A stretch of DNA of 64,000 nt from Arthrobacter pullicola (GTDB taxonomy: Bacteria; Actinomycetota; Actinomycetes; Actinomycetales; Micrococcaceae), in the NCBI RefSeq assembly GCF_014836875.1, contig NZ_JACSQC010000005.1, forward strand, positions 1 through 64,000, in the 5' to 3' direction. A program made the translations under genes and the position numbers. Positions 1 to 64,000 of the stretch are shown piece after piece; position 1 is the first letter of the stretch, and every line of letters starts with the position of its first letter. The notes beneath the pieces are model-generated. The model saw only the letters and a program-made list of their open reading frames with translations. It ran no database searches and was not told the origin of the DNA.

Positions 1-1902
1 CCGGTGCGCGGCAACGGCAAGATCATGCAGGAACTCGAAGCGTTCTTCCGCGGTGCCGGCTGGAACGTGATCAAGGTTGTCTGGGGCCGGGAGTGGGATT
101 CCCTGCTGGAGAAGGACAACGACGGCGCGCTGGTGGACATCATGAACTCCACCCTCGACGGCGATTACCAGACGTACAAGGCCGAGTCCGGCGGGTTCGT
201 GCGGGAGCACTTCTTCGGCAAGACCCCGCAGACCAAGGACATGGTCGCTGACCTTTCCGACCAGGACATTTGGAACCTCAAGCGCGGCGGGCATGATTAC
301 CGCAAGGTTTACGCCGCGTACAAGGCTGCCACTGAGTTCAAGGGCAAGCCCACGGTGATCCTGGCGCACACGGTCAAGGGCTACGGCCTGGGCACGCATT
401 TCGAGGGCCGGAACGCGACGCACCAGATGAAGAAGCTGACCTTGGCGGATCTCAAGGCGTTCCGTGACCACCTGCGGATCCCGATTACGGATGAGCAGCT
501 CGAAGCCGATCCGTACGCCCCGCCGTACTTCCACCCCGGTGCTGATTCGCCGGAGATCAAGTACCTGCTCGAGCGCCGCCGCGAGCTCGGCGGCAACGTT
601 CCGGAGCGCCGCGAGAAGCACGCCCCGGTGAAACTGCCCTCGGCAGACTCCTACGCCGTCGCCAAGAAGGGTTCCGGCAAGCAGATGGCGGCCACCACCA
701 TGGCCTTCGTCCGGCTGCTCAAGGACCTCATGCGGGACAAGGACTTCGGTGACCGGCTGGTCCCCATCGTGCCGGACGAATCGCGCACCTTCGGCATGGA
801 TGCCTTCTTCCCGAGCGCGAAGATCTACAACCCTGACGGCCAGAACTATCTCTCCGTTGACCGCGACCTGATGCTGGCCTACAAGGAATCTCCCGCCGGA
901 AAGCTGATCCACCCCGGAATCAACGAGGCTGGTGCCGTGGCGGCGTTCACCGCTGCCGGCACCTCCTACGCCACCCACGGCGAGCCGCTGGTTCCGGTCT
1001 ACGTGTTCTACTCGATGTTCGGCTTCCAGCGCACGGGCGACTCCTTCTGGGCGGCTGCCGACCAGCTGACCCGGGGATTTGTCATCGGGGCCACCGCCGG
1101 CCGCACCACCCTGACCGGTGAAGGCCTGCAGCATGCGGACGGGCATTCCCCGATCCTGGCCTCCACCAACCCCGCGGTGAAGACCTACGACCCGGCCTAC
1201 GGCTACGAGATCGGGCACATCATGCGCCACGGCCTCGAGGAGATGTATGGCGAGGGATCCGCGGACCGGAACCTGATGTACTACCTAACGGTCTACAACG
1301 AACCCATTATCCAGCCGGCCGAGCCGGAGAACCTGGACGTGGACGGACTGCTCCGGGGGATTTACCGGGTATCCGAATCGCCGGCAGAGGGGCCAAAGTG
1401 CCAGCTTCTGGCGTCCGGTGTCTCCGTTCCCTGGGCACTGGAAGCCCAGAAGCTGCTCGCTGAGGACTGGGGAGTTTCGGCAGACGTCTGGTCGGTGACG
1501 TCCTGGACCGAGCTGCGCCGCGACGGCCTGGCCGCCGAGGAAGAAGCCTTCCTGAACCCGGATGCCCAGCCGCGCGTGCCGTTCGTGACGCAGCAGCTTG
1601 CCGGCGCTGAAGGCCCCGTCATAGCCGTCACCGACTACATGAAGGCCGTTCCGGACCAGATCCGGCAGTTCGTGCCGAACGAGTTCGCCACGCTTGGGGC
1701 CGATGGGTTCGGCTTTTCGGATACCCGTGCCGCAGCCCGCCGATACTTCAAGAACGACACCCACTCCATGGTGGTCCGCGCCCTGCAGCTGCTCGCCGTC
1801 CGCGGATCGGTGGGATCCGATGTCCCCGCGTACGCTATGGACCGCTACAAACTCCTGGACGTAAATGCCGGGACCACCGGCGGTGCCGGCGGGGACGCGT
1901 AA
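1..1902 (+). CDS. aceE: Pyruvate dehydrogenase E1 component, 3' part (5' end outside window)
   Basis: E1 decarboxylates pyruvate with thiamine diphosphate and passes the acetyl group to the lipoyl E2 of the pyruvate dehydrogenase complex in the cytoplasm. The reading frame is already open at base 1, so the apparent start at base 4 is internal; 633 residues are visible and roughly the first 280 of a usual ~900-residue homodimeric E1 are missing. The start of the visible part is the end of the TPP-binding domain. The motif GINEAGA, around visible residue 309, carries the glutamate that activates TPP in the pyrimidine-binding domain, and a full C-terminal domain follows. The gene ends with TAA and is followed by a large hairpin. 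The homodimeric type is usual in Actinobacteria. The only doubt is the unseen N-terminus. Confidence 0.96.
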
Positions 1903-1911
1903 ACCCGAAAG

Positions 1912-1961
1912 GCCCTTGGTCTCCGCCGCCTCTGATTCCAGTGGCGGCGGAGACTAAGGGC
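1912..1961 (+). terminator. Hairpin terminator after aceE
   Basis: Two 19-base arms (1912-1930 and 1943-1961) pair almost completely around a 12-base loop, 9 bases after the aceE stop. There is no T run, so termination is inferred from strength and position. A 15-base near-duplication (CTCTCCGTCGTA twice) follows at about 1961-1988. Confidence 0.6.
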
Positions 1962-2000
1962 TCTCCGTCGTATTACTCTCCGTCGTAATGACTGCAGGAA

Positions 2001-2183
2001 CTACTTGGCCTCGTTTCGGCGGCCGAAAGGGCGCCACTTCAGCCAGTGGAAACGCTCACTCTTCCGCCTGGCCGGCAGGAAAAAGTCCGGATCAGCGCCC
2101 CCTCCTGCCGGGAAGTAAAACTCCTGTGCCGCCACGGACTTCCGTTCCAGCGGTTTCACTGTCTTCTCCGTTTCAGGGGACAT
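2001..2183 (-). CDS. Small hypothetical protein (60 aa)
   Basis: I do not recognise this protein. It is 60 residues, basic and rich in Arg, Lys, Pro and Phe, with no membrane segment, signal peptide or cysteine. It is supported as a real gene by a strong Shine-Dalgarno (AAGGAAG) 8-9 bases before an ATG, by lying alone between two transcription units, and by a palindrome TTCCATAAAGTGGAA 15 bases upstream of its start (2198-2212). That palindrome is the same type as those before uricase and the glyoxylate genes. A possible promoter TTGACC-N18-TACTGT lies upstream on the minus strand. Its function may therefore be tied to the purine/glyoxylate regulon, but this is inference; it could also be a chance ORF. 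Confidence 0.5.
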   Translation of the reverse strand: MSPETEKTVKPLERKSVAAQEFYFPAGGGADPDFFLPARRKSERFHWLKWRPFGRRNEAK

Positions 2184-2197
2184 CTTGACTCACTTCC

Positions 2198-2212
2198 TTC
2201 CATAAAGTGGAA
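2198..2212. promoter_or_regulatory. Palindromic operator candidate (site 1)
   Basis: TTCCA-TAAAG-TGGAA is a perfect 5-base inverted repeat with a 5-base spacer, located 15 bases upstream of the 60-residue ORF on the minus strand. It shares its layout with sites at 2506, 6077, 6179 and 9895. Confidence 0.5.
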
Positions 2213-2362
2213 AAAGATTCTTGTTATACGAAAAACAGTAATCCCCGTGACTTCGGGCGGTCAAGAGGTGCCAGCCCCTGGGATCGATTCCGGAAGACTG
2301 GCCAGAAAAACCTGCAGGGGGATTTACGTTGCAAGGTGCCTCGGGTACTGTGAAGGCTACTT

Positions 2363-2378
2363 CGTGACCCAGGTCACG
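2363..2378. promoter_or_regulatory. CRP/GlxR-type binding site candidate
   Basis: CGTGACCCAGGTCACG has 7-base inverted arms and fits the GTGA-N6-TCAC core recognised by CRP/FNR-family regulators such as corynebacterial GlxR. It lies about 30 bases before the orphan terminator. It could equally be the stem of a hairpin in an RNA. Confidence 0.4.
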
Positions 2379-2406
2379 TAACCTGGGAGCAGCAGGCAGG
2401 GTTGTA

Positions 2407-2441
2407 ATGAGCTGACATCACCCGATGTCGGCTCATTTTTT
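2407..2441 (+). terminator. Intrinsic terminator without an obvious coding gene
   Basis: A 13-base stem (2407-2419 with 2424-2436, one mismatched pair) and a 4-base loop is followed directly by TTTTTT on the plus strand. The nearest plus-strand gene upstream, aceE, ends 500 bases earlier and has its own hairpin. Confidence 0.75.
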
Positions 2442-2505
2442 ATGAGCCGATCCAAACAGTGTGTAGCTAAAGCGCTTCACACTCATTTTCAGTATGAAAA
2501 CTTAT

Positions 2506-2520
2506 TTCCATATAGCGGAA
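2506..2520. promoter_or_regulatory. Palindromic operator candidate before uricase (site 2)
   Basis: TTCCA-TATAG-CGGAA lies 14 bases before the uricase start, with a further ATGAAAA half-site just upstream (2494-2500). Same layout as sites 1, 3 and 4, so probably bound by the IclR-family regulator encoded at 5284-6039. Confidence 0.55.
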
Positions 2521-2534
2521 GTTTGGAGAAGGTC

Positions 2535-3443
2535 ATGAGCAGCAAAATCATCTTGGGAGACAACCAGTTCGGCAAGGCCGAAGTGCGGGTCGTCAAGATT
2601 TCGAGGGATACCGCCCGGCACGAAATCGAAGACCTGAACGTGACCTCCCAGCTGCGGGGGGATTTTTCCGCAGCTCATCTGGAGGGCGACAACGCCCACG
2701 TCGTGCCCACCGACACGCAGAAGAACACCATCTATGCCTTCGCCCGTGAGGGCATTGGCGCCCCGGAATCACTGCTCCTGCGCCTGGGTGACCACTTCAC
2801 CTCCAGCTTCGACTGGGTCACCGGCGGCCGGTGGGAAGCGGAAGCGTACAGCTGGGACCGGATCCAGGCCCATGGAACGGGGCACGACCACTCCTTCGTG
2901 CGCAACGGCCAGGAGGTCCGTACCGCGGTCCTGGTCCGCGACGGCGAGACCAACCACCTCATCGCCGGACTGCGGGACCTCACCGTCCTGAAGTCGACGG
3001 AATCGGGCTTCACCGGTTATCCGAAGGACCGGTACACCACCCTGCAGGAAACCACCGACCGCATCCTCGCCACGGACATCGCCGCCCGCTGGCGCTTCAA
3101 GACCGGAACGGATTTCAGCAAGGTCGATTTCAATAAGAGCTACAACGACGTCCGGGCGCTGCTGTTGGAGGGTTTCACCGAGAAATACTCCCACGCCCTG
3201 CAGCAGACCCTGTTCGACATGGGAACCAAGGTCCTCGAGGCGCACTCCGACATCGACGAGATCAAGTTCTCCATGCCCAACAAGCACCACTTCCTGGTGG
3301 ACCTCTCCCCGTTCGGCCTGGATAACCCCAACGAGGTTTTCTTCGCTGCGGACCGCCCCTACGGGCTGATCGAAGCCACCGTCAAGCGCGAAGACGCTGC
3401 CGGCGCGGAAAACGCATGGTCCGGCATCGCTGGATTCTGCTGA
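2535..3443 (+). CDS. pucL: Urate oxidase (uricase), cofactor-free
   Basis: Uricase oxidises urate to 5-hydroxyisourate with O2 and releases H2O2 in the cytoplasm, the first step of urate breakdown. The 302-residue protein has the usual length and carries the catalytic-site elements: FGKAEVRVVK (Lys14), VVPTDTQKNT (57-65) and NKHHFLVDL with the active-site His, then RPYGLIEATV near the end. It resembles the Arthrobacter globiformis enzyme throughout, including the GFC terminus. The frame is open 31 codons further upstream, but ATG at 2535 is chosen because GGAGAAGG precedes it at correct spacing and the family begins here. A nucleobase permease follows, and a catalase at 28 kb could remove the H2O2. 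The next enzymes of the pathway (HIU hydrolase, OHCU decarboxylase, allantoinase) are not in the window. Confidence 0.97.
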   Translation: MSSKIILGDNQFGKAEVRVVKISRDTARHEIEDLNVTSQLRGDFSAAHLEGDNAHVVPTDTQKNTIYAFAREGIGAPESLLLRLGDHFTSSFDWVTGGRWEAEAYSWDRIQAHGTGHDHSFVRNGQEVRTAVLVRDGETNHLIAGLRDLTVLKSTESGFTGYPKDRYTTLQETTDRILATDIAARWRFKTGTDFSKVDFNKSYNDVRALLLEGFTEKYSHALQQTLFDMGTKVLEAHSDIDEIKFSMPNKHHFLVDLSPFGLDNPNEVFFAADRPYGLIEATVKREDAAGAENAWSGIAGFC

Positions 3444-3658
3444 CGCCGGACACCCGCCAGGCAGCTCAAGCCATTCCACGGCAGTAAAAGCAGTACAGGC
3501 AGTACACGCAATAAACAGTGCCGGAGGGCACAGTCACTCCGCACCCACTCCGGAAGGGTGCACCGCCGGCAACGGCGGTGCACCCTGCAGCCTCATTTTG
3601 TTAGCCAGACCACTTCAGAAGAGACGAAGACGTCTGCCATGAACCAAGGAAGTCTGCT

Positions 3659-5182
3659 ATGACCATGAAAATCCGCCGCAACGGCGAAACGCTGCAGCGC
3701 CGCAGCCATCAGCACTCCAGCCGTCCTGAAGACGAACGGCTCCCCCTCGGAAATACCTTCGCCTACGGCCTCCAGCATGTCCTCACCATGTACGGCGGGA
3801 TTATCGCCGTTCCGCTCATCATCGGCCAGGCCGCGGGGCTCTCCTCCGCTGACATTGGAATCCTGATCGCTGCCGCGCTCTTTATGGGCGGACTGGCAAC
3901 CCTGCTGCAGACGCTCGGCCTCCCCTTCTTCGGCTCGCAGCTGCCCCTGGTACAAGGGGTATCCTTCGCCAGCGTGGCCACCATGGTCGCCATTGTGTCC
4001 GGCGGTGGCGGCCTCCCGGCCGTCTTCGGCGCCGTGATCGTCTCCGCCGCGATCGGTCTCCTGATCGCACCGGTGTTCTCCCGGATCGTCCGGTTCTTCC
4101 CGCCGGTGGTCACCGGAACTGTCATCACCACCATCGGGCTGACACTTATGCCCGTCGCCGCAAACTGGGCCATGGGTGGGAACAAGACGGCCGAAGACTA
4201 CGGAAGCGTGTCCAACATCGGCCTCGCCGCCGTCACTCTTGTCCTGGTCCTGCTGCTCAGCAAGGTCGGCAGCGCCACGATCTCCCGGCTGTCCATCCTG
4301 CTGGCGATGGTGATCGGCACCCTCATTGCCGTCGCCGCCGGTGTCGCAGACTTCTCCAAGGTCGGTGAGGGCCCGATTGTGGCTTTTCCGACGCCGTTCC
4401 ACCTGGGAGCGCCTACGTTTGAAATCGCCGCCATTATCTCGATGCTGATCGTGGTCCTGGTGATCCTCACCGAAACCATGGCGGACATCCTGGCTGTCGG
4501 CGAGATCGTGGAGACCAAGACGGACTCCAAGCGGATCGCCGCAGGGCTGCGGGCGGACATGGCCTCCAGCCTGGTGGCCCCGGTTTTTGGTTCCTTCACC
4601 CAGAGCGCCTTCGCCCAGAACGTGGGGCTGGTGGCAGTCACCAAAATCAAGAGCCGCTACGTGGTGGCTGCCGGCGGCGTCATCCTGGTCCTGCTGGGAC
4701 TGCTGCCCATCATGGGCCGCCTCATCGCCGCCGTCCCCACCGCTGTACTGGGCGGGGCCGGAATCGTCCTGTTCGGAACGGTCGCAGCCAGCGGAATCCG
4801 CACCCTGGCCAAGGTCGAGTACAAGAACAACATGAACCTGATCATCGTGGCCACCTCCATCGGGTTCGGCATGCTCCCGATTGCCGCACCGACCTTCTAC
4901 GATGCCTTCCCTGCCTGGTTCGGCACGATCTTCCACTCCGGCATCAGCTCATCGGCGCTCATGGCGATCGCCCTGAATCTGCTCTTCAACCACCTCAAGG
5001 CAGGGAACTCGGAAAACTCCTCGGTCTTCGCTGCCGGCACCGGCAGGGTCATCCGCGAGGAGGACCTGCGGTGCCTGGCCGAAGGAGACCGCTATGAGAA
5101 CGGCCAGCTGATCGACTGCAACGGCAACGTCGTCCCTGTCGATCCGGAGGCACCCAAACCAGCCGGGACCGCCGGGACGTAA
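3659..5182 (+). CDS. NCS2-family nucleobase:cation symporter (xanthine/urate/uracil type)
   Basis: This 507-residue inner-membrane protein imports a nucleobase with a cation. It has the NCS2 signature residues: a QH pair in the first membrane segment (GLQHVLTMYGG, residues 38-47) and the NAT motif QNVGLVAVTK starting at Gln320. Many hydrophobic helices fill residues 35-450. Its position 215 bases after uricase points to urate or xanthine, but substrate cannot be read from the motifs alone, and uracil permeases share them. AAGGAAG lies 6 bases before ATG 3659; a second ATG two codons later is possible. A bidirectional terminator follows. Confidence 0.92.
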   Translation: MTMKIRRNGETLQRRSHQHSSRPEDERLPLGNTFAYGLQHVLTMYGGIIAVPLIIGQAAGLSSADIGILIAAALFMGGLATLLQTLGLPFFGSQLPLVQGVSFASVATMVAIVSGGGGLPAVFGAVIVSAAIGLLIAPVFSRIVRFFPPVVTGTVITTIGLTLMPVAANWAMGGNKTAEDYGSVSNIGLAAVTLVLVLLLSKVGSATISRLSILLAMVIGTLIAVAAGVADFSKVGEGPIVAFPTPFHLGAPTFEIAAIISMLIVVLVILTETMADILAVGEIVETKTDSKRIAAGLRADMASSLVAPVFGSFTQSAFAQNVGLVAVTKIKSRYVVAAGGVILVLLGLLPIMGRLIAAVPTAVLGGAGIVLFGTVAASGIRTLAKVEYKNNMNLIIVATSIGFGMLPIAAPTFYDAFPAWFGTIFHSGISSSALMAIALNLLFNHLKAGNSENSSVFAAGTGRVIREEDLRCLAEGDRYENGQLIDCNGNVVPVDPEAPKPAGTAGT

Positions 5183-5212
5183 GTCCGTCCCGCGAAAACT
5201 GCCCACGAACCA

Positions 5213-5247
5213 GTTGAGGCCCTGACCGTATCGATCAGGGCCTCAAC
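5213..5247. terminator. Bidirectional terminator between permease and IclR genes
   Basis: Perfect 13-base arms (GTTGAGGCCCTGA at 5213-5225 and its complement at 5235-5247) separate two convergent genes. No long T run is present on either side. Confidence 0.7.
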
Positions 5248-5283
5248 TCCACTGCACCGCCTCCGCGGCTCAGTGCCTGGTGC

Positions 5284-6039
5284 TCAGTGCTGGTTCAGTT
5301 CCGCGGAAATGGCCTGCGCAGCCTCCCGCAGCAGGGGAACGGCCCGCTTGGCGAAGGCTTCGTCAACGCGGGAGACCGGACCGGACACGGAAATCGCGGC
5401 AGGAGTCGGGGCGCCGGGGATTGCCATCGCGAAACACCGGACACCGATCTCCTGTTCCTCCTCATCAACGGAGTAACCGCGTTCGCGGATCAGATTCAGA
5501 TCCGCGAGCAGTGACTCGACATCGCCGATGCTCTTCGGGGTCGGGGTGGGCAGGCCCTTGCGCGCAGCGATCCCGCGCACTGTGTCGTCGTCGAGCTCGG
5601 CCAGGATGGCCTTGCCCATTCCGGTTGCATGCATGTACCCGCGCCGGCCCACCTCGGTGAACATCCGCATGGAGTGCAGCGAGGGGACCTGGGCCACGTA
5701 GAGGACCATGTCGGAGTCCAGGACTGCCATGTTGGCGGTCTCCCCCAGCTGGTCCACCAGGGACTTCAGCTGGGGCCGGGCCAGGGCGCCGAGCTGTTTG
5801 TTCGCTCCTTCGCCCAGCCGGATCAGGCGGGGCCCCAGGGCGTAGCGGCGGTTCGGCAGCTGCCGGATGTAGCCAAGCGTGACCAGGGTGCGCAGCAGCC
5901 GGTGGATCGTGGGGAGGGGCAGGTCAGTGGAGGCTGAAAGTTCGCTGAGGGTTACGTCTCCCCCGGCATCGGTGATGAGCTCCAGCAGCTCGAATACGCG
6001 TTCAACAGACTGCACGCCGCCCGGGGCTTTTTCGCCCAT
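5284..6039 (-). CDS. IclR-family transcriptional regulator (AllR-like)
   Basis: IclR-family proteins bind DNA as dimers and respond to small acids such as glyoxylate or to allantoin-related compounds. The 251-residue protein has a winged helix-turn-helix at about residues 10-70 (SVERVFELLELI, then LPLPTIHRLLRTL) and a C-terminal effector domain (75-250) with the family sequence MHATGMGKAILAEL and GYSVDEEEQEIGVRCFA. It is divergent from the malic enzyme operon and lies among urate and glyoxylate genes, so it is very probably their local regulator. The shared TTCCA-N5-TGRAA palindrome upstream of those genes and of its own gene (6077-6091) is the likely operator. ATG 6039 follows an AGGAG sequence. 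Effector is inferred, not shown. Confidence 0.93.
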   Translation of the reverse strand: MGEKAPGGVQSVERVFELLELITDAGGDVTLSELSASTDLPLPTIHRLLRTLVTLGYIRQLPNRRYALGPRLIRLGEGANKQLGALARPQLKSLVDQLGETANMAVLDSDMVLYVAQVPSLHSMRMFTEVGRRGYMHATGMGKAILAELDDDTVRGIAARKGLPTPTPKSIGDVESLLADLNLIRERGYSVDEEEQEIGVRCFAMAIPGAPTPAAISVSGPVSRVDEAFAKRAVPLLREAAQAISAELNQH

Positions 6040-6076
6040 AACGCAGAACTCCTACCAGTTAAGTTTTTCGACGCTT

Positions 6077-6091
6077 ATCCACATCGTGAAA
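6077..6091. promoter_or_regulatory. Palindromic operator candidate (site 3a)
   Basis: ATCCA-CATCG-TGAAA matches the shared operator layout (TCCA-N5-TGRAA). It lies 38 bases upstream of the IclR gene start, in the divergent region, and could give autoregulation. Confidence 0.4.
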
Positions 6092-6178
6092 TTACTCTAT
6101 CGAGCTTCCCTGCGTAGCGCAGGTTTCCTGTGAACTTACTTCCCAAGTGGGTTGTATTTCCACAGAGTAGATAATAAT

Positions 6179-6193
6179 GTCCATAATACGAAA
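6179..6193. promoter_or_regulatory. Palindromic operator candidate before malic enzyme operon (site 3b)
   Basis: GTCCA-TAATA-CGAAA has the same layout and the same TAATA centre as site 4 (9895-9909). It ends about 61 bases before the malic enzyme start. Confidence 0.5.
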
Positions 6194-6254
6194 TAACCCA
6201 GAGATCCCGAGCAGACCAAGCCCTCATCGAGGGCTCACACATGGAGGAATCCCA

Positions 6255-7667
6255 ATGGCAAATCCCGGCCCCGGCAACTCGATCACCCTGCGGGTGGAGG
6301 CACCCTCCGGCTTCACCGCCACCAGCGAACTGGCGGCTGCCGCTGCTGCCGCCGGCGCTGCCGTCACCGCCCTGGACGTCACCGAGTCCCGCCACGAAAC
6401 CATCGTCGTCGACGTCACGTGCGACACCACCGGCGATGAGCACGCCCGCCAGGTGGAGGACGCCCTCAACCGCCTGGAAGGTGTCACCGTCCGCAACGTT
6501 TCGGACCGGACGTTCCTGATGCACCTCGGCGGCAAGCTCCAGGTAACACCGAAGGTCACACTGAACAACCGCGATGATCTTTCCCGTGCCTACACGCCCG
6601 GCGTTGCCCGGGTCTGCCTGGCCATCGCGGAAAATCCCGACGCCGCCCGCAACCTGACCATAAAGCGCAACACCATCGCCGTCGTCACCGATGGGTCCGC
6701 CGTCCTGGGCCTGGGCAACATCGGGCCGGCCGCGGCACTGCCGGTCATGGAAGGCAAGGCCGCCCTGTTCAAGCAGTTCGCCAATGTGGACGCCTGGCCG
6801 GTGTGCCTGGATACGCAGGACACCGAGGAGATCATCCGGATCGTCAAGGCGCTGGCACCCGTTTACGGCGGTGTGAACCTGGAGGACATCGCGGCGCCGC
6901 GCTGCTTCGAAATCGAAAACCGGCTCCGCGAGGAACTGGACATTCCCGTCTTCCATGACGATCAGCACGGAACCGCCATCGTCACGCTGGCCGCCCTGGT
7001 CAATGCGCTGCGGGTGGTTGGCAAGGAGCTCTCCGAAGTCCGGATTGTCGTCTCCGGCGTCGGCGCGGCGGGATCAGCCATCATTGCGCTGCTCAAAGCC
7101 CAGGGTGCACAGCACATCATTGCCGCGGGCCGCTCAGGGGCCATTCACTCCGGCGTCAGCTACGACGACGATCACCGGGCCTGGATCGCCGCGAACACCA
7201 ATGAGGAAGGGTTCTCCGGCACCCTGCACGAGGCCCTGACCGGCGCAGACGTCTTCATTGGCGTGAGCGCACCCCACGTCATCGGCGAAGAGCAGGTCGC
7301 CGCCATGGCGGACAAGGCCATCGTTTTCGCCATGGCCAACCCCACCCCGGAGATCGACCCCGCCGTCGCCGCCCGGCACGCCGCCGTCGTCGCCACCGGA
7401 CGCAGCGACTTCCCGAACCAGATCAATAATGTCCTGGCCTTCCCCGGATTCTTCCGCGGCCTGCTGGACGCCGGAGTTTCCGACATCACTCCGGAGATGC
7501 TGGTGGCCGCCGCCCAGGCGATCGCCGACCGGGTGGCCGATGACGAGCTCAACGCCAGCTACATCATTCCGAGCGTTTTCGACCCCCACGTCGCAGCCGA
7601 CGTCGCCGCCGCCGTCGCCGGTGCAGCCCACTCTGCCCGCACCGCCGCTGAAGAACTGGTCGGCTGA
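6255..7667 (+). CDS. NAD(P)-dependent malic enzyme with N-terminal ACT-like domain
   Basis: Malic enzyme converts malate to pyruvate and CO2 with reduction of NAD(P). The 470-residue protein has an N-terminal ACT-like domain (about 9-80), then the malic core: YTPGVARVC with Tyr113, MEGKA with Lys168, metal ligands around Glu210/Asp211 and HDDQHGT (234-240), and a Rossmann motif GVGAAG (268-273). The frame extends 26 codons upstream, but ATG 6255 has GGAGGAA at proper spacing. It is the first gene of an operon with a CitE-like aldolase (3-base gap) and ureidoglycine aminohydrolase. This placement suggests it handles malate formed from glyoxylate. NAD versus NADP preference cannot be told. Confidence 0.93.
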
Positions 7668-7670
7668 GGC

Positions 7671-8945
7671 ATGGCAAAACACCTCGCTTCCCTGACCCCC
7701 CAGGACCTAGACCGGATCAATGCGTCCCTCGAGGGCACGGACCGCTTCCTGGAACAGAACTACCCGGGCGACGACGGCACCCGCCAGCCGATCCACACCG
7801 TCTACGTACCCGCGGACCGGTTCACGCCGTCGTTCGCTGCTGACTGGGGAGCCCAGGCCGCGGCCGCGGTGGAAGACCGCGGCGGCCTGGAACGGCTCGG
7901 TGGACTGCTGGGCCTGGAACCGGAACTCGGAACCGCCGTGGCCTCCCGGGTTGCCCGGAAACTGGCCGAGGAGCCCATCGAGGACCTCCGCCTGGACTTC
8001 GAGGACGGCTACGGCGACCGCGGCGACGATGCCGAGGACGAGGACACGGTCGCGGCCGCCACGGCGGTGGCCGCAGCGGTGCAGGCCGGGACGGCACCGC
8101 CCTTCATCGGCATCCGGTTCAAGTGCTTCGAAGCACCCACCCGCGCCCGCGGGCTGCGGACCCTCGATCTGTTCGTTTCCACCCTGGCCCGCGCCGGGGA
8201 GCTCCCGGCCGGGCTGGTCCTCACGCTGCCCAAGGTCACCACTGTGGACCAGGTCAAGGCCATGGAAGACGCCGTCTCCCGCCTGGAGAAAATTCATTCC
8301 CTGCCCTCGGGCCGGCTGAAGTTCGAGGTCCAGGTGGAAACACCGCAGCTGATCCTCGGTGCGGACGGCACCTCGCCGGTCGCCCAGCTCCCGCACGCTG
8401 TCCCGGGGCGGATCAGTGCGCTGCACTACGGCACGTATGACTACTCGGCCTCGCTGCAGGTCGCCGCGGAATACCAGTCGATGGAACATCCCGTGGCGGA
8501 CCTCGCCAAGGAGATCATGCAGCTGGCAGTGGCCGGCACGGGCATCCGGCTCTCCGATGGATCCACGAACGTTATCCCCGTCGGCGACAACACGGAGAAC
8601 GCCTGGAAACTGCACGGCAGGCTGGTGCGCAGGTCACTGGAACGGGGTTACTACCAGGGCTGGGACCTGCACGCAGCCCAGCTGCCGAGCCGGTTCACTG
8701 CCACTTATGCCTTCTACCGCGAGGGCCTGCCCGCGGCCGCACTCCGCCTGCGCAACTACGTTGAGCAGACCGGAAGCGGTGTGATGGATGAACCTGCCAC
8801 GGCACGTGCCCTGGCCGGATTCATTCTCCGGGGCGTCCAGTGCGGTGCCGTGAGCGCCGAAGAAGTCCTGTCCCAGGCCGGCGTCGGGCTGTCCCAGCTC
8901 ACCACGCTGGCCCATCCACGGCTTGCCAGCCCGGCCGTCAATTAA
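7671..8945 (+). CDS. CitE/HpcH-HpaI superfamily aldolase-like protein (DUF6986-like)
   Basis: This 424-residue protein belongs to the TIM-barrel superfamily of citrate lyase beta subunit, malyl-CoA lyase and malate synthase, but is longer than ordinary CitE (about 290). Visible landmarks are LRLDFEDGYG (Asp109, Glu111, Asp112), a barrel strand LVLTLPKV (Lys188), FEVQVETPQLI (Glu223), ALHYGTYDYSAS (Asp257) and GWDLHAAQL (His334), which match the Arg/Glu/Asp metal-binding layout and the terminal HPxQ motif of CitE. It starts 3 bases after malic enzyme and precedes ureidoglycine aminohydrolase. I infer a C-C lyase or condensing activity on glyoxylate that yields malate for the neighbour; the exact reaction is unknown. 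Assignment to DUF6986 is from memory of the family and less certain than the superfamily. Confidence 0.75.
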   Translation: MAKHLASLTPQDLDRINASLEGTDRFLEQNYPGDDGTRQPIHTVYVPADRFTPSFAADWGAQAAAAVEDRGGLERLGGLLGLEPELGTAVASRVARKLAEEPIEDLRLDFEDGYGDRGDDAEDEDTVAAATAVAAAVQAGTAPPFIGIRFKCFEAPTRARGLRTLDLFVSTLARAGELPAGLVLTLPKVTTVDQVKAMEDAVSRLEKIHSLPSGRLKFEVQVETPQLILGADGTSPVAQLPHAVPGRISALHYGTYDYSASLQVAAEYQSMEHPVADLAKEIMQLAVAGTGIRLSDGSTNVIPVGDNTENAWKLHGRLVRRSLERGYYQGWDLHAAQLPSRFTATYAFYREGLPAAALRLRNYVEQTGSGVMDEPATARALAGFILRGVQCGAVSAEEVLSQAGVGLSQLTTLAHPRLASPAVN

Positions 8946-8958
8946 GAGGAGCACCTTG

Positions 8959-9771
8959 ATGAGCAATTATTTCTACCCGCAGGGCGGCCTGCCGCCCCAG
9001 ACCCAGCTCCTGACCGACCGCGCCGTGGTCAAGGAGGCCTACACCGTCATCCCCAAGGGTGTGCTGCGCGACATTGTCACCTCCAACCTCCCGGGATGGG
9101 AGAACACCCGGTCCTGGATCCTCGCCCGTCCCATCGCCGGCTTCGCCACCACCTTCAGCCAGCTCATCGTTGAGGTGGGCCCCGGCGGAGGGTCGGACAA
9201 GCCGGAACCCGAAGCCGGCGTGGAGGGCGTTGTTTTCCTCACCCAGGGCCGGCTGACGCTGGTGCTCGACGGCGAGACCCACGAGCTGGAAGCAGGCGGC
9301 TACGCCTATCTCGCGGCCGGAGCAGACTGGAGCCTGCACAACTCCTCAGATGAAATCGCCAGCTTCCAGTGGATCCGCAAGGCCTACGAGCCCCTGGAAG
9401 GTTTCACCGCGAAGTCCTTCGTGACCAGTGACCAGGCGGTGGAACCCACCGCTATGCCGGGCACCGACGGTGCCTGGGCCACCACCCGCTTCGCGGACCC
9501 CAACGACCTGGCCCATGACATGCACGTCAATATCGTCACGTTCCGACCCGGTGCCTCCATACCGTTCGCTGAAACCCACGTGATGGAGCACGGCCTCTTT
9601 GTCCTGGAGGGGAAGGCCGTCTACCGCCTCAACGACGACTGGGTCGAGGTGGAGGCCGGGGACTTTATGTGGCTGCGTGCCTTCTGCCCGCAGGCCTGTT
9701 ACGCGGGTGGCCCGGGGAACTTCCGCTACCTGCTCTACAAGGACGTCAACCGGCAGATCCGCCTGACCTAA
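8959..9771 (+). CDS. allE: (S)-ureidoglycine aminohydrolase, bicupin
   Basis: The enzyme releases ammonia from (S)-ureidoglycine to give (S)-ureidoglycolate in allantoin breakdown. The 270-residue protein has two cupin domains (about 60-130 and 185-262). In the second, Glu205, His207, His211 and Gln245 reproduce the spacing of the Mn2+ ligands known in the Escherichia coli enzyme (Glu235, His237, His241, Gln275). An in-frame ATG lies 12 codons upstream, but ATG 8959 has GAGGAG before it and the family start MSNYFYP. It is the third gene of the malic enzyme operon and links this operon to ureide catabolism. Allantoate amidohydrolase and ureidoglycolate lyase are not seen here. Confidence 0.94.
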   Translation: MSNYFYPQGGLPPQTQLLTDRAVVKEAYTVIPKGVLRDIVTSNLPGWENTRSWILARPIAGFATTFSQLIVEVGPGGGSDKPEPEAGVEGVVFLTQGRLTLVLDGETHELEAGGYAYLAAGADWSLHNSSDEIASFQWIRKAYEPLEGFTAKSFVTSDQAVEPTAMPGTDGAWATTRFADPNDLAHDMHVNIVTFRPGASIPFAETHVMEHGLFVLEGKAVYRLNDDWVEVEAGDFMWLRAFCPQACYAGGPGNFRYLLYKDVNRQIRLT

Positions 9772-9789
9772 CCGCTCTGTGCCTTACTT

Positions 9790-9825
9790 CTGCACCCCGG
9801 CCGCCGCGGCCGGGGTGCAGCTGTT
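9790..9825 (+). terminator. Intrinsic terminator after allE
   Basis: Perfect 13-base arms (9790-9802 and 9808-9820) with a 5-base loop, followed by CTGTTTT. It separates the malic enzyme operon from the hyi operon. Confidence 0.8.
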
Positions 9826-9894
9826 TTAAGCACCGGTGCAGGGGTTGACTCCACCGCCGCTCCATCCTAGGCTTTTCACATAGCAAGATATTGT

Positions 9895-9909
9895 TTCCAT
9901 AATATGAAA
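9895..9909. promoter_or_regulatory. Palindromic operator candidate before hyi (site 4)
   Basis: TTCCA-TAATA-TGAAA ends 49 bases before the hyi start, followed by a further ATGAAAT half-site at 9913-9919. It is the clearest match to the shared palindrome. Confidence 0.55.
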
Positions 9910-9958
9910 ACTATGAAATAGACACCGGGGGTACGCCCCTCCCTCCTGAAGGAACCCA

Positions 9959-10759
9959 ATGACGTATTCCGTGAACTGCTCAATCCTTCTGACCGAACTG
10001 CCGCTGCTCGAACGCCCCGCCGCCGCCAAGGCCGCAGGTTTCGACGCCGTCGAGTTCTGGTGGCCCTTCGACACCTCGGTGCCCGCCGACTCCCAGGTCA
10101 CGGAGTTCGAGAACGCCATCACCGACGCCGGCGTCCAGCTCACGGGCCTGAACTTCAACGCCGGCGACATGCCTGCCGGAGACCGCGGACTGGTGTCCTG
10201 GAAGGGCCGCTGCTCCGAATTCAAGGACAACATCGACGTCGTCGCGGGCATCGGCGAGCGCCTGGGCTGCACCTCCTTCAACGCGCTCTACGGCAACCGC
10301 CAGGAGGAATTCACTCCGGAGGAGCAGGACACGCTGGCCGTGAAGAACCTGGCCGCGGCTGCACAGGGCGTCGCCCGCATTGGCGGCACGGTCCTGTTGG
10401 AGCCGGTCAGCGGCGCCGCCCGCTATCCGCTCCTGACGGCAGCGGACGCGCTTGCGGTCATCGCCCGGGTCAAGGAGGAAACCGGCGCGGAGAACATCAA
10501 GCTTCTCGCGGACTTCTACCACCTGGCGGTCAACGGCGACGATGTTGCCGCCGTCATCGAAAACCACGCCAAGGACTTCGGGCACATCCAGATCGCGGAC
10601 AGCCCCGGCCGCGGCGCTCCCGGAACCGGCGCGCTGCCCCTCGGCGAATGGATCGCCCGCAGCCGCGAACTCGGCTACACCGGCCCGATCGGCCTGGAGT
10701 ACAAGGAGCCGGCACAGACCGCCTTCAGCTGGACCATCCGCCAGCCGGTCTCCAACTAA
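9959..10759 (+). CDS. hyi: Hydroxypyruvate isomerase
   Basis: Hyi interconverts hydroxypyruvate and tartronate semialdehyde in the glycerate pathway. It is a 266-residue TIM-barrel protein of the xylose isomerase-like family, with the family start YSVNCSILLTELPLLERP, a catalytic glutamate in VLLEPVSG and a second in GLEYKEP near the C-terminus, and the metal-site region HIQIADSPGR. GAAGGAA precedes the ATG. It is first in an operon with tartronate semialdehyde reductase, glyoxylate carboligase and glycerate kinase, the classical order of the glyoxylate-to-glycerate route, and is preceded by a copy of the shared palindrome. Confidence 0.95.
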   Translation: MTYSVNCSILLTELPLLERPAAAKAAGFDAVEFWWPFDTSVPADSQVTEFENAITDAGVQLTGLNFNAGDMPAGDRGLVSWKGRCSEFKDNIDVVAGIGERLGCTSFNALYGNRQEEFTPEEQDTLAVKNLAAAAQGVARIGGTVLLEPVSGAARYPLLTAADALAVIARVKEETGAENIKLLADFYHLAVNGDDVAAVIENHAKDFGHIQIADSPGRGAPGTGALPLGEWIARSRELGYTGPIGLEYKEPAQTAFSWTIRQPVSN

Positions 10760-10802
10760 CCCCTGCCTTCCGGCACCCACACACTTCAGCAAAGGAAACC
10801 TC

Positions 10803-11681
10803 ATGAGCAACGTTGCAGTCATCGGACTCGGAATCATGGGCCTGCCCATGGCCATCAACCTCGTCAAGGCCGGTCACTCGGTCACCGGGTTCAACCGCAG
10901 CCAGGACAAGATCGACAAGCTCGTCGCCGAAGGCGGCAAGGGCGCCGGCAGTATTGCCGAGGCCGTGAAGGACGCCGACGTCGTCATCACCATGGTGCCG
11001 GACTCCCCCGACGTCGAGGGTGTTGTTTCCGGGCCGGACGGCGTTTTCGCCAACGCCAAGCAGGGCACCCTGTGGATCGATGCCAGCAGCATCCGCCCGG
11101 ACGTCGCCAAGCGGCTTGCCGATGAGGCAAAGGCCGCGGGTATCCGGGCGCTCGACGCACCGGTCTCCGGCGGCGAGCAGGGTGCAATTGATGCGGCCCT
11201 GTCCATCATGGTCGGCGGAGAAGCCGCTGACTTCGAAGCCGCCCAGGACGTGCTGAACGCGGTCGGGAAAACCATCGTCCATGTGGGCCCGGCCGGCTCC
11301 GGCCAGACCGTCAAGGCTGCCAACCAGCTGATCGTCGCCGTCAACATCGAGGTCCTCGGCGAAGCCATCGCCTTCCTGGAGGCCTATGGCGTGGACACCG
11401 ACGCCGCCCTCAAGGTCCTCGGCGGCGGTCTCGCCGGTTCCAAGGTCCTGGACCAGAAGGGACAGAAAATGCTGGACCGCAACTTCGAACCCGGTTTCCG
11501 GCTCGCCCTGCACCACAAGGACCTGGGCATCGTGACCTCCGCCGCCCGCGAGGCCAACGTCGCACTGCCGCTCGGCGCAATCGCCGCCCAGCTCGTGGCC
11601 GCCACGGTCAACCAGGGCGACGGCGGCCTGGACCACTCCGGCCTGTTCAAGCAGACCCTCAAGCTCAGCGGCCGCGAATAA
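10803..11681 (+). CDS. glxR: 2-hydroxy-3-oxopropionate (tartronate semialdehyde) reductase
   Basis: This NAD(P)H-dependent reductase of the beta-hydroxyacid dehydrogenase family converts tartronate semialdehyde to D-glycerate. The 292-residue protein has the dinucleotide motif GLGIMG (8-13), the substrate motif DAPVSGG (118-124) and the catalytic lysine Lys171 in TVKAANQL. The frame is open far upstream inside hyi in another phase, but ATG 10803 with AAAGGAAAC before it gives the exact family N-terminus MSNVAVIGLG. It lies 43 bases after hyi and is followed by gcl. The name glxR here means the enzyme, not the corynebacterial CRP-type regulator of the same name. Confidence 0.96.
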   Translation: MSNVAVIGLGIMGLPMAINLVKAGHSVTGFNRSQDKIDKLVAEGGKGAGSIAEAVKDADVVITMVPDSPDVEGVVSGPDGVFANAKQGTLWIDASSIRPDVAKRLADEAKAAGIRALDAPVSGGEQGAIDAALSIMVGGEAADFEAAQDVLNAVGKTIVHVGPAGSGQTVKAANQLIVAVNIEVLGEAIAFLEAYGVDTDAALKVLGGGLAGSKVLDQKGQKMLDRNFEPGFRLALHHKDLGIVTSAAREANVALPLGAIAAQLVAATVNQGDGGLDHSGLFKQTLKLSGRE

Positions 11682-11768
11682 TCCCCGGCGTCCCCGCCCT
11701 CCCACCGGCTGCCCCGGGCCTTCCTGCCCGGCACACCAGCACCCAAGCAGACTTTCAAGGAGAACAGC

Positions 11769-13547
<1,779 letters not shown>

Positions 13548-13555
13548 CAGCTCCC

Positions 13556-13601
13556 GTCCCGGGGCGGCCCTGCGGGGCTGCCCCGGGACACCTGACTTTT
13601 T
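13556..13601 (+). terminator. Hairpin between gcl and glycerate kinase
   Basis: Ten-base perfect arms (GTCCCGGGGC at 13556-13565, complement at 13580-13589) with a G/C-rich inner stem, then TTTTT at 13597-13601. It may partly terminate or stabilise the gcl message before the kinase gene, whose Shine-Dalgarno starts right after the T run. Confidence 0.55.
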
Positions 13602-13617
13602 GAAAGGAAGTACCGGC

Positions 13618-14802
13618 ATGCGCGTGGTCATAGCACCGGACAAGTTCAAGGGTTCGCTGACCGCTCCGGACGTGGTCGCGCACCTGGCCGCCGGCCTCCG
13701 CTCAGTGCCGCTGCCGGTGGGACAAACCTGGGAAATCGACGGCATTCCCGTTGCCGACGGCGGTGAAGGCACCTTGGATGCCGCCGTCGCGACCGGCTTT
13801 ACCCGCCGCAGCGCCCTGGTCAGCGGGCCGACCGGGGAACCCCTGACCGCGGAGTTCGCGGTCCGCGGCGGAGAAGCAGTCATTGAGATGGCCACCGCTT
13901 CCGGGCTCGCCGTCCTTCCCGGGGGCGTCAAGGACGCACTGCGGTCCAGTTCCCGGGGAACCGGAGAGCTGATCCGGGCCGCCCTGGACTCCGGCTGCAC
14001 CCGGATCATTCTTGGCGTCGGAGGCAGTGCCAACACCGATGGCGGGGCGGGGATCCTGCAGGGACTCGGTGCCCGTCTGCTGGACGCGGACGGCCGGGAA
14101 CTCCCCGGCGGCGGAGCAGCCCTGGCCCGGCTCGCAGGCATCGACTCCTCTGCCTTGGACCCCCGGGTGCGGGAAGCACGCTTTGTCCTGGCCAGCGACG
14201 TGGACAATCCGCTGTTGGGACCGGACGGCGCCGCGGTGGTTTTTGGTCCGCAGAAGGGCGCTTGCGCGGAAGACGTCCAACTGCTCGATGCCGCCCTGGC
14301 GAACTTCGTGCAGGTTCTCGGTTCCCACTTCGGACCGCGGGCCCTGGATGCCGCCAACGCTCCCGGGGCAGGAGCCGCCGGGGGAGTCGGCTACGCGGCA
14401 CTCGCGGTCCTCGCCGCTGACCGGAGGCCAGGCATCGACGTCGTCCTGGAATTCACCGGACTGGCAGACCGGTTGTCCGGTGCGGACCTGGTTATTACCG
14501 GCGAAGGCAGCCTCGATGAGCAGAGCCTGCTCGGCAAGACCCCCCTGGGGGTTGCCCGGGCAGCTGCCGCGGCGGGCGTGCCGGCCATCGCGGTCTGCGG
14601 ACGCAGCACCCTGCTCGATCAGCAGCTCCGGGCGGCCGGATTCGACCGCGCCTATGCCCTGACCGATCTGGAACCCGACACGGATAAATGCATGGCCGGC
14701 GCCGGACCGCTCCTGGAACAGGTGGGGTCCGCCATCGCCGGACAGCTTATTGGCGGACCTTTTACGGGTGGATCCCGGCCGGAACCAGCCAAAACCCGCT
14801 GA
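13618..14802 (+). CDS. glxK: Glycerate 2-kinase (GlxK/GarK family)
   Basis: The kinase phosphorylates D-glycerate with ATP, giving 2-phosphoglycerate for glycolysis and closing the glyoxylate route of this cluster. The 394-residue protein has the family N-terminus VVIAPDKFKGSLTA, PVADGGEGTLDA, GVGGSANTDGGAG near residues 137-149 and LVITGEGSLDEQSL near 290-303. A TTG start six codons upstream is open, but ATG 13618 has GAAAGGAAG at ideal spacing and the usual N-terminus. The C-terminal 20 residues are basic and unlike the core. Downstream is an unrelated peroxiredoxin gene, 46 bases away. Confidence 0.95.
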   Translation: MRVVIAPDKFKGSLTAPDVVAHLAAGLRSVPLPVGQTWEIDGIPVADGGEGTLDAAVATGFTRRSALVSGPTGEPLTAEFAVRGGEAVIEMATASGLAVLPGGVKDALRSSSRGTGELIRAALDSGCTRIILGVGGSANTDGGAGILQGLGARLLDADGRELPGGGAALARLAGIDSSALDPRVREARFVLASDVDNPLLGPDGAAVVFGPQKGACAEDVQLLDAALANFVQVLGSHFGPRALDAANAPGAGAAGGVGYAALAVLAADRRPGIDVVLEFTGLADRLSGADLVITGEGSLDEQSLLGKTPLGVARAAAAAGVPAIAVCGRSTLLDQQLRAAGFDRAYALTDLEPDTDKCMAGAGPLLEQVGSAIAGQLIGGPFTGGSRPEPAKTR

Positions 14803-14848
14803 CAGCACCGTTCCCGAACTACCTACCGACCCCAACCAAAGGATCCTC

Positions 14849-15346
14849 ATGGCCACGACACAGTCCCAGTCCCCGCTCCGCCTCTCCCCCGGCAGCGAAG
14901 CCCCCGGTTTCACACTGCCTGACGCCGCCGGCAGGCAGGTGTCCCTTGCCGATTACCGGGGCAGGAACGTCATCGTCTATTTCTATCCCAAGGCCGCGAC
15001 GCCGGGGTGCACCACTGAAGCGTGCGACTTCCGCGACAACCTGGCCTCGCTGCAGGGTGCCGGCTACGAGGTCCTGGGCATCTCCCCCGACCCGCTGCAG
15101 GCTCTGGCTGACTTTGCTGAAGACCTCAGCCTCACCTTCCCGCTTCTTTCGGACGAGGACCATTCCGTTGCCCGTGCCTACGGGGCCTGGGGACCCAAGG
15201 TCATCAACGGACAGGAACTCGTGGGCGTGCTGCGCTCCACTGTTGTTATCGATGCCGAGGGCCGCGTCGCCCTTGCCCAGTACCAGGTCGACGCTGCAGG
15301 TCATGTAGCTGCCCTGCGTGAGGAACTGGCAGCCAAGGGCATCTAA
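14849..15346 (+). CDS. bcp: Thioredoxin-dependent peroxiredoxin, Bcp/PrxQ type
   Basis: Bcp-type peroxiredoxins reduce H2O2 and organic peroxides using thioredoxin. The 165-residue protein has the thioredoxin fold with peroxidatic Cys54 and resolving Cys59 in TPGCTTEACDFRD, the five-residue spacing typical of PrxQ. The frame extends upstream for 33 codons into the end of the kinase gene; ATG 14849 is chosen for AAAGGA just before it and for the usual start of the domain (LSPGSEAPGFTLPD). A small monooxygenase-like gene follows 10 bases later. Confidence 0.94.
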   Translation: MATTQSQSPLRLSPGSEAPGFTLPDAAGRQVSLADYRGRNVIVYFYPKAATPGCTTEACDFRDNLASLQGAGYEVLGISPDPLQALADFAEDLSLTFPLLSDEDHSVARAYGAWGPKVINGQELVGVLRSTVVIDAEGRVALAQYQVDAAGHVAALREELAAKGI

Positions 15347-15356
15347 AGTTGTCCCT

Positions 15357-15635
15357 ATGACTGCACCTGTTGACCTGACCGCCGTTTTCATCCCCAATCC
15401 CGGAGAGTTCTTCCGCGTGAAGCTGGCTCTGGAAATCGCGATTGAACAAGTTCTTTCCGAGCCCGGCTGCCTTCGCTACGAAATCACTGAAGAATCCGAG
15501 GACCGGATTGTCCTGACCGAACAGTGGGCCTCCGAGGAGGACCTCGCCCGCCATGCCAAGGGTGCTGCCAAGCAGGACCTGGATGAATCCCTGAGTGCAC
15601 TGCTCGCTGAGCCGGTTGCCCTCACGCGCGGCTAG
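15357..15635 (+). CDS. Antibiotic biosynthesis monooxygenase (ABM) domain protein
   Basis: This 92-residue protein fits the ABM fold, a small alpha-beta barrel found in quinol monooxygenases and heme-degrading enzymes: a first strand VDLTAVFIP, a helix, CLRYEITEE, RIVLTEQWASEEDLARHA and a C-terminal helix. The family signature EQWxSxExLxxH is clear. The start at 15357 lies 10 bases after the bcp stop, with only a weak ribosome-binding sequence, so translation may depend on coupling. Substrate is unknown. A bidirectional hairpin follows. Confidence 0.82.
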   Translation: MTAPVDLTAVFIPNPGEFFRVKLALEIAIEQVLSEPGCLRYEITEESEDRIVLTEQWASEEDLARHAKGAAKQDLDESLSALLAEPVALTRG

Positions 15636-15642
15636 CTTGACC

Positions 15643-15674
15643 CTCCCCGGAAGGCGGGAAACCCTTCCGGGGAG
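15643..15674. terminator. Bidirectional hairpin between convergent genes
   Basis: Perfect 12-base arms (CTCCCCGGAAGG at 15643-15654, complement at 15663-15674) with an 8-base loop lie between the ABM gene and the amt gene, which converge. Confidence 0.7.
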
Positions 15675-15680
15675 ATGCCG

Positions 15681-17267
15681 CTACGGGCTGATCTCCAGCC
15701 GGTGGATGGAGTCAGGTTCCGCACCAAACCGGCGGAGCACCGCGGCCACCGCTTCCTCATGCTCGTCGTCCACGGCTGCGTAGACCCGCAGCCGGTCCTC
15801 GAAGTCCAGCTTCCGCACATCGGAACGGAACACCTCTGTGCGGACCCGACCGGTGTAAACCGTCGTCTCCATCAGTTCCAGTGAGCGGGCGCCCGCCATG
15901 AGCAGGGCATCGCGCAGACCATCGATCCGGTCGGTGTTCACAATTGCGCTGACCAGGTGCCGCGGCGGCGGAACCGCCCCGGCGGGCTGGCGTCCCGGCC
16001 CCGCACCCCGGCCGCTGGTCGTGGGACGGGCCGTAATCCCGCCCAGCGAATACCCAGCCTGCCCCTGCTGCACCCGGTCCAGCGAATCCTGCTCCGGACC
16101 GGGTTCGCGCAGTCCGATGGCCCGGCTGATCAGCGCCGCGATGAGCCAGCTGACCACGAAGGAAAACAGGACCACGCACACGATCGCCACGATCTGATGC
16201 CAAAGAAGATACCCGCCCCCGCCGGCGAACAATCCATCGTCGCTGACCGGGTTGACCGCACTGTCGGCAAAGAAACCGAGCAAAAAGGACCCGGTCACCC
16301 CGCCCACAAAGTGCACGGCAATGACGTCCAGCGCATCGTCATAGTGCAGCAGGTGCTTGAGCCGAACGGCGAAGCAGCACACACACCCGGCGATCAGCCC
16401 GATGATCAGTGCCGACCCCGTGTTGACGAATCCTGCACAGGGCGTGATGGTGGCCAGCCCGGCGACCGCCCCGGACACGGCACCGACCAGGGTGGAGTAC
16501 CCGCTGGTCAACCGTTCCACGAGCAGCCATGTCAGCATCGCCGCTCCGCCGGCAACATGTGTGTTCACCAGCGCCTGCGCGGCTATGGCGTTCGCCTGCA
16601 GCCCGTCCCCGGCGTTGAATCCGAACCAGCCGAACCACAGGATTCCCGCTCCCACCAGCATCAGCGGCAGATTGTTGGGCGAGGTCTTCAGCTGCGGCCA
16701 GCCGCGGCGCCGGCCCACCACAAGCAGGACGGCGACGGCGGCAGCCCCCGCGGACGCATGCACCACCATGCCTCCGGCCCAGTCCTGGGCACCGAGCTGG
16801 ACCAGCCAGCCTTTTGGATGCCAGAGCCAGCGGGCCACCTGCGGATACACCAGGATCGAAAAGGCCGTCAGGAACAGCGTCCAGCCCGCAAACCGCAGGC
16901 GTCCCGCCGTCGCGCCCGTGATCAGGGCCGGCGTGATGATCGCGAACATCATCTGATAGGCCACGAAGGCGAGCGCGGGAATGGTGACTCCGGCCGCCAC
17001 AGTGTGGAACTGAGGTGTGTCCACGTTGATCAGCGCCCAGGCGTCGAACTCACCGAACACCGAGGTGCCCTTGTTGCTGAAGGCGAGTGTGTATCCCACC
17101 AGGACCCAGGTGAGCGTGATGACGCCGAGCGGGATGATGTTCTGCATCATCATGGTCAGCACGTTCCGCACCGGAACCATGCCGCCGTAGAAGAGCGCCA
17201 GCCCGGGTGTCATAAAGAGCACCAGGCCGGCGCAGACCAGAACCCACGCGGTATCCGCCGCGTTCAC
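15681..17267 (-). CDS. amt: Ammonium transporter Amt with fused C-terminal PII-like domain
   Basis: Residues 1 to about 395 form an Amt/AmtB channel with about 11 membrane helices. The twin pore histidines are visible in MVVHASAG and AVHFVGG, and the family segments LFYGGMV and WFGWFGFNAG are intact. After a linker of about 35 polar, Gly/Pro-rich residues, the last ~100 residues (about 428-528) read as a PII-like domain: HLVSAIVNTDRIDGLRDAL, then GRVRTEVFR aligned with the PII T-loop end, and DRLRVYAAVDDEHEEAVAAV. The T-loop is shortened and the C-terminal ATP-binding residues of GlnK are not evident, so it may not bind ATP as GlnK does. Start is GTG 17267 with GGGGAGG before it. No separate glnK or glnD gene is next to it. 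Confidence 0.9.
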   Translation of the reverse strand: MNAADTAWVLVCAGLVLFMTPGLALFYGGMVPVRNVLTMMMQNIIPLGVITLTWVLVGYTLAFSNKGTSVFGEFDAWALINVDTPQFHTVAAGVTIPALAFVAYQMMFAIITPALITGATAGRLRFAGWTLFLTAFSILVYPQVARWLWHPKGWLVQLGAQDWAGGMVVHASAGAAAVAVLLVVGRRRGWPQLKTSPNNLPLMLVGAGILWFGWFGFNAGDGLQANAIAAQALVNTHVAGGAAMLTWLLVERLTSGYSTLVGAVSGAVAGLATITPCAGFVNTGSALIIGLIAGCVCCFAVRLKHLLHYDDALDVIAVHFVGGVTGSFLLGFFADSAVNPVSDDGLFAGGGGYLLWHQIVAIVCVVLFSFVVSWLIAALISRAIGLREPGPEQDSLDRVQQGQAGYSLGGITARPTTSGRGAGPGRQPAGAVPPPRHLVSAIVNTDRIDGLRDALLMAGARSLELMETTVYTGRVRTEVFRSDVRKLDFEDRLRVYAAVDDEHEEAVAAVLRRFGAEPDSIHRLEISP

Positions 17268-17611
17268 CGCGGGCCTCCCCTACCCCGGCCGGCCGGACTA
17301 CGCACGGTGGAGTGCACTGCTTCCGTTCCGGTGTTATATCCGGAGACCGCTGCCTGAACTATTTTTGGGAAGTTCTTCGGAAGGCTACTGCCGCCTGCCA
17401 GGGGTGCGCGCATCTGGTCCCCGCTTCCAACTCGTACCGCATGAGTGGTGGGCCGCCGGATCCCATAGACCTGTCGGGGTATCCCGGCTAAACGAGTTTA
17501 CGTGCGCGGCACCGGGCAATAGAAGGCAAAAGGACACAACCGGGGCACCGGAGGCCGACACGGTTCAGTGCCAGCCTCCGATGCCCCGATTTGCCCTGGC
17601 GACGGCTGCCG
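17268..17611. other. Intergenic region upstream of amt
   Basis: These 344 bases hold the amt promoter region, with a possible minus-strand -10 TATAAC at 17333-17338, and the terminator of the formaldehyde dehydrogenase gene at 17542-17587. I see no coding gene or known RNA in it; the small ORF on the plus strand has no start signal. Confidence 0.5.
17542..17587 (-). terminator. Terminator of formaldehyde dehydrogenase gene
   Basis: Thirteen-base arms (17542-17554 and 17575-17587, one mismatched pair) with a 20-base loop; read on the minus strand the hairpin follows the stop of the dehydrogenase by about 25 bases, with a T-rich stretch (GTTGTGTCCTTTT) after it. Confidence 0.65.
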
Positions 17612-18838
17612 CTAGTTGGCGTTCGCGCCCGTCACCCCGTGCGGGTCGATCACGTACTTGCGGGCTGCACCTGAATCGAACTCCCGGTACGCTTCCGGTG
17701 CCGCGTCCAGGTTGATGGCAGTGGCGTTGACGGCCTTGGCGATCTGCACCTTGTCATTGAGGATGGCCATCATCAGGTCCCGGTTGTACTTCATGACCGG
17801 ACACTGTCCGGTGGTGAAGGACAGGGACTTCGCCCAGCCGGTGCCAAGGCTCAGCGAGAGAGATCCGACCTTGGCTGCTTCGTCCACCCCACCGGGATCT
17901 CCCGTGACGTACAGGCCGGGGATACCCAGGGCACCGCCGGCCGCGGTGACGTCCATGAGCGAGTTGAGCACGGTAGCCGGAGCTTCCGTCCCCGAGCCGT
18001 GCCCATGGCCGCGGGCTTCGAAGCCCACAGCGTCCACACCGCAGTCCACCTCGGGAACCCCCAGGAGCTGCTCGATCTGGTCCTTGGGATCGCCCTTGGA
18101 GATGTCCACCGTCTCGCAGCCGAAGCTGCGGGCCTGCGCGAGCCGGTCCTCGTTGAGGTCGCCGACAATAACGACGGCGGCGCCGAGCAGCTGGGCCCCG
18201 GCCGCCGCTGCCAGTCCAACGGGACCGGCGCCGGCGATGTAAACCGTGGAACCGGTGCGTACACCGGCAGTGATGGCACCGTGATAGCCCGTGGGGAAAA
18301 TGTCGGAGAGCATGGTCAGGTCCATGATCTTATCCATGGCCTGGTCCTTGTCCGGGAACTTCAGCAGGTTCCAGTCCGCGTACGGCACCAGCGCGTACTC
18401 GGCCTGTCCTCCGACCCATCCGCCCATGTCCACGTAGCCATAGGCGCTGCCGGGCCGGTCCGGATTCACGTTCAGGCAGACCCCGGTCTTGCGCTCCTTG
18501 CAGTTTTTGCACCGGCCGCAGGAAATGTTGAAGGGCACGGAGACCAGATCGCCGACCTTGATGAACTCCACCCCTGGCCCGGTCTCGACGACCTCCCCGG
18601 TGATCTCGTGGCCCAGAATCAGGTTAGGCGGCGCGGTGGTCCGGCCGCGGACCATGTGCTGGTCCGATCCGCAGATGTTGGTGGTTACTACTTTCAGGAT
18701 GGCAGCGTGGGGAAGTTTCCGGCCCACGTTGGCCGGATTCACCCCCGGACCGTCCTTGAGTTCAAAAGTGGGATAGTCGATGTCCTGAACTTCCACGACG
18801 CCGGGTTCGATATATGCAATTGCTCGATTGCCGCTCAT
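17612..18838 (-). CDS. fdhA: Formaldehyde dehydrogenase, glutathione-independent (Zn-dependent)
   Basis: This medium-chain, zinc-dependent dehydrogenase oxidises formaldehyde to formate with tightly bound NAD and without a thiol cofactor. The 408-residue length fits the Pseudomonas putida-type enzyme rather than ordinary alcohol dehydrogenases (about 340). Catalytic zinc ligands are Cys56 (NICGSDQH), His77 and nearby Glu78; the structural zinc site is Cys107, Cys110, Cys113 and Cys121. The NAD motif is GAGPVGL. The frame continues 108 codons upstream into the repeat region, but ATG 18838 has GAGGAAG at good spacing and the family N-terminus. It stands alone, with repeats upstream and a terminator downstream. 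Confidence 0.93.
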   Translation of the reverse strand: MSGNRAIAYIEPGVVEVQDIDYPTFELKDGPGVNPANVGRKLPHAAILKVVTTNICGSDQHMVRGRTTAPPNLILGHEITGEVVETGPGVEFIKVGDLVSVPFNISCGRCKNCKERKTGVCLNVNPDRPGSAYGYVDMGGWVGGQAEYALVPYADWNLLKFPDKDQAMDKIMDLTMLSDIFPTGYHGAITAGVRTGSTVYIAGAGPVGLAAAAGAQLLGAAVVIVGDLNEDRLAQARSFGCETVDISKGDPKDQIEQLLGVPEVDCGVDAVGFEARGHGHGSGTEAPATVLNSLMDVTAAGGALGIPGLYVTGDPGGVDEAAKVGSLSLSLGTGWAKSLSFTTGQCPVMKYNRDLMMAILNDKVQIAKAVNATAINLDAAPEAYREFDSGAARKYVIDPHGVTGANAN

Positions 18839-18986
18839 GTATCTTCCTCGCCTTGTTACCTGGGTCTTCATTGACTGGTTACGTCCGGGCAGGCAGCCGG
18901 AGGCCACCTGCTCCCCCGGGAGCTCAGAGCCTACAGCGGAAGCTGCACCACGGCTAGGAGTGAAAATTCCGGGCATCCCCGCCGCC

Positions 18987-19074
18987 CGGCGTTCCGTGGG
19001 GTTTTTGGGATCTGTTCCGTGGGCGGCGTTCCGTCGGGTTTTTCGTGGGATTTGTTCCAGGGGCGGTGTTCCGC
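18987..19074. repeat. Imperfect tandem repeat, about 37-40 bases, 2.3 copies
   Basis: CGGCGTTCCGT begins copies at 18987 and 19024, each followed by GGGTTTTT, GGGAT and TGTTCC; a third partial copy (CGGTGTTCCGC) begins near 19064. Copies differ at several positions and by short indels. Confidence 0.65.
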
Positions 19075-19087
19075 TGTTGGCTACCGG

Positions 19088-19182
19088 CCGACACGACACG
19101 GGTTCCCACTCTTTGTCACCTGGTGTGGCTGGAGTGACCTCATCTGCCACAGGACACAACACAGAGTGGGAACGCGTGTCGG
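19088..19182. repeat. Long inverted repeat (about 40-base arms), MITE-like
   Basis: The outer arms begin CCGACACG and end CGTGTCGG. Inside them GGTTCCCACTCT pairs with AGAGTGGGAAC, and GGTGTGGC region pairs with GCCACAGGA region, leaving a loop of about 16 bases. The arms are near-complementary with a few indels. No transposase is present. Confidence 0.65.
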
Positions 19183-19305
19183 CCCACGCCCGATGTTCCC
19201 ACCCAGAGTTACGGGAGTGACCGAAGATAACCCGCCAGCAACAGGAGCATCATTCAGCGGGAACGGCGGCCGTCGGAGCCGCCCAGATCGGACTGGCTTA
19301 ACGCA

Positions 19306-19340
19306 AAAACGGGGAGCCCTCCAAAGTGGAGGGGCTCCCC
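19306..19340 (-). terminator. Intrinsic terminator of thioredoxin gene
   Basis: On the minus strand, GGGGAGCCCCTCC pairs with GGAGGGCTCCCC around a short loop and is followed by GTTTTTGCG, about 30 bases after the thioredoxin stop. Confidence 0.85.
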
Positions 19341-19370
19341 GCCGTCAAAAGACCGGGTTGAGAGGCCTGG

Positions 19371-19769
19371 TTAGTTGACCTGACCATCCTGGCCGGCCGC
19401 AGCCTGGCCCTTTTCCTGGGCGGCGATCTGCTCGTGAACGGCCTTCATGTCCAGGCCCTTGACAGCCTCTACCAGTTCGCTGAACTGGTTGGCGTTGAGG
19501 GCGCCGGGCTGGGAGAAGACCAGGACCTTTTCGCGGAAGGCCATCAGCGTGGGGATCGAGGTGATTCCGGCGGCAGCGGCGAGGCCCTGCTCGGCTTCGG
19601 TGTCCACCTTCGCGAAGGTGATGTCCTCATGCTGCTGCGAGACGGCGTCGTAAACCGGTGCGAACTGCTTGCACGGACCGCACCAATCAGCCCAGAAGTC
19701 AACGAACACGATGTCGTTGTCTTCGATGGTCTCAGGGAACGTTGCCTCGGTGATGTCAATAGTTGCCAT
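19371..19769 (-). CDS. trxA: Thioredoxin
   Basis: Thioredoxin reduces protein disulfides in the cytoplasm. The 132-residue protein has the active site WCGPC (Cys30, Cys33) after VFVDFWAD and the cis-proline loop TSIPTLMAF. It carries about 20 extra C-terminal residues rich in Ala, Gln and Gly compared with the usual ~108. The frame is open 13 codons upstream, but the start MATIDITEATF is the family N-terminus. The ribosome-binding site is weak. A MarR regulator gene lies upstream on the same strand (66 bases), perhaps in the same transcript. Confidence 0.95.
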   Translation of the reverse strand: MATIDITEATFPETIEDNDIVFVDFWADWCGPCKQFAPVYDAVSQQHEDITFAKVDTEAEQGLAAAAGITSIPTLMAFREKVLVFSQPGALNANQFSELVEAVKGLDMKAVHEQIAAQEKGQAAAGQDGQVN

Positions 19770-19835
19770 AGCTTCAACGCTATCGGTCCCCCGCGGGGAT
19801 GTCTGCAATTGTTCGCTCAGCGGTGAAGCGCCTTG

Positions 19836-20282
19836 CTAGCCCACGGATGAAAAGCCCAGGCGGGTCACTTTTGCGATGACCGGCAGGGCCTGGCGCAGCT
19901 TATCCCGTTCCGATTCCGCCAGCTGGGCCAGCAGTCCGGCCATCAGGGAAGCGCGCCTGGCGGTTTCCACCAGCAGTTTTTGACCGCCGTCGGGGGTGAG
20001 GGTCACCCGGACTCCCCTGGAATCGTCCGGATCCTGGGTGCGCCGGACCAGTCCGGCATGTTCCAGCCGGATGATCTGCTCGGTGGCACTGGGTACCTTG
20101 ACGCCGAGGTTGCGGGCAATGTCGCTGACCCGCATGCCGTCTCCCGAAACCATCCGCAGAGTGACCAGCTGGTTGCTGGTGAGGCCAAACTCGGTGTCCA
20201 TGTGGCGCACAAGGAACACGGCTTCACGCAGTGCTTCGCGGAATTCTTCGGCCAGGGGATCCAGCGCCGTGTCCTCGTTCAT
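19836..20282 (-). CDS. MarR-family transcriptional regulator
   Basis: This 148-residue winged-helix protein has the MarR layout: N-terminal dimer helix, recognition region MRVSDIARNLGVKVPSATEQIIRLEHAGLVRRTQ and the wing motif DPDDSRGVRVTLT at about residues 85-97. It has no cysteine, so it is not a thiol-based peroxide sensor of the OhrR kind. A perfect 13-base palindrome (20294-20306) sits 12 bases before its ATG and is a likely autoregulatory operator. Its target genes are not evident; thioredoxin is immediately downstream. Confidence 0.9.
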   Translation of the reverse strand: MNEDTALDPLAEEFREALREAVFLVRHMDTEFGLTSNQLVTLRMVSGDGMRVSDIARNLGVKVPSATEQIIRLEHAGLVRRTQDPDDSRGVRVTLTPDGGQKLLVETARRASLMAGLLAQLAESERDKLRQALPVIAKVTRLGFSSVG

Positions 20283-20293
20283 GCTTAAGAAGA

Positions 20294-20306
20294 CTAGACC
20301 GTCTAG
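20294..20306. promoter_or_regulatory. Perfect palindrome before MarR gene
   Basis: CTAGAC-C-GTCTAG is a perfect inverted repeat with 6-base arms, 12-24 bases upstream of the MarR ATG. Position and symmetry fit an autoregulatory operator overlapping the promoter or transcription start. Confidence 0.55.
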
Positions 20307-20400
20307 CCAATTGCGGCGCCGGGACGTGCCCGGACGGGCAACTTTTCCGTCAACTTTTTAACCTGGACGGAATCAGCCCGCAGAAAGTTTCCGGACAGCG

Positions 20401-20436
20401 AAAAACCCGTCCCAGCCAGTGGCTGGAACGGGTTTT
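20401..20436 (-). terminator. Terminator after tRNA-Tyr
   Basis: On the minus strand AAAACCCGTTCCAGCCA pairs with TGGCTGGGACGGGTTTT, followed by a T run (20401-20405 on the plus strand is AAAAA), 7 bases after the tRNA 3' end. Confidence 0.85.
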
Positions 20437-20442
20437 CTTCGG

Positions 20443-20524
20443 TGGCAGATGAGGGATTCGAACCCCCGTAGGCATTGCCAGCTGATTTACAGTCAGCCCC
20501 CTTTGGCCGCTCGGGTAATCTGCC
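20443..20524 (-). tRNA. tRNA-Tyr (anticodon GTA)
   Basis: The 82-base minus-strand sequence begins GGCAGATTACCCGAGCGG and folds as a class II tRNA. The 7-base acceptor stem pairs 5' GGCAGAT with 3' ATCTGCC, the anticodon loop is CTGTAAA with anticodon GTA, and the T arm contains GGTTCGAATCC. A long variable arm is present, as expected for bacterial tRNA-Tyr. The terminal A is not encoded after CC, so CCA is added by the nucleotidyltransferase. A terminator follows. Confidence 0.97.
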
Positions 20525-20616
20525 GAAGGCCTTCTTGCGAAGACTTTGTCCGCGGTAACCGCGGGCAAGACAACTTTACAGAAAATTCTCCCCAGATACG
20601 AATCGGGCCTCCGGAG

Positions 20617-20997
20617 TCAGAGTCCGCGGGCAATCCGGGCGCTGATCTGGGCGTAAAAACGCTCCGCCTGATCGGCAGTGACACTGCCCCAGGCAACGGC
20701 GTTCGCAAGGTCCCGCCGCACCCCGGCCAGGCGCTCCTCACTGCCCGGAACCTGCACGGCACGCACGGCTGCAGCTGTGTCGGTGTGTGCTGCCGAGTCA
20801 CCCTGGTTGCCGGCAGGAGCGGAAATGGCACCCGCCTGCAGGGTGCTGGCCTGGGCGGCTGACGCGCCAATTCCCGTGACGGAAACCGCGGCGAGGACGG
20901 AGGACGCCGCAGCGGTGCGGAAACGGACACCGTTGAACCAGGATGAAGTTGCAGGAGTTGGCACAGGCTGGGTGGGATCGGTGTTCTCCTTGTTCAT
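20617..20997 (-). CDS. Hypothetical exported protein (126 aa)
   Basis: I do not recognise a family. The protein has a 25-residue polar N-terminus, a hydrophobic Ala/Val-rich segment (about 28-47) ending in SAAQAS that could be a signal peptide or single anchor, then an Ala-rich region and a charged C-terminal half (EERLAGVRRDLANAVAWGSVTADQAERFYAQISARI) likely to form helices. The ATG at 20997 has AAAGGTGA before it; a longer frame upstream has no such signal. It lies alone between tRNA-Tyr and the divergent yajQ gene. Confidence 0.6.
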   Translation of the reverse strand: MNKENTDPTQPVPTPATSSWFNGVRFRTAAASSVLAAVSVTGIGASAAQASTLQAGAISAPAGNQGDSAAHTDTAAAVRAVQVPGSEERLAGVRRDLANAVAWGSVTADQAERFYAQISARIARGL

Positions 20998-21133
20998 GTC
21001 TTCACCTTTTCCCGGCCGAATGTGAGAGCGGTGCATGTCGGCTGGACGCGCGCTGTGAACGCAGGACTGCCCGCGGGCGCAGCCCACCTATTAGGCTGGT
21101 GGGCAGGAACAACCGAACTACCAAGGAGCCACC

Positions 21134-21625
21134 ATGGCCAGTGAGTCGACATTCGACGTCGTCAGCAAGATCGACAAGCAGGAAGTCGCCAACGCCCTGA
21201 ACCAGGCGCAGAAGGAAATCGCCCAGCGCTACGACTTCAAGGGCGTCGGCGCGGAGATCGATTTCAGCGGCGAGAAGATCCTGATGAAGGCCAACTCCGA
21301 AGACCGGGTCAAGGCCGTGCTGGACGTCTTCCAGTCCAAGCTCGTCAAGCGGGGCATTTCGCTGAAGTCCTTCGACGACGGCGAGCCGTACGCGTCCGGC
21401 AAGGAGTACCGGATCGAAGGCACCATGAAGGAAGGCATCGCCCAGGACCAGGCCAAGAAGATCAACAAGCTGATCCGCGACGAGGGCCCCAAGGGCGTCA
21501 AGTCCCAGATCCAGGGCGATGAGCTCCGCGTCAGCTCCAAGTCCCGCGATGACCTGCAGGCCACCATGGCACTGCTCAAGGGCGCGGACCTCGACGTCGA
21601 CCTTCAGTTCATCAACTTCCGCTAG
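21134..21625 (+). CDS. yajQ: YajQ-family nucleotide-binding protein
   Basis: The 163-residue protein matches YajQ along its length: [15 protein letters not shown] at the start, QRYDFKG at residues 36-42, [28 protein letters not shown] in the second half and the C-terminal DLQFINFR. It has two ferredoxin-like halves. Members in other bacteria bind cyclic di-GMP or tRNA/GTP; which applies here cannot be told. CAAGGAG precedes the ATG and a strong terminator follows. Confidence 0.95.
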
Positions 21626-21646
21626 GCCTTCCACCGGAATAACGAC

Positions 21647-21695
21647 GGCGGCGCTCCCCGATTGGTTTGAAGCCTCGGGAGCGCCGCCTTTGTTT
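21647..21695 (+). terminator. Intrinsic terminator after yajQ
   Basis: Twelve-base perfect arms GGCGGCGCTCCC (21647-21658) and complement (21677-21688), followed by TTTGTTT. Confidence 0.8.
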
Positions 21696-21709
21696 GATTA
21701 GCGGGCGCG

Positions 21710-22393
21710 TTAGGGCGCCAGTTCGACGTCGTCCGCGGCGGGTCCGTCGGTGCCCGCATCCTGGAGCTCCGCACCGCCGACAGCCTGCCCCATCCAGGTC
21801 AGCAGCTCCCAGGAATGGCCGTGTGCCTCCGGCCGGGGACGGGATTCGAGCACCACGATGCCCGTATTGCTCAGGGCGTTGTGGATGATGAAGTCCGGTG
21901 CCACGTTGTGTGCCCGGGAGGTAGCCCAGGCCCGGATGATCGCCCCGTGGCTGAAAATAACCGGCACCTGGTGGCCGGAGCGGTGCAGTTCCGCCACCAC
22001 CTCGTCGAAGCGGCCCAGGGTTTCTGCACCGTCCGGGCCGCCGGGCATGGAAACCGAGAGGTCCCCGTTCACCCAGGCATAAACGGTCTGCAGGTAGGAG
22101 CGGATGGACTCCGGGTCCCCGCGCATTTCCAGGTCTCCGGCGGAGATCTCCCGCAGCCCGTCCCGAACTTCAATCGGCTGGGCCAGTGCGTTCGCCAGTG
22201 GCTCCGCCGTGAGCTGCGTCCGGATGAGGTTGGACGCGTACACCGCGCTCACCTGCTCGTGTCCCAGTGCCTGCGGCAGCGCCGCCGCCTGGGCCAGTCC
22301 CAGTTCGGTGAGACCTGGGCCGGGTGCCTCCGTGTCCAGGAGCCGTTCAATGTTGGACGGCGTCTGGCCGTGCCGCACGAGGATCAAGCGCAC
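21710..22393 (-). CDS. Histidine phosphatase family protein
   Basis: A 227-residue member of the phosphoglycerate mutase-like phosphatase superfamily. The phospho-accepting histidine is in LVRHGQTPSN at the N-terminus, the second catalytic histidine in VIFSHGAIIRAW, and the ELGLAQA and SNLIRTQLTAEPL segments are typical. Substrate is unknown. Start is GTG 22393 with GGGGAGG before it, 32 bases after the htpX stop, so the two are probably cotranscribed. The last ~25 residues are acidic and variable. Confidence 0.88.
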   Translation of the reverse strand: MRLILVRHGQTPSNIERLLDTEAPGPGLTELGLAQAAALPQALGHEQVSAVYASNLIRTQLTAEPLANALAQPIEVRDGLREISAGDLEMRGDPESIRSYLQTVYAWVNGDLSVSMPGGPDGAETLGRFDEVVAELHRSGHQVPVIFSHGAIIRAWATSRAHNVAPDFIIHNALSNTGIVVLESRPRPEAHGHSWELLTWMGQAVGGAELQDAGTDGPAADDVELAP

Positions 22394-22425
22394 CGGTTTA
22401 CCTCCCCTACTTTGCTGCTTGCTGC

Positions 22426-23298
22426 TTAGGAACCCAGCGGGCGGCCGGCCATGTTCTCCAGCCGGCGGATCCGGTCCGCCATCGGCGGGTGGGTGGCCAG
22501 CAGGCCCCTCACGCCGTTGCGGAACGGGTTGGCAATCATCAGGTGGGAGGTGTTGACCAGTTTCTGGTCCGTGTTGGGCAGCGGAGCCTGCTGGGTTCCG
22601 GTCTCCAGCTTCCGCAGGGCCGAAGCCAGCGCCAGCGGGTCATCGGTCAGGGTCGCGCCGTCTTCATCGGCGTCGTACTCCCGGGTACGGCCGATCGCCG
22701 TCTGGATCAGCGTTGCGGCCAGCGGGGCCAGGATTGCCATGGCGATCATGGCCAGCGGGTTCTGGTTGCGGCGGTCGCCGCCGCCGAAGAGGAGCAGGAA
22801 CTGGCCAAGCGAGGTAATCACGCCGGCAATCGCTGCGGCAACCGAGGAGGTGAGGATGTCCCGGTTGTAGACGTGCATGAGCTCGTGGCCCAGGACACCG
22901 CGCAGTTCCCGTTCATTCAGGAGCTGGAGGATGCCCTGCGTGCAGCAGACCGCAGCGTTCTTCGGGTTGCGTCCGGTGGCGAAGGCGTTGGGTGCCATCG
23001 TGGGCGAAATGTAGAGCCGCGGCATCGGCTGGTTGGCCTTCGCTGAAAGCTCGCGGACAATCCGGTACATTTCCGGTGCCTGCGCCTCGGTGACGGGTAC
23101 GGCGTGCATGGCCCGGATGGCCAGCTTGTCGCTGTTCCAGTAGCTGTAGGCCGTGGTGGCGAGGCCGATAGCCAGGAAAATCCAGATAAACGACGAGTTG
23201 CCCGTGCCGCTGGAAAGCAGGCCGCCGATGACCAGCAGCACGGCGAAGAGCACCCCAAAAAGGGCTGCAGTCTTCAAACCGTTGAAATGTTGGTGCAC
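22426..23298 (-). CDS. htpX: HtpX membrane zinc metalloprotease
   Basis: HtpX degrades misfolded membrane proteins. The 290-residue protein has two N-terminal membrane helices (about 8-30 and 35-52), the zinc motif HELMH at 138-142, two further hydrophobic segments (about 147-195), and a third metal ligand in [12 protein letters not shown]. This is the usual M48B layout and length. Start is GTG 23298; AGGAAGG lies about 11 bases before it. The histidine phosphatase gene follows on the same strand. Confidence 0.95.
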
Positions 23299-23446
23299 GT
23301 GTACACGATCCTTCCTGGGCGGAAGGCCCCGCTGCCCCTCAGGCCAGCCGGTCCAAGACCTTCCGCGTTACGTTTCAGTACGTTTCTGTAGGGCTTTAAC
23401 GCTCAAGCGTGCCACACTGTTCCGCGCCGCCACAGGGATGCCGTGC

Positions 23447-24718
23447 CTACGGAGCCGGGTTGCGGGCGTCGTAACGGGCGAACCCCGGCTGCACCTTGGC
23501 CAGGACGGCGACGGCGGCCACGCAGGCCAGTCCCCCGGCAACCGCTGCCCAGCCTTCACCCAGGAAAGAGGCGTCCAGGCCGGACACCAGGCCCCCCAGC
23601 CGCGGGCCACCGGCAACAACGACGACGAAAACGCCCTGCAGGCGTCCGCGCATGGCATCCGGGGTCGCGGATTGCAGGATGGTGGAGCGGAAGACGCCGC
23701 TGATCGAGTCGGCAACGCCGGCCACCCCCATCGCGAGCGCTGCCGGGAGCAGCCAGGGGGAGACGCCACCGCCGTCGTTCTCCCCAGCCATCACCACAAC
23801 GGCACCGAACGCTGCCACGGAAAGTCCCCAGGCAACCACTGACCACATCACCGCCAGACCCTGCCGCCGGACCAGTCCCAGCGGCCCGGAAAAAAGCCCG
23901 GCAAGGAAGGACCCGGCAGCCACGGATGCGAGGAGGATGCCGACGGTTTCCGCACCGCCGCCGAGCATCAGCGCCCCGATCGCCGGCAGCAGGGCCCGCG
24001 GCTGGGCCAGCACCATCGCGGCCAGGTCCACAATGAACGTCATCCGGATGTTGGGGCGGGTACCCAGGAACGTAAAACCCTCCAAAACCGACTTCAGGCC
24101 GGCCTTCTGCACCTGCCCCTCCGGCGGCATGGGAGCAAGCCGGTACAGCGCCCACATGGCAGCGGTAAAGGTGACGACGTCGATCGTGTAGGTCCAGCCG
24201 TAGCCCACCTGCCCTACCAGCACGCCGGCGAGGAGCGGTCCGGCGGCCATGGCCAGCCCAAACGTGATCATGTTCAGCGCGTTGGCTGCCGGCAGAAGTT
24301 CCGGGCGGACCAGGCGCGGAATAATGGCGCTGCGGGCGGGATGGTTCAGGCCGGCGGCACCGGAGTTGACCGCTATCAGCGCGAACAGCAGCCACACGTT
24401 CCCCAGGCCGAGCCAGGCCTGCGCGGCGATGCCGATGGTGGTGGCCCACAGGATCACCGCGGAGAAGAGCGCCACCTTGCGCCGGTCGTAGGCGTCCACG
24501 ACTGACCCGCCATACAGGCCGGCCAGGACCAGGGGCAGCAGTCCAACGACGCCGAGCATGCCGACGTAGAGGCTGGACTGGGTCAGGTCGTAGACTTCCA
24601 GGCTCACGGCGACCAGGGTCAGCTGGGTGCCCACGGCCGAAAGCGCCGTTCCCGTCCACAGCCGGCGGAATTCCGGGCTTTCGCGCAGCGGGGTCAGGTC
24701 AGCTAGCAGTCTTGGCAC
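23447..24718 (-). CDS. MFS transporter (EntS-like exporter family)
   Basis: A 423-residue protein with 12 predicted membrane helices and the MFS motif between helices 2 and 3 (YDRRKVALFSAVILW). The N-terminal text RLLADLTPLRESPEFRRLW and the ATPDAMRGRLQGVF loop are typical of the EntS/antibiotic exporter group. Substrate is unknown. The GTG start at 24718 has a weak ribosome-binding site, so the start may be off by a few codons. Downstream htpX begins 148 bases later with its own promoter region. Confidence 0.88.
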   Translation of the reverse strand: MPRLLADLTPLRESPEFRRLWTGTALSAVGTQLTLVAVSLEVYDLTQSSLYVGMLGVVGLLPLVLAGLYGGSVVDAYDRRKVALFSAVILWATTIGIAAQAWLGLGNVWLLFALIAVNSGAAGLNHPARSAIIPRLVRPELLPAANALNMITFGLAMAAGPLLAGVLVGQVGYGWTYTIDVVTFTAAMWALYRLAPMPPEGQVQKAGLKSVLEGFTFLGTRPNIRMTFIVDLAAMVLAQPRALLPAIGALMLGGGAETVGILLASVAAGSFLAGLFSGPLGLVRRQGLAVMWSVVAWGLSVAAFGAVVVMAGENDGGGVSPWLLPAALAMGVAGVADSISGVFRSTILQSATPDAMRGRLQGVFVVVVAGGPRLGGLVSGLDASFLGEGWAAVAGGLACVAAVAVLAKVQPGFARYDARNPAP

Positions 24719-24799
24719 CAGAGCAGTCTAGGTGAGCTGGGGCCGCATCCCCGCCGGGTTACGTCCGGTGGAGCCGCCGGTATCCGGCGCGGCGCGTCT

Positions 24800-24997
24800 T
24801 TAGAGCCCGGAGGCGCCCCCGGCGTTGTCGCTGCCTTCCTTCGCCGTGGCCGGCCGCAGGCGCCGCAGCTCCGCGATACGCAACCGCAGGAAGATAATCG
24901 ACAGCACCAGGGCCCACACCAGTAGAACGAACAGGGCCACAATTCCCAAGATGTAGAGAAGAAAGAAAAAAGCGCCGATTCCCTGCATTGCCATCAT
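24800..24997 (-). CDS. Small membrane protein (65 aa)
   Basis: I do not recognise a family. The protein has one long hydrophobic segment (about residues 8-34, FFFLLYILGIVALFVLLVWA) followed by basic residues (LRLRIAELRRLR) and a polar tail, fitting a single-pass protein with a cytoplasmic C-terminus. Two adjacent ATG codons (24997, 24994) follow GGGGGAC. The frame is open further upstream but lacks signals and overlaps the divergent hydrolase. Confidence 0.6.
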   Translation of the reverse strand: MMAMQGIGAFFFLLYILGIVALFVLLVWALVLSIIFLRLRIAELRRLRPATAKEGSDNAGGASGL

Positions 24998-25115
24998 GTG
25001 TGTCCCCCGGTTGACGTGAATTCGTTTCTCGATGCTATCCCGGACCGTTCGAACGAAATACCAAGCATACTTACGGTAGCCTTGGGATCTGATCACCCAC
25101 CGAAGGAGGCACCGC

Positions 25116-25859
25116 TTGCTGACCCGCAATGTCGCCGATGGCATCCACCTGGTTGAGCACGCCTTCACGAATGTTTATTTGGTTGAAGATGAGCGCAGCC
25201 TCATGATCGTGGACAGCGGCCTGCCTGCCGCCCAGCACGCGGTTTCCAGCGCCGTCAGGTCACTGGGCTATGGGCCGGGATCAGTCAGCGCCATTGTGCT
25301 AACCCACGGGCACTTTGACCACACGGGCACCGCTGCGAAGCTGCGTGCCGAGTTCCGGGCCCCGATCCTGGCCCATCCCGCGGACCACTACATTGCCGCC
25401 CACCCCTACCGGTACGCCCACGAGCGCAGCCGCTGGACGTACCCGCTGCGCTTCCCTGCCTCGCTGCGCTCACTTGGAGCCATGACGCTGGCAGGAGCCC
25501 TGCTGGTCCGGGGTGTTGCCGATGTTCAGGATCTTGGTCCGGAGAGTGGAACCGCCCTCCCCGGCACCCCGAACCTCCTGCACACTCCGGGGCATACTGC
25601 CGGGCACGTCGCCCTGCACTTCCCCGAGCGCGATGCCTTGATCTGCGGTGATTCCATCGTGACCTTCAACCCGTACACCGGGCACCGCGGACCGCAGATT
25701 GTTTCCGGTGCTGCGACGGCGGACAGCGGCGTCGCGCTTGCTTCACTGCAGGCCCTCGCAGATACCGGCGCCAAGACCCTCCTGACCGGCCACGGCGACC
25801 CGTGGACCGGGGGAGCGCAGGCCGCCGTCGAGCAGGCACTGGCCCGCGGGGCGTCGTAG
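25116..25859 (+). CDS. MBL-fold metallo-hydrolase
   Basis: A 247-residue metallo-beta-lactamase-fold hydrolase with metal ligands in THGHFDHTG (His64, His66, Asp68, His69), a further histidine in HTPGHTAGH and the C-terminal LLTGHGDPW. This resembles glyoxalase II-like and lactonase-like hydrolases; substrate is unknown. The start is TTG 25116 with a perfect AAGGAGG five to six bases before it; no ATG is available near the family N-terminus. Confidence 0.9.
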   Translation: MLTRNVADGIHLVEHAFTNVYLVEDERSLMIVDSGLPAAQHAVSSAVRSLGYGPGSVSAIVLTHGHFDHTGTAAKLRAEFRAPILAHPADHYIAAHPYRYAHERSRWTYPLRFPASLRSLGAMTLAGALLVRGVADVQDLGPESGTALPGTPNLLHTPGHTAGHVALHFPERDALICGDSIVTFNPYTGHRGPQIVSGAATADSGVALASLQALADTGAKTLLTGHGDPWTGGAQAAVEQALARGAS

Positions 25860-25921
25860 CGGCCCGGCGTCCGCAACAGTCCAGGCCCGCAGCAGCCCGA
25901 AGCCGCTTCGGTCCCGCAGCC

Positions 25922-26665
25922 CTAAGCGGCTCCCCGCTCCAGCTCCTCGGCGACAATCCGGTGCAGCACAGGATCCCCCACCGGACGGAAATGGCCCATG
26001 GCCTCCAGGACGATGTTGCGCGCCCCCTCCAGCTGACTGCCGCCCGGTATGTGCGGGTCAAAGGACGCATAGACCGAGGTGATACGTGAGTTGGTCTCAA
26101 GGTTCGCCTGCAGCCTGCGCAGATGAAAGTCCCGCGGAGAAAAGGCACGGATGGAGCGGAGCGGAAAAAGCCGGGCATACGGCGAACCGGCAAAGGGGGT
26201 GTTGATGGCCACCAGGTGGCTGATCCGGTTCCCCTCGGGTCCCAGCAGCAGCTTCTTTCCGATGAGCCCGCCCTTGCTGTGCGCCACGATGGCAGCGTGT
26301 TCGATACCCCGATGCCGCAGATACGCCTCCACCCGCCGGGCCATCTCCTCCACAGTCCCCCGGTTGTAGCCCAGGGACCGGACCGCGTGCACGGGATGCC
26401 CGCGGCCGGCCAGATACTGTGCCAGCGGGCGCAGGAACTGCCAGTTCTCATAGACCCCGGGGATCAGCAGAACCGGTTCCCGCGGATCCACTCCGGCAGC
26501 GGGCTGCAGGAAGACGGCTGGATCCGACTGGAAGATGAACCCCTGGATCTGCCAACGGACCACGTACGCGTAGTCAGCGGCCCAGGCCGCCGCCAGCAGC
26601 AGCCGGCGGCGGACCCCCGCACCCACGGCCGGCGGGCGTTGCACCTCCTCAGCCTGCGGACTCAA
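25922..26665 (-). CDS. Alpha/beta hydrolase (lipase/PGAP1-like)
   Basis: A 247-residue alpha/beta hydrolase. After a hydrophobic N-terminal segment (LLLAAAWAADYAYVV) come the strand VLLIPGVYENW, the nucleophile elbow AHSKGG with serine, and acidic and histidine regions toward the end. The frame is open for 19 more codons, but TTG 26665 overlaps the stop of the upstream hydrolase gene (TTGA) and has GGGGGAGG before it, which supports translational coupling. An ordinary GTG lies a few codons later as alternative. The two hydrolases form one operon; substrate unknown. Confidence 0.8.
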   Translation of the reverse strand: MSPQAEEVQRPPAVGAGVRRRLLLAAAWAADYAYVVRWQIQGFIFQSDPAVFLQPAAGVDPREPVLLIPGVYENWQFLRPLAQYLAGRGHPVHAVRSLGYNRGTVEEMARRVEAYLRHRGIEHAAIVAHSKGGLIGKKLLLGPEGNRISHLVAINTPFAGSPYARLFPLRSIRAFSPRDFHLRRLQANLETNSRITSVYASFDPHIPGGSQLEGARNIVLEAMGHFRPVGDPVLHRIVAEELERGAA

Positions 26666-27432
26666 TCCCCAGCCTCCCCCACCCTGCGCACCCACGCCGC
26701 GGCTTCCGCCGGACGGTTCCACATCAGCACGTGCGGCGAGTCCGGAATTTCGCCCAGCAGCGTTCCGGGCCGGGCCCCTTCCAGCCGGGCCAGCCAGGAC
26801 GGCGGAACAATGGGATCTTTGGCCCCGCGCACCACGCCAACGGGAGCCTGCACCATGGCAAGGCGTTCCTCCAGCCGGTGCTCCATCATCCGGCGCAGCG
26901 TGGCCAGGTACCAGCGCGGCCCGGCGCGGAGATAGTCAGTGAACACAATCCGGTTGACGTCCAGGGTTTCATGCAGCGTGTCCTGCGCCAGCCGAAGGGC
27001 CTGGAGAGCAGCATTGCGCTCGGCCCGGTTGACGGTGGGAGCCAGGAGCAGCACTGACGACACCAGGTCCGGCGCCAGGAGGGCAGCCTCCACCGTGACC
27101 TGGCAGCCCATGGAGTGCCCCACCAACCGGGCCCGGGCAATCCCGGCCCTCCGCAGGGCCTGGATCACGACGTCGGCGTAGCCCGCCATCGTCAGCGCCT
27201 CCGACGGGCGCGGCAGCCCGCCATGCCCGGGCAGCTCCACGCAGTGCACCCGGTGATCGGCAGACAGCTCGTGGGCCAGCCGCTCAAAATACCGTGCCGA
27301 TGCACCGATCCCATGGATCAGGACCACCTCCGGGCCGGCGGCCCCGGAGGTGCGCAGGCCGACGTCGCACTCCCCCACCCGCAGGCGCTGCACCCGTGTC
27401 TGGCCCTGTGTTTCTGACCCCGCTCCGGGCAT
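26662..27432 (-). CDS. Alpha/beta hydrolase
   Basis: A 256-residue alpha/beta hydrolase with the oxyanion segment VVLIHGIGASARYF, nucleophile elbow GHSMGC (serine), an acid in RGAKDPIVP and histidine in SPHVLMW. This is the common esterase/epoxide hydrolase-like layout; substrate is not predictable. ATG 27432 has AAGGAGT before it. Its stop overlaps the TTG start of the following hydrolase gene. Confidence 0.9.
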   Translation of the reverse strand: MPGAGSETQGQTRVQRLRVGECDVGLRTSGAAGPEVVLIHGIGASARYFERLAHELSADHRVHCVELPGHGGLPRPSEALTMAGYADVVIQALRRAGIARARLVGHSMGCQVTVEAALLAPDLVSSVLLLAPTVNRAERNAALQALRLAQDTLHETLDVNRIVFTDYLRAGPRWYLATLRRMMEHRLEERLAMVQAPVGVVRGAKDPIVPPSWLARLEGARPGTLLGEIPDSPHVLMWNRPAEAAAWVRRVGEAGD

Positions 27433-27499
27433 TCCTACTCCTTCCGGACGGCAGCCGGTGCCGCCAACACCACCACCCTAGCGCCAGCTTAGGCTGACC

Positions 27500-27522
27500 T
27501 TATTATGAATTAGTCAGAATAA
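27500..27522. promoter_or_regulatory. Fur/PerR-type operator before the Fur-family gene
   Basis: A 23-base near-palindrome beginning TTATTATGA and ending TCAGAATAA lies 17 bases before the ATG of the regulator. Outer arms TTATT/AATAA and inner TGA/TCA match. It probably gives autoregulation; the message may have a very short leader. Confidence 0.6.
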
Positions 27523-27539
27523 GGGCGTATGCTCTAGTC

Positions 27540-28013
27540 ATGACTTCCACAGCAGCCTCAGCGGCGGCCACTGACAAGTGGTCGGCCGAGTTGCGTGCAC
27601 ACGGACGCCGGGTCACCAAACAGCGCCTGGCAGTGCTGGAGGCCGTCGACTCCGCTCCGCATGCCGGAGCTGACGACGTCGCGGCCGCTGTCCGGGCCAC
27701 CCTTCCGGACATCAGCCTGCAGTCCGTCTACGTAGTCCTGGCCGACCTCACCGACACCGGACTCCTCCGCAGGATCGAGCCGCCGCACTCGCCGGCGCGC
27801 TACGAAACCCGAGTGGATGACAACCACCATCACGCGATCTGCACCGGCTGCGGCCGGATCGAGGATGTGGACTGCGCCGTCGGGCACGCACCGTGCCTGA
27901 CCCCCAGCGACACCCACGGCATGACCATCCAAATTGCCGACGTCCTGTACCAGGGCCTCTGCGCGGACTGCGCCGCGAAGGCCGGCGCGGACACCGCAGC
28001 CAAGACTTCCTGA
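27540..28013 (+). CDS. Fur-family regulator (FurA/PerR-like), catalase-linked
   Basis: Fur-family proteins are metal-dependent repressors. The 157-residue protein has a winged helix (RVTKQRLAVLEAV ... LQSVYVVLADL) in residues 20-80, the histidine-rich regulatory metal site DDNHHHAIC (93-101), and a structural zinc site of Cys101/Cys104 and Cys141/Cys144. It lies 39 bases before catalase on the same strand, the classical furA-kat arrangement of Actinobacteria, so peroxide or iron sensing for catalase is likely. No clear Shine-Dalgarno precedes the ATG. An operator-like palindrome lies at 27500-27522. Confidence 0.92.
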   Translation: MTSTAASAAATDKWSAELRAHGRRVTKQRLAVLEAVDSAPHAGADDVAAAVRATLPDISLQSVYVVLADLTDTGLLRRIEPPHSPARYETRVDDNHHHAICTGCGRIEDVDCAVGHAPCLTPSDTHGMTIQIADVLYQGLCADCAAKAGADTAAKTS

Positions 28014-28052
28014 CCTATCGACTTACCAGTTCATCCACAAGAAAGAGAGAGA

Positions 28053-29543
28053 ATGTCGAACTTCACCACTACCCAGACCGGCACTCCGGTTGCCAGTGAC
28101 GCACACTCGCTGAGCAACGGTGCCGACGGCGCGATCGCACTCCACGACCGCTACCTGGTCGAGAAGCTGGCCCAGTTCAACCGGGAGCGCATCCCGGAGC
28201 GCATCGTGCACGCCAAGGGCGGCGGCGCGTTCGGCGAATTCACCGTCACCGAAGACGTTTCCAAGTACACCCGTGCGGCTGTCTTCCAGCCCGGCACCAC
28301 CACCGAGACCGTGCAGCGGTTCTCCTCGGTTGCCGGTGAAATGGGCTCCCCGGACACCTGGCGCGATGTGCGCGGCTTCGCTCTGCGGTTCTACACCTCC
28401 GAGGGCAACTACGACATCGTCGGAAACAACACCCCGGTGTTCTTCATCCGCGACGGCATCAAGTTCCCCGACTTCATCCACTCGCAGAAGCGCCTCCCGG
28501 GTTCCGGCCTGCGTGACGCCGACATGCAGTGGGATTTCTGGACCAACTCCCCCGAGTCCGCACACCAGGTGACCTACCTGATGGGCGACCGCGGCATCCC
28601 GCGCTCCTGGCGTGAAATGCCCGGCTTCGGTTCGCACACCTACCAGTGGATCAACGCTGCAGGTGAGCGCTTCTGGGTGAAGTACCACTTCGTCTCCAAC
28701 CAGGGCAACCACGAAATCACGGGTGCCGAGGCTGAAAAGATCGCCGGCGCGGATGCTGATTACTACCGCCGCGACCTGTACGAGAACATTGCCAACGGCA
28801 ACTTCCCGTCCTGGGACCTGCACGTCCAGGTCATGCCGTACGAAGACGCGAAGACCTACCGGTTCAACCCGTTCGACCTGACCAAGGTCTGGCCGCACGC
28901 GGACTACCCGCTGATCAAGGTGGGCACCCACACGCTGAACCGCAACCCGGAGAACTTCTTCGCGCAGATCGAGCAGGTTGCCCTGTCTCCCGCGAACCTG
29001 GTCCCCGGCATCGACGCCAGCCCGGACAAGATGCTGATGGCCCGCATCTTCTCCTACCCGGATGCCCAGCGTTACCGCATGGGTGCCAACTACAACCAGC
29101 TGCCGGTGAACGCACCGAAGGCTCCGGTGCACAACTACTCTCAGGACGGCGCCCAGCGCCACTTCTTCAACTCCCCCGAGACTCCGGTTTACGCACCCAA
29201 CACCCTGGGCGGCCCCGTGGCTGATCCGGCTCTTGCCGGCGAAGGCGGCTGGGAAAGCGACGGCGCGCTGGTGCGTTCCGCCGCTACCCTGCACCCCGAG
29301 GACAGCGACTTCGGCCAGGCCGGAACGCTGTACCGCGAGGTCTACGACGACGCCGCCAAGGAGCGTTTCCTGGAGACCATCACCGGTGCCGTCTCCGGTG
29401 TGCAGCGCCCGCACATCCGCGAAGCTGCCATCCAGTACTGGACCAATGTGGACGCCGATCTCGGTGCGAAGCTGCGTGCCAGCCTCGCAGCCGGCGAGAC
29501 GACGGCCAACGAGCAGGCCGAGTACGTAGGCGTCGCGGAGTAA
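28053..29543 (+). CDS. katA: Catalase (monofunctional, heme)
   Basis: Catalase decomposes H2O2. The 496-residue small-subunit catalase has the distal histidine in [14 protein letters not shown] (His53), [10 protein letters not shown] with the distal asparagine, and the proximal heme tyrosine in [12 protein letters not shown] (about 336). It follows a Fur-family regulator, which likely controls it, and would remove H2O2 produced by the uricase and amine oxidase encoded in this window. A purine-rich GAAAGAGAGAGA precedes the ATG, and a strong hairpin follows. Confidence 0.97.
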
Positions 29544-29560
29544 TCTGCGCGCCTGACGCG

Positions 29561-29594
29561 AAAGCGGCCGGTCCCTTCGGGGGCCGGCCGCTTT
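29561..29594. terminator. Bidirectional terminator between katA and crtEb
   Basis: A 15-base stem beginning AAAGCGGCCGG with a TTCG loop ends in CTTTGTCCTTG on the plus strand; the complement gives a T-rich end on the minus strand too. It separates two convergent operons. Confidence 0.85.
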
Positions 29595-29601
29595 GTCCTT
29601 G

Positions 29602-30492
29602 TTACCGGGAGGGCCAGTACCAGATCAGCAGCATGGTCACGAGGAACCCGGTGAGGAAATTCAGCTTCAGGAACCGCTTCCAGCCGGTGTTGGCCGTTTC
29701 CGAGCGTTCATCGGTGATCGCCAGGAACGGCAGCAGGTTCAGCAGATACGGCACCGCCAGCAGCGCACCCAGCAGTGCCGGCCACGGCGCCAGGAGCATC
29801 AGCAGCCCGGCAGCCAGATAGGCGGCGGCAGCGAACCAGACCACGGTCCTCGCCCCCAGGACGGTCGCGATAGAGGAGATCCCGCCTTCCCGGTCCGGCA
29901 GCACATCCTGCACGGCTCCGAAGGCCTGACTGGCCATCCCCCACAGGAAGAAAGCACCAAGCACCGCCCACAGCCCGGGGGTGAATTCCGCTCCCGCCAG
30001 CACCAGCGCGTAAAGCGCCGGGGAGACGAAGTGCGTACTGGAGGTCATCGAATCCAGGAAGGGCCGTTCCTTGAACCGGAGCCCGGGCGCACTGTAGGCA
30101 ACGACGGCGAACACGCTCACCGCCAGCACCAGCCAGGACAGCGGGGAGCCCAGCAGGACCAGCGCCGCGAGGAACGGCACATTGGACACAACTGCGGCCA
30201 GCAGCGTGATCCGGTGGAAGCGCCGGTCAAGCAGTGCTCCCTCCACCCCGCCCTTGCGGGGATTGCGCAGGTCCGACTCGTAATCGAACACATCGTTGAT
30301 GCCGTACATGGCCAAGTTGTACGGCACCAGGAAATACAGTGTGCCGACGATCCAGGCCAGGTCGATTTGTCCGGCCGTCAGCAGGTACGCGGCAGCAAAC
30401 GGATAAGCCGTGTTGACCCAGGACAGCGGCCGGGAGGAAAGCAGCAGCATCCGCAGCGTGGACCCGGGCGCCCTGGTGGCTGGTGCACTCAT
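29602..30492 (-). CDS. crtEb: Lycopene elongase (UbiA-type prenyltransferase), C50 carotenoid
   Basis: CrtEb adds C5 units from DMAPP to both ends of lycopene, giving flavuxanthin on the way to decaprenoxanthin. The 296-residue membrane protein has the UbiA aspartate motif NDVFDYESD (Asn66, Asp70, Asp74), a second motif QDVLPDREGG and about eight membrane helices. It is the last gene of the crtE-B-I-Ye-Yf-Eb operon and overlaps crtYf by 4 bases (ATGA). This order matches the decaprenoxanthin cluster of Corynebacterium glutamicum. Confidence 0.94.
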   Translation of the reverse strand: MSAPATRAPGSTLRMLLLSSRPLSWVNTAYPFAAAYLLTAGQIDLAWIVGTLYFLVPYNLAMYGINDVFDYESDLRNPRKGGVEGALLDRRFHRITLLAAVVSNVPFLAALVLLGSPLSWLVLAVSVFAVVAYSAPGLRFKERPFLDSMTSSTHFVSPALYALVLAGAEFTPGLWAVLGAFFLWGMASQAFGAVQDVLPDREGGISSIATVLGARTVVWFAAAAYLAAGLLMLLAPWPALLGALLAVPYLLNLLPFLAITDERSETANTGWKRFLKLNFLTGFLVTMLLIWYWPSR

Positions 30493-30824
30493 GATTTTTC
30501 CTCCCGAAGGGGTTTACGGGACCCCAGCAGTTCCCACAGGGCCGGCAGCAGCAGCACCGCGGCCAGCGGATAAGCAAAGTCCTCCAGCGGAGCGAGCCCC
30601 AGGAAGGCTCCGGAGATCCGGTCCGGATTGTAGCCAAAGAGTCCGGCGGCAATCATCAGGTTGTCGAAGACGGCCGTCAGCAGCAGCAGGATGCCGGCAG
30701 TTCCGGCCAGCGCCGCGAGGAAAGCCGGGTTGGCGCGGTTCCTCCTGCGCCGGCGGATCAGCGCGGCGGTCAGCACCAGCGCGGCCGGGACCAGGAAGCA
30801 CAGGTTCAAAAGCCAGTACGTCAC
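30489..30824 (-). CDS. crtYf: C50 carotenoid epsilon-cyclase subunit
   Basis: A 111-residue membrane protein with three hydrophobic helices and the cyclase-domain motif LAPLEDFAYPL. With CrtYe it forms the heterodimeric cyclase that closes the ionone rings of the C50 carotenoid. Start is GTG 30824, overlapping the crtYe stop (GTGA). Confidence 0.92.
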   Translation of the reverse strand: MTYWLLNLCFLVPAALVLTAALIRRRRRNRANPAFLAALAGTAGILLLLTAVFDNLMIAAGLFGYNPDRISGAFLGLAPLEDFAYPLAAVLLLPALWELLGSRKPLREEKS

Positions 30825-31186
30825 CGCTGCACCTCGCTCGAGCGGCGCAGCCTGCCGCTGCGGGACCGGCCGGCCAGGTGCACAGCCAGGACCCGGATCA
30901 GGCCGAACAGCACCATGGTCAGATAGCAGAGGAAGGCGAGGAAAAACGCTTCCTCGAGCGGGAGGTGAGGCGCCAGTTCCACACCGAGCATGAACCTGGT
31001 TTCACCCCGGTAGAAAATATCCAGGCCAATCCCGAAGAGGTCCCAGACCAGGAAAAACACCAGGCCGGTGCCCAGCACCAGGGCGGCACGCCAGGGGGCG
31101 GCGAAAAAGAACAGCCGAAAGCGGTGGTCGAGCAGCATCATGCAGCCAATCGAGGCCAACAGACACAACAGGTAAAGCGCACCCAC
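30821..31186 (-). CDS. crtYe: C50 carotenoid epsilon-cyclase subunit
   Basis: A 121-residue membrane protein with three helices and the cyclase motif HLPLEEAFFLAFLCYLTM. It is the partner of CrtYf. Start is GTG 31186; its first base is the last base of the crtI stop (TAGTG). A short basic C-terminal tail follows the last helix. Confidence 0.92.
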   Translation of the reverse strand: MGALYLLCLLASIGCMMLLDHRFRLFFFAAPWRAALVLGTGLVFFLVWDLFGIGLDIFYRGETRFMLGVELAPHLPLEEAFFLAFLCYLTMVLFGLIRVLAVHLAGRSRSGRLRRSSEVQR

Positions 31187-32847
31187 TAGGCTGCACCATC
31201 CACGGCGGCCGTAGTGCGGGCACCGGAAACCGGTTCGGGAAGTGCTTCCGTGCCGGTCTCACCGCGCAGCCGTTTCAGCACCAGTTCGGCGCTGATCAGG
31301 CACATCGGGAGTCCGATGCCGGGGAGGGTGGATCCGCCGGCGTAGAGAAGCCCGTCCACCTTCCGGCTGGCGTTGGATCCGCGGAAGAATGCGCTCTGTT
31401 TGAGCACATGTGCAGGGCCCAGGAGGGTCCCCCGCCACGAGTTGAAGTCGTTGGTGAAATCACCCGGGCCAACCGTGCGCCGCACCGTGATGCGTTCAGC
31501 GAGGTCCGGGATGTCCGCCCAGGCGGCGATCTGTTCAATCACGGAGTCGGCCAGCGCCTCAAGACCGGCGTCTCCGGAGCCGTCGATTCCACCGGTGCCG
31601 AGGGCGGGGTCCGAAGGAACGGGCACCAGGACAAACAGGTTTTCGTGTCCATCGGGTGCTGCGCTTTCGTCGGTGGCGCTCGGTTTGCAGATATAGAGCG
31701 AAGCCGGGTCCGGAACCTGGGTGTCCGCTCCGAAAATCTTCTCGAAGTTCGCCTCCCAGTCCTGGGTGAACAGCAGCGTGTGGTGCAGCAGCTGCGGCAG
31801 TTCTCCCTTCACGCCCAGGTGCAGCAGGATGCCTCCAGGGCCCGGAACCCTGCGTTCCCAGTACTTCTCCGGATAGGTCTGCAGTTCGGCCGACAGCATC
31901 GCCGTCTCGGTGTGGTGCAGGTCGGCGGCGGAAACAACCAGGTCTGCCTCCAGCAGCACGCTGGAGCCGGAGGCATCGGTGTACTGGACTCCCGTGGCCC
32001 GGGGTTTCCCGGGGCCCGGAGCGGTGCGGATTGAGGTGGCGTTGGCGTTCAGCAGCACCTTCACGCCCTGCGCTTCCGCCAGGCCGGACATCGCGGTGAT
32101 GATCCGGGAGAAGCCGCCCTGCGGATAGAGCACTCCGTCGGCGAGATCCAAGTGGCTCATCAGGTGGTACATGCTCGGCGTGATGAACGGCGAGGAGCCC
32201 AGGAACACCGCGGGGTAGCCGAGGATCTGCCGCAGGCGCGGGTCGGTGAAGCGTTTCGCCACGAAGGCACTCAGCGGCTGCAGCAGCAGGCGTGCCAGCC
32301 GGGGGCCGCGGGCCAGCACATCCCGGCGAAGCAAGGGGGTAAAGGACGCGAAGGTGCTGTAGAGGAAGCGCTTCTTGGCCAGCCCGTAAACCTCGGACGC
32401 TGAGTCCAGGTAGGCGGCCAGCTTGGCTCCTGCGCCAGGTTCCAGTGACTCAAACAGTGCGAGGTTCTTTTCCCGCGTGGCCTGGATGTCCACCGGGTTC
32501 CGGTCCCCTTCGAAGTAAACGCGGTAGCCCGGGTCCAGCTGCACCAGGTCCAGCTGCTCTGCCGCACTGGTACCCAGCAGGCGGAAGAAATGGTCAAAAA
32601 CCTCGGGCATCAGATACCAGGAGGGGCCGGTGTCGAACCGGAAACCGTCCGCCTCCCAGCTGCCGGTCCGGCCGCCGATGCTCCCGTTCTTCTCCAGCAC
32701 GGTCACGTCCAGGCCTTCTCGGGCCAGCAGCGCGGCGGTGGCGATGCCGGTGATACCGGCTCCAATCACGACGGCGGTGCGGGGCTGGGCTCCGCGGTGC
32801 CTGGTCCGGTTAGGGGAGCTGCGGCGGGATGTTGCGGTGCGGATCAT
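31186..32847 (-). CDS. crtI: Phytoene desaturase
   Basis: CrtI desaturates phytoene stepwise to lycopene, using FAD. The 553-residue protein has the FAD-binding motif VVIGAGITGIATAALL (about 26-41), VLEKNGSIGGRTGSW and RFDTGPSWYLMP in the N-terminal region, and the C-terminal signature LLYAGGSTLPGIGLPMCLISA. The first ~22 residues are basic and variable. ATG 32847 overlaps the crtB stop (ATGA) and follows GAAAGGG. Confidence 0.96.
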   Translation of the reverse strand: MIRTATSRRSSPNRTRHRGAQPRTAVVIGAGITGIATAALLAREGLDVTVLEKNGSIGGRTGSWEADGFRFDTGPSWYLMPEVFDHFFRLLGTSAAEQLDLVQLDPGYRVYFEGDRNPVDIQATREKNLALFESLEPGAGAKLAAYLDSASEVYGLAKKRFLYSTFASFTPLLRRDVLARGPRLARLLLQPLSAFVAKRFTDPRLRQILGYPAVFLGSSPFITPSMYHLMSHLDLADGVLYPQGGFSRIITAMSGLAEAQGVKVLLNANATSIRTAPGPGKPRATGVQYTDASGSSVLLEADLVVSAADLHHTETAMLSAELQTYPEKYWERRVPGPGGILLHLGVKGELPQLLHHTLLFTQDWEANFEKIFGADTQVPDPASLYICKPSATDESAAPDGHENLFVLVPVPSDPALGTGGIDGSGDAGLEALADSVIEQIAAWADIPDLAERITVRRTVGPGDFTNDFNSWRGTLLGPAHVLKQSAFFRGSNASRKVDGLLYAGGSTLPGIGLPMCLISAELVLKRLRGETGTEALPEPVSGARTTAAVDGAA

Positions 32848-33761
32848 GGCGCCCTTTCGGCGTCGGGTGCGGATGGGGCCGGGGTAATGCGGCGCAGACC
32901 ATGGGCAAGCACTGCTTCAGCTGCCAGGCGCACTTTTACGGGGTTGGGCACCCGGATCCTGGTGGTGCGCAGTGCTGCAGCCGGGGTGCGGCGCAGCCGG
33001 CGGGCCAGCTCCGCGAAAAGTTCCTGCGCCAGGGCGACGGCGGCACGGCATTCCCGGGGCAGTTCAGCAATTGCCGCCCCGGAGACCAGCAGGTCCGCTT
33101 CGATATCATCCAGGAGCCGGTGCTTGTCAGCTTCGGTGAATGCGGCCACGGTGATTCCCGGAAAGTAGCTGCGGCCCAGGGCTTCGAAGTCCTCTGCAAG
33201 GTCGCGGAGGAAGTTCACCTTCTGGAAGGCAGCCCCCAGCCGCTGAGCACCCGCGTTGAGGCGCTTCTCCTGGTCGGCGGGTACCTCCCGGCCGTCCAGG
33301 AAGCACCTCAGGCACATGAGGCCCACCACTTCGGCGGACCCATACACATAGTCTTCGAAGGTTGCCTGGGTGTGCTCCACCCGGTCCAGGTCTGCCCGCA
33401 TCGAGCGGAAGAACGGTTCGGTCAGGTCCGTGCCGATCCCCGTTTGGCGTGCGGTCAGGGCAAAGGCATGAACCACCAGGTTCACGCTGTAGCCGGACCG
33501 CAGGGCCGCTGCGGTCTCCGCTTCCAGTCCGTCCAGCAGGCCCCGGATCTGGTCCGGCGGGATATCGGCGGCGGACGCGACGCCGTCCACAATCTCATCG
33601 GCCAGACGGACCAGCGCGTAGATCGTTTCGATCTGCCGGCGGGTCTGTGGGCTAAGCAGCCGCGAAGCCAGCCCAAACGACGTCGAGTAGGCCTTGATCA
33701 TCACGGCGGCGGTTTCTGCCGCCGCCCGGTTGTACAGCCGCAGCCCGGACTCGTGCGCCAT
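32844..33761 (-). CDS. crtB: Phytoene synthase
   Basis: CrtB condenses two geranylgeranyl diphosphates to phytoene. The 305-residue protein has both aspartate-rich motifs: DEIVD at 55-59 and DLAED in NFLRDLAEDFEALGRSYFP, with the RAAAETAAVMIKAYSTSF start region typical of phytoene and squalene synthases. Start ATG 33761 with GGAG upstream; it lies 2 bases after the crtE stop. Confidence 0.96.
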   Translation of the reverse strand: MAHESGLRLYNRAAAETAAVMIKAYSTSFGLASRLLSPQTRRQIETIYALVRLADEIVDGVASAADIPPDQIRGLLDGLEAETAAALRSGYSVNLVVHAFALTARQTGIGTDLTEPFFRSMRADLDRVEHTQATFEDYVYGSAEVVGLMCLRCFLDGREVPADQEKRLNAGAQRLGAAFQKVNFLRDLAEDFEALGRSYFPGITVAAFTEADKHRLLDDIEADLLVSGAAIAELPRECRAAVALAQELFAELARRLRRTPAAALRTTRIRVPNPVKVRLAAEAVLAHGLRRITPAPSAPDAERAP

Positions 33762-33763
33762 GC

Positions 33764-34831
33764 TTATCGGCTCCGGTTTACGGAGGAGGAGACGACGTCG
33801 TCGAGCATCGCGGCGAGCCCCGCCGGCACTTCCGCACAGTCCAAGTGGCTGCGTGCGCTGGCGGCATAGTCCGCCGCGAGGTTTTGGGCGTAGTCCCGGG
33901 CTCCGCAGTCCACGAGGATTTCCCTGGCCCGCTCGGCCTCGGCTGCTCCCATATCCGGGCGGCCGATGATGCCGGACAGCTCGGTCCAGCTGGGTGACTG
34001 GGCGGCATAGGCGATCAGCACGGTGCGCTTGCCTTCCCTCAGATCCCCCATGCTGGACTTGCCGGTGGCGCTTTCATTGCCGAAGACTCCCAGCAGGTCA
34101 TCCACCACCTGGTAGGCGATTCCGGTATCCCGGCCGAACCGGCCCAGGGCGGCGACGGCGTCGGCCCCGGCTCCGGCCAGCACTGCACCGGCCCGCAGCG
34201 GAGCCTCGAAGGAGTACACGGCCGTCTTCAGCCGTTCCATGTCCAGGATGTCGCCCACCGGCGGAGCGCCCGGCTCAAAGGAGAAGTCGACGTCGATCAG
34301 TTCACCGGCCGCCGAAGCGAAGACTGCGTCATCCAAGATGCCCGCCAGCGTGTCCCGGGTGAAGGGATCGGTGGTGACGGAGTCCAGCATCCGGAACGCA
34401 CCGCTCAGGGCAAGGTCTCCGGCAATGATTCCCACGGAGAGCCCGCGGTGCCGGGCAGCCTCCGGCGCTTCTCCGAAGGCTTCTGCACGCCTGCGGTACA
34501 CCCCGGGTACGTTTTCCTGTCCGCGGCGGACGAAGTCGAGGTCGATTACGTCGTCATGCACCAGAAGTGCCGTGTGCAGCAGTTCGAAGGCTGCGCCCAC
34601 CCGCGCCGCGGCAGTGATGTCCTGTCCGCCCAGGTGCGTGTAGGCGGTCATCACGATCCTCGGGCGCAGGCGTTTGCCGCCGGCAGTGGATTTTTCGAGC
34701 GTCTCCCAAAGGCTAAGGTAGCTGGGACTGATACGTCCCGCGCGCTCCTTGGCCGCGGCAAAAAACCCGTCCAGGACACGTTCCGCCTGCTGATGCGCAG
34801 TTATCTCGTCAAGCAAGTGTTCTGTATCCAT
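33764..34831 (-). CDS. crtE: Geranylgeranyl diphosphate synthase
   Basis: CrtE elongates FPP/DMAPP with IPP to GGPP for carotenoids. The 355-residue trans-prenyltransferase has the first aspartate motif DDVID at 93-97, GGKRLRP at 51-57 and the second motif VVDDLLG, with small residues before the first motif as expected for C20 products. The frame has a GTG five codons upstream (34846), but ATG 34831 begins the usual length. No Shine-Dalgarno is seen and only 35 bases separate it from the divergent idi gene, so a leaderless message is likely. Confidence 0.93.
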   Translation of the reverse strand: MDTEHLLDEITAHQQAERVLDGFFAAAKERAGRISPSYLSLWETLEKSTAGGKRLRPRIVMTAYTHLGGQDITAAARVGAAFELLHTALLVHDDVIDLDFVRRGQENVPGVYRRRAEAFGEAPEAARHRGLSVGIIAGDLALSGAFRMLDSVTTDPFTRDTLAGILDDAVFASAAGELIDVDFSFEPGAPPVGDILDMERLKTAVYSFEAPLRAGAVLAGAGADAVAALGRFGRDTGIAYQVVDDLLGVFGNESATGKSSMGDLREGKRTVLIAYAAQSPSWTELSGIIGRPDMGAAEAERAREILVDCGARDYAQNLAADYAASARSHLDCAEVPAGLAAMLDDVVSSSVNRSR

Positions 34832-34866
34832 GCATAAAGTAAACACTCTGATCGTTAGGGGAAGAA

Positions 34867-35397
34867 ATGCCGCAACGCCGGGAGGAAGTCATTCTCGTCG
34901 ATAACGAGGGCCGAAGGGTAGGTACTGAGGACAAATTTTCGGTACATACAACGGAGACTCCGCTCCACCTGGCCTTCTCCACGCACGTCTACTCACCGGA
35001 CGGACGCATTCTCGTCACGCGCCGGGCACTGGGGAAACTGACCTGGCCCGGAGTCTGGACCAATTCGTTCTGCGGCCACCCGGGCCCGGGTGAAACCAAC
35101 GAGGACGCCGTGGTTCGCCGCGCTGAGCGTGAGCTGGGCCTGCAGCTGCGGGACATCGCCGTCGCGCTTCCGGATTTCCGCTACCGCGCCGTGGATGCCT
35201 CCGGCATCGTCGAAAACGAGATCTGCCCGGTCTTCACAGCGGTGGCCGAGAAGGATCCGGTGCCGGCAGCCGATGAGGTCATGGACTGGACCTGGACGGA
35301 TCCGGCCGAGCTGGTGCAGTCGGTGCGGCTGACACCGTGGGCATTCAGTCCGTGGCTGGTGCTGCAGCTTCCGCTGCTGTACCCCGAAAACGCCTGA
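34867..35397 (+). CDS. idi: Isopentenyl-diphosphate delta-isomerase, type 1
   Basis: Idi interconverts IPP and DMAPP, both needed for GGPP and for CrtEb. The 176-residue Nudix-type protein has the active-site cysteine in WTNSFCGHPGPGE (Cys69, metal ligand His71), the Nudix-like helix NEDAVVRRAERELG and the glutamate-rich VENEICPVF. It is divergent from the crt operon across 35 bases. GGGGAAG precedes ATG 34867. Its last 53 bases overlap the convergent glycosyltransferase gene. Confidence 0.95.
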   Translation: MPQRREEVILVDNEGRRVGTEDKFSVHTTETPLHLAFSTHVYSPDGRILVTRRALGKLTWPGVWTNSFCGHPGPGETNEDAVVRRAERELGLQLRDIAVALPDFRYRAVDASGIVENEICPVFTAVAEKDPVPAADEVMDWTWTDPAELVQSVRLTPWAFSPWLVLQLPLLYPENA

Positions 35398-36118
35398 CCC
35401 AGCGCTCCCACGGCGCTTCCTGGCGCCAGTGCACGGCCAGGGTATGGAACGCCCGGGCGAACCGGCGGCGCAGGTTCGCCCCGCCGAGCACCGCCCGGGG
35501 AGCCATGCCCACCACCAGGGACCGTTCCCAGCCGCACCGGTAGTCCAGGCCGACGTGTGCACTCAGGCAGACGTCGTCGTGCTGTTCCGCGTCCTCCGTG
35601 TGGACTGCGTCACGGACGGCTTTCCACACCGCGGCCCGCAGCGCCAGGTTCGAGCCGAAGAGCGGACGGTGTGCCAGTGCCAGGCGCATCGCCTGATAAT
35701 AGGAACCCAGGTACAGCCAGGTGATCACCGGGCCAATCCAGCCAGGGAACCCGTAGAACCGGCCCGGCCCACTGAGCACCGCCAGCTCCGGTTCCTCCGC
35801 GAAACGTGCGGCGATGCGTTCCACCCAATCGGGGGGCAGGACGCAGTCGGCGTCACAGCGCGCAATAATCTCCGCCTCAGCCGCGTCATAACCCGCTGCC
35901 GCGGCCACCGGGATGCCCGGGCCCATTTCGCGGACCACCCGGGCGCCGAAACGCGCGGCCACTTCGGCACTGTTGTCGGTGCTGTTGTTGTCCACCACCA
36001 CAATTTCCGCCGGCTGCTGCGACTGCGCCGCGAGGGACGCCAGGCAGGCCTCCAGGGCCACGGCGTCATTCAGGCAGGGAATGACAACGCTGACGCCGGG
36101 GTGCTGAGGGGAAGGCAT
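35345..36118 (-). CDS. Glycosyltransferase family 2
   Basis: A 257-residue GT-A-fold glycosyltransferase with VSVVIPCLNDAVALEACLASL at the start, the nucleotide-binding aspartate in VVVDNNSTDNS (Asp43) and the metal-binding DxD as CDAD at 88-91. A hydrophobic segment (WIGPVITWLYLGSYY) in the middle may touch the membrane. Next to the carotenoid genes it could glycosylate a carotenoid, but acceptor is unknown. ATG 36118 lacks a good ribosome-binding site; the frame is open far upstream without support. Its 3' end overlaps idi by 53 bases. Confidence 0.85.
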   Translation of the reverse strand: MPSPQHPGVSVVIPCLNDAVALEACLASLAAQSQQPAEIVVVDNNSTDNSAEVAARFGARVVREMGPGIPVAAAAGYDAAEAEIIARCDADCVLPPDWVERIAARFAEEPELAVLSGPGRFYGFPGWIGPVITWLYLGSYYQAMRLALAHRPLFGSNLALRAAVWKAVRDAVHTEDAEQHDDVCLSAHVGLDYRCGWERSLVVGMAPRAVLGGANLRRRFARAFHTLAVHWRQEAPWERWVRRFRGTAAEAAAPATD

Positions 36119-36214
36119 GCACGAGATTTTACGGGGAATCCGCTGGGAGCCGTGCAGGCCGCTGCGGAGAACGGATACTGTGCCTGCGGGTACGGGCTCG
36201 GATACCGTAAACGC

Positions 36215-36847
36215 ATGATCGATTCCCTCCTCCGCCGCCCAGCCTCGAGCGCGGAGCTGGCCTCGGACGGGGTCCGCGCCCTGGGAGCGGTCAGCCTGCT
36301 TGCAGCCATGCTCTGGTACGGACCGGTGGAAGCAGCGCTGTTTGCCCTGGTCGCCTTGGGACTGCTGGTGTCCCGGTGCCTGCCTGCCGCCCCTCTGTTC
36401 TCCTTGCTGTACGGGCTGACGCTGCTGGCTGCCGCCTGGAGCAGCGTGCTGGACCTCTATGCCCGGATCAGCTGGTGGGACCTCGCCGTGCACTTCACGG
36501 CGACCGGTGCCATCGCCGTGATGGCCTGGTACCTGCTGGCTGCCTTCGGCGCGGTCACTGCCCGGCCCAGCGGCCGGCGGCTGCCCTTCTTCACGGTCAC
36601 CGCCGTCGTCACCGCCCTGGGCCTGGCGCTCAGCGTGCTCTGGGAGTTCGCTGAATGGTGGGGGCATACCTTTGTGGATGACACCATCAACGTCGGATAC
36701 CAGGACACCATGGGGGACCTCGCCGCCGGCGGCCTGGGCGCGGCGGCCTCCGGGTACCTGCTGGAGCGGATACTCCGCCGGTCCCCGGAGGACGCAGCAC
36801 CTGCCTCAGGTGCCGCTGCGCCGCTGCACCGCCGCTTCCAGTGCTGA
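36215..36847 (+). CDS. Membrane protein (YjdF/DUF2238-like)
   Basis: A 210-residue protein with about six hydrophobic helices and the conserved-looking segment LWEFAEWWGHT ... DTINVGYQDTMGDLAAGGLGA near residues 143-175, which recalls the YjdF family. Function is unknown. ATG 36215 is the first start compatible with the membrane topology; no strong ribosome-binding site is seen. It diverges from the glycosyltransferase gene (96 bases) and its last 42 bases overlap the convergent ABC permease gene. Confidence 0.7.
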   Translation: MIDSLLRRPASSAELASDGVRALGAVSLLAAMLWYGPVEAALFALVALGLLVSRCLPAAPLFSLLYGLTLLAAAWSSVLDLYARISWWDLAVHFTATGAIAVMAWYLLAAFGAVTARPSGRRLPFFTVTAVVTALGLALSVLWEFAEWWGHTFVDDTINVGYQDTMGDLAAGGLGAAASGYLLERILRRSPEDAAPASGAAAPLHRRFQC

Positions 36848-37588
36848 GACCAGCGTGTACAGCAGGATCGATGCCAGCGTAACAACGACGACGCCGGCCC
36901 AGACCTGGTCGTAGCGCGCCCGGGACACGGCCGAGACAATTCCGTACCCGATGCCCTGGCCGGTTGCGAGCCATTCCGCCAGCAGCGCCCCTGTGAGTGC
37001 CCCCGGAATCGACACCCGAAGGGCAGTGAAGAACGCCGGCGCGGAGGAGGGCAGGGCAACCTTGCGGAATGCATCCAAACGGGAGCCGCCGTACACCTGC
37101 ACCACTTCCAGCATTGCCGGCGACGCCGACCGCAGGCCCAGCATGATGGTGACCAGCGCCGGGAAGAGCACCACGATCCCGCCCATGGCTGCGACAGTGG
37201 CTTCCTGCCGTCCGAAAATCAGGATGATCATGGGCGCCAGGGCTACCAGGGGCACGGAGCGCAGCAGCATGGCCATCGGCATCAGGGCCTGCTCGACGCC
37301 GCGGAACAGCGTGAAGATGCAGGCACCGGCGACGGCGGCAAGCATGCCTGCGGTGAACCCGAGGCCGGCGTCGAGCAGGGTCTGTCCCAGCTGCCCCATG
37401 ATCAGCGCACGGTTCCCCGAAGCATCGCCATCCAGGAACAAATAGCTCCAGACATCCAACGGCCCCTTGCCGACATAGCTGGACACGTCGAAAACCTTCA
37501 GCAGCCCGATCCACAGGAGGCCGGCAGCGGCCAGGGAAAGCGCCAGGCCGGCCAGCCGCCGGACACCGGAGCGCAGCACCCCGCCCAT
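36806..37588 (-). CDS. ABC transporter permease (BPD_transp_1, NMT1-type importer)
   Basis: A 260-residue inner-membrane permease with about six helices and the EAA-loop region VVQVYGGSRLDAFRKVALPSSAPAFFTALR that contacts the ATPase. ATG 37588 overlaps the stop of the previous permease gene by 4 bases, so it is the last gene of a four-gene importer operon. A frame extension upstream is not needed. Its 3' end overlaps the convergent membrane protein gene by 42 bases. Substrate is set by the binding protein and is uncertain. Confidence 0.9.
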   Translation of the reverse strand: MGGVLRSGVRRLAGLALSLAAAGLLWIGLLKVFDVSSYVGKGPLDVWSYLFLDGDASGNRALIMGQLGQTLLDAGLGFTAGMLAAVAGACIFTLFRGVEQALMPMAMLLRSVPLVALAPMIILIFGRQEATVAAMGGIVVLFPALVTIMLGLRSASPAMLEVVQVYGGSRLDAFRKVALPSSAPAFFTALRVSIPGALTGALLAEWLATGQGIGYGIVSAVSRARYDQVWAGVVVVTLASILLYTLVSALEAAVQRRSGT

Positions 37589-38400
37589 CAGATGCCTCCC
37601 GCCCGGAAGGCCCACGGCGCAGCCAGCCGTGAAAGCATGCCGAGCGCGGCATATACCCCGCCGGCCAGGGCTGCGCAGGCGAAGGCGACGCCCCATACCC
37701 GCGCCACCTCGAGCGTCTGCTGCGCGTTAACCATCGCGGGCCCCAGCCCACGGTCCACTCCCCCGACATATTCCCCCAGAATCGCACCCAGGAGGGCCGC
37801 CGGTGCGGCAATTTTCAGTGCCGCAAGGACCGCCGGAACCGCGGCAATGATCCGCACTTTAACCAGCTGATGGATCCGCCGTCCGCCGAAGACCGCCACC
37901 ACATCCAGGCTGGCGCGGTCAGCGGCTTTCAGCCCGGCCAGTGCGCTGACCATGGTGGTGAAGAAGACGGACAGGGCCGCCAGGGCAACGGCGGTCCCTG
38001 ACGGCTCGCCCGAGCGCGGCGGCCCCAGGACGATAAAGATCACCGGTCCGACTGCGACGACAGGCAGGCAGTAGCTGACCACCGCCAGCTGGGTGGCGAG
38101 GCGTTCCACACGCGGGACCAGCAGCACCAGGAAAGCCAATGCCAGCGCCAGGGCGTTCCCCCAGGCATATCCTGCGCCTGCCTCCGCCAGTGTCACCGAG
38201 GCGTTGCGCCAATAGAACCCCCAGCCGTCCTCCCCCATCTGGGACAGGATCTGCCCCGGCGTCGGGATGGCTCCCGGCGCCCCCGCACCCGGTGAGCCGA
38301 TACCGCGCAGGAACGTGGCTGCCCCAATCCACCACAGGGCAATGGCGGCAGCTGTGCCCAGCAGTCCCACGGCCCAGGGCGGCAGGTTGACCCGCGTCAT
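37588..38400 (-). CDS. ABC transporter permease (NMT1-type importer)
   Basis: A 270-residue permease paralogous to the following gene, with six helices and an EAA-like loop ([31 protein letters not shown]). Two different permeases in one importer suggest a heterodimeric membrane channel. ATG 38400 overlaps the ATPase stop (ATGA). Confidence 0.9.
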
Positions 38401-39233
38401 GGCCGCTGCCCGCCGGAACCGAAAAGCAGGTCCGAAGCATGGTCATGCAGGGCATGGAATTCCGGGGTGCGCATCATGTCCGGAGTCCGCGGCCGCGGCA
38501 GGTCAACGGAAATGACCTCTTTCACCCGGCCCGGACGCGGGCTCATCACGGCCACGGTGTCGGACAGGAAAATCGCCTCGGAGATCCCGTGGGTAACCAT
38601 CAGGGTAGTGGCGGGTTTCTCCGTCCAGATCCGCAGCAGTTCGAGGTTCAGCCGCTGCCGGGTCATGTCATCCAGCGCCCCGAACGGTTCATCCAGCAGG
38701 AGTACGGAGGGTTTGAGGACAAGGGCCCGGGCAATCGAGACGCGCTGCCGCATGCCGCCGGAGAGCTCGGCCGGCCGTGCCTTTTCGAATCCGTCCAGGC
38801 CCACCAGCCTGATCAGTTCCCGGATGTAGGCCTCGTCCGCCGGCCGGCCGGAAACTTCCAACGGCAGGCGGATGTTGGCATGGACACTGCGCCAGGGCAG
38901 CAGCGCCGAGTCCTGGAACGCAATTCCGAGTTCATTGCCGCGGCGCAGGTCCCCGGGGGTTTTGCCGTCGACCAGGACATCCCCGGTGGTGGGAGTCTCC
39001 AGTCCGGCCAGGATGCGCAAAACGGTGGATTTACCGCATCCCGAGGGGCCCAGCAGGGACAGGAATGATCCGCGGCCGGTGCTGAGGTTGGTCTCTTCCA
39101 AAGCCGTGACAGTACTCCTGCCGGAACGGAACGTCTTGCCCAGGTTCCGCAGCCGGATGCCGGTGCCCCCGCTGGCCACCGGCGGCAGCTGGGTGCCGGC
39201 AGAGGCCGCGGTGGCTGAGGGGTTGCCGGCCAT
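38397..39233 (-). CDS. ABC transporter ATP-binding protein (SsuB/TauB/ThiZ-type)
   Basis: A 278-residue ATPase with Walker [10 protein letters not shown] (62-70), Q-loop [12 protein letters not shown], signature LSGGMRQR, Walker [13 protein letters not shown] and the switch histidine in VTHGIS. It energises the two permeases encoded downstream. It starts directly at the stop of the binding-protein gene (TAGATG). Confidence 0.95.
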
Positions 39234-40304
39234 CTACTTGAGCTCCGGGTTTTCTTCGTAGACCTCTGCCAGCAGGCTGAGATCGAAAATGTCCTCGGCC
39301 GCCAGATCGTATCCGGCCAGTTTCAGGATGGCCAGGTTGTCCTCGATCAGCGACTCGCTGATGGTGAACAGACCGTTGGCATCGGTTTCGGGAGAAACCA
39401 CCAGCTTGGTGTTCTGTTCCTCGGCCTGCATCTTCTCCTTCGCCGGGTCCAGGTTCAGGTCCGCACCATAAACCTCGACGGCGAGCCGTGCCGATTCCTC
39501 CGCGTCCGCAACTGCATCTTTCCAGCCCCGCAGCGTGGCCACCAGGAACGCCTTGAGCTCCTCCCGGCGGGTCTCAATGCTCTCATCCGTGGCCACGAAA
39601 CTCTCCGCGATGAACGGCAGCCCGTTGTCAGCAAACGGCAGCACCGCCGTCTTGTGGCCGGCCAGTTCCAGGGTCAGGACCTCATTGGTGAGATACCCAA
39701 AGAACCCGTCCACATCGCCGTTGACGAGCGGCTGCGGGTCGTACTGCACCGGAACCTTCTCCAAGGAGCCCGGATCGATGCCGTTGACCTCAAGCAGCGC
39801 GTCGAAGAGCGTTTCGTTGACGCCCGCCTGCACACCGATCCGCTTGCCCGCAAGGTCTGCGGGCGTGGTGATGGGAGCCCCGGTGAGAGAGACGATCACG
39901 AAGGGATTTTTCTGATACGTGGTGCCGATGATCTTCAGCGGCGCCTCTTCCTCCACAATGACAGGAGCCACCCCCATTGGGCTGGAGGTGCCAACGAGGG
40001 CACCCCCGGAGAGGACCATGGTTTCGGAGGATGTTCCGCCGGGGCCGCCGGCAATGAGGTTTACATCGGAAAAGCCTGCCTCGGCGTAATACCCGTTCGC
40101 GTCGGCAAAATACTCGCCCGCGAATTCTGCGTTCTTGATCCAGGACAGGTTCAGGTCCAGCGTGCCGTAGTCGGCGGCCTCGGTTCCGGCTTCTGCCCCA
40201 GATCCTCCGCAGGCGGTAACCAGCAGCAGGCTGGACGCGGCCAGAGTCGCGGCAAGGAACCGGAGGGGTGTGGAAGGCTTCGTCAATCGTGGTGTGCGGC
40301 TCAT
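39234..40304 (-). CDS. ABC transporter substrate-binding lipoprotein, NMT1/THI5-like
   Basis: A 356-residue secreted lipoprotein. The signal peptide ends in the lipobox LVTAC with Cys32, followed by an NMT1/THI5-like periplasmic-type domain: LNLSWIKNAEFAGEYFADANGYYAEAGF and GGTSSETMVLSGGALVG. Relatives bind thiamine precursors (HMP), riboflavin, sulfonates or nitrate. The context does not settle which; no TPP-riboswitch sequence is seen upstream. A palindrome at 40351-40367 is a probable operator. First gene of the importer operon. Confidence 0.9.
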   Translation of the reverse strand: MSRTPRLTKPSTPLRFLAATLAASSLLLVTACGGSGAEAGTEAADYGTLDLNLSWIKNAEFAGEYFADANGYYAEAGFSDVNLIAGGPGGTSSETMVLSGGALVGTSSPMGVAPVIVEEEAPLKIIGTTYQKNPFVIVSLTGAPITTPADLAGKRIGVQAGVNETLFDALLEVNGIDPGSLEKVPVQYDPQPLVNGDVDGFFGYLTNEVLTLELAGHKTAVLPFADNGLPFIAESFVATDESIETRREELKAFLVATLRGWKDAVADAEESARLAVEVYGADLNLDPAKEKMQAEEQNTKLVVSPETDANGLFTISESLIEDNLAILKLAGYDLAAEDIFDLSLLAEVYEENPELK

Positions 40305-40350
40305 GGCTACCTGGACTTCCCATAGGTGCGGACGTGGTCAGCCCGAGCCT

Positions 40351-40367
40351 AGAAACGGATTGTTTCT
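40351..40367. promoter_or_regulatory. Palindrome upstream of the ABC importer operon
   Basis: AGAAAC-GGATT-GTTTCT is a perfect 6-base inverted repeat about 47 bases upstream of the binding-protein start. A second, imperfect repeat (GTTAC-N7-GTAAAC type, 40384-40400) lies further upstream. Both are candidate operators. Confidence 0.45.
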
Positions 40368-40416
40368 GTGGCCGGCCAGGTGCGTTACGTTGCTGTAAAC
40401 GGGTGTTTCGGCAGGT

Positions 40417-40456
40417 AAAAAAGGGCCGGCCGCAGCTGGAAAGCTGCGGCCGGCCC
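40417..40456 (-). terminator. Intrinsic terminator of terC gene
   Basis: On the minus strand a perfect 15-base stem (GGGCCGGCCGCAGCT and complement) with a 4-base loop is followed by TTTTTT. It follows the terC stop by 14 bases. Confidence 0.92.
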
Positions 40457-40470
40457 CATGCCTCTAGGCG

Positions 40471-41655
40471 TTAGTTGCTCGTGTAGCGGGCGTGTTCCTC
40501 ATGTGCCCGGGCTACCTCGGAACGGATGTCCTCAATGTCCTTGACCTTGTTCCGGTATTTCATATCCATCTGCTCGATCTGGCGCTCTTCCTCGCAGAGA
40601 GCCGTGTAAATCCGCTCCCGCTCACCCTCATCAGCGGTGTAGGAAAGGTCCAGATAGGCGTTCGCGTGGCGGCGGGCATTGTTGACGGCGGTCAGGGCCT
40701 TGCCGGCCGGGCTCACCAGGGACGCAATGATCGTGACCACCAGGATGCCGATAATGACGCTCAGGGAGAGCCCTGTGCTGATTTCCACAACCTCGACGTG
40801 CTCGCCGTCGTTGATGAACCACAGAGTGTTCTCATGCAGGGCGTGGAGGACCAGCTTCACGCCGATGAACGCGAGAATCGCCGCGAGGCCGAAGGAGAGG
40901 TAGATGAGCCGGTCCAGCAGTCCGTCGATCAGGAAGTAAAGCTGGCGCAGGCCCATCAGGGAGAAGGCTGTGGCGGTGAAGACGATGAAAGTGCTCTGTG
41001 TCAGGCCGAAGATTGCCGGGATGGAGTCAAGCGCAAAGAGGATGTCCGTGCCGCCGATTGCCACCATCACCAGCAGCATCGGGGTCAGGACCTTTTTGCC
41101 GTTTTCCACGGTGAACAGCTTGTCGCCGTCGTAGTGGTCGGTGGTCGGCAGCACGCGCTTGGCGATCCGGATGATGAAGTTGTTCGCCTCATCGTGCTCG
41201 CCCTCGGGCTTGAGCAGGTTTCCGGCGGTGATCAGCAGGATCAGGCCGAAGATGTAGAAGATCCAGGAGAAGGAGTTGATCAGGGCTGCGCCCAGGAAGA
41301 TGAAACCGGTGCGGGCGATCAGCGCGAAGACAATGCCGAAGAGCAGCACCTTCTGCTGGTCCTCACGCGGCACCCGGAAGCTGGCCATGATGATCAGGAA
41401 GACAAAGAGGTTGTCGACTGAGAGGGCTTTTTCCGTGATGTAGCCGGCAAAGTACTCGGTTCCGGCGGTGCCGCCCCCGAAGACCAGCACCAGGATGCCG
41501 AAGATGATTGCCAGGCCCACGTAGATGGCTGACCAGATGGCCGCCTCTTTGAGCGTGGGGATATGCGCCTTGCGGATATGGAAGAAATAATCGAAGGCCA
41601 GCAGGCCGAGGATGACGACAATCGTCACGCCCCAGACCAAGGGGGAAACAGTCAT
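40471..41655 (-). CDS. TerC/Alx-family membrane protein (probable Mn2+ handling)
   Basis: A 394-residue integral membrane protein with about nine helices and the TerC sequence segments AGYITEKALSVDNLFVFLII and GGTDILFALDSIPAIFGLT, whose acidic residues lie in helices. TerC/Alx proteins are linked to manganese export and metalation of secreted proteins. A probable yybP-ykoY Mn2+ riboswitch lies right before it. The frame is open 28 codons upstream, but that extension runs through the riboswitch; ATG 41655 gives the family N-terminus MTVSPLVWG. A soluble charged tail (about 330-394) follows the last helix. Confidence 0.93.
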   Translation of the reverse strand: MTVSPLVWGVTIVVILGLLAFDYFFHIRKAHIPTLKEAAIWSAIYVGLAIIFGILVLVFGGGTAGTEYFAGYITEKALSVDNLFVFLIIMASFRVPREDQQKVLLFGIVFALIARTGFIFLGAALINSFSWIFYIFGLILLITAGNLLKPEGEHDEANNFIIRIAKRVLPTTDHYDGDKLFTVENGKKVLTPMLLVMVAIGGTDILFALDSIPAIFGLTQSTFIVFTATAFSLMGLRQLYFLIDGLLDRLIYLSFGLAAILAFIGVKLVLHALHENTLWFINDGEHVEVVEISTGLSLSVIIGILVVTIIASLVSPAGKALTAVNNARRHANAYLDLSYTADEGERERIYTALCEEERQIEQMDMKYRNKVKDIEDIRSEVARAHEEHARYTSN

Positions 41656-41668
41656 GGAGTGTCTGCTT

Positions 41669-41790
41669 TCGTAGGGTACGCCAAGGAACCGTAAGTCTCT
41701 CCGGTGACCTGCGGCCACCCACTGTCCCCGGCCGGGCATCGGTGCCCTACGTGTTGACGAGATACAGCGTGGAAGGATACTCCCCTACGA
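41669..41790 (-). ncRNA. yybP-ykoY (Mn2+) riboswitch candidate upstream of terC
   Basis: Read on the minus strand, the leader starts TCGTAGGGGAGTATCC and ends CCCTACGA; the ends pair perfectly over 8 bases (P1). The first loop has the conserved GGGGAGTA, and CGTCAACACG followed by a GGGC/GCCC hairpin and CCGG matches the second conserved arm. These are the hallmarks of the yybP-ykoY class, which commonly precedes TerC-like genes. P1 ends 13 bases before the ATG, so control of translation start is plausible. Confidence 0.75.
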
Positions 41791-41837
41791 ACGCTCCACT
41801 CTACCCGATGAACCAGGCCACCCTGGCGCTGCACGGC

Positions 41838-42458
41838 TTAGGCTCCCTCTTCGTTTCCGCCCGGTTCCAGCAGCGCCAGATCCGCCGGTGTATCGATATC
41901 GCGTCCATCCAGCTCGGAGCCGCAGTCCACCAGGTCCACGAGGCCGGGGTGCGCTGCCAGGAAAGCGCGCGCACCGGCGTCGCCCAGGGCGGTGGCGGCA
42001 GCGGCGCGGGCGAGCTGCGGGGCAAAAAGCACCGGGTGCCCCCGCCGCATCCCACCGCCGGGCAGACGGTAGCCGGCGCAGGAGACGCGGGCCGGAGCCG
42101 CATGCGCCAGCAGCCGGGCCACAGTAGCCGCCGTGAGGCCGGGCTGATCGGCCAGCGCCACCAGGACGGGATCCTGCGGCGCCAGGCGCAGTGCTTCTGC
42201 CACGCCGGCCCGGAACGACGAGCCCATCCCGGATTCCCAGTCAGGGTTGGTGAGCGGAAGGGTGCCGGAGAGGTCCGCCACCGACTTCACGCGCCGGGAT
42301 TCCGCGCCCAGGACAACGATCACGCGCGAGCAGCCGCCATCGCGCAGCGCGGCGGCCAGATGTTCAATCAGGGGACGGCCGTTAAAGGGCAGCAGTGCCT
42401 TCGGGCCCAGGCCCAGCCTGGCCCCGGCTCCCGCTGCCAGGAGGACGGCATTTACCAT
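41838..42458 (-). CDS. Nucleotidyltransferase, MobA/MocA-like
   Basis: A 206-residue Rossmann-like nucleotidyltransferase with the signature LLAAGAGARLGLGPKALLPFNGRPLIEH at the N-terminus, the metal-binding region VALADQPG and the C-terminal DIDTPADLALL. It resembles MocA, which attaches CMP to molybdopterin for enzymes such as xanthine dehydrogenase. That would fit the purine genes at 2-10 kb, but the distance makes this only a suggestion; GlmU/MobA-type sugar or cofactor transferases are alternatives. An ORF continuing 130 codons upstream overlaps the DUF4193 gene and is not real. Ribosome-binding site is weak. Confidence 0.82.
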   Translation of the reverse strand: MVNAVLLAAGAGARLGLGPKALLPFNGRPLIEHLAAALRDGGCSRVIVVLGAESRRVKSVADLSGTLPLTNPDWESGMGSSFRAGVAEALRLAPQDPVLVALADQPGLTAATVARLLAHAAPARVSCAGYRLPGGGMRRGHPVLFAPQLARAAAATALGDAGARAFLAAHPGLVDLVDCGSELDGRDIDTPADLALLEPGGNEEGA

Positions 42459-42561
42459 GCAAGTGACAAAATCACACCGCTGCGTTAACCACAACCGCCG
42501 CGCCCGGAGCATCCGGGGCGGCGGCGGATTACCGGCGGCAGCCGGCAGGTGGGCAGAGGAC

Positions 42562-42861
42562 TTAGCCCTCGCAGTCCTTGCAGTACTTGGTGCCGTTCTT
42601 CTCCACGGCGAACTGGGAACGGTGGCGCACCAGGAAACAGGAACCACAGGTGAACTCATCCTCCTGGGCCGGCACCACCCGAACCAGCAGTTCCTCCCCG
42701 GAAAGGTCAGCTCCGGGCAACTCGAACGCTTCGGCCGCTTCAGACTCGTCAACGTCCACAACCGCGGACTGCTTGTCAGTGCGCCGGGCCTGCAGCTCCT
42801 CAATGGAAGCCGTTCCGGTGTCCTCTTCCGCTTTTCGCGGCGCGTCATAATCCGTAGCCAT
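42562..42861 (-). CDS. DUF4193 family protein
   Basis: A 99-residue protein typical of Actinobacteria, with MATDYDAPRK at the start, a variable acidic middle and a C-terminal zinc-ribbon-like set of four cysteines (Cys72, Cys75, Cys94, Cys97: CGSC and CKDC). DUF4193 proteins are conserved and of unknown function; RNA polymerase-associated or ribosome-associated roles have been guessed for such small zinc proteins but nothing here shows it. Confidence 0.92.
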   Translation of the reverse strand: MATDYDAPRKAEEDTGTASIEELQARRTDKQSAVVDVDESEAAEAFELPGADLSGEELLVRVVPAQEDEFTCGSCFLVRHRSQFAVEKNGTKYCKDCEG

Positions 42862-42987
42862 CTACAGGCTCACTCTCCAATGTTGATCGGCGGGTCGATC
42901 CAGCTCCCCGATGGTAACTGCTCCACCACCCCACAGTGCCGCGAATGCGCAACATGAGCGAAATATTGGACCGAATTATCCGGGCAC

Positions 42988-43023
42988 GCAGATGCCCGCC
43001 GGATCGCACCGGCGGGCATCTGC
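42988..43023. terminator. Perfect hairpin between YtxH and DUF4193 genes
   Basis: Fifteen-base perfect arms (GCAGATGCCCGCCGG and complement) with a 6-base loop. There is no T run on either strand. It lies 35 bases after the YtxH stop (minus strand). Confidence 0.55.
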
Positions 43024-43057
43024 GGCTTGCAGTTCAGGAGAGCGTCAGCGGTTCAGG

Positions 43058-43432
43058 CTACGGGCGGCCTTCCGGCTGGGGATGAGCCGGGTCCATGGTG
43101 TGTTCCCCGCCCGAGGTGTGCGAACGGTCTGCCGGGTTCGCGGTTCCTGCAACGGAGGAGGCGCCGCTGCTGCCACCCTTGCTGCCGCCACCGGACACAC
43201 TGTCCTTCGCCTGCGACGCAGCATCCTTGGCTGAGCCAGCGGCATCCTTGGCCACTTCGGTTACCTTCTCCTGGATCCCGGGGGCCTTCTGCTTGGCCCA
43301 CTCGGTGCCCTGGTTTACGGTGTCCTGAACCTTGGGGTCGTTCCACAGGGACTTGATTTTCTCCCGGCCTGCCTTGGAACCGAGCAGGTAGCCAACGCCG
43401 ATCCCCGCCAGAAATGTCATCTTCTTAACCAT
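43058..43432 (-). CDS. YtxH-domain protein
   Basis: A 124-residue protein with a short N-terminal hydrophobic segment (MTFLAGIGVGYLLGSKAGREK), the YtxH signature, then an amphipathic Ala/Lys/Asp helical region and a Gly/Ser/His-rich tail. Such proteins are often stress related, but role is unknown. ATG 43432 has GAGGAAC before it; the frame upstream lacks signals. Confidence 0.8.
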   Translation of the reverse strand: MVKKMTFLAGIGVGYLLGSKAGREKIKSLWNDPKVQDTVNQGTEWAKQKAPGIQEKVTEVAKDAAGSAKDAASQAKDSVSGGGSKGGSSGASSVAGTANPADRSHTSGGEHTMDPAHPQPEGRP

Positions 43433-43533
43433 GGTGTTCCTCATTCCCGCCCTGTTAGAGGCATCATGATGTACCGTCAGTCCCGCAGCTCGGAGCCGCA
43501 AGGGAATTAAACAGCAACCTTACTACTTGACGG

Positions 43534-43944
43534 CTACCCCGGCACAACCAGCAGGCGGGAGCGGATCAGGAAGCGTTTCCCTTCCGGTGCCTCGAGGGAG
43601 AACCCACTCCCCCGGCCGGTCACGACGTCGACTGTCAGGTGCGTGTGTTTCCAGTACTCAAACTGTTCCGCTGACATCCAGAATCCGATTCCTTCCCCGT
43701 CCAGGTCAAAGGTGCCCAGCAGCACATCAGCCTCTGAGGTAATGAAGTCGCCGTCCGGATAGCACATGGGCGAGGACCCGTCGCAGCAGCCTCCGGACTG
43801 ATGGAACATCAGCGCACCGTGCTGCAGCTTCAGCGTCCGCAGCAGATCCCTGGCCGCCGCCGTCAGCCCTACCCGGGAGGACCTCTCCCCGGGCAGGGCC
43901 GGCGCGGCATCCAGGACCGATACTGCTTCCTGGTGTGTGTCCAT
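43534..43944 (-). CDS. DUF779 family protein
   Basis: A 136-residue protein with the family core LMFHQSGGCCDGSSPMCYPDGDF, whose cysteines may bind metal, and FWMSAEQFEYWKHTHLTVDVV. DUF779 genes commonly follow aldehyde dehydrogenase genes, as here. ATG 43944 overlaps the alcohol dehydrogenase stop by 4 bases, so it is the third gene of the dehydrogenase operon. Function unknown. Confidence 0.92.
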   Translation of the reverse strand: MDTHQEAVSVLDAAPALPGERSSRVGLTAAARDLLRTLKLQHGALMFHQSGGCCDGSSPMCYPDGDFITSEADVLLGTFDLDGEGIGFWMSAEQFEYWKHTHLTVDVVTGRGSGFSLEAPEGKRFLIRSRLLVVPG

Positions 43945-44963
43945 CAGTACTGGACGACCACGCGTCCATCCACCTTTCCGGCTTCAAGCTCTTCCAGCAC
44001 CGTGTTGATTTCCTCCAGCCGGCGGGTGCTCACCTTCGGCTTGATGAGTCCGCGGTCGTAGAAGTCGATCGCTTCGATCATGTCCTGCCGGGTGCCCACG
44101 ATCGAACCCCGGATGGTCAGTCCCTTCAGGACAATGTCGAAGATCGGCGCCGGAAAGTCCCCCGGCGGGAGGCCGTTGAACACGATGGTCCCGCCGCGCC
44201 GTGCGATGGCGATGGCCTGCCCGAACGCAGTGTGATGGACAGCGGTGACGAGAACCCCGTGTGCGCCGCCGATTTTTTCCTGCAGCACCACAGCTGGATC
44301 TTCCTCGCGTGCATTGACCGTCACTTCTGCACCGAATTCGCGGGCCAGAGCCAGCTTTTCCTCGGCAATATCGATTGCTGCGACCCGCAGCCCCATGGCC
44401 CTGGCGTACTGCACGGCGATGTGCCCCAGACCGCCGATTCCGGAGATAGCCACCCATTGGCCCGGCCGGGCCTCGGTTTCCTTGAGCCCCTTGTATACGG
44501 TGACTCCGGCGCAGAGTATGGGTGCGATCTCCACGGGATCGGCGCCCTCGGGGATACGTGCTGCAAAGCGTGCGTCCACCAGCATGTATTGTCCGAACGA
44601 GCCGTTGACGGAGTACCCGCCGTTCTGCTGCTGCTCGCAGAGCGTTTCCCAACCGGTGCGGCAGTATTCACAGACCCCGCAGGCGGACCAGAGCCAGGCG
44701 TTGCCAACCACGTCTCCCACCTTGATGTCGGTGACGCCCTCACCCACCGAAACAACTTCGCCAACTCCCTCGTGGCCGGGGATGAACGGCGGGGTGGGTT
44801 TTACCGGCCAGTCGCCGTGGGCCGCGTGGAGGTCGGTGTGGCAAACGCCGGTGGTGATCAGTTTGACCAGGGCCTGCCCCGGTCCGGGGGCAGGGATAGC
44901 TGTCTCCTGGACGTCAAGGGGCTTACCTAGGCCGTTGACTACTGCTGCCTGCATGGTTTCCAT
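43944..44963 (-). CDS. adhP: Zinc-dependent alcohol dehydrogenase (AdhP type)
   Basis: This medium-chain dehydrogenase interconverts primary alcohols and aldehydes with NAD. The 339-residue protein has catalytic zinc ligands Cys41 (GVCHTDLH), His64 and a third cysteine in ILCAGVTVYKGL, a structural zinc site Cys95, Cys98, Cys101 and Cys109, and the NAD motif GIGGLG. ATG 44963 follows AGGAAAG; an ATG three codons later is an alternative. It lies 44 bases after the aldehyde dehydrogenase and overlaps DUF779, so ethanol or similar alcohols are probably oxidised through aldehyde to acid by this operon. Confidence 0.94.
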   Translation of the reverse strand: METMQAAVVNGLGKPLDVQETAIPAPGPGQALVKLITTGVCHTDLHAAHGDWPVKPTPPFIPGHEGVGEVVSVGEGVTDIKVGDVVGNAWLWSACGVCEYCRTGWETLCEQQQNGGYSVNGSFGQYMLVDARFAARIPEGADPVEIAPILCAGVTVYKGLKETEARPGQWVAISGIGGLGHIAVQYARAMGLRVAAIDIAEEKLALAREFGAEVTVNAREEDPAVVLQEKIGGAHGVLVTAVHHTAFGQAIAIARRGGTIVFNGLPPGDFPAPIFDIVLKGLTIRGSIVGTRQDMIEAIDFYDRGLIKPKVSTRRLEEINTVLEELEAGKVDGRVVVQY

Positions 44964-45007
44964 TGCTTTCCTGTTCTGTTCGAGGGGCTGGCGGTGTTGT
45001 TGAGGGT

Positions 45008-46531
45008 CTAGAAGAAGCCCTGCTTGGATTCGGCGTAGCTGACCAGGAGGTTTTTGGTCTGCTGGTAGTGGTCCAGCATCATTGCGTGGTTCTCGCGCCC
45101 GATTCCGGAGGATTTGTAGCCGCCGAACGCCGAGTGTGCAGGGTACGCGTGGTAGTTATTCACCCAAACCCTGCCCGCCTGGATATCCCGTCCTGCCCGG
45201 TAGGCGGTGTTGCCGTCCCTGGACCAAACGCCTGCACCGAGGCCGTAGAGGGTGTCATTGGCAATCGTCAGGGCCTCCCCGTAGTCGGAAAACCGCGTCA
45301 CCGAAACCACCGGGCCGAAGATCTCTTCCTGAAAAATGCGCATGTTGTTGGTGCCCTCGAAGACGGTCGGCTCAACGTAGTAGCCTCCGGCGAGGTCACC
45401 GCCAAGGACGTTGCGCTGTCCGCCGGCCAGGACCTTCGCACCCTCCTGCCCAGCGATATCCATGTAGGAAAGGATTTTCTCCAGCTGGTCATTGGATGCC
45501 TGGGCGCCCACCATGGTGTTGGTGTCCAGCGGGTTGCCCTGGACCATCTGCGCCGTGCGGGCCAGGGCGTCTGACATAAAGCTGTCGTAGATCGATTCCT
45601 GGACCAGGGCACGGGACGGACAGGTGCAGACTTCGCCCTGGTTCAGCGCGAACATGTTGAAGCCTTCAAGCGCCTTGTCATAGAAGGCGTCATCGCGGGC
45701 CGCGACGTCGGCGAAGAAGATGTTCGGGCTCTTGCCGCCCAGTTCCAGCGTTACCGGGATGAGGTTCTGGCTGGCGTACTGCATGATCAGCCGGCCGGTG
45801 GTGGTCTCGCCGGTGAAAGCGATCTTGCGGATCCGCTTCGAGGACGCCAGCGGCTTGCCGGCCTCCACGCCGAAGCCGTTCACGACGTTCAGCACACCTG
45901 CGGGAAGCAGGTCGGCAATCAATTCCATCAGCACCAGGATCGAGGCCGGCGTCTGCTCCGCCGGCTTGAGCACGACGGCGTTGCCGGCCGCGAGCGCCGG
46001 TGCCAGCTTCCAGGTCGCCATGAGGATCGGGAAGTTCCAGGGGATGATCTGGCCCACCACGCCGAGCGGCTCGTGATAGTGGTAGGCGGTGGTGTTGTCA
46101 TCGAGCTGGGAGAGGCTCCCCTCCTGTGCGCGGATGGCGCCGGCGAAGTAGCGGAAGTGGTCAACGGCCAGGGGCATGTCCGCCGCGAGGGTTTCCCGGA
46201 CCGGCTTCCCGTTGTCCCAGGTCTCTGCGACAGCCAGCAGCTCCAGATTGTCCTCAATGCGGTCAGCGATCCGGTTGAGGATGTTGGCACGCTCCGCCAC
46301 TGAGGTCTTGCCCCAGGACGGCGCTGCCTTGTGGGCGGCGTCAAGGGCCAGATCAATGTCCTCCGAGGTGCCGCGTGCCACCTCGCAGAAGACCTTCCCG
46401 GTCACGGGAGAAACGTTCTCAAAGTAGCCGCCCTTTACCGGGGCCACCCATTCTCCGCCGATCCAGTTTTCGTAGCGGGGCTTGAATGAGACGAGGGCAT
46501 CGCTCTGCCCGGGCTGCGCGTATACGGTCAT
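45008..46531 (-). CDS. NAD-dependent aldehyde dehydrogenase
   Basis: A 507-residue aldehyde dehydrogenase with the catalytic glutamate in [12 protein letters not shown], catalytic cysteine in [21 protein letters not shown] and the C-terminal segment [23 protein letters not shown]. The C-terminal region and the neighbours adhP and DUF779 fit the acetaldehyde dehydrogenase (AcoD/ExaC) group. ATG 46531 has AAGGAG about 10 bases before it; an ATG eight codons upstream is possible but unsupported. First gene of the operon. Confidence 0.95.
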
Positions 46532-46741
46532 GACTGGTTCGCTCCTTTTCTTCAACGACGCCGGTGTCGTTTCCGTCGGTGCAGTGAACCGTACGCGTGC
46601 CTACGTTGCATCTACGTAGCAGCCGGGAAACCGCTCCAGGACGGTGTGGCCATGACGGACCCGGCGGGATTATTGTTGCCATGGGCAAGCTTTTGAATCA
46701 TTCCGAATCTGCCCTCCGGACCCATCTCACAAGGACGGCAT

Positions 46742-48484
46742 ATGGCTTCCGAACCCGCAGCCGGCCGGGACGCTCAGCGCCCCAGCCGCTATCTCCGTTA
46801 CCGCTGGTGGGGCCTGCTGGCCATCAGCCTCGGCGTTGCCATGATCATCATGGACGCCACCATCGTCTCGGTAGCGGTGCCCTCAATCGTCGCTGACCTG
46901 GGCATCTCCAGCACCCAGATTCAGTGGGTCCAGGAGATCTATACCCTGCTCTTCGCCGCACTGCTCCTTACCTGGGGCCGGATCGCGGACCGGGTGGGAC
47001 GGCGGCGGGTGATGCTGATCGGCGTCATACTGTTCGTCGCGGCCAGCGTGCTGTGTGCCTTGGCCGAATCCGGTGGCCTGCTGATTCTTGGCCGGGCCCT
47101 CCAGGGCCTGGGCGGGTCCATGATCCTGCCGACAACCCTGGCCCTGCTGAACGCGAACTTCCACGGCCGCGAGCGCGGTATTGCCTTCGCGGTCTGGGGA
47201 TCCACCATCGGCGGCATGGCTGCCATTGGCCCGCTGCTTGGCGGGTGGCTCACCGAAAATGCCAGCTGGCGCTGGGCCTTCGGCATCAACGTCCCGGTTG
47301 GGCTGCTGATCGTGGCGGGCCTGCTGCTCTTCGTTGCGGAATCCGCGGATACCGGTGCCCCGCAGCGCCTGGACCTCGGCGGCGCGGCCCTGTCCATCCT
47401 CGGTTTCGGCGCGCTGGTCTTCGGCCTGATTGAGGGCCGCACCTACGGCTGGTGGGAGGCCACGGAGGAGGCACCGTTCCAGGCCGGGCCCCTGTCCCCC
47501 GTTCCGCTGGCCTTCCTGCTGGCCGCGGTGGCCCTGGTGTGTTTCGTACTGCTCCAGCGTGCACGGACCGCTGCGGGCAAGGGTGTGATCCTGGACCTGT
47601 CCCTGTTCCGCATCCCGTCCTTCGCCAACGGCAACGTCACGGCACTGATCGTGAGCTTCGGCGAGTTCGGACTGATTCTCTCCCTGCCCCTGTGGTTTCA
47701 GAATGTCCTGGGCTTCAGCGCCTTTGAAGCCGGACTGGCCCTGCTGCCGCTGGCAATCGGCTCCTTCCTCGCCAGCGGCGGGGTTGCGGCCCTGGCCCGG
47801 AAATTCAGCCCCATCTTTGTGGTGCGGACGGGCCTGGCGCTGGAGATCCTCAGTATTGCCGCCCTGGCCCTGCTGATCCGGCCGGACAGCACGGCCTGGC
47901 TGACGTCTCCCATCCTGCTGATCTACGGGATGGGCGTGGGGCTGGCCACTGCGCAGCTGACCTCCGTCATCCTTGCCGAGGTCCCCCTGGCCAAGAGCGG
48001 CCAGGGCTCGGCCACCCAGAGCACCGCCCGCCAGACCGGCTCGGCCCTGGGCATCGCTGTGCTGGGGACCGCCTTCTTCACCACGCTCCGCACCGGGACC
48101 GAGGACCAAGTCGCCGGCGCCCTCGCCAACGCACCGCAGCTGAACGGGGCACTGGACTCGGTCAACGCCACGTCCGGCGGCAGCATCTCAACCCTGGCCG
48201 CCGACCCGCAGACCGCGTTCATAGCTGACGCCGCCCGGGAAGCGATGACGAACGGCGCTGCGCTGGCCGGCTGGATTGCCGCCGCTGCCCTGCTGATCGG
48301 TCTCCTGACCAGCCTGCGCATCAAGCCGGTCACCGAAGCGGTCGCCGACGCCCAGTCCTTTGGGCCGGCGGACGGCGGGGCCCCGGAACCCCGTGCCGCA
48401 ATGCAGGGCACACTACGGGGCACGGGACAGGGTGCAGCGAAGGATTCGGCCCCGGTGGCGGACCGGCCGGAACCGATGGCCTAG
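46742..48484 (+). CDS. MFS transporter, DHA2 family (14 helices)
   Basis: A 580-residue drug:H+ antiporter-like exporter with about 14 membrane helices, the motif GRIADRVGRRRVML between helices 2 and 3 and the antiporter motif near GPLLGGWLTENASWRWAFGINVPVG. A long polar C-terminal tail (about 525-580) is Pro/Ala-rich. AAGGAC precedes ATG 46742. It diverges from the aldehyde dehydrogenase operon (210 bases) and converges with the GAF regulator, sharing the 4-base CTAG as both stop codons. Substrate unknown. Confidence 0.92.
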   Translation: MASEPAAGRDAQRPSRYLRYRWWGLLAISLGVAMIIMDATIVSVAVPSIVADLGISSTQIQWVQEIYTLLFAALLLTWGRIADRVGRRRVMLIGVILFVAASVLCALAESGGLLILGRALQGLGGSMILPTTLALLNANFHGRERGIAFAVWGSTIGGMAAIGPLLGGWLTENASWRWAFGINVPVGLLIVAGLLLFVAESADTGAPQRLDLGGAALSILGFGALVFGLIEGRTYGWWEATEEAPFQAGPLSPVPLAFLLAAVALVCFVLLQRARTAAGKGVILDLSLFRIPSFANGNVTALIVSFGEFGLILSLPLWFQNVLGFSAFEAGLALLPLAIGSFLASGGVAALARKFSPIFVVRTGLALEILSIAALALLIRPDSTAWLTSPILLIYGMGVGLATAQLTSVILAEVPLAKSGQGSATQSTARQTGSALGIAVLGTAFFTTLRTGTEDQVAGALANAPQLNGALDSVNATSGGSISTLAADPQTAFIADAAREAMTNGAALAGWIAAAALLIGLLTSLRIKPVTEAVADAQSFGPADGGAPEPRAAMQGTLRGTGQGAAKDSAPVADRPEPMA

Positions 48485-49809
48485 GCCAGGTCCTGCTCAA
48501 TCCGCTGCAGTCCGGCCACAACTCCCGCCCGGCGGGGTGAGCGGGCAGGCAGCAGCTGCAGGGCCAGGCGCCAGGCTTCGCCGTCGTCTGCTGCTTCCGG
48601 GAGGCGCAGGTACTGCAGCAGCGTCTCGATGCCCGCGTCTGCGAGCACTGCTTCCCGGAGGACGGAGCTGAGGCTGCGCCGCAGCTCCGTTATTCCGGGC
48701 GCCTGGGAGTGCGGGAGGACTTCCCCGCGGTAAATGTTGAGGGCGAGCCGGTGGGCGCCGCGTTCCAGGCAGGAGCGGACCTGGCCGGCGTCGACCATCA
48801 GTTCACGGGGCAGCCGGTACGGGCGGGACTGCGGCACCATGTCAGCACCTGCCGGAGTTTCCCGGGCCAGCAGCTTGCGCAGCCGCAGCATCTCGGCGCG
48901 GACCGTGCCCACCGAGGACTGTTCCGGATAGGCCAGGACCGCCAGTTCCTCGGCGGTCAGTCCGCGGGGGTGCAGGGCCAGCAGTGCCATCAGCTCCGAG
49001 TGCCGGGGGCTCAGCTGCTGGCGGGATCCGCCCACGCACAGGACGGCGGAATCCGTGCCCAGGATCTGCAGGCTGTCCTGGTAAAGGCTTGGCCGGGGGC
49101 TGGCGGCAGGTGCGCGGGGCCGGCGGGGAGCCCGGACCTGGAGGCGTTCAACATGCAGCTGCGCCTGCGCCGCCGCCACCGTTGCCTGCACCAGGGCAAG
49201 GGTATGCACGGCAACGGCCTCCTCCTTGCCCGTGATGTCCACAACGCCCAGGACTGCCCCGGAATCCGGATCGTGCACGGGTACAGCCGTGCAGGACCAG
49301 GGATGCACCTGAACGCTGAAATGTTCAGCTCCCGCGATCTGCACGCTCCGTCCGGTCACCAGGGCCGTGCCCGGCGCGCTGGTGCCGATCGAGTTCTCCG
49401 ACCAGTCGGCTCCCGGCAGGAACATCATGCCCTCTGCCCGGCGGCGCAGCTCCGGGTCCCCGTCGACCCAGAGCAGCCTGCCCAGCTGGTCCCCCACGGC
49501 AACCAGCAGACCGCTTTCCCTCCCGGGTTCCACCAGCAGGCGCTGGATTACGGGCATGATCGAGGCCAGGGGGTGAGAGGCACGGTAGGCCTGGAGATCT
49601 CCGTCGCCGAACACCAGGGCGGGCCGGGCATCGTCGGGATTTGGATGGTGCTGCAGGGACCGCTGCCAGGACTCTTTGACGCCGGGACGGAGGGTATCCA
49701 GGACTGCGCCCTGCGCCCGCATACTTTCATGCGCCCGCCACGCCTCCCGCTGGAGGGATTCCGCCGTCCGGGGTCCACGCTCCCGCACGCCACTTCGACT
49801 GTGCTGCAC
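48481..49809 (-). CDS. GAF-domain transcriptional regulator with C-terminal winged helix
   Basis: A protein of about 442 residues. The N-terminal half resembles the sensor part of AcoR-type regulators (SWQRSLQHHPNPDD, a GAF-like region with GADWSENSIGTSAPGTALVTGRSVQIAGAEHF and CTAVPVHDPDSGAVLGVVDITG). There is no AAA+ ATPase domain; instead residues ~290-360 read as an OmpR/SARP-like winged helix (LSPRHSELMALLALHPRGLTAEELAVLAYPE). Relatives lie near aldehyde dehydrogenase genes and this one may control the operon at 43.5-46.5 kb. The start is uncertain: GTG 49809 has AGGCAGGAC before it, but ATG codons further in are possible. Confidence 0.75.
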   Translation of the reverse strand: MQHSRSGVRERGPRTAESLQREAWRAHESMRAQGAVLDTLRPGVKESWQRSLQHHPNPDDARPALVFGDGDLQAYRASHPLASIMPVIQRLLVEPGRESGLLVAVGDQLGRLLWVDGDPELRRRAEGMMFLPGADWSENSIGTSAPGTALVTGRSVQIAGAEHFSVQVHPWSCTAVPVHDPDSGAVLGVVDITGKEEAVAVHTLALVQATVAAAQAQLHVERLQVRAPRRPRAPAASPRPSLYQDSLQILGTDSAVLCVGGSRQQLSPRHSELMALLALHPRGLTAEELAVLAYPEQSSVGTVRAEMLRLRKLLARETPAGADMVPQSRPYRLPRELMVDAGQVRSCLERGAHRLALNIYRGEVLPHSQAPGITELRRSLSSVLREAVLADAGIETLLQYLRLPEAADDGEAWRLALQLLPARSPRRAGVVAGLQRIEQDLA

Positions 49810-50001
49810 CGTCCTGCCTATCCGCGCTGATAAGGAGACCGCCTGCGCCGGAACCTGGCGAACCCGGCATACTGCCGGCCCGGTTCCGGACAGCCTGTGG
49901 CTGCGTGTCCATGGTGACACGGGAAACCGCCAGGTTCCAGAGCAAATCCCCACGGGCCGCTTCGGCGGGGTATCCCTGGCCGGCAGCTGGAGTGCAGCCG
50001 G

Positions 50002-50049
50002 AAACGGCCGAAGCCAGGGCCGCTGGGCGGCGCCTGGCTTCGGCCGTTT
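50002..50049. terminator. Long hairpin downstream of fprA
   Basis: Eighteen-base perfect arms (AAACGGCCGAAGCCAGGC at 50002-50019, complement at 50032-50049) with a 12-base loop. It lies 35 bases after the fprA stop and ends in TTT on both strands. Confidence 0.8.
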
Positions 50050-50083
50050 GACTCTGCTTCCGGGTTTTGCTGCCGGTTGGACG

Positions 50084-51511
50084 CTACCGCGCGCCCTGCC
50101 GGCTGACCCGGATCATTTCTTCGCGGTCCACAACCTTCACGCGTTCGCGGACCAGGTCGCCGACTCCGGGATCGCCGTGCACGTAGCTGGCACCCAGCGA
50201 CATCTCGTGCGCATCGAGCTGCTTCCACCCCTGCCAGGTGGTGTACTCGACGCCGCGCTCTTCGAGGAGGCGGATGATCGCGTCGGGTTCCGGCTCTTCT
50301 GCCGCGGGAAGTGTCCGGCGGTCTTCCAGCAGGTAGCCGATGGTTTCCAGGGCATCGCCCTTGGTGTGCCCGATCAGCCCCACCGGTCCGCGCTTGATCC
50401 AGCCGGTCGCGTAGATACCGGGGACAGGCTGCCCGTCAGCATCCACCACCCGGCCACCTTCGTTCGGGATCACTCCGCGGCGGGCGTCGTAGCCTACCTC
50501 GGGCAGTTCGGAGCCGAAATAACCCACTGCCCGGTAAACGGCCTGGACGGGGTAATCCACGTATTCGCCGGTGCCGCGCGCGTTGCCGGTGCCGTCGAGC
50601 TCAGTGCGCTCCATCTTGATGCCGGCAACCTTGCCCGGAGTGGCGGGATCGTCGTGGATTTCCACCGGGGAATGCAGGAAGTGCAGGTGCAGGCGGCGCG
50701 AAGCACCGGTGTCCTGTTCCTCAACCAGCCAGTTGGTCAGGGTGTTGACCATGGTCTTGGTCTGGTTGTTCGTGCGGATCTGCTCATCGGAGGCTTCATC
50801 GAATTCGAAGTCCTCCGGGTACAGGACGATGTCCACGTCGCGGGAGTGTGAGAGTTCACGCAGTTCCAGCGGAGTGAACTTCACCTGGGCCGGCCCGCGG
50901 CGCCCGAACACGTGGACGTCAGTGACCGGGGACTTCTTGAGCCCCTCATAGACGTTGGACGGAATTTCCGTGGTGAGCAGGTCATCGGCGTGTTTGGAAA
51001 GGATGCGCGCGACGTCGAGGGCCACGTTTCCGTTGCCAATCACCGCGATTTCCTTGGCATCCAGGGGCCAGTCACGCGGCACGTCCGGATTTCCGTCATA
51101 CCAGGAAACAAAGTCGGCTCCGCCGAAGGAGCCAGCAAGCTCGACGCCGGGAATGTTCAGCGGGGCATCCTTGAGGGCGCCCGTGGCAAAGATGACGGCG
51201 TCATAGAAGTGCCGGAAATCGCTGAGCGTGAGGTCGCGGCCGTAGTTCACGTTCCCGAGGAAACGGATGTCCCCGCGGTCCAGAACCTTCTCCAGTGCCT
51301 TGACGATTCCCTTGATGCGGGGGTGGTCGGGCGCGACGCCGTAGCGGATCAGGCCGTACGGGGTGGGGTACTGGTCGAAGAGGTCAATGCTGACGTCGAA
51401 GTCACGGTCGGCTTTGGTCAGGATGTCTGCCGCATAAACGCCGGCCGGACCAGCACCGATAATTGCCACCCGCATGGGACGCTGCGAGCTGTCCGGGGCT
51501 GAGTTAGACAC
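50084..51511 (-). CDS. fprA: Ferredoxin/adrenodoxin-type NADP+ reductase
   Basis: FprA transfers electrons between NADPH and ferredoxin with FAD. The 475-residue protein matches the adrenodoxin reductase-like family: FAD motif VAIIGAGPAGVYAAD (about 15-29), YGVAPDHPRIKGIVKALE, NADP motif VIGNGNVALDVARIL and C-terminal ATGWIKRGPVGLIGHTKGDA. Start is GTG 51511 with GAAGGA before it; an internal ATG at residue 13 is less likely. It stands alone, divergent from rarD. Confidence 0.95.
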   Translation of the reverse strand: MSNSAPDSSQRPMRVAIIGAGPAGVYAADILTKADRDFDVSIDLFDQYPTPYGLIRYGVAPDHPRIKGIVKALEKVLDRGDIRFLGNVNYGRDLTLSDFRHFYDAVIFATGALKDAPLNIPGVELAGSFGGADFVSWYDGNPDVPRDWPLDAKEIAVIGNGNVALDVARILSKHADDLLTTEIPSNVYEGLKKSPVTDVHVFGRRGPAQVKFTPLELRELSHSRDVDIVLYPEDFEFDEASDEQIRTNNQTKTMVNTLTNWLVEEQDTGASRRLHLHFLHSPVEIHDDPATPGKVAGIKMERTELDGTGNARGTGEYVDYPVQAVYRAVGYFGSELPEVGYDARRGVIPNEGGRVVDADGQPVPGIYATGWIKRGPVGLIGHTKGDALETIGYLLEDRRTLPAAEEPEPDAIIRLLEERGVEYTTWQGWKQLDAHEMSLGASYVHGDPGVGDLVRERVKVVDREEMIRVSRQGAR

Positions 51512-51683
51512 GTATAGTCCTTCTTCTCTGGAGTTCTCTGCATCTCAGGGAGCAAGTCACTGAGCAGCTTACGGACGCAAATGGCGCACAGTTTCCTATT
51601 CTAATTGCCCCGCAGCACAGCGTCTAAACGGTTCGGGTGCAGGCCCATGGAATATGCGCAGGGCGTAGTGCGTTGCACCGCAC

Positions 51684-52769
51684 ATGCCCAATGAGCAACC
51701 TCCCGGCAGCACCCCTGCCTACGCCGCCTCAAGTGCCGCCGCTCCGGTTCCACCGGGAGCTCCGCCGCAGGGCACCGCTGCAGAAGCATCTGCCGCAGCC
51801 CCGGACGGACCGGATGGCAGCACCCCGGCTGCGGGTCCCGGGCCGGAAAGGGACGGCAGGATCAGTGGATCCGGCCTGCTCTTTGGTATTGGCGCCTATG
51901 GCATCTGGGGATTCCTGCCGCTGTACTTCCTGCTGCTGGAACCCGCTGGGCCGGTGGAGATCGTCGCTTCACGCGTCGTCTTCTCCCTGGTGTTCTGCGC
52001 CTTCCTGCTGACAGTGATGCGCTCCTGGCGCCGGGCACTGACCGCGGTGCGGGATCTGCGCATGCTGGGCACCCTGTCCCTGGCCGCTGTCCTCATTGCG
52101 GTGAACTGGCTGGTCTTCTCCTGGGCCGTGCTCAACGGCCATGCCCTTGAGGCCGCGCTTGGCTACTTCATCAATCCGCTGGTATCGGTACTGCTGGGCG
52201 TGTTCCTGTTGAAGGAACGGCTCCGGCCGCTTCAGTGGGCCGCCATCTCGGCGGGATTCATCGCCGTCCTGGTCCTGGCATTCGCCTACGGCAGCGTTCC
52301 CTGGGTGGCGTTGACCCTGGCGTTCAGTTTCGGCTTCTACGGCCTGGTCAAGAAGGGTGTAGGCGGAAAGGTCGATGCCGTTTCCAGCCTGTCAATTGAA
52401 ACGGCGGTGCTGACGCCGCTCGCCGTCGTCGTCCTGGCAGTGATGGCTGCCAACGGCTCCGGGACGCTGTTCAGCTTCGGGCCTGCGCATTTCTGGCTGC
52501 TGGCGGCCTCGGGGATAGCCACTGCCGTTCCCCTGATCTTCTTCGGCGCGGCGGCCAGCCGGCTGCCGCTTACCATGGTCGGAATGCTTCAGTATCTGGC
52601 GCCGGTCCTGCAGTTCATCATGGCCCTTGTTGTCTTCCAGGAGGCCATGCCGCCCGAACGCTGGGCGGGATTTGGGCTCGTCTGGCTGGCACTGGGCCTG
52701 CTCAGCATCGACATGATGGGCTCCCCGCGCCGCGCCCGGATCCGCCGGACGGCGGCAAGCACGGTGTAG
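51684..52769 (+). CDS. rarD: RarD-type EamA-family transporter
   Basis: A 361-residue inner-membrane protein with ten helices in two EamA halves; segments GIGAYGIWGFLPLYFLLL, FINPLVSVLLGVFLLKERL and MLQYLAPVLQFIMALVVFQE are typical of RarD (chloramphenicol-sensitivity family). It has an unusual N-terminal extension of about 58 Pro/Ala/Gly-rich residues with no ribosome-binding sequence before ATG 51684, so the true start may be internal. Function of RarD proteins is poorly known. Confidence 0.88.
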   Translation: MPNEQPPGSTPAYAASSAAAPVPPGAPPQGTAAEASAAAPDGPDGSTPAAGPGPERDGRISGSGLLFGIGAYGIWGFLPLYFLLLEPAGPVEIVASRVVFSLVFCAFLLTVMRSWRRALTAVRDLRMLGTLSLAAVLIAVNWLVFSWAVLNGHALEAALGYFINPLVSVLLGVFLLKERLRPLQWAAISAGFIAVLVLAFAYGSVPWVALTLAFSFGFYGLVKKGVGGKVDAVSSLSIETAVLTPLAVVVLAVMAANGSGTLFSFGPAHFWLLAASGIATAVPLIFFGAAASRLPLTMVGMLQYLAPVLQFIMALVVFQEAMPPERWAGFGLVWLALGLLSIDMMGSPRRARIRRTAASTV

Positions 52770-52833
52770 CAGGCCGCAGGCTGTCCCGGCCGGCCCCTTC
52801 GAACCGCAACGGCGTAGAAGGCGTACAAACGGC

Positions 52834-52865
52834 GAAAGCGCAGGACCGGATGGTCCTGCGCTTTC
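52834..52865. terminator. Bidirectional terminator between rarD and the CAP-domain gene
   Basis: Fourteen-base perfect arms (GAAAGCGCAGGACC and complement) around a 4-base loop between two convergent genes. Confidence 0.8.
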
Positions 52866-52883
52866 CCGCCTGCCTCCTGGCTG

Positions 52884-54332
52884 CTAAGCCGTTTCTGCCC
52901 TGCGGCCCCGCAGGACCATCAGAGCAGCTGCGCCGGCCAGGATCATAGCCACACCTGTTCCAGCGAACACCGCCTGGCCCGTGGAAAAACCGGTCGCGGC
53001 CAGCTCTGCAGGTGCACCGGGACCTGCAGCAGTGGCTACACCGAGCACGTTCACCTCGGCCTGCACCGTGAAGGCCTGCCATCCTGCCAGGGCCCCGTTC
53101 GGTTCATACAGGGCTACCCGGTGGTCCCCGGCTTCCAGGCCGGCCGGGATGTCGATCCGCAGTATGCCGTTCGCATCAACGGTGAAGACTCCTGCCTTCA
53201 CGGGCGTCGAGTGCAGGAAGACCTGGTATTCGTGGCCCGGGGTGAGGCCGGAAACCGTAAGGGCGCTGCCGCTGGTTCTGGTTTCGAAGCTGCCGCGCGC
53301 CTCGGGGGTCAGCACGGCAGGGTCACTGGTCTGCAGCTCAACCCGCTCGCCTGCGGTGGACGCTGCCGGCTGGTTTCCTGCAGGCTCAGCCGGGATTTCG
53401 GTAGCAGCAGGTTCCGCGGTTGGCTCAGTTTCTTCGGTTGCAACAGGTTCCGGAGTTTCCGGGGCCGGGGTCTCCACCGGGGCAGGTGCCTGCGACGGCT
53501 CCTCCGGAGCAGGAGCGGGCGATTCAACCGGGGCCGGTGGATCCGTAACCGGTGCCTCCGGGGTTTCGCTGGGAGCAGCGGGCTGAGCCGGGTTGGCAGG
53601 CTCGGCCGGCGCCTCGGTCGGCACCGGCTCCGGCTCCACGTCCGCAGACGGGTTGCCCGGCGCGGGCTCCGGAGCAGGAGCCGACGGTTCTGCCGATGGT
53701 TCCACTGCCGGGACCGTTTCCGCAGGCGGGCGGGTCGGTTCAGGCTCGGGGAGCACTGTGGACTCCGGCTCGGGGGCCGGCGTCTGCGCGGGGGTGGTTT
53801 CTGCGGGCAGGGTCTCAGCCGGCGGGGCAGGTACGGCGGTGTTGGCATACTGACCGAAGTTGACGGTGGCCAGGTACACACCCTTGTTCGGCCCTTCCGT
53901 CAGCTGGACGACGCCGATGCCGATGTCCGTATCCGCAGCACCAAGCATGTTCCCGCGGTGCAGCTCAGAATTGACCCACCACTGGAAGGCCTGGTCAACG
54001 CTCATGTTCCAGGCGATGTTTTCGGAGTATCCCAGGGCGCCCGCCGGGTACTGGGCGGCATAGTCCGGGTTGTGCAGGAACGTGCCGGCACCGTGGACGT
54101 TGGCGGTCTGCGCGGACCGCATGGTCCAGTCCTGGGCCACGGCGGCTATTCCGCTGTTCCAGGCCAGTGGCTTGAGTGCCTGCTGCGCACGGTAGTCGTT
54201 GATCAGGGTGTGAAGCCTGCTGGCCGCCACGCCGTCCAATGATGTGGCCGACGCCGCGGGCAGCGCCACAGCGGTGGCCCCCAGAGCCAGCATCAGGGCA
54301 GCAAACGCCCCTGCGAGTTTCCTCATTCGCAT
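52884..54332 (-). CDS. Surface CAP-domain protein with LAATG sorting signal
   Basis: A 482-residue exported protein. Residues 1-29 are a signal peptide ending in ASA. Residues ~35-165 are a CAP (SCP/PR-1-like) domain: LHTLINDYRAQQALKPLAWNSGIAAVAQDW, then SENIAWNMSVDQAFQWWVNSELHRGNML and the final strand YLATVNFGQY. About 170 residues rich in Pro, Glu, Ala and Thr follow, a likely wall-spanning stalk, then a compact beta-rich region (~345-435). The C-terminus has LAATG (444-448), a hydrophobic helix and RGRR, a sortase signal of the class E type common in high-GC Gram-positives. ATG 54332 follows AAGGA. The role of its CAP domain is unknown. Confidence 0.87.
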   Translation of the reverse strand: MRMRKLAGAFAALMLALGATAVALPAASATSLDGVAASRLHTLINDYRAQQALKPLAWNSGIAAVAQDWTMRSAQTANVHGAGTFLHNPDYAAQYPAGALGYSENIAWNMSVDQAFQWWVNSELHRGNMLGAADTDIGIGVVQLTEGPNKGVYLATVNFGQYANTAVPAPPAETLPAETTPAQTPAPEPESTVLPEPEPTRPPAETVPAVEPSAEPSAPAPEPAPGNPSADVEPEPVPTEAPAEPANPAQPAAPSETPEAPVTDPPAPVESPAPAPEEPSQAPAPVETPAPETPEPVATEETEPTAEPAATEIPAEPAGNQPAASTAGERVELQTSDPAVLTPEARGSFETRTSGSALTVSGLTPGHEYQVFLHSTPVKAGVFTVDANGILRIDIPAGLEAGDHRVALYEPNGALAGWQAFTVQAEVNVLGVATAAGPGAPAELAATGFSTGQAVFAGTGVAMILAGAAALMVLRGRRAETA

Positions 54333-54559
54333 TGTGTAAATCCTTATGCCTCGAGACCCGCGGTTATCCACCGTGGAGGCCTTTGCTGCGCGTCCATCCC
54401 CAGCGAACGCGACACACCGCATGCGTGCGGTGCTTGACAAGCAATCTAACGCAGACCTCACAGATTCACAACAATCCCATTAACACCACTGGTAACAGGA
54501 GAACCAAGGATGCGCCCGGGGAGAGGCACGCCGGTCAACCGCTGCCTCCGGAAACGCGC

Positions 54560-56206
54560 CTACCCGAGGAAGCCCGCGGCGTCGTAGAGCATCTCTCCTC
54601 CGACGACGGTGGCCACCACCTCCGTTTCACGGATGCGGGAAGGGTCAACCTGGAACAGGTCCTCAGAGAGGACCGTGAAATCAGCGAGCATTCCGTGCCG
54701 CAGCGCCCCCTTGTCCTGTTCCTGGCCGACGGCGTAAGCCGAACCGAAGGTGTAGGCGCGGACGGCTTCGGCGACGGTGAGCCGTTCCCCGGCTCCCAGG
54801 ATCCGCCCGGAAGCCGTGCGCCGGTTGACCATGTCGTGGATGGAGACCAGCGGATTTCCGTCAGAGACAGGCGAGTCGGTGGATCCGGGGAGGACCATAC
54901 CTGCGTTCAGCAGCGACTTCATCCGGTAGATCAATGGTGCCAGGGCGGGTTCGACAGCATCCATCATTCCGTCGCCGAAGTCGGAGATGAAGGTGCCCTG
55001 GGGAACTGCCGTGAGTCCAAGGGCGGCTGCCCGGGCCACCTGGGCATCCGAGGCCAGCGCGAAGTGCTCAATCCGGTGCCGCGCCCCCGGCCGCGGAAGG
55101 ATGCGCTGGGCTTCCTCGACTGCATCCATCACATGGTCGATGGCCGCGTCACCGATGGCGTGGGTGGCTACAGTCCAGCCGGCTGCGTGCGCTCCGGTAA
55201 TCATGGCCCGGAGCTCCTCCGCGTCATACTGCATCACACCGTGGTTGTGCGGTTCACCGTGGTAACAGTGGTGCATCGCAGCGGACCGTCCGATGAATGA
55301 ACCATCGGCGACGATCTTGACCGGACCAACACGCAGCCGGTCATCCCCCAGCCCGGTGCGGATCCCCAGATCGAGCCCGAACAGGTTTCGGCCCTTCATA
55401 CCTTCCACTGCGTGCAAAGTGGTGCAGTAGGGCATCAGGGTCACGCGCGTGCGCAGGGTCCCCTCCTCCACTGCCTGCTGGTAGGAGTGGAAATCCAGGG
55501 GCGTGTTGCCGACCATGCGGTGATCGCCGACGCCGGGTTCCGTCACCGATGTGAGGCCGTACCGCAGTGTCTGACGGCCGGCCAGGCCGAGGTTCCGCTG
55601 CACCTCGCCCAGGTCCATGGGCCGGACCAGATCGTAGATCAGCACCATGGCGCGCTCCTGAAGCAGCCCGCTGGCGCGGCCTTCGCCGTCCCGGTCCACG
55701 TGGCCTCCCGCGAAGTCCGGGACCCCCAGCCGGCCGGGATAGCCGGCCAGCTCAAAGGCGCGGGTGCTGGCCGTGCCCATATGCCCGGAGACGTGTTCCA
55801 GAAATACCGGACGCCCGCCGGCTGCCTGGTGCAGGGCCTCGGCATCGGGATGAGACTCGAGGAAGTTCTGGTCATAGCCGGATCCCCGGACCCAGCCGCC
55901 GGCCGGCAGGGTCCGGGCATGTTCGGCTACGGCGGCGTAGATGTCTGCGAGGCTGCGCACTTTGCCCGGCCGCAGGTCCAGGGCCGCAAGCCGGGCACCG
56001 GTCAGTGACAAATGAAAGTGCGCGTCATGGAAGCCCGGGAACACCGCTGCTCCGCGCAGGTCGATTACCTCCGCTGCCTGAACCCCATCAAGTTCGGCGT
56101 CAAGTCCGGCAATCCGCCCACCGAAGACGCCGACGCGGCTGGCCAGGGGATAGTCCGGATCCATGGTGCGGAACCGTCCGTTGGTAAAGATGGCATCTAT
56201 GCGCAA
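54560..56206 (-). CDS. Amidohydrolase, YtcJ-like
   Basis: A 548-residue metal-dependent hydrolase of the amidohydrolase superfamily. The metal-binding HxH is in GFHDAHFHLSL (His63, His65), with further histidines in THAIGDAAIDHVMDA and RIEHFALAS, and the aspartate in GSTDSPVSDGNPL. This is the YtcJ subgroup, whose substrates are mostly unknown. The start is TTG 56206 with AGGAAG before it. It diverges from a LysR regulator gene, which probably controls it. Confidence 0.9.
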   Translation of the reverse strand: MRIDAIFTNGRFRTMDPDYPLASRVGVFGGRIAGLDAELDGVQAAEVIDLRGAAVFPGFHDAHFHLSLTGARLAALDLRPGKVRSLADIYAAVAEHARTLPAGGWVRGSGYDQNFLESHPDAEALHQAAGGRPVFLEHVSGHMGTASTRAFELAGYPGRLGVPDFAGGHVDRDGEGRASGLLQERAMVLIYDLVRPMDLGEVQRNLGLAGRQTLRYGLTSVTEPGVGDHRMVGNTPLDFHSYQQAVEEGTLRTRVTLMPYCTTLHAVEGMKGRNLFGLDLGIRTGLGDDRLRVGPVKIVADGSFIGRSAAMHHCYHGEPHNHGVMQYDAEELRAMITGAHAAGWTVATHAIGDAAIDHVMDAVEEAQRILPRPGARHRIEHFALASDAQVARAAALGLTAVPQGTFISDFGDGMMDAVEPALAPLIYRMKSLLNAGMVLPGSTDSPVSDGNPLVSIHDMVNRRTASGRILGAGERLTVAEAVRAYTFGSAYAVGQEQDKGALRHGMLADFTVLSEDLFQVDPSRIRETEVVATVVGGEMLYDAAGFLG

Positions 56207-56226
56207 TTGGGCTTCCTAGCTTTAGG

Positions 56227-56268
56227 CCCGGCGCCGGAACATGTGGGGGAACGGGTTCCAGCGCCGGG
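56227..56268. promoter_or_regulatory. Inverted repeat in amidohydrolase/LysR divergent region
   Basis: CCCGGCGC-N2-GGAAC pairs with GTTCC-A-GCGCCGGG around a 14-base loop, 21 bases upstream of the amidohydrolase start. It could be a leader hairpin or part of a regulator site. A short palindrome GACA-TAAC-TGTC lies at about 56325-56336. Confidence 0.35.
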
Positions 56269-56372
56269 AGACCTGCGGGGGCGCCGGGCGGACTCCAGCG
56301 CAGGATCTACACTGCAGCAGGTATGACATAACTGTCTAATGAATTTTCCGCACTGTGCCATAACCTATTGAC

Positions 56373-57299
56373 ATGATGGACCAGCGTGAATTGCAGTATT
56401 TTCTGGCCGTGGCCAACCACGGCACCGTGAGCGCCGCCGCAGCCGCTGTCTACGTTTCCCAGCCGGCTGTTTCCCGCCGGATTGCCGGATTGGAACGGAA
56501 GCTGGGGGTGCGTCTCTTTCGGCGGACAGCCTCAGGAATGAAGCTCACACCGGCCGGGGAACGCGTGCGCGAACTGGCGCAGGACCTGCAGAACCGGCAG
56601 GACAGGGCGGACGGGGTGCTGGAGGCTATGCGCCGGGGACACCAGTCCTTTACCGTCGCCTGCCCGGAAACAACCGCGAACTTCTTCATCGCCCCGTTCA
56701 TTGCCGGGGGCGCCCCGATCGCAGACATCCAACCTGCTCATCCCGGTGAGGTTTATGCCCGGTTGTCCACCGGGGCGGACATGGCGGTTAATACCTCTGC
56801 GCCGCCGTCCCATCTGCGCGGGCACCATCTGGCCTCGGCACCGGTCTTTGTCCACTTCCGGTCCGGTGACCGGCTGGCCGCTGCCGGCGCCGAGGTGGAG
56901 CTCGCCGACGTTGCCCGCGAGCCTGTCCTGCTTCCGGGCCATGGCAGTGCAATCGGGAAAACCGTCAGGGACACCGCCCTCGCCGGCCGAATCGACCTGG
57001 CCCTGGCCCGGACCACGAGCAACGGCACCATGGCGCAGGCCATGGCGGCAGCCGGCCATGGAAACGCGGTCACCATTGAACCGGCAGGCTTCGGCTTGAA
57101 GAGCGCGTTCCTGATCCACCGGGGCAGGCGCCTCAGCATTGGCCTCTACGCGGGCTGGGAATCCGACCACTATGCTGCCGCCGAGCTTGGCGGGCTGGCC
57201 ACCGCCCTCGGAGCCTGGATGCAGGACAGGGTTCCCCGCCTGGCGGGCCTGGCCCCCCGCTCCCCCGCTGCGCCTTCGGAACACCCGGCGTCGTCCTGA
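56373..57299 (+). CDS. LysR-family transcriptional regulator
   Basis: A 308-residue LysR-type regulator with the N-terminal helix-turn-helix ELQYFLAVANHGTVSAAAAAVYVSQPAVSRRIAGLERKLGVRLFRR (about 5-50) and a C-terminal substrate-binding-like domain. It is divergent from the YtcJ-like amidohydrolase, the usual arrangement for a LysR regulator and its target. No Shine-Dalgarno is seen before ATG 56373 (another ATG is the next codon), so a leaderless message is possible. Confidence 0.93.
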   Translation: MMDQRELQYFLAVANHGTVSAAAAAVYVSQPAVSRRIAGLERKLGVRLFRRTASGMKLTPAGERVRELAQDLQNRQDRADGVLEAMRRGHQSFTVACPETTANFFIAPFIAGGAPIADIQPAHPGEVYARLSTGADMAVNTSAPPSHLRGHHLASAPVFVHFRSGDRLAAAGAEVELADVAREPVLLPGHGSAIGKTVRDTALAGRIDLALARTTSNGTMAQAMAAAGHGNAVTIEPAGFGLKSAFLIHRGRRLSIGLYAGWESDHYAAAELGGLATALGAWMQDRVPRLAGLAPRSPAAPSEHPASS

Positions 57300-57383
57300 C
57301 CTGTCCGTCGGCCGAAACGGGAAACCCGCGGCACTCCCCTCAACAGCGGGGGTGTCCGCGGGCTTCCCTGCAGGCTTTGCCGG

Positions 57384-58955
57384 CTAGATCGACGGCACGT
57401 CCTCCTTGCCGGGGGACTCATCCGGGGCGCTGCCGGAGTGTCCGACCCGCAGCGTCTCACCCCGGAAGAACCCCGGATGACGCCGGTACATCAGGAGCAT
57501 CAGCACGGCACCAAGGGCGATGACGCCCATCCCCAGCACGAAGACCAGGCCAACACCGCCCACGGAGGAACCGGAACCGTACGCGGGATCCATGGAATCG
57601 ATGGCCGTCTTCAGGAACATCACCCACAGGATGATGCCGCCAAGGGCCGGAGCCAGGAACTTCAGCAGGAAGTTGCGCATTCCGCTGAAGGCTTCCCGCC
57701 GGAAGTACCAGACGCAGGCCAGGGCGGTCAGCCCATAGTAGAAGCAGATCATCAGGCCCAGGGCGGTAATGGTGTCCCAGAGCGCGTTCTCGGACAACAG
57801 CCGGGTGATGACGTAGAACCCTGCCGCGGCCACGGCAGCCGCCACGGTGGCATAGCCCGGGGACTTGTGCGCGGGGCTGATCCTGCTGAAGCTGCGGGGC
57901 AGGGCACGGTAGTGTCCCATGGCCAGCAGCGTGCGCGCCGGAGAGACGAAGGTCGACTGCAGCGAGGCAGCGGAACTGCTCAGGATGGACAGGGACATCA
58001 GGATGGCGAACGGGCCCATCACGGGACCGGCCAGCACAGCAAAGATGCTCTCCTGGTTTTCCGGGTTCCCGGCACCCAGTTCCCCGTCTCCCACACCGGC
58101 GTAGGAGATCACGGCGAGGGCGATCATCATGTAGATCAGCACGATCACGAACACGGTGGCCGTGGCCGCGCGGCCCGGGGTTTTGTCCGGGTCCTTGGTT
58201 TCCTCGTTCATGGTGAGGGTAACGTCCCAGCCCCAGTACACGAAGATGGAGAGGGACACACCGGCGGCGAACGCTGAGAAGGATTCAACGGCGAACGGGT
58301 TGAACCATTCGGCACTGATCTGGGTGGGGTCAAAGGCCGTCCCGTTAGCTACATGGACGAACGCGGCCACGGAGAACCAGGTGAGCACCACCAGCTGGAA
58401 GGCTACGAGGACGTACTGCACGGTTTTGGTGGTTTCGACGCCGCGGTAGGAAATCCAGCAGGCCACGGCAATGAACACCAGCGTCGTTGCTATGTTCAGG
58501 GGAAGGTTCAGGGTCAGGTCTGCCAGGGCGTCATTGCCCGTCACCTGTGCCAGCATGAGGTAAAAGAAGTCCACCGCGACGGCGGCGAGGTTCGAGAGCA
58601 CGATGATGGTGGCGGCAATCAGCCCCCAGCCGCCCATCCAGCCGACCCAGGGCCCAAAAGCCCGGGTCGCCCAGGTGAACGACGTCCCGGAGTCCGGCAT
58701 CGCGGTGTTCAGTTCGCGGTACCCGATCGCTACCAGGATCATCGGGATGAAGCCGACCAGGAAGATCGCCGGGAGCTGGACCCCCACCTCGGAAACGGTG
58801 GGGCCGAGCCCCGAGGTGAGGGTGTAAGCCGGGGCGATGCAGGAGATGCCGATGACGACGGCGCCGATCAGGCCAACCTGCCCGCCCTTCAGTCCCTTGC
58901 TGGAGAGCCCGCTTCCTTCCGCGCCCGGGCGCGCTGCTTTTGAGTTGGCGCTCAT
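57384..58955 (-). CDS. APC-family amino acid/polyamine permease
   Basis: A 523-residue permease with about 12 membrane helices; GAVVIGISCIAPAYTLTSGLGPTV in helix 1 and YRELNTAMPDSGTSFTWATRAFGPWVGWMGGW are typical of the APC superfamily. The frame continues upstream within the stress-protein gene, but ATG 58955 overlaps that gene's stop (ATGA) and gives the family start. It is the third gene of an operon with an amine oxidase, so putrescine or a related amine or amino acid is a likely substrate by context only. Confidence 0.92.
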   Translation of the reverse strand: MSANSKAARPGAEGSGLSSKGLKGGQVGLIGAVVIGISCIAPAYTLTSGLGPTVSEVGVQLPAIFLVGFIPMILVAIGYRELNTAMPDSGTSFTWATRAFGPWVGWMGGWGLIAATIIVLSNLAAVAVDFFYLMLAQVTGNDALADLTLNLPLNIATTLVFIAVACWISYRGVETTKTVQYVLVAFQLVVLTWFSVAAFVHVANGTAFDPTQISAEWFNPFAVESFSAFAAGVSLSIFVYWGWDVTLTMNEETKDPDKTPGRAATATVFVIVLIYMMIALAVISYAGVGDGELGAGNPENQESIFAVLAGPVMGPFAILMSLSILSSSAASLQSTFVSPARTLLAMGHYRALPRSFSRISPAHKSPGYATVAAAVAAAGFYVITRLLSENALWDTITALGLMICFYYGLTALACVWYFRREAFSGMRNFLLKFLAPALGGIILWVMFLKTAIDSMDPAYGSGSSVGGVGLVFVLGMGVIALGAVLMLLMYRRHPGFFRGETLRVGHSGSAPDESPGKEDVPSI

Positions 58956-59866
58956 TGCGGTTCTCCTGTCTGCGGTGCGGGTGCAGCCGGCCGCTCTGCA
59001 GTACCGGCCGTACTCGGGGTGCCCATGTAGCCGCGGGGCACCACGACCATCGGGACCGGGAGGCTGCGCAGTACTTTCGAGGCCGTGGTCCCCAGGAACA
59101 GCTGGTTGTGCAGGGCGAGGCGGCTGGACCCGATGATGAAGATCTCCCCATCCTCGAAGTCCAGGTTGTCGACGGCGTTTTCGATGGTGCGTCCCTGAGC
59201 GACCTCGCCGGTGACCTGGCACCGGCCGCGGGTGAGCGTTTCAGCCTTGGCGACGCGGTCGGCAACATGCAGCCTGGCTTCATCCAGGGCCGCACTCTCC
59301 GATGAAGCCAGCGCCACGAGCGAGAGCAGGCGCAGCGGCAGGCCGCGCTGGGCGGCAGACGCGGCTCCGACTTCCAGGACGTCCTCGGCCCCGCGCCGTT
59401 CCCCGACGGCACAGGTGACACGGGTAATCGGATCGGTCCGGCTGTAGCCGTACGGGGCCAGGGCCACGGGAACGTGGGCGGCGTGGAGCAGGGCGTTGGC
59501 CACGCTGCCCACCGTGTAGCGCTTGAACAGGCCGTTGCTGCCGGCGCCGACCACAATGAGTCCGGCGCCGAACTCGGCAGCGGCGTCAATGAGTCCGCGC
59601 GCATCGGAGTCGGCTGCCCGGATGTGGCCCCGCGCCTCGATGTCTTCCGGCACCATGGCCAGGGCCTCGTCCAGCCAGGCCCCGAGCTGTTCAGCCAGCA
59701 GCGTGGCGTAGGACCGTTCCGGGGGATAAACCGCCGCATAGGGCGACTGTTCGGGGTCGATCATCACCAGGTCCAGGGACGCCCCCTGGCTGCGCGCAAG
59801 CGCACAGGCCAGGTTCAGGGCATCCCTGCCCCGCTCCGTCGCGGCGTAGCCGACTACGTAGCGCAC
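58952..59866 (-). CDS. Universal stress protein with two UspA domains
   Basis: A 304-residue protein of two UspA domains (about 1-140 and 147-285). The ATP-binding pattern G-x2-G-x9-G-S is visible as GAGSNGLFKRYTVGS in the first half; the second half has IIGSSRLALHNQLFLGTTA. It lies between amine oxidase and permease genes; start GTG 59866 is 7 bases after the oxidase stop, with no strong ribosome-binding site, which suggests translational coupling. Fusion or clustering of Usp with APC permeases is known, perhaps tuning transport. Confidence 0.9.
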   Translation of the reverse strand: MRYVVGYAATERGRDALNLACALARSQGASLDLVMIDPEQSPYAAVYPPERSYATLLAEQLGAWLDEALAMVPEDIEARGHIRAADSDARGLIDAAAEFGAGLIVVGAGSNGLFKRYTVGSVANALLHAAHVPVALAPYGYSRTDPITRVTCAVGERRGAEDVLEVGAASAAQRGLPLRLLSLVALASSESAALDEARLHVADRVAKAETLTRGRCQVTGEVAQGRTIENAVDNLDFEDGEIFIIGSSRLALHNQLFLGTTASKVLRSLPVPMVVVPRGYMGTPSTAGTAERPAAPAPQTGEPQ

Positions 59867-59872
59867 TGGAGA

Positions 59873-61243
59873 TTAGCCCTTGAACCGTGACAGGATCCGG
59901 TCCGCCGTCTGCGCGCCCATCCGCACGGCGCCGTCGACGTGCTGGTAGCCCTCGGCTGCCAGGTCGGAGCTGGACCAGTAGATGGGGCCAACCGGAACCA
60001 GCTGGTCCGGGCCGTAGCGGTGCAGGCCGCCCAGATCGTAGCTGGCAGCGTAGGCGCCGCGGGTCCACTCCTCCGAACCCCAGTCGGATTCGTAGTAGAC
60101 CTCGGGAGTCAGCGCTTCTTCGCCCAGGTAGCCGGCGATGGATTTGAGGATGGCCTGCTTGCGCTCTTCGGCGCTAAGTTCGAACATCGCGTCTGCCTTT
60201 TCGTCAGACACGAAGCCCACCAGGGTGCCGCGGGGGTCGCCGTGGTTGGTGTTGTCGTAGACCTCCTGGACCAGCTCGTGCGCGCCGAAGCAGGTGCCGG
60301 ACAGCCCGGATTCGCGCCAGAACGGTGTTGCGTACACGGCGTGGACCTTGATGACCAGGCCCAGGGACTGGTGCTGGTGCATCTGGTGCTGGCGGCGCGG
60401 CAGCGGCGGGTCGAAGGAGACCCGGGAGTAGAGGTTCGGCGGCACTGCCATGACCGCGTAGCGTGCGGTGACGCTGACGCCGTCGGCAATGGCGGTGACG
60501 GAGGTGCCTTCGGCGCCTTCCGACCAGCGCAGCGTGCGGACGGGAGCGTTCAGGACGACGTCGTCACCGAGTTCCGCTGCCATGCGTTCGGAAACCTGCT
60601 GCATGCCGCCGGCAACGCGGCGGTCGAGGATGAAGTCCTCGTCCACAAGGTTGGAGAAGGAGCCTGCGGAGGCCGACATCAGCAGGGCCTGCAGGGTCGA
60701 GAAGGAATGTGCCGGCTTGGTCAGCATGCCGCCGGCCACGAACAGGCCGATGTTGTTGCAGGCTTCCTCGTCGTCGGACTGGCTGCGCAGCCAGTGGTGG
60801 AAGGAGATGGTGTCCAGTTCGCGGGCGTCCGGGTGCGTCCACGGCGCGGCCGGATCGGTCTTGGCCGTGAGCTCATCCAGCAGGTTGATGAGGCGTTCCA
60901 TTTCCCTGGCCGTCTCTTCGGCGACCGGGAACATCTCCCCCGTGTAGCGGACGGCGCGGTGGTCCGCGCCGATGTAGACGGACTCGCCGTCCCGGTAGCG
61001 CTGGAAGGTCTCCAGGCCCAGTTCCTCCACCAGCTCGCTCAGGACTTCCTGGTCCGGGGAGATCCACTGTCCGCCGATTTCAAGGAAAGCACCGTCGATG
61101 GTGTCCGACCAGGTGCGGCCGCCTACCCTGTCCCGGGCTTCCAGCACGGTGACGCTCAGGCCGGCGGCTTTCAGCTTCCGGGCGGTTGTCAGGCCGGACG
61201 GGCCTGCGCCGATGATGACTACGTCGCGTTCCAGGTTCTGCAC
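59873..61243 (-). CDS. puo: Flavin monoamine oxidase, putrescine oxidase-like
   Basis: The enzyme oxidises a primary amine to an aldehyde with O2, releasing ammonia and H2O2. The 456-residue protein has the FAD motif VIIGAGPSGLTTA (8-20), ARDRVGGRTWSD, LEIGGQWISP and the C-terminal FAD segment GPIYWSSSDLAAEGYQHVDGAVRMG. Overall it resembles actinobacterial putrescine oxidases (Kocuria, Rhodococcus), and gabT nearby fits the putrescine to GABA to succinate route. Other amines cannot be excluded. Start GTG 61243 has GAGAGGAAA before it. A TetR-type operator lies upstream. Confidence 0.87.
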   Translation of the reverse strand: MQNLERDVVIIGAGPSGLTTARKLKAAGLSVTVLEARDRVGGRTWSDTIDGAFLEIGGQWISPDQEVLSELVEELGLETFQRYRDGESVYIGADHRAVRYTGEMFPVAEETAREMERLINLLDELTAKTDPAAPWTHPDARELDTISFHHWLRSQSDDEEACNNIGLFVAGGMLTKPAHSFSTLQALLMSASAGSFSNLVDEDFILDRRVAGGMQQVSERMAAELGDDVVLNAPVRTLRWSEGAEGTSVTAIADGVSVTARYAVMAVPPNLYSRVSFDPPLPRRQHQMHQHQSLGLVIKVHAVYATPFWRESGLSGTCFGAHELVQEVYDNTNHGDPRGTLVGFVSDEKADAMFELSAEERKQAILKSIAGYLGEEALTPEVYYESDWGSEEWTRGAYAASYDLGGLHRYGPDQLVPVGPIYWSSSDLAAEGYQHVDGAVRMGAQTADRILSRFKG

Positions 61244-61307
61244 TGTATTTCCTCTCTCCTGCGGCCGACCGCCGGCCGCGCAAATGAACCACCATCAAGA
61301 ACTCAAT

Positions 61308-61326
61308 AAATGAATAGCGTTCATTT
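61308..61326. promoter_or_regulatory. TetR-type operator between amine oxidase and TetR genes
   Basis: AAATGAA-TAGCG-TTCATTT is a perfect 7-base inverted repeat with a 5-base spacer, in the middle of the divergent region; an extra AAATGAA half-site lies at about 61282-61288. It is placed to control both directions. Confidence 0.6.
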
Positions 61327-61425
61327 TGTATCGACACTCTAGCCGACACCCGGCGCCGTGGGGAGACTTTGTGCGAATATTAATTCCGGGTGCCGAAGTG
61401 CCCGCCAGACCATCGGAGGAAATGG

Positions 61426-62112
61426 ATGCCGGCAGCACGCACCAAGCGGACGGCAGGGCGTCCGCACCAGCGCGTCCTGACCAGGGAGAACATCACCGAG
61501 GCGGCTCTGGCGGTGATCGGCACCAGCGGCTACGGCGGCTTCACCATGTCCTCGCTGGCCGGAAAACTCCAGGTTGCCCCCTCTGCCCTGTACAACCATG
61601 CGTCCTCGAAGCAGGAGGTCCTGCGCTGGATCCAGGACGATCTGATGGCCAAAGTGGACGTCACCGGGTTTACCGCCGGCCCCTGGGAGGACGCCGTGCG
61701 CACCTGGGCCCGTTCCTACCGTGATGTGTTTGTCCGCCACACCCCGCTGATTCCCGTGATCGCAGTGCTCCAGGTCAGCGGTGCGCCCCGCACCCTGGCC
61801 ATGTATGAGGCGGTAACGGCCGGATTCCTGCGGGCGGGCTGGCAGGAAGCACGCATTATCCCGGCAATTATTGCACTGGAATCCTTCATTTTCGGATCAG
61901 CGTTCGATGCCGTTGCGCCGGAGGATATCTTCGAAACCGGCCCGTTGACCGACGAAAGCCCCCGGTTCAGCTCCGCCGTGGCCGCTGCGGCTTCGAGAGT
62001 TGGCGGCCAGGGAGCGGATGAAGCGTTTGAGGCCGGATTGGAGGCCCTGGTCCGCGGGTTCTCGATGCCCCGGCAGAAGCAGGTGCCCCGGCAGGAAGAA
62101 CAGCACAGCTAG
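61426..62112 (+). CDS. TetR-family transcriptional regulator
   Basis: A 228-residue TetR-type repressor with the N-terminal helix-turn-helix VLTRENITEAALAVIGTSGYGGFTMSSLAGKLQVAPSALYNHASSKQEVL (about 17-66) and a helical ligand domain ending like TetR_C family members. It is divergent from the amine oxidase operon, with a strong palindrome between them, so it probably represses that operon and itself. ATG 61426 has GGAGGAAA at correct spacing; the longer frame starting 12 codons upstream lacks this. Confidence 0.93.
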   Translation: MPAARTKRTAGRPHQRVLTRENITEAALAVIGTSGYGGFTMSSLAGKLQVAPSALYNHASSKQEVLRWIQDDLMAKVDVTGFTAGPWEDAVRTWARSYRDVFVRHTPLIPVIAVLQVSGAPRTLAMYEAVTAGFLRAGWQEARIIPAIIALESFIFGSAFDAVAPEDIFETGPLTDESPRFSSAVAAAASRVGGQGADEAFEAGLEALVRGFSMPRQKQVPRQEEQHS

Positions 62113-62134
62113 CCTGGCCGCAGCTGCAGTCACA

Positions 62135-62176
62135 AAAAGGGGCGGCATCCGGTTCATCCGGACACCGCCCCTTTTT
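62135..62176. terminator. Bidirectional terminator between tetR and gabT
   Basis: AAAAGGGGCGG pairs with CCGCCCCTTTT, with an inner ATCCGG/CCGGA stem; the plus strand ends in TTTTTT and the minus strand in TTTTTG. It separates two convergent genes. Confidence 0.88.
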
Positions 62177-62217
62177 TAGGACGTCTTGACGCTCGACGGC
62201 GCTGCGCGCCGCCAGCC

Positions 62218-63573
62218 TTAGGCCTGGGCGCGGATAGCCGCTTCCAGGACGTCGAGACCGTCGGAGAGCAGCTCGTCGCTGATCACGAGCGGGGGCAGCA
62301 GGCGGATGACGTTGCCGTAGGTGCCGCAGGTCAGGATGATGACACCCTCCTGCAGGCAGGCAGCGGCGATGGCCTTGGCTGCGTCAGCGTTCGGGGTCTT
62401 GGTACCCGGCTTGACGAGCTCCAGCGCCAGCATGGCACCGCGGCCGCGCACCTCGCCGATCACGCCGGTTTCCTCGGCGACCTTGCGCATGCGGGGAACC
62501 GTGATTTCCTCGATGTGGCGGGCGCGGCCGGCCAGATCCTGGGACTTCATGGTCTCGATGGCAGCCAGCGCCGAGGCGCAGGCCACCGGGTTGCCGCCAT
62601 AGGTGCCGCCCAGGCCGCCGGGGTGGACGGCGTCGAGCAGCTCGGCGCGGCCGGTGACGGCGGAGAGCGGCATGCCGCCGGCAATGCCCTTGGCCATGGT
62701 CAGGATGTCCGGGACAACACCTTCATGGTTGACGGCGAACCACTCGCCGGTGCGGCAGAAACCGGACTGGACTTCGTCGGCGATGAAAACGATGCCGTTT
62801 TCCTTGGCCCACTCGGCCAGGCGGGGCAGGAAGCCCTCAGTCGGGACGATGAAGCCGCCTTCGCCCTGGATCGGTTCGATGAGCAGCGCGGCGAGCTGGT
62901 CTGCGCCGATCTGCTTTTCGATGGCGAGGATAGCGCGGTTTGCGGCTTCAACGCCGGTGATCTCCGGGTTTTCTTCGCGGAACGGGTAGCTCATCGGCAT
63001 CCGGTAGATCTCGGAGGCGAACGGGCCAAAGCCGGTCTTGTAGGGCATGGCCTTGGCAGTCAGGCCCATGGTGAGGTTGGTGCGGCCATGGTAGGCGTGG
63101 TCGAAGGCGACAACGGCCTGGCGTCCGGTGGCTGAGCGGGCGATCTTGACGGCGTTCTCCACGGCTTCAGCACCGGAGTTGAACAGCACGGTGCGCTTTT
63201 CGTGGTCACCGGGGGTCAGTTCGGCCAGCTTTTCGGCGACCTCGACGTAGCCTTCGTACGGGGTGACCATAAAGCAGGTGTGCGTGAACCGGGCAACCTG
63301 CTCCTGGGCTGCAGCGACCACGGCCGGATCGGAGGCACCCACGCTGGTCACGGCAATGCCGGAGCCCAGGTCGATGAAGGAGTTGCCGTCAACGTCCTGG
63401 ATGATGCCGCCGTCGGCGTCCTGGACGTAAACCGGAACACTGGAAGCGACACCCTTGGCAACGACCGCCGCACGGCGTTCGCTCAGCGCAGCGGACTTCG
63501 GGCCGGGGAAGGCCCCGGTGATATTCCGCTTCTGCTCCAGCCGGTAAGTCGGTTCGATGGCTGATGTGCTCAT
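62218..63573 (-). CDS. gabT: 4-aminobutyrate aminotransferase
   Basis: GabT transfers the amino group of GABA to 2-oxoglutarate, giving succinate semialdehyde, with PLP. The 451-residue class III aminotransferase has the glycine-rich VLFNSGAEAVENAVKIAR, AFDHAYHGRTNLTMGLT, ADEVQSGFCRTGEWFA and the PLP lysine in MAKGIAGGMPL. ATG 63573 (GAAAGG upstream) is chosen over a start seven codons earlier. Divergent PucR-family regulator and the nearby amine oxidase support a GABA/putrescine role. No succinate semialdehyde dehydrogenase is within the window. Confidence 0.95.
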   Translation of the reverse strand: MSTSAIEPTYRLEQKRNITGAFPGPKSAALSERRAAVVAKGVASSVPVYVQDADGGIIQDVDGNSFIDLGSGIAVTSVGASDPAVVAAAQEQVARFTHTCFMVTPYEGYVEVAEKLAELTPGDHEKRTVLFNSGAEAVENAVKIARSATGRQAVVAFDHAYHGRTNLTMGLTAKAMPYKTGFGPFASEIYRMPMSYPFREENPEITGVEAANRAILAIEKQIGADQLAALLIEPIQGEGGFIVPTEGFLPRLAEWAKENGIVFIADEVQSGFCRTGEWFAVNHEGVVPDILTMAKGIAGGMPLSAVTGRAELLDAVHPGGLGGTYGGNPVACASALAAIETMKSQDLAGRARHIEEITVPRMRKVAEETGVIGEVRGRGAMLALELVKPGTKTPNADAAKAIAAACLQEGVIILTCGTYGNVIRLLPPLVISDELLSDGLDVLEAAIRAQA

Positions 63574-63726
63574 GGTTCTGCCTTTCGGGAACAAAGTGTG
63601 GGGCGGCGTCAGTCCGCAATGATCCCCAACTTACGCGCCGGAGAACCCGCTGGGGACAGCCACCCGCACAATGGCTGCATTCACTTGACGTGCAAACGCC
63701 CAATCCAGCCAGCATATAGTTGTTCG

Positions 63727-64000
63727 GTGCCTATCTCACTTTCTGATCTGCTCGCTGCCGAGGGCCTGGGCCTGGAGGTGCGCGGTACTGCTGCGGTCAG
63801 TCCGGAGCCGGTGCAGTGGGTTGCCGTAACGGAACTGGAAGACCCTTCCCCTTTCCTGGGCGGAGGAGAGGTTGTCCTCACCACCGGCATGCGGCAGCGG
63901 ACGGGAGCAGCGCAGCGCCGGTTCGTGGAAAGCGTGCACCGGGCGGGTGCCCTGGCCATTGGCTTCGGCACCGGGCTCAGCCTGGACCGGGTTCCGGGAC
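63727..64000 (+). CDS. PucR-family transcriptional regulator, 5' part (cut by window end)
   Basis: Ninety-one codons are visible. The text from GTG 63727, VPISLSDLLAAEGLGLEVRG, with WVAVTELEDPSPFLGGGEVVLTTGM further on, matches the N-terminal PucR domain of regulators for purine or GABA catabolism; the C-terminal helix-turn-helix lies outside. A TATAGT sequence ends 7 bases before the GTG, which suggests a leaderless message. TTGACGTGCAA (63686-63696) in the divergent region is a partial palindrome and possible operator. In Corynebacterium a PucR-type regulator controls gabT, so a local role is likely. Confidence 0.85.
   Translation, partial: MPISLSDLLAAEGLGLEVRGTAAVSPEPVQWVAVTELEDPSPFLGGGEVVLTTGMRQRTGAAQRRFVESVHRAGALAIGFGTGLSLDRVPG

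Follow-up and report, generated by a model that had tools for sequence, protein, structure and literature searches.

The ureidoglycolate lyase AllA/DAL3 (PF04115, EC 4.3.2.3) has the pathway position and the reaction that we propose here for proteins of the DUF6986 family (PF22484). AllA is described as a nickel-dependent enzyme with a cupin fold (PMC3793230). It has 160 amino acids, whereas the DUF6986 protein studied here is a 424-residue TIM barrel with no PF04115 match in Pfam. Plant ureidoglycolate amidohydrolase (UAH), which shares the substrate of the proposed reaction, is reported to release ammonia (PMC3793230). By fold, DUF6986 resembles malyl-CoA lyase (R. sphaeroides, 4L9Y/4L9Z; M. 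extorquens, 5UGR), with which it has 17% identity. Malyl-CoA lyase cleaves a C-C bond in a CoA thioester, whereas DUF6986 would cleave a C-N bond. DUF6986 also exceeds it in length by about 100 residues and co-occurs with ureide genes. A genome study marked allantoin breakdown in an Arthrobacter as incomplete, although the strain grows on allantoin (PMC3534580). Our literature search found no paper naming DUF6986 and no title or abstract opening that assigns the ureidoglycolate reaction to a CitE-like protein; work on allantoin breakdown in Streptomyces was outside its coverage. Our analysis indicates that DUF6986 is likely a metal-dependent (S)-ureidoglycolate lyase (EC 4.3.2.3) unrelated to AllA/DAL3.

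The window, a stretch of 64,000 nucleotides from Arthrobacter pullicola, contains a urate/allantoin cluster that houses an operon of three same-strand genes separated by 3 and 13 bases. The malic enzyme gene (6255..7667, + strand; PF00390, 4.1e-30; PF03949, 4.6e-20), for the conversion of malate to pyruvate, has an open frame at 6177-7667, and inspection of the upstream bases places its start probably at 6255, as in the original prediction. The DUF6986 gene (7671..8945, + strand; Pfam, 1.2e-178), encoding the putative (S)-ureidoglycolate lyase, matches PF22484 over profile positions 3-407 of 408 with 594.6 bits (cut-off 27) and is thus full length. The third gene (8959..9771, + strand, frame open from 8923; NCBIfam, 2.4e-149) encodes AllE, the (S)-ureidoglycine aminohydrolase that produces ureidoglycolate. 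An alternative NCBIfam model for AllE is named bifunctional allantoicase/UGLYAH. The three closely spaced genes first described are thus present and supported by Pfam and NCBIfam.

Upstream lie urate oxidase (open frame 2442..3443, + strand; TIGR03383, 7.4e-108), a xanthine/uric acid permease (3659..5182, + strand; TIGR03173, 1.7e-150) and, divergent to the operon, an IclR/AllR-type regulator (5284..6039, − strand; PF01614, 4.6e-39); of 121 DUF6986 loci, 91 contain a gene of the IclR type that the E. coli AllR query matched. Downstream on the + strand are a hydroxypyruvate isomerase-like protein, Hyi (9959..10759; TIGR03234, 2e-70, 237 bits, under the cut-off of 353), tartronate semialdehyde reductase, GlxR (10803..11681, start read from the frame; TIGR01505, 1.6e-113), glyoxylate carboligase, Gcl, which directs glyoxylate towards glycerate (11769..13547; NF008431, 1110 bits), and glycerate kinase, GlxK (13618..14802, frame open from 13600; TIGR00045, 2.1e-112).

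Counts of 9-mers in promoter regions revealed an operator-like site, TCCATAATACGAAA, upstream of the malic enzyme-DUF6986-AllE operon (6180..6193, + strand), its pattern being derived from the same region. The exact sequence TCCAYAATACGRAA occurred in 76 of the best 80 of 387 related loci and also precedes a second DUF6986 operon. A similar site with one mismatch stands before the hyi-glxR-gcl-glxK group (9896..9909, + strand), and a weak one with three mismatches immediately ahead of where urate oxidase probably starts (2507..2520, + strand). A palindrome search of the promoter regions gave no common element.

The Arthrobacter-group comparison covered the 80 top-ranking of the 387 related loci. 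In these, AllE followed DUF6986 in all 80. The predicted link between the operon and allantoin breakdown is supported. A malic enzyme gene was within 4.5 kb of DUF6986 in 79 of the 80, the exception being a 3.2-kb contig (L082), and a canonical malate synthase, AceB, lay between the two in 79 of the 80. Among 45 diverse DUF6986 loci, malic enzyme was near in 13, Gcl in 7 and AceB in 6. Three loci (L165-L167) had the gene row OHCU decarboxylase-HIUH-uricase-DUF6986-AllB-allantoicase, and deep lineages had AllB-allantoicase-OHCUD-HIUH-uricase-DUF6986. The surroundings of DUF6986 were inspected in all 25 phylum genomes that carry it and in 15 of 29 further order genomes, and the gene was within 3 kb of a ureidoglycolate maker in 34 of 54 genomes. 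No purine-pathway marker gene was found within 10 kb in eight loci of one genus (f5/g8) or in Nonomuraea, where some contigs end early.

The distribution of DUF6986 was compared with that of the ureidoglycolate makers, allantoicase or AllE, in 296 genomes of the phylum and 149 of the window's order, so that one phylum was covered. PF22484 matches below 60 bits, which are partial CitE-like matches, were left out of the counts, as were AllE matches that fell short of the 200-bit cut-off, which accounted for 83 of 87 genomes in the phylum sample; in the order sample AllE was searched at E 1e-20. In one excluded genome (G013) the PF22484 match scores 55.5 bits and lies in an 89-residue frame, either a remnant or a fragment, where a contig begins. 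Full-length DUF6986 was present in 25 phylum genomes, all of which had a maker (allantoicase in 21, AllE in 4), against 3 of the 271 genomes without DUF6986; conversely, 25 of the 28 maker genomes had DUF6986. In the order sample a maker occurred in 32 of 32 genomes with DUF6986 and in 2 of 117 without, and DUF6986 in 32 of 34 maker genomes. The co-occurrence survey that the original prediction had called for thus gave AllE or allantoicase in all 54 distinct genomes with full-length DUF6986 when both samples were pooled, with malic enzyme nearby in the Arthrobacter group as described above. No genome in either sample had allantoicase and AllE together. Ureidoglycolate is the common point of the two routes, and DUF6986 tracks either of them. 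Co-occurrence by itself cannot fully separate the making of glyoxylate from its use.

Uricase was a weaker determinant: 23 of the 25 DUF6986 genomes have it, but among 43 uricase genomes there are 20 without DUF6986, and none of these 20 has a maker. Five maker genomes had no DUF6986 (G038, G074, G086, G338 and G381). Three of the five have in common a putative MBL-fold-like gene, labeled by inspection, which adjoins AllB and is a candidate for an alternative enzyme.

AllA was absent from 24 of the 25 DUF6986 genomes of the phylum sample, and no PF04115 match was found in the window's genome. The E. coli AllA and AllD queries had no match in the 121 DUF6986 loci. The position of allA in the E. 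coli allantoin gene set is taken by DUF6986. An anticorrelation between AllA and DUF6986 was considered as evidence and rejected as uninformative (Fisher p 0.51, the genomes being treated as independent of descent, as in all our Fisher p-values), since few genomes of the phylum have AllA at all (8 of 296).

The gap at ureidoglycolate bears on a reading in which DUF6986 is an HpcH/HpaI-type aldolase and serves as a glyoxylate outlet, with glyoxylate or a different short 2-oxo acid from ureide breakdown being joined to, or transformed with, a non-CoA partner. HpcH/HpaI members act on free 2-oxo acids, and both ureidoglycolate-making routes are expected to end in glyoxylate, which suits this reading. 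However, it would leave ureidoglycolate with no known enzyme in the 24 genomes without AllA, and users of glyoxylate (AceB, Gcl) are already found near DUF6986 in some loci of both the Arthrobacter-group and the diverse set; we consider it very unlikely.

The predicted model (pLDDT 94) has the TIM barrel with C-terminal lid of the CitE-like/malyl-CoA lyase superfamily. Malyl-CoA lyase ranked first in the sequence-profile search and came out on top, tied with CLYBL, in VIA-align, and Foldseek's own ranking put malate synthase A first. A single-sequence PDB search gave a chance match only and was discarded. The motifs DFED (109-112), VETP (222-225), GTYDYSA (254-260) and DLHAAQ (332-337) were located. 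E223 and D257 align with the Mg ligands Glu141 and Asp168 of R. sphaeroides malyl-CoA lyase, a 21-residue tag offset being allowed for, and both were invariant in 41 of 41 diverse DUF6986 sequences. Equally invariant were D109, E111, D112, R149 and D373, candidate counterparts of Asp42, Glu44, Asp45, Arg76 and the lid Asp299, a correspondence set by motif spacing and order and not by superposed coordinates; in a weak second HMMER match to 5ugr it is one residue off at D373. The predicted CitE/malate-synthase-type fold with retained metal-site residues is supported. At E 0.001 the window's protein matched neither HpcH_HpaI (PF03328) nor malate synthase (PF01274), the family of malate synthases A and G (AceB/GlcB). 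One distant DUF6986 protein had a PF01274 match of 22.9 bits, under the cut-off, and several proteins carry both labels. The seven invariant residues argue against DUF6986 as a regulatory or accessory ureide-pathway protein without lyase catalysis, a role that would fit our finding no DUF6986 assay in the literature search; we regard it as extremely improbable.

The original prediction held that the middle protein makes malate from glyoxylate and that malic enzyme turns the malate into pyruvate. Such a shunt is a plausible outlet beside Gcl; DUF6986 as its malate maker did not hold up, and we set that role aside. In the related operons AceB separates malic enzyme from DUF6986, so an ordinary enzyme is at hand for malate, and DUF6986 follows the makers of ureidoglycolate. 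Two malate synthases are encoded elsewhere in the window's genome, one of them 78% identical to the operon AceB, and the second DUF6986-AllE operon of this genome lacks both malic enzyme and AceB. Of the 54 DUF6986 genomes, 48 had a malate synthase over the cut-off, and one genome without DUF6986 (G387) has two. Glyoxylate is also produced by routes other than ureidoglycolate, but full-length DUF6986 was found in none of the 268 phylum genomes without a maker.

These results weigh against condensation of glyoxylate with acetyl-CoA by DUF6986, whether as a malate synthase or as a malyl-CoA lyase running in synthesis, with malic enzyme using the malate. We judge it very unlikely, although DUF6986 shares the fold class of both enzymes and has candidate counterparts of their catalytic aspartate and arginine, malic enzyme is often nearby, and 6 of the 54 genomes had no malate synthase over the cut-off. 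The lid aspartate of the CoA enzymes is kept in DUF6986, so that use of CoA is still conceivable. A CitE-like malate synthase that forms malate with acetyl-CoA is known in Haloferax (3OYX, 3OYZ, 3PUG; PMC3112382, PMC3832036), whereas most DUF6986 genomes also have the ordinary enzyme. Most likely, the DUF6986 step precedes malate formation and yields glyoxylate and urea from ureidoglycolate.

Urease genes lie 143 bases from DUF6986 on the Gordonia plasmid p174, at about 130 bases in L137 and at about 590 bases (to ureC) in L135. Allantoicase also frees urea, so these neighbours are no more than consistent with urea as the DUF6986 product. They would be less expected if DUF6986 hydrolysed ureidoglycolate to glyoxylate, CO2 and ammonia as UAH does, though the same caveat about allantoicase applies. 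UAH is presumably not homologous to DUF6986. Its pathway position is identical, and the plant enzyme performs such a hydrolysis (PMC3793230), but a CitE-like barrel with a metal site of the 2-hydroxyacid-lyase type, not that of an amidohydrolase, makes this alternative highly improbable.

Observed for DUF6986 directly are the fold of the model, the residue conservation, the phyletic pattern and the gene context; the substrate, the direction, the residue roles and a lyase rather than a hydrolase we infer. In the lyase reading, ureidoglycolate from AllE, or from allantoicase in other lineages, would be split at the C-N bond into glyoxylate and urea. By analogy with malyl-CoA lyase, whose residue roles are described for R. 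sphaeroides (PMC3832036), Mg2+ on E223 and D257 would chelate the 2-hydroxy acid, and E111 and D112 would hold the metal's waters. R149, positioned by D109, would take the hydroxyl proton, the C-N bond would then break, and the lid aspartate D373 would protonate the leaving urea nitrogen. Urea would thus replace the acetyl-CoA enolate (HO-CH(COO-)-NH-CO-NH2 vs HO-CH(COO-)-CH2-CO-SCoA), the two substrates being, by this analogy, near-isosteric and both able to release glyoxylate. The glyoxylate could go on through Gcl-GlxR-Hyi-GlxK or through AceB and malic enzyme. The CIP ranking differs between the two molecules, so by our own reasoning (S)-ureidoglycolate spatially matches (R)-, not (S)-, malyl-CoA. 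In DUF6986 the glyoxylate unit would need a flipped orientation relative to malyl-CoA lyase; this stereochemistry counts against the lyase reading and needs explaining.

DUF6986 is probably a third, independently evolved ureidoglycolate opener, in which a malyl-CoA-lyase-type C-C lyase became a C-N lyase through a near-isosteric substrate (CH2 to NH, S-CoA to NH2), and the usual ureidoglycolate lyase of Actinomycetota, perhaps also of some Acidobacteriota and Gemmatimonadota. A coupled ureidoglycolate assay is already in print (PMC3793230). At least 7,999 relatives were scored, currently labeled aldolase, citrate lyase beta subunit or "phosphoenolpyruvate kinase". If the proposal is true, this large family would receive a named function, and DUF6986 would be a clear example of a change of bond type, from C-C to C-N, with the catalytic residues kept. 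The pathway from purines to glyoxylate would then be closed in Arthrobacter and the other DUF6986 lineages.

The occurrence of DUF6986 (PF22484), uricase, AllA, allantoicase and AllE was searched in each of 296 genomes of the phylum. Full-length DUF6986 was present in 25 genomes, allantoicase in 24 and AllE above the cut-off in four. Allantoicase and AllE never occurred in the same genome, either here (0/296) or in a second sample of 149 genomes of the window's order, three of whose DUF6986 genomes overlap with the phylum sample. All 25 DUF6986 genomes of the phylum sample encoded allantoicase or AllE (hereafter makers), three makers lacked DUF6986 (G038, G074 and G086), and 268 genomes had neither a maker gene nor full-length DUF6986. 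Uricase was found in 43 of the 296 genomes; 20 of these 43 lacked DUF6986, and none of the 20 had allantoicase or AllE. Two DUF6986 genomes (G045 and G288) were without uricase.

In the order sample, DUF6986 was present in 32 genomes, AllE in 20 and allantoicase in 14. All 32 DUF6986 genomes were makers, and DUF6986 occurred in 12 of the 14 allantoicase genomes and in 20/20 AllE genomes. Fisher's test, which ignores kinship, gave p = 2e-33 for the phylum sample and 2e-30 for the order sample. In both samples DUF6986 and the maker gene were present or absent together within genera: G387, a genome of the window's own genus, lacked DUF6986, AllE and allantoicase, and the same behavior was seen in genera g200 (G401 vs. 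G330), g7 (G257 vs. G385 and G399) and g209 (G301 vs. G362). Ureidoglycolate is the point shared by the allantoicase and AllE routes. In family f18 (e.g., G041, G011, G195, G248), which has uricase without allantoicase or AllE, a CitE-like gene lies ~15-19 kb from uricase; its match to PF22484 is weak and partial.

AllA (PF04115), the known bacterial ureidoglycolate lyase, was missing from 24/25 DUF6986 genomes of the phylum sample; the exception, G288, scored 27.6 bits, where the cut-off is 23. Queries with E. coli AllA and AllD gave no match in 121 DUF6986 loci. The window AllE (8959-9771) also passes the NCBIfam model "bifunctional allantoicase/(S)-ureidoglycine aminohydrolase." AllE and allantoicase never occur together in the two samples, and an E. 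coli AllC query matched in only 1/121 DUF6986 loci; the enzyme may thus act on allantoate directly. On the published side, AllA and DAL3 are ureidoglycolate lyases, releasing urea, and UAH is an amidohydrolase, releasing ammonia (PMC3793230); another article mentions two known enzymes for ureidoglycolate conversion (PMC6320678).

Five makers in the two samples lacked DUF6986 (G338 and G381, in addition to the three of the phylum sample). In G038, G338 and G381, a putative MBL-fold hydrolase, so labeled by appearance, adjoins AllB, allantoin racemase and allantoicase (11595-12428 in locus L157, 8152-8961 in L162, near 8161 in L163); it may be an alternative ureidoglycolate enzyme in these three makers. 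The G086 contig is only 4.5 kb long, and in G074 urease lies near allantoicase.

Gene context was compared in 45 diverse loci (25 of the phylum sample, 15 of 29 further order genomes and five plasmid records). At least one purine or ureide marker gene lay within 10 kb of DUF6986 in 33/45. The remaining 12 were eight loci of genus f5/g8, one of Nonomuraea, and L132, L135 and L184; a contig end truncates a uricase gene in L132, and urease adjoins DUF6986 in L135 (ureC ~590 bases after it) and L184. A maker gene was within 3 kb of DUF6986 in 34/54 genomes. In genus f5/g8 (L117-L120, L123, L125, L126, L140) DUF6986 is distant from purine genes, and at one annotated locus its neighbors are ROK (kinase), LacI, Nudix and Exo_endo_phos.

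Deep lineages have contiguous genes for allantoinase, allantoicase and OHCU decarboxylase (a single fusion protein in L134), followed by HIU hydrolase (HIUH), uricase and DUF6986 (called by profile in L134 and by tblastn in L133, L137 and L138). The order in L165-L167 is OHCU decarboxylase, HIUH, uricase, DUF6986, AllB and allantoicase. There, each step between urate and ureidoglycolate is accounted for, and DUF6986 is the gene to which no step falls. DUF6986 is flanked by uricase and urease in L137 and lies 143 bases upstream of the urease operon in Gordonia plasmid p174. Urease neighbors are compatible with urea as its product; allantoicase also frees urea. DUF6986 is followed by AllE in a Tsukamurella plasmid, and by allantoicase and a PuuE-like gene in Nocardia. 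A divergent DUF6986 gene on the conjugative plasmid pCZY of Paenarthrobacter ureafaciens (L183, 8950-10227) has as its neighbors a PuuE-like polysaccharide-deacetylase gene on one side and an NCS1 permease gene on the other; this may be a mobile module for allantoin use.

We consider it quite probable that DUF6986 is a ureidoglycolate lyase. This reading combines a known reaction with a known fold, a combination that we did not find described, and none of the publications searched assigned DUF6986 a function. Malyl-CoA lyase cleaves HO-CH(COO-)-CH2-CO-SCoA, yielding glyoxylate plus acetyl-CoA. The skeleton of ureidoglycolate, HO-CH(COO-)-NH-CO-NH2, is identical except that NH replaces CH2 and NH2 replaces S-CoA, and this compound would be split into glyoxylate and urea by steps of the same type: the substrate hydroxyl and carboxylate would be bound to the metal, an arginine would remove the hydroxyl proton, and a lid aspartate would protonate the leaving group. 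The arginine and aspartate roles are carried over by analogy from those proposed for malyl-CoA lyase (PMC3832036). The stereochemistry poses a difficulty. Owing to the change in CIP priorities, (S)-ureidoglycolate is the spatial match of (R)-malyl-CoA; DUF6986 would therefore have to hold the 2-oxo acid in a flipped orientation, unless the leaving group exits from the other face.

The window is part of contig C11 in a genome of 3.62 Mb that is 99.99% complete. From left to right, its purine genes begin with urate oxidase and xanthine permease; after a regulator of IclR/AllR type, which is divergent, come malic enzyme, DUF6986, AllE, Hyi, GlxR, Gcl and glycerate kinase. Gaps of 3 and 13 bases separate DUF6986 from malic enzyme and AllE, and the operon was soundly recognized in the original prediction. 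The closest named relative of the DUF6986 protein among the matches listed was that of Arthrobacter luteolus (92-93% identity). The cluster shares allR, gcl, hyi, glxR, glxK and allE with the E. coli allantoin genes and contains none of allB, allC and allD; DUF6986 takes the position of allA.

DUF6986 had been proposed to make malate from glyoxylate, with malic enzyme yielding pyruvate as a second outlet beside Gcl. A scan of genome contigs found 387 relatives, and in the best 80 AllE was downstream in 80/80 and AceB, the canonical malate synthase A, stood between malic enzyme and DUF6986 in 79/80. Unlike in L037-L115, AceB is not in the operon of the window's genome (7667-7671) or of A. luteolus; in the former, the AceB nearest to the operon type (78%) maps to C7:383 kb, whereas C12 carries a less similar copy (57%). 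Malate synthase was above cut-off in 48/54 DUF6986 genomes. Since relatives carry AceB in the operon, this group may plausibly use the glyoxylate-malate-pyruvate outlet without any need for DUF6986. The assignment of DUF6986 should shift one step upstream in the pathway.

A second full DUF6986 gene in the window's genome (L116), 61% identical to the window copy, is in the order DUF6986-AllE-Hyi-allantoinase with its own divergent IclR gene; this operon has neither malic enzyme nor malate synthase. The two copies separate in the tree with moderate support (91/90). Two different aceE copies (window 4-1902 and C7:693.7-695.6 kb) each adjoin a DUF6986 cluster at a contig end, where the assembly apparently breaks. 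A second purine cluster of this genome contains xdh genes, an 8-oxoguanine deaminase-like gene, OHCU decarboxylase, HIUH, a second uricase and a second permease, and closes with a small CitE-like protein of 281 aa (C7:424.7-425.6 kb; L180 10747-11592).

A site pattern, TCCATAATACGRAA, was derived from the promoter regions themselves. Sites occur before the malic enzyme-DUF6986-AllE operon (6180-6193), before the hyi-gcl group (9896-9909, one mismatch) and, weakly, before urate oxidase (2507-2520). The window holds seven sites at ≤3 mismatches against 1.6 expected, two of them overlapping and two far from the purine cluster; 0/100 shuffles reached seven. An exact site precedes the L116 operon, and exact TCCAYAATACGRAA was present in 76/80 Arthrobacter-group loci (best 80 of 387 relatives). 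The pattern is likely the operator of the AllR-type regulator, in which case DUF6986 would belong to the purine regulon.

A gap in allantoin breakdown, despite growth, is described for Arthrobacter sp. Rue61a (PMC3534580). AllE together with DUF6986 would close that gap.
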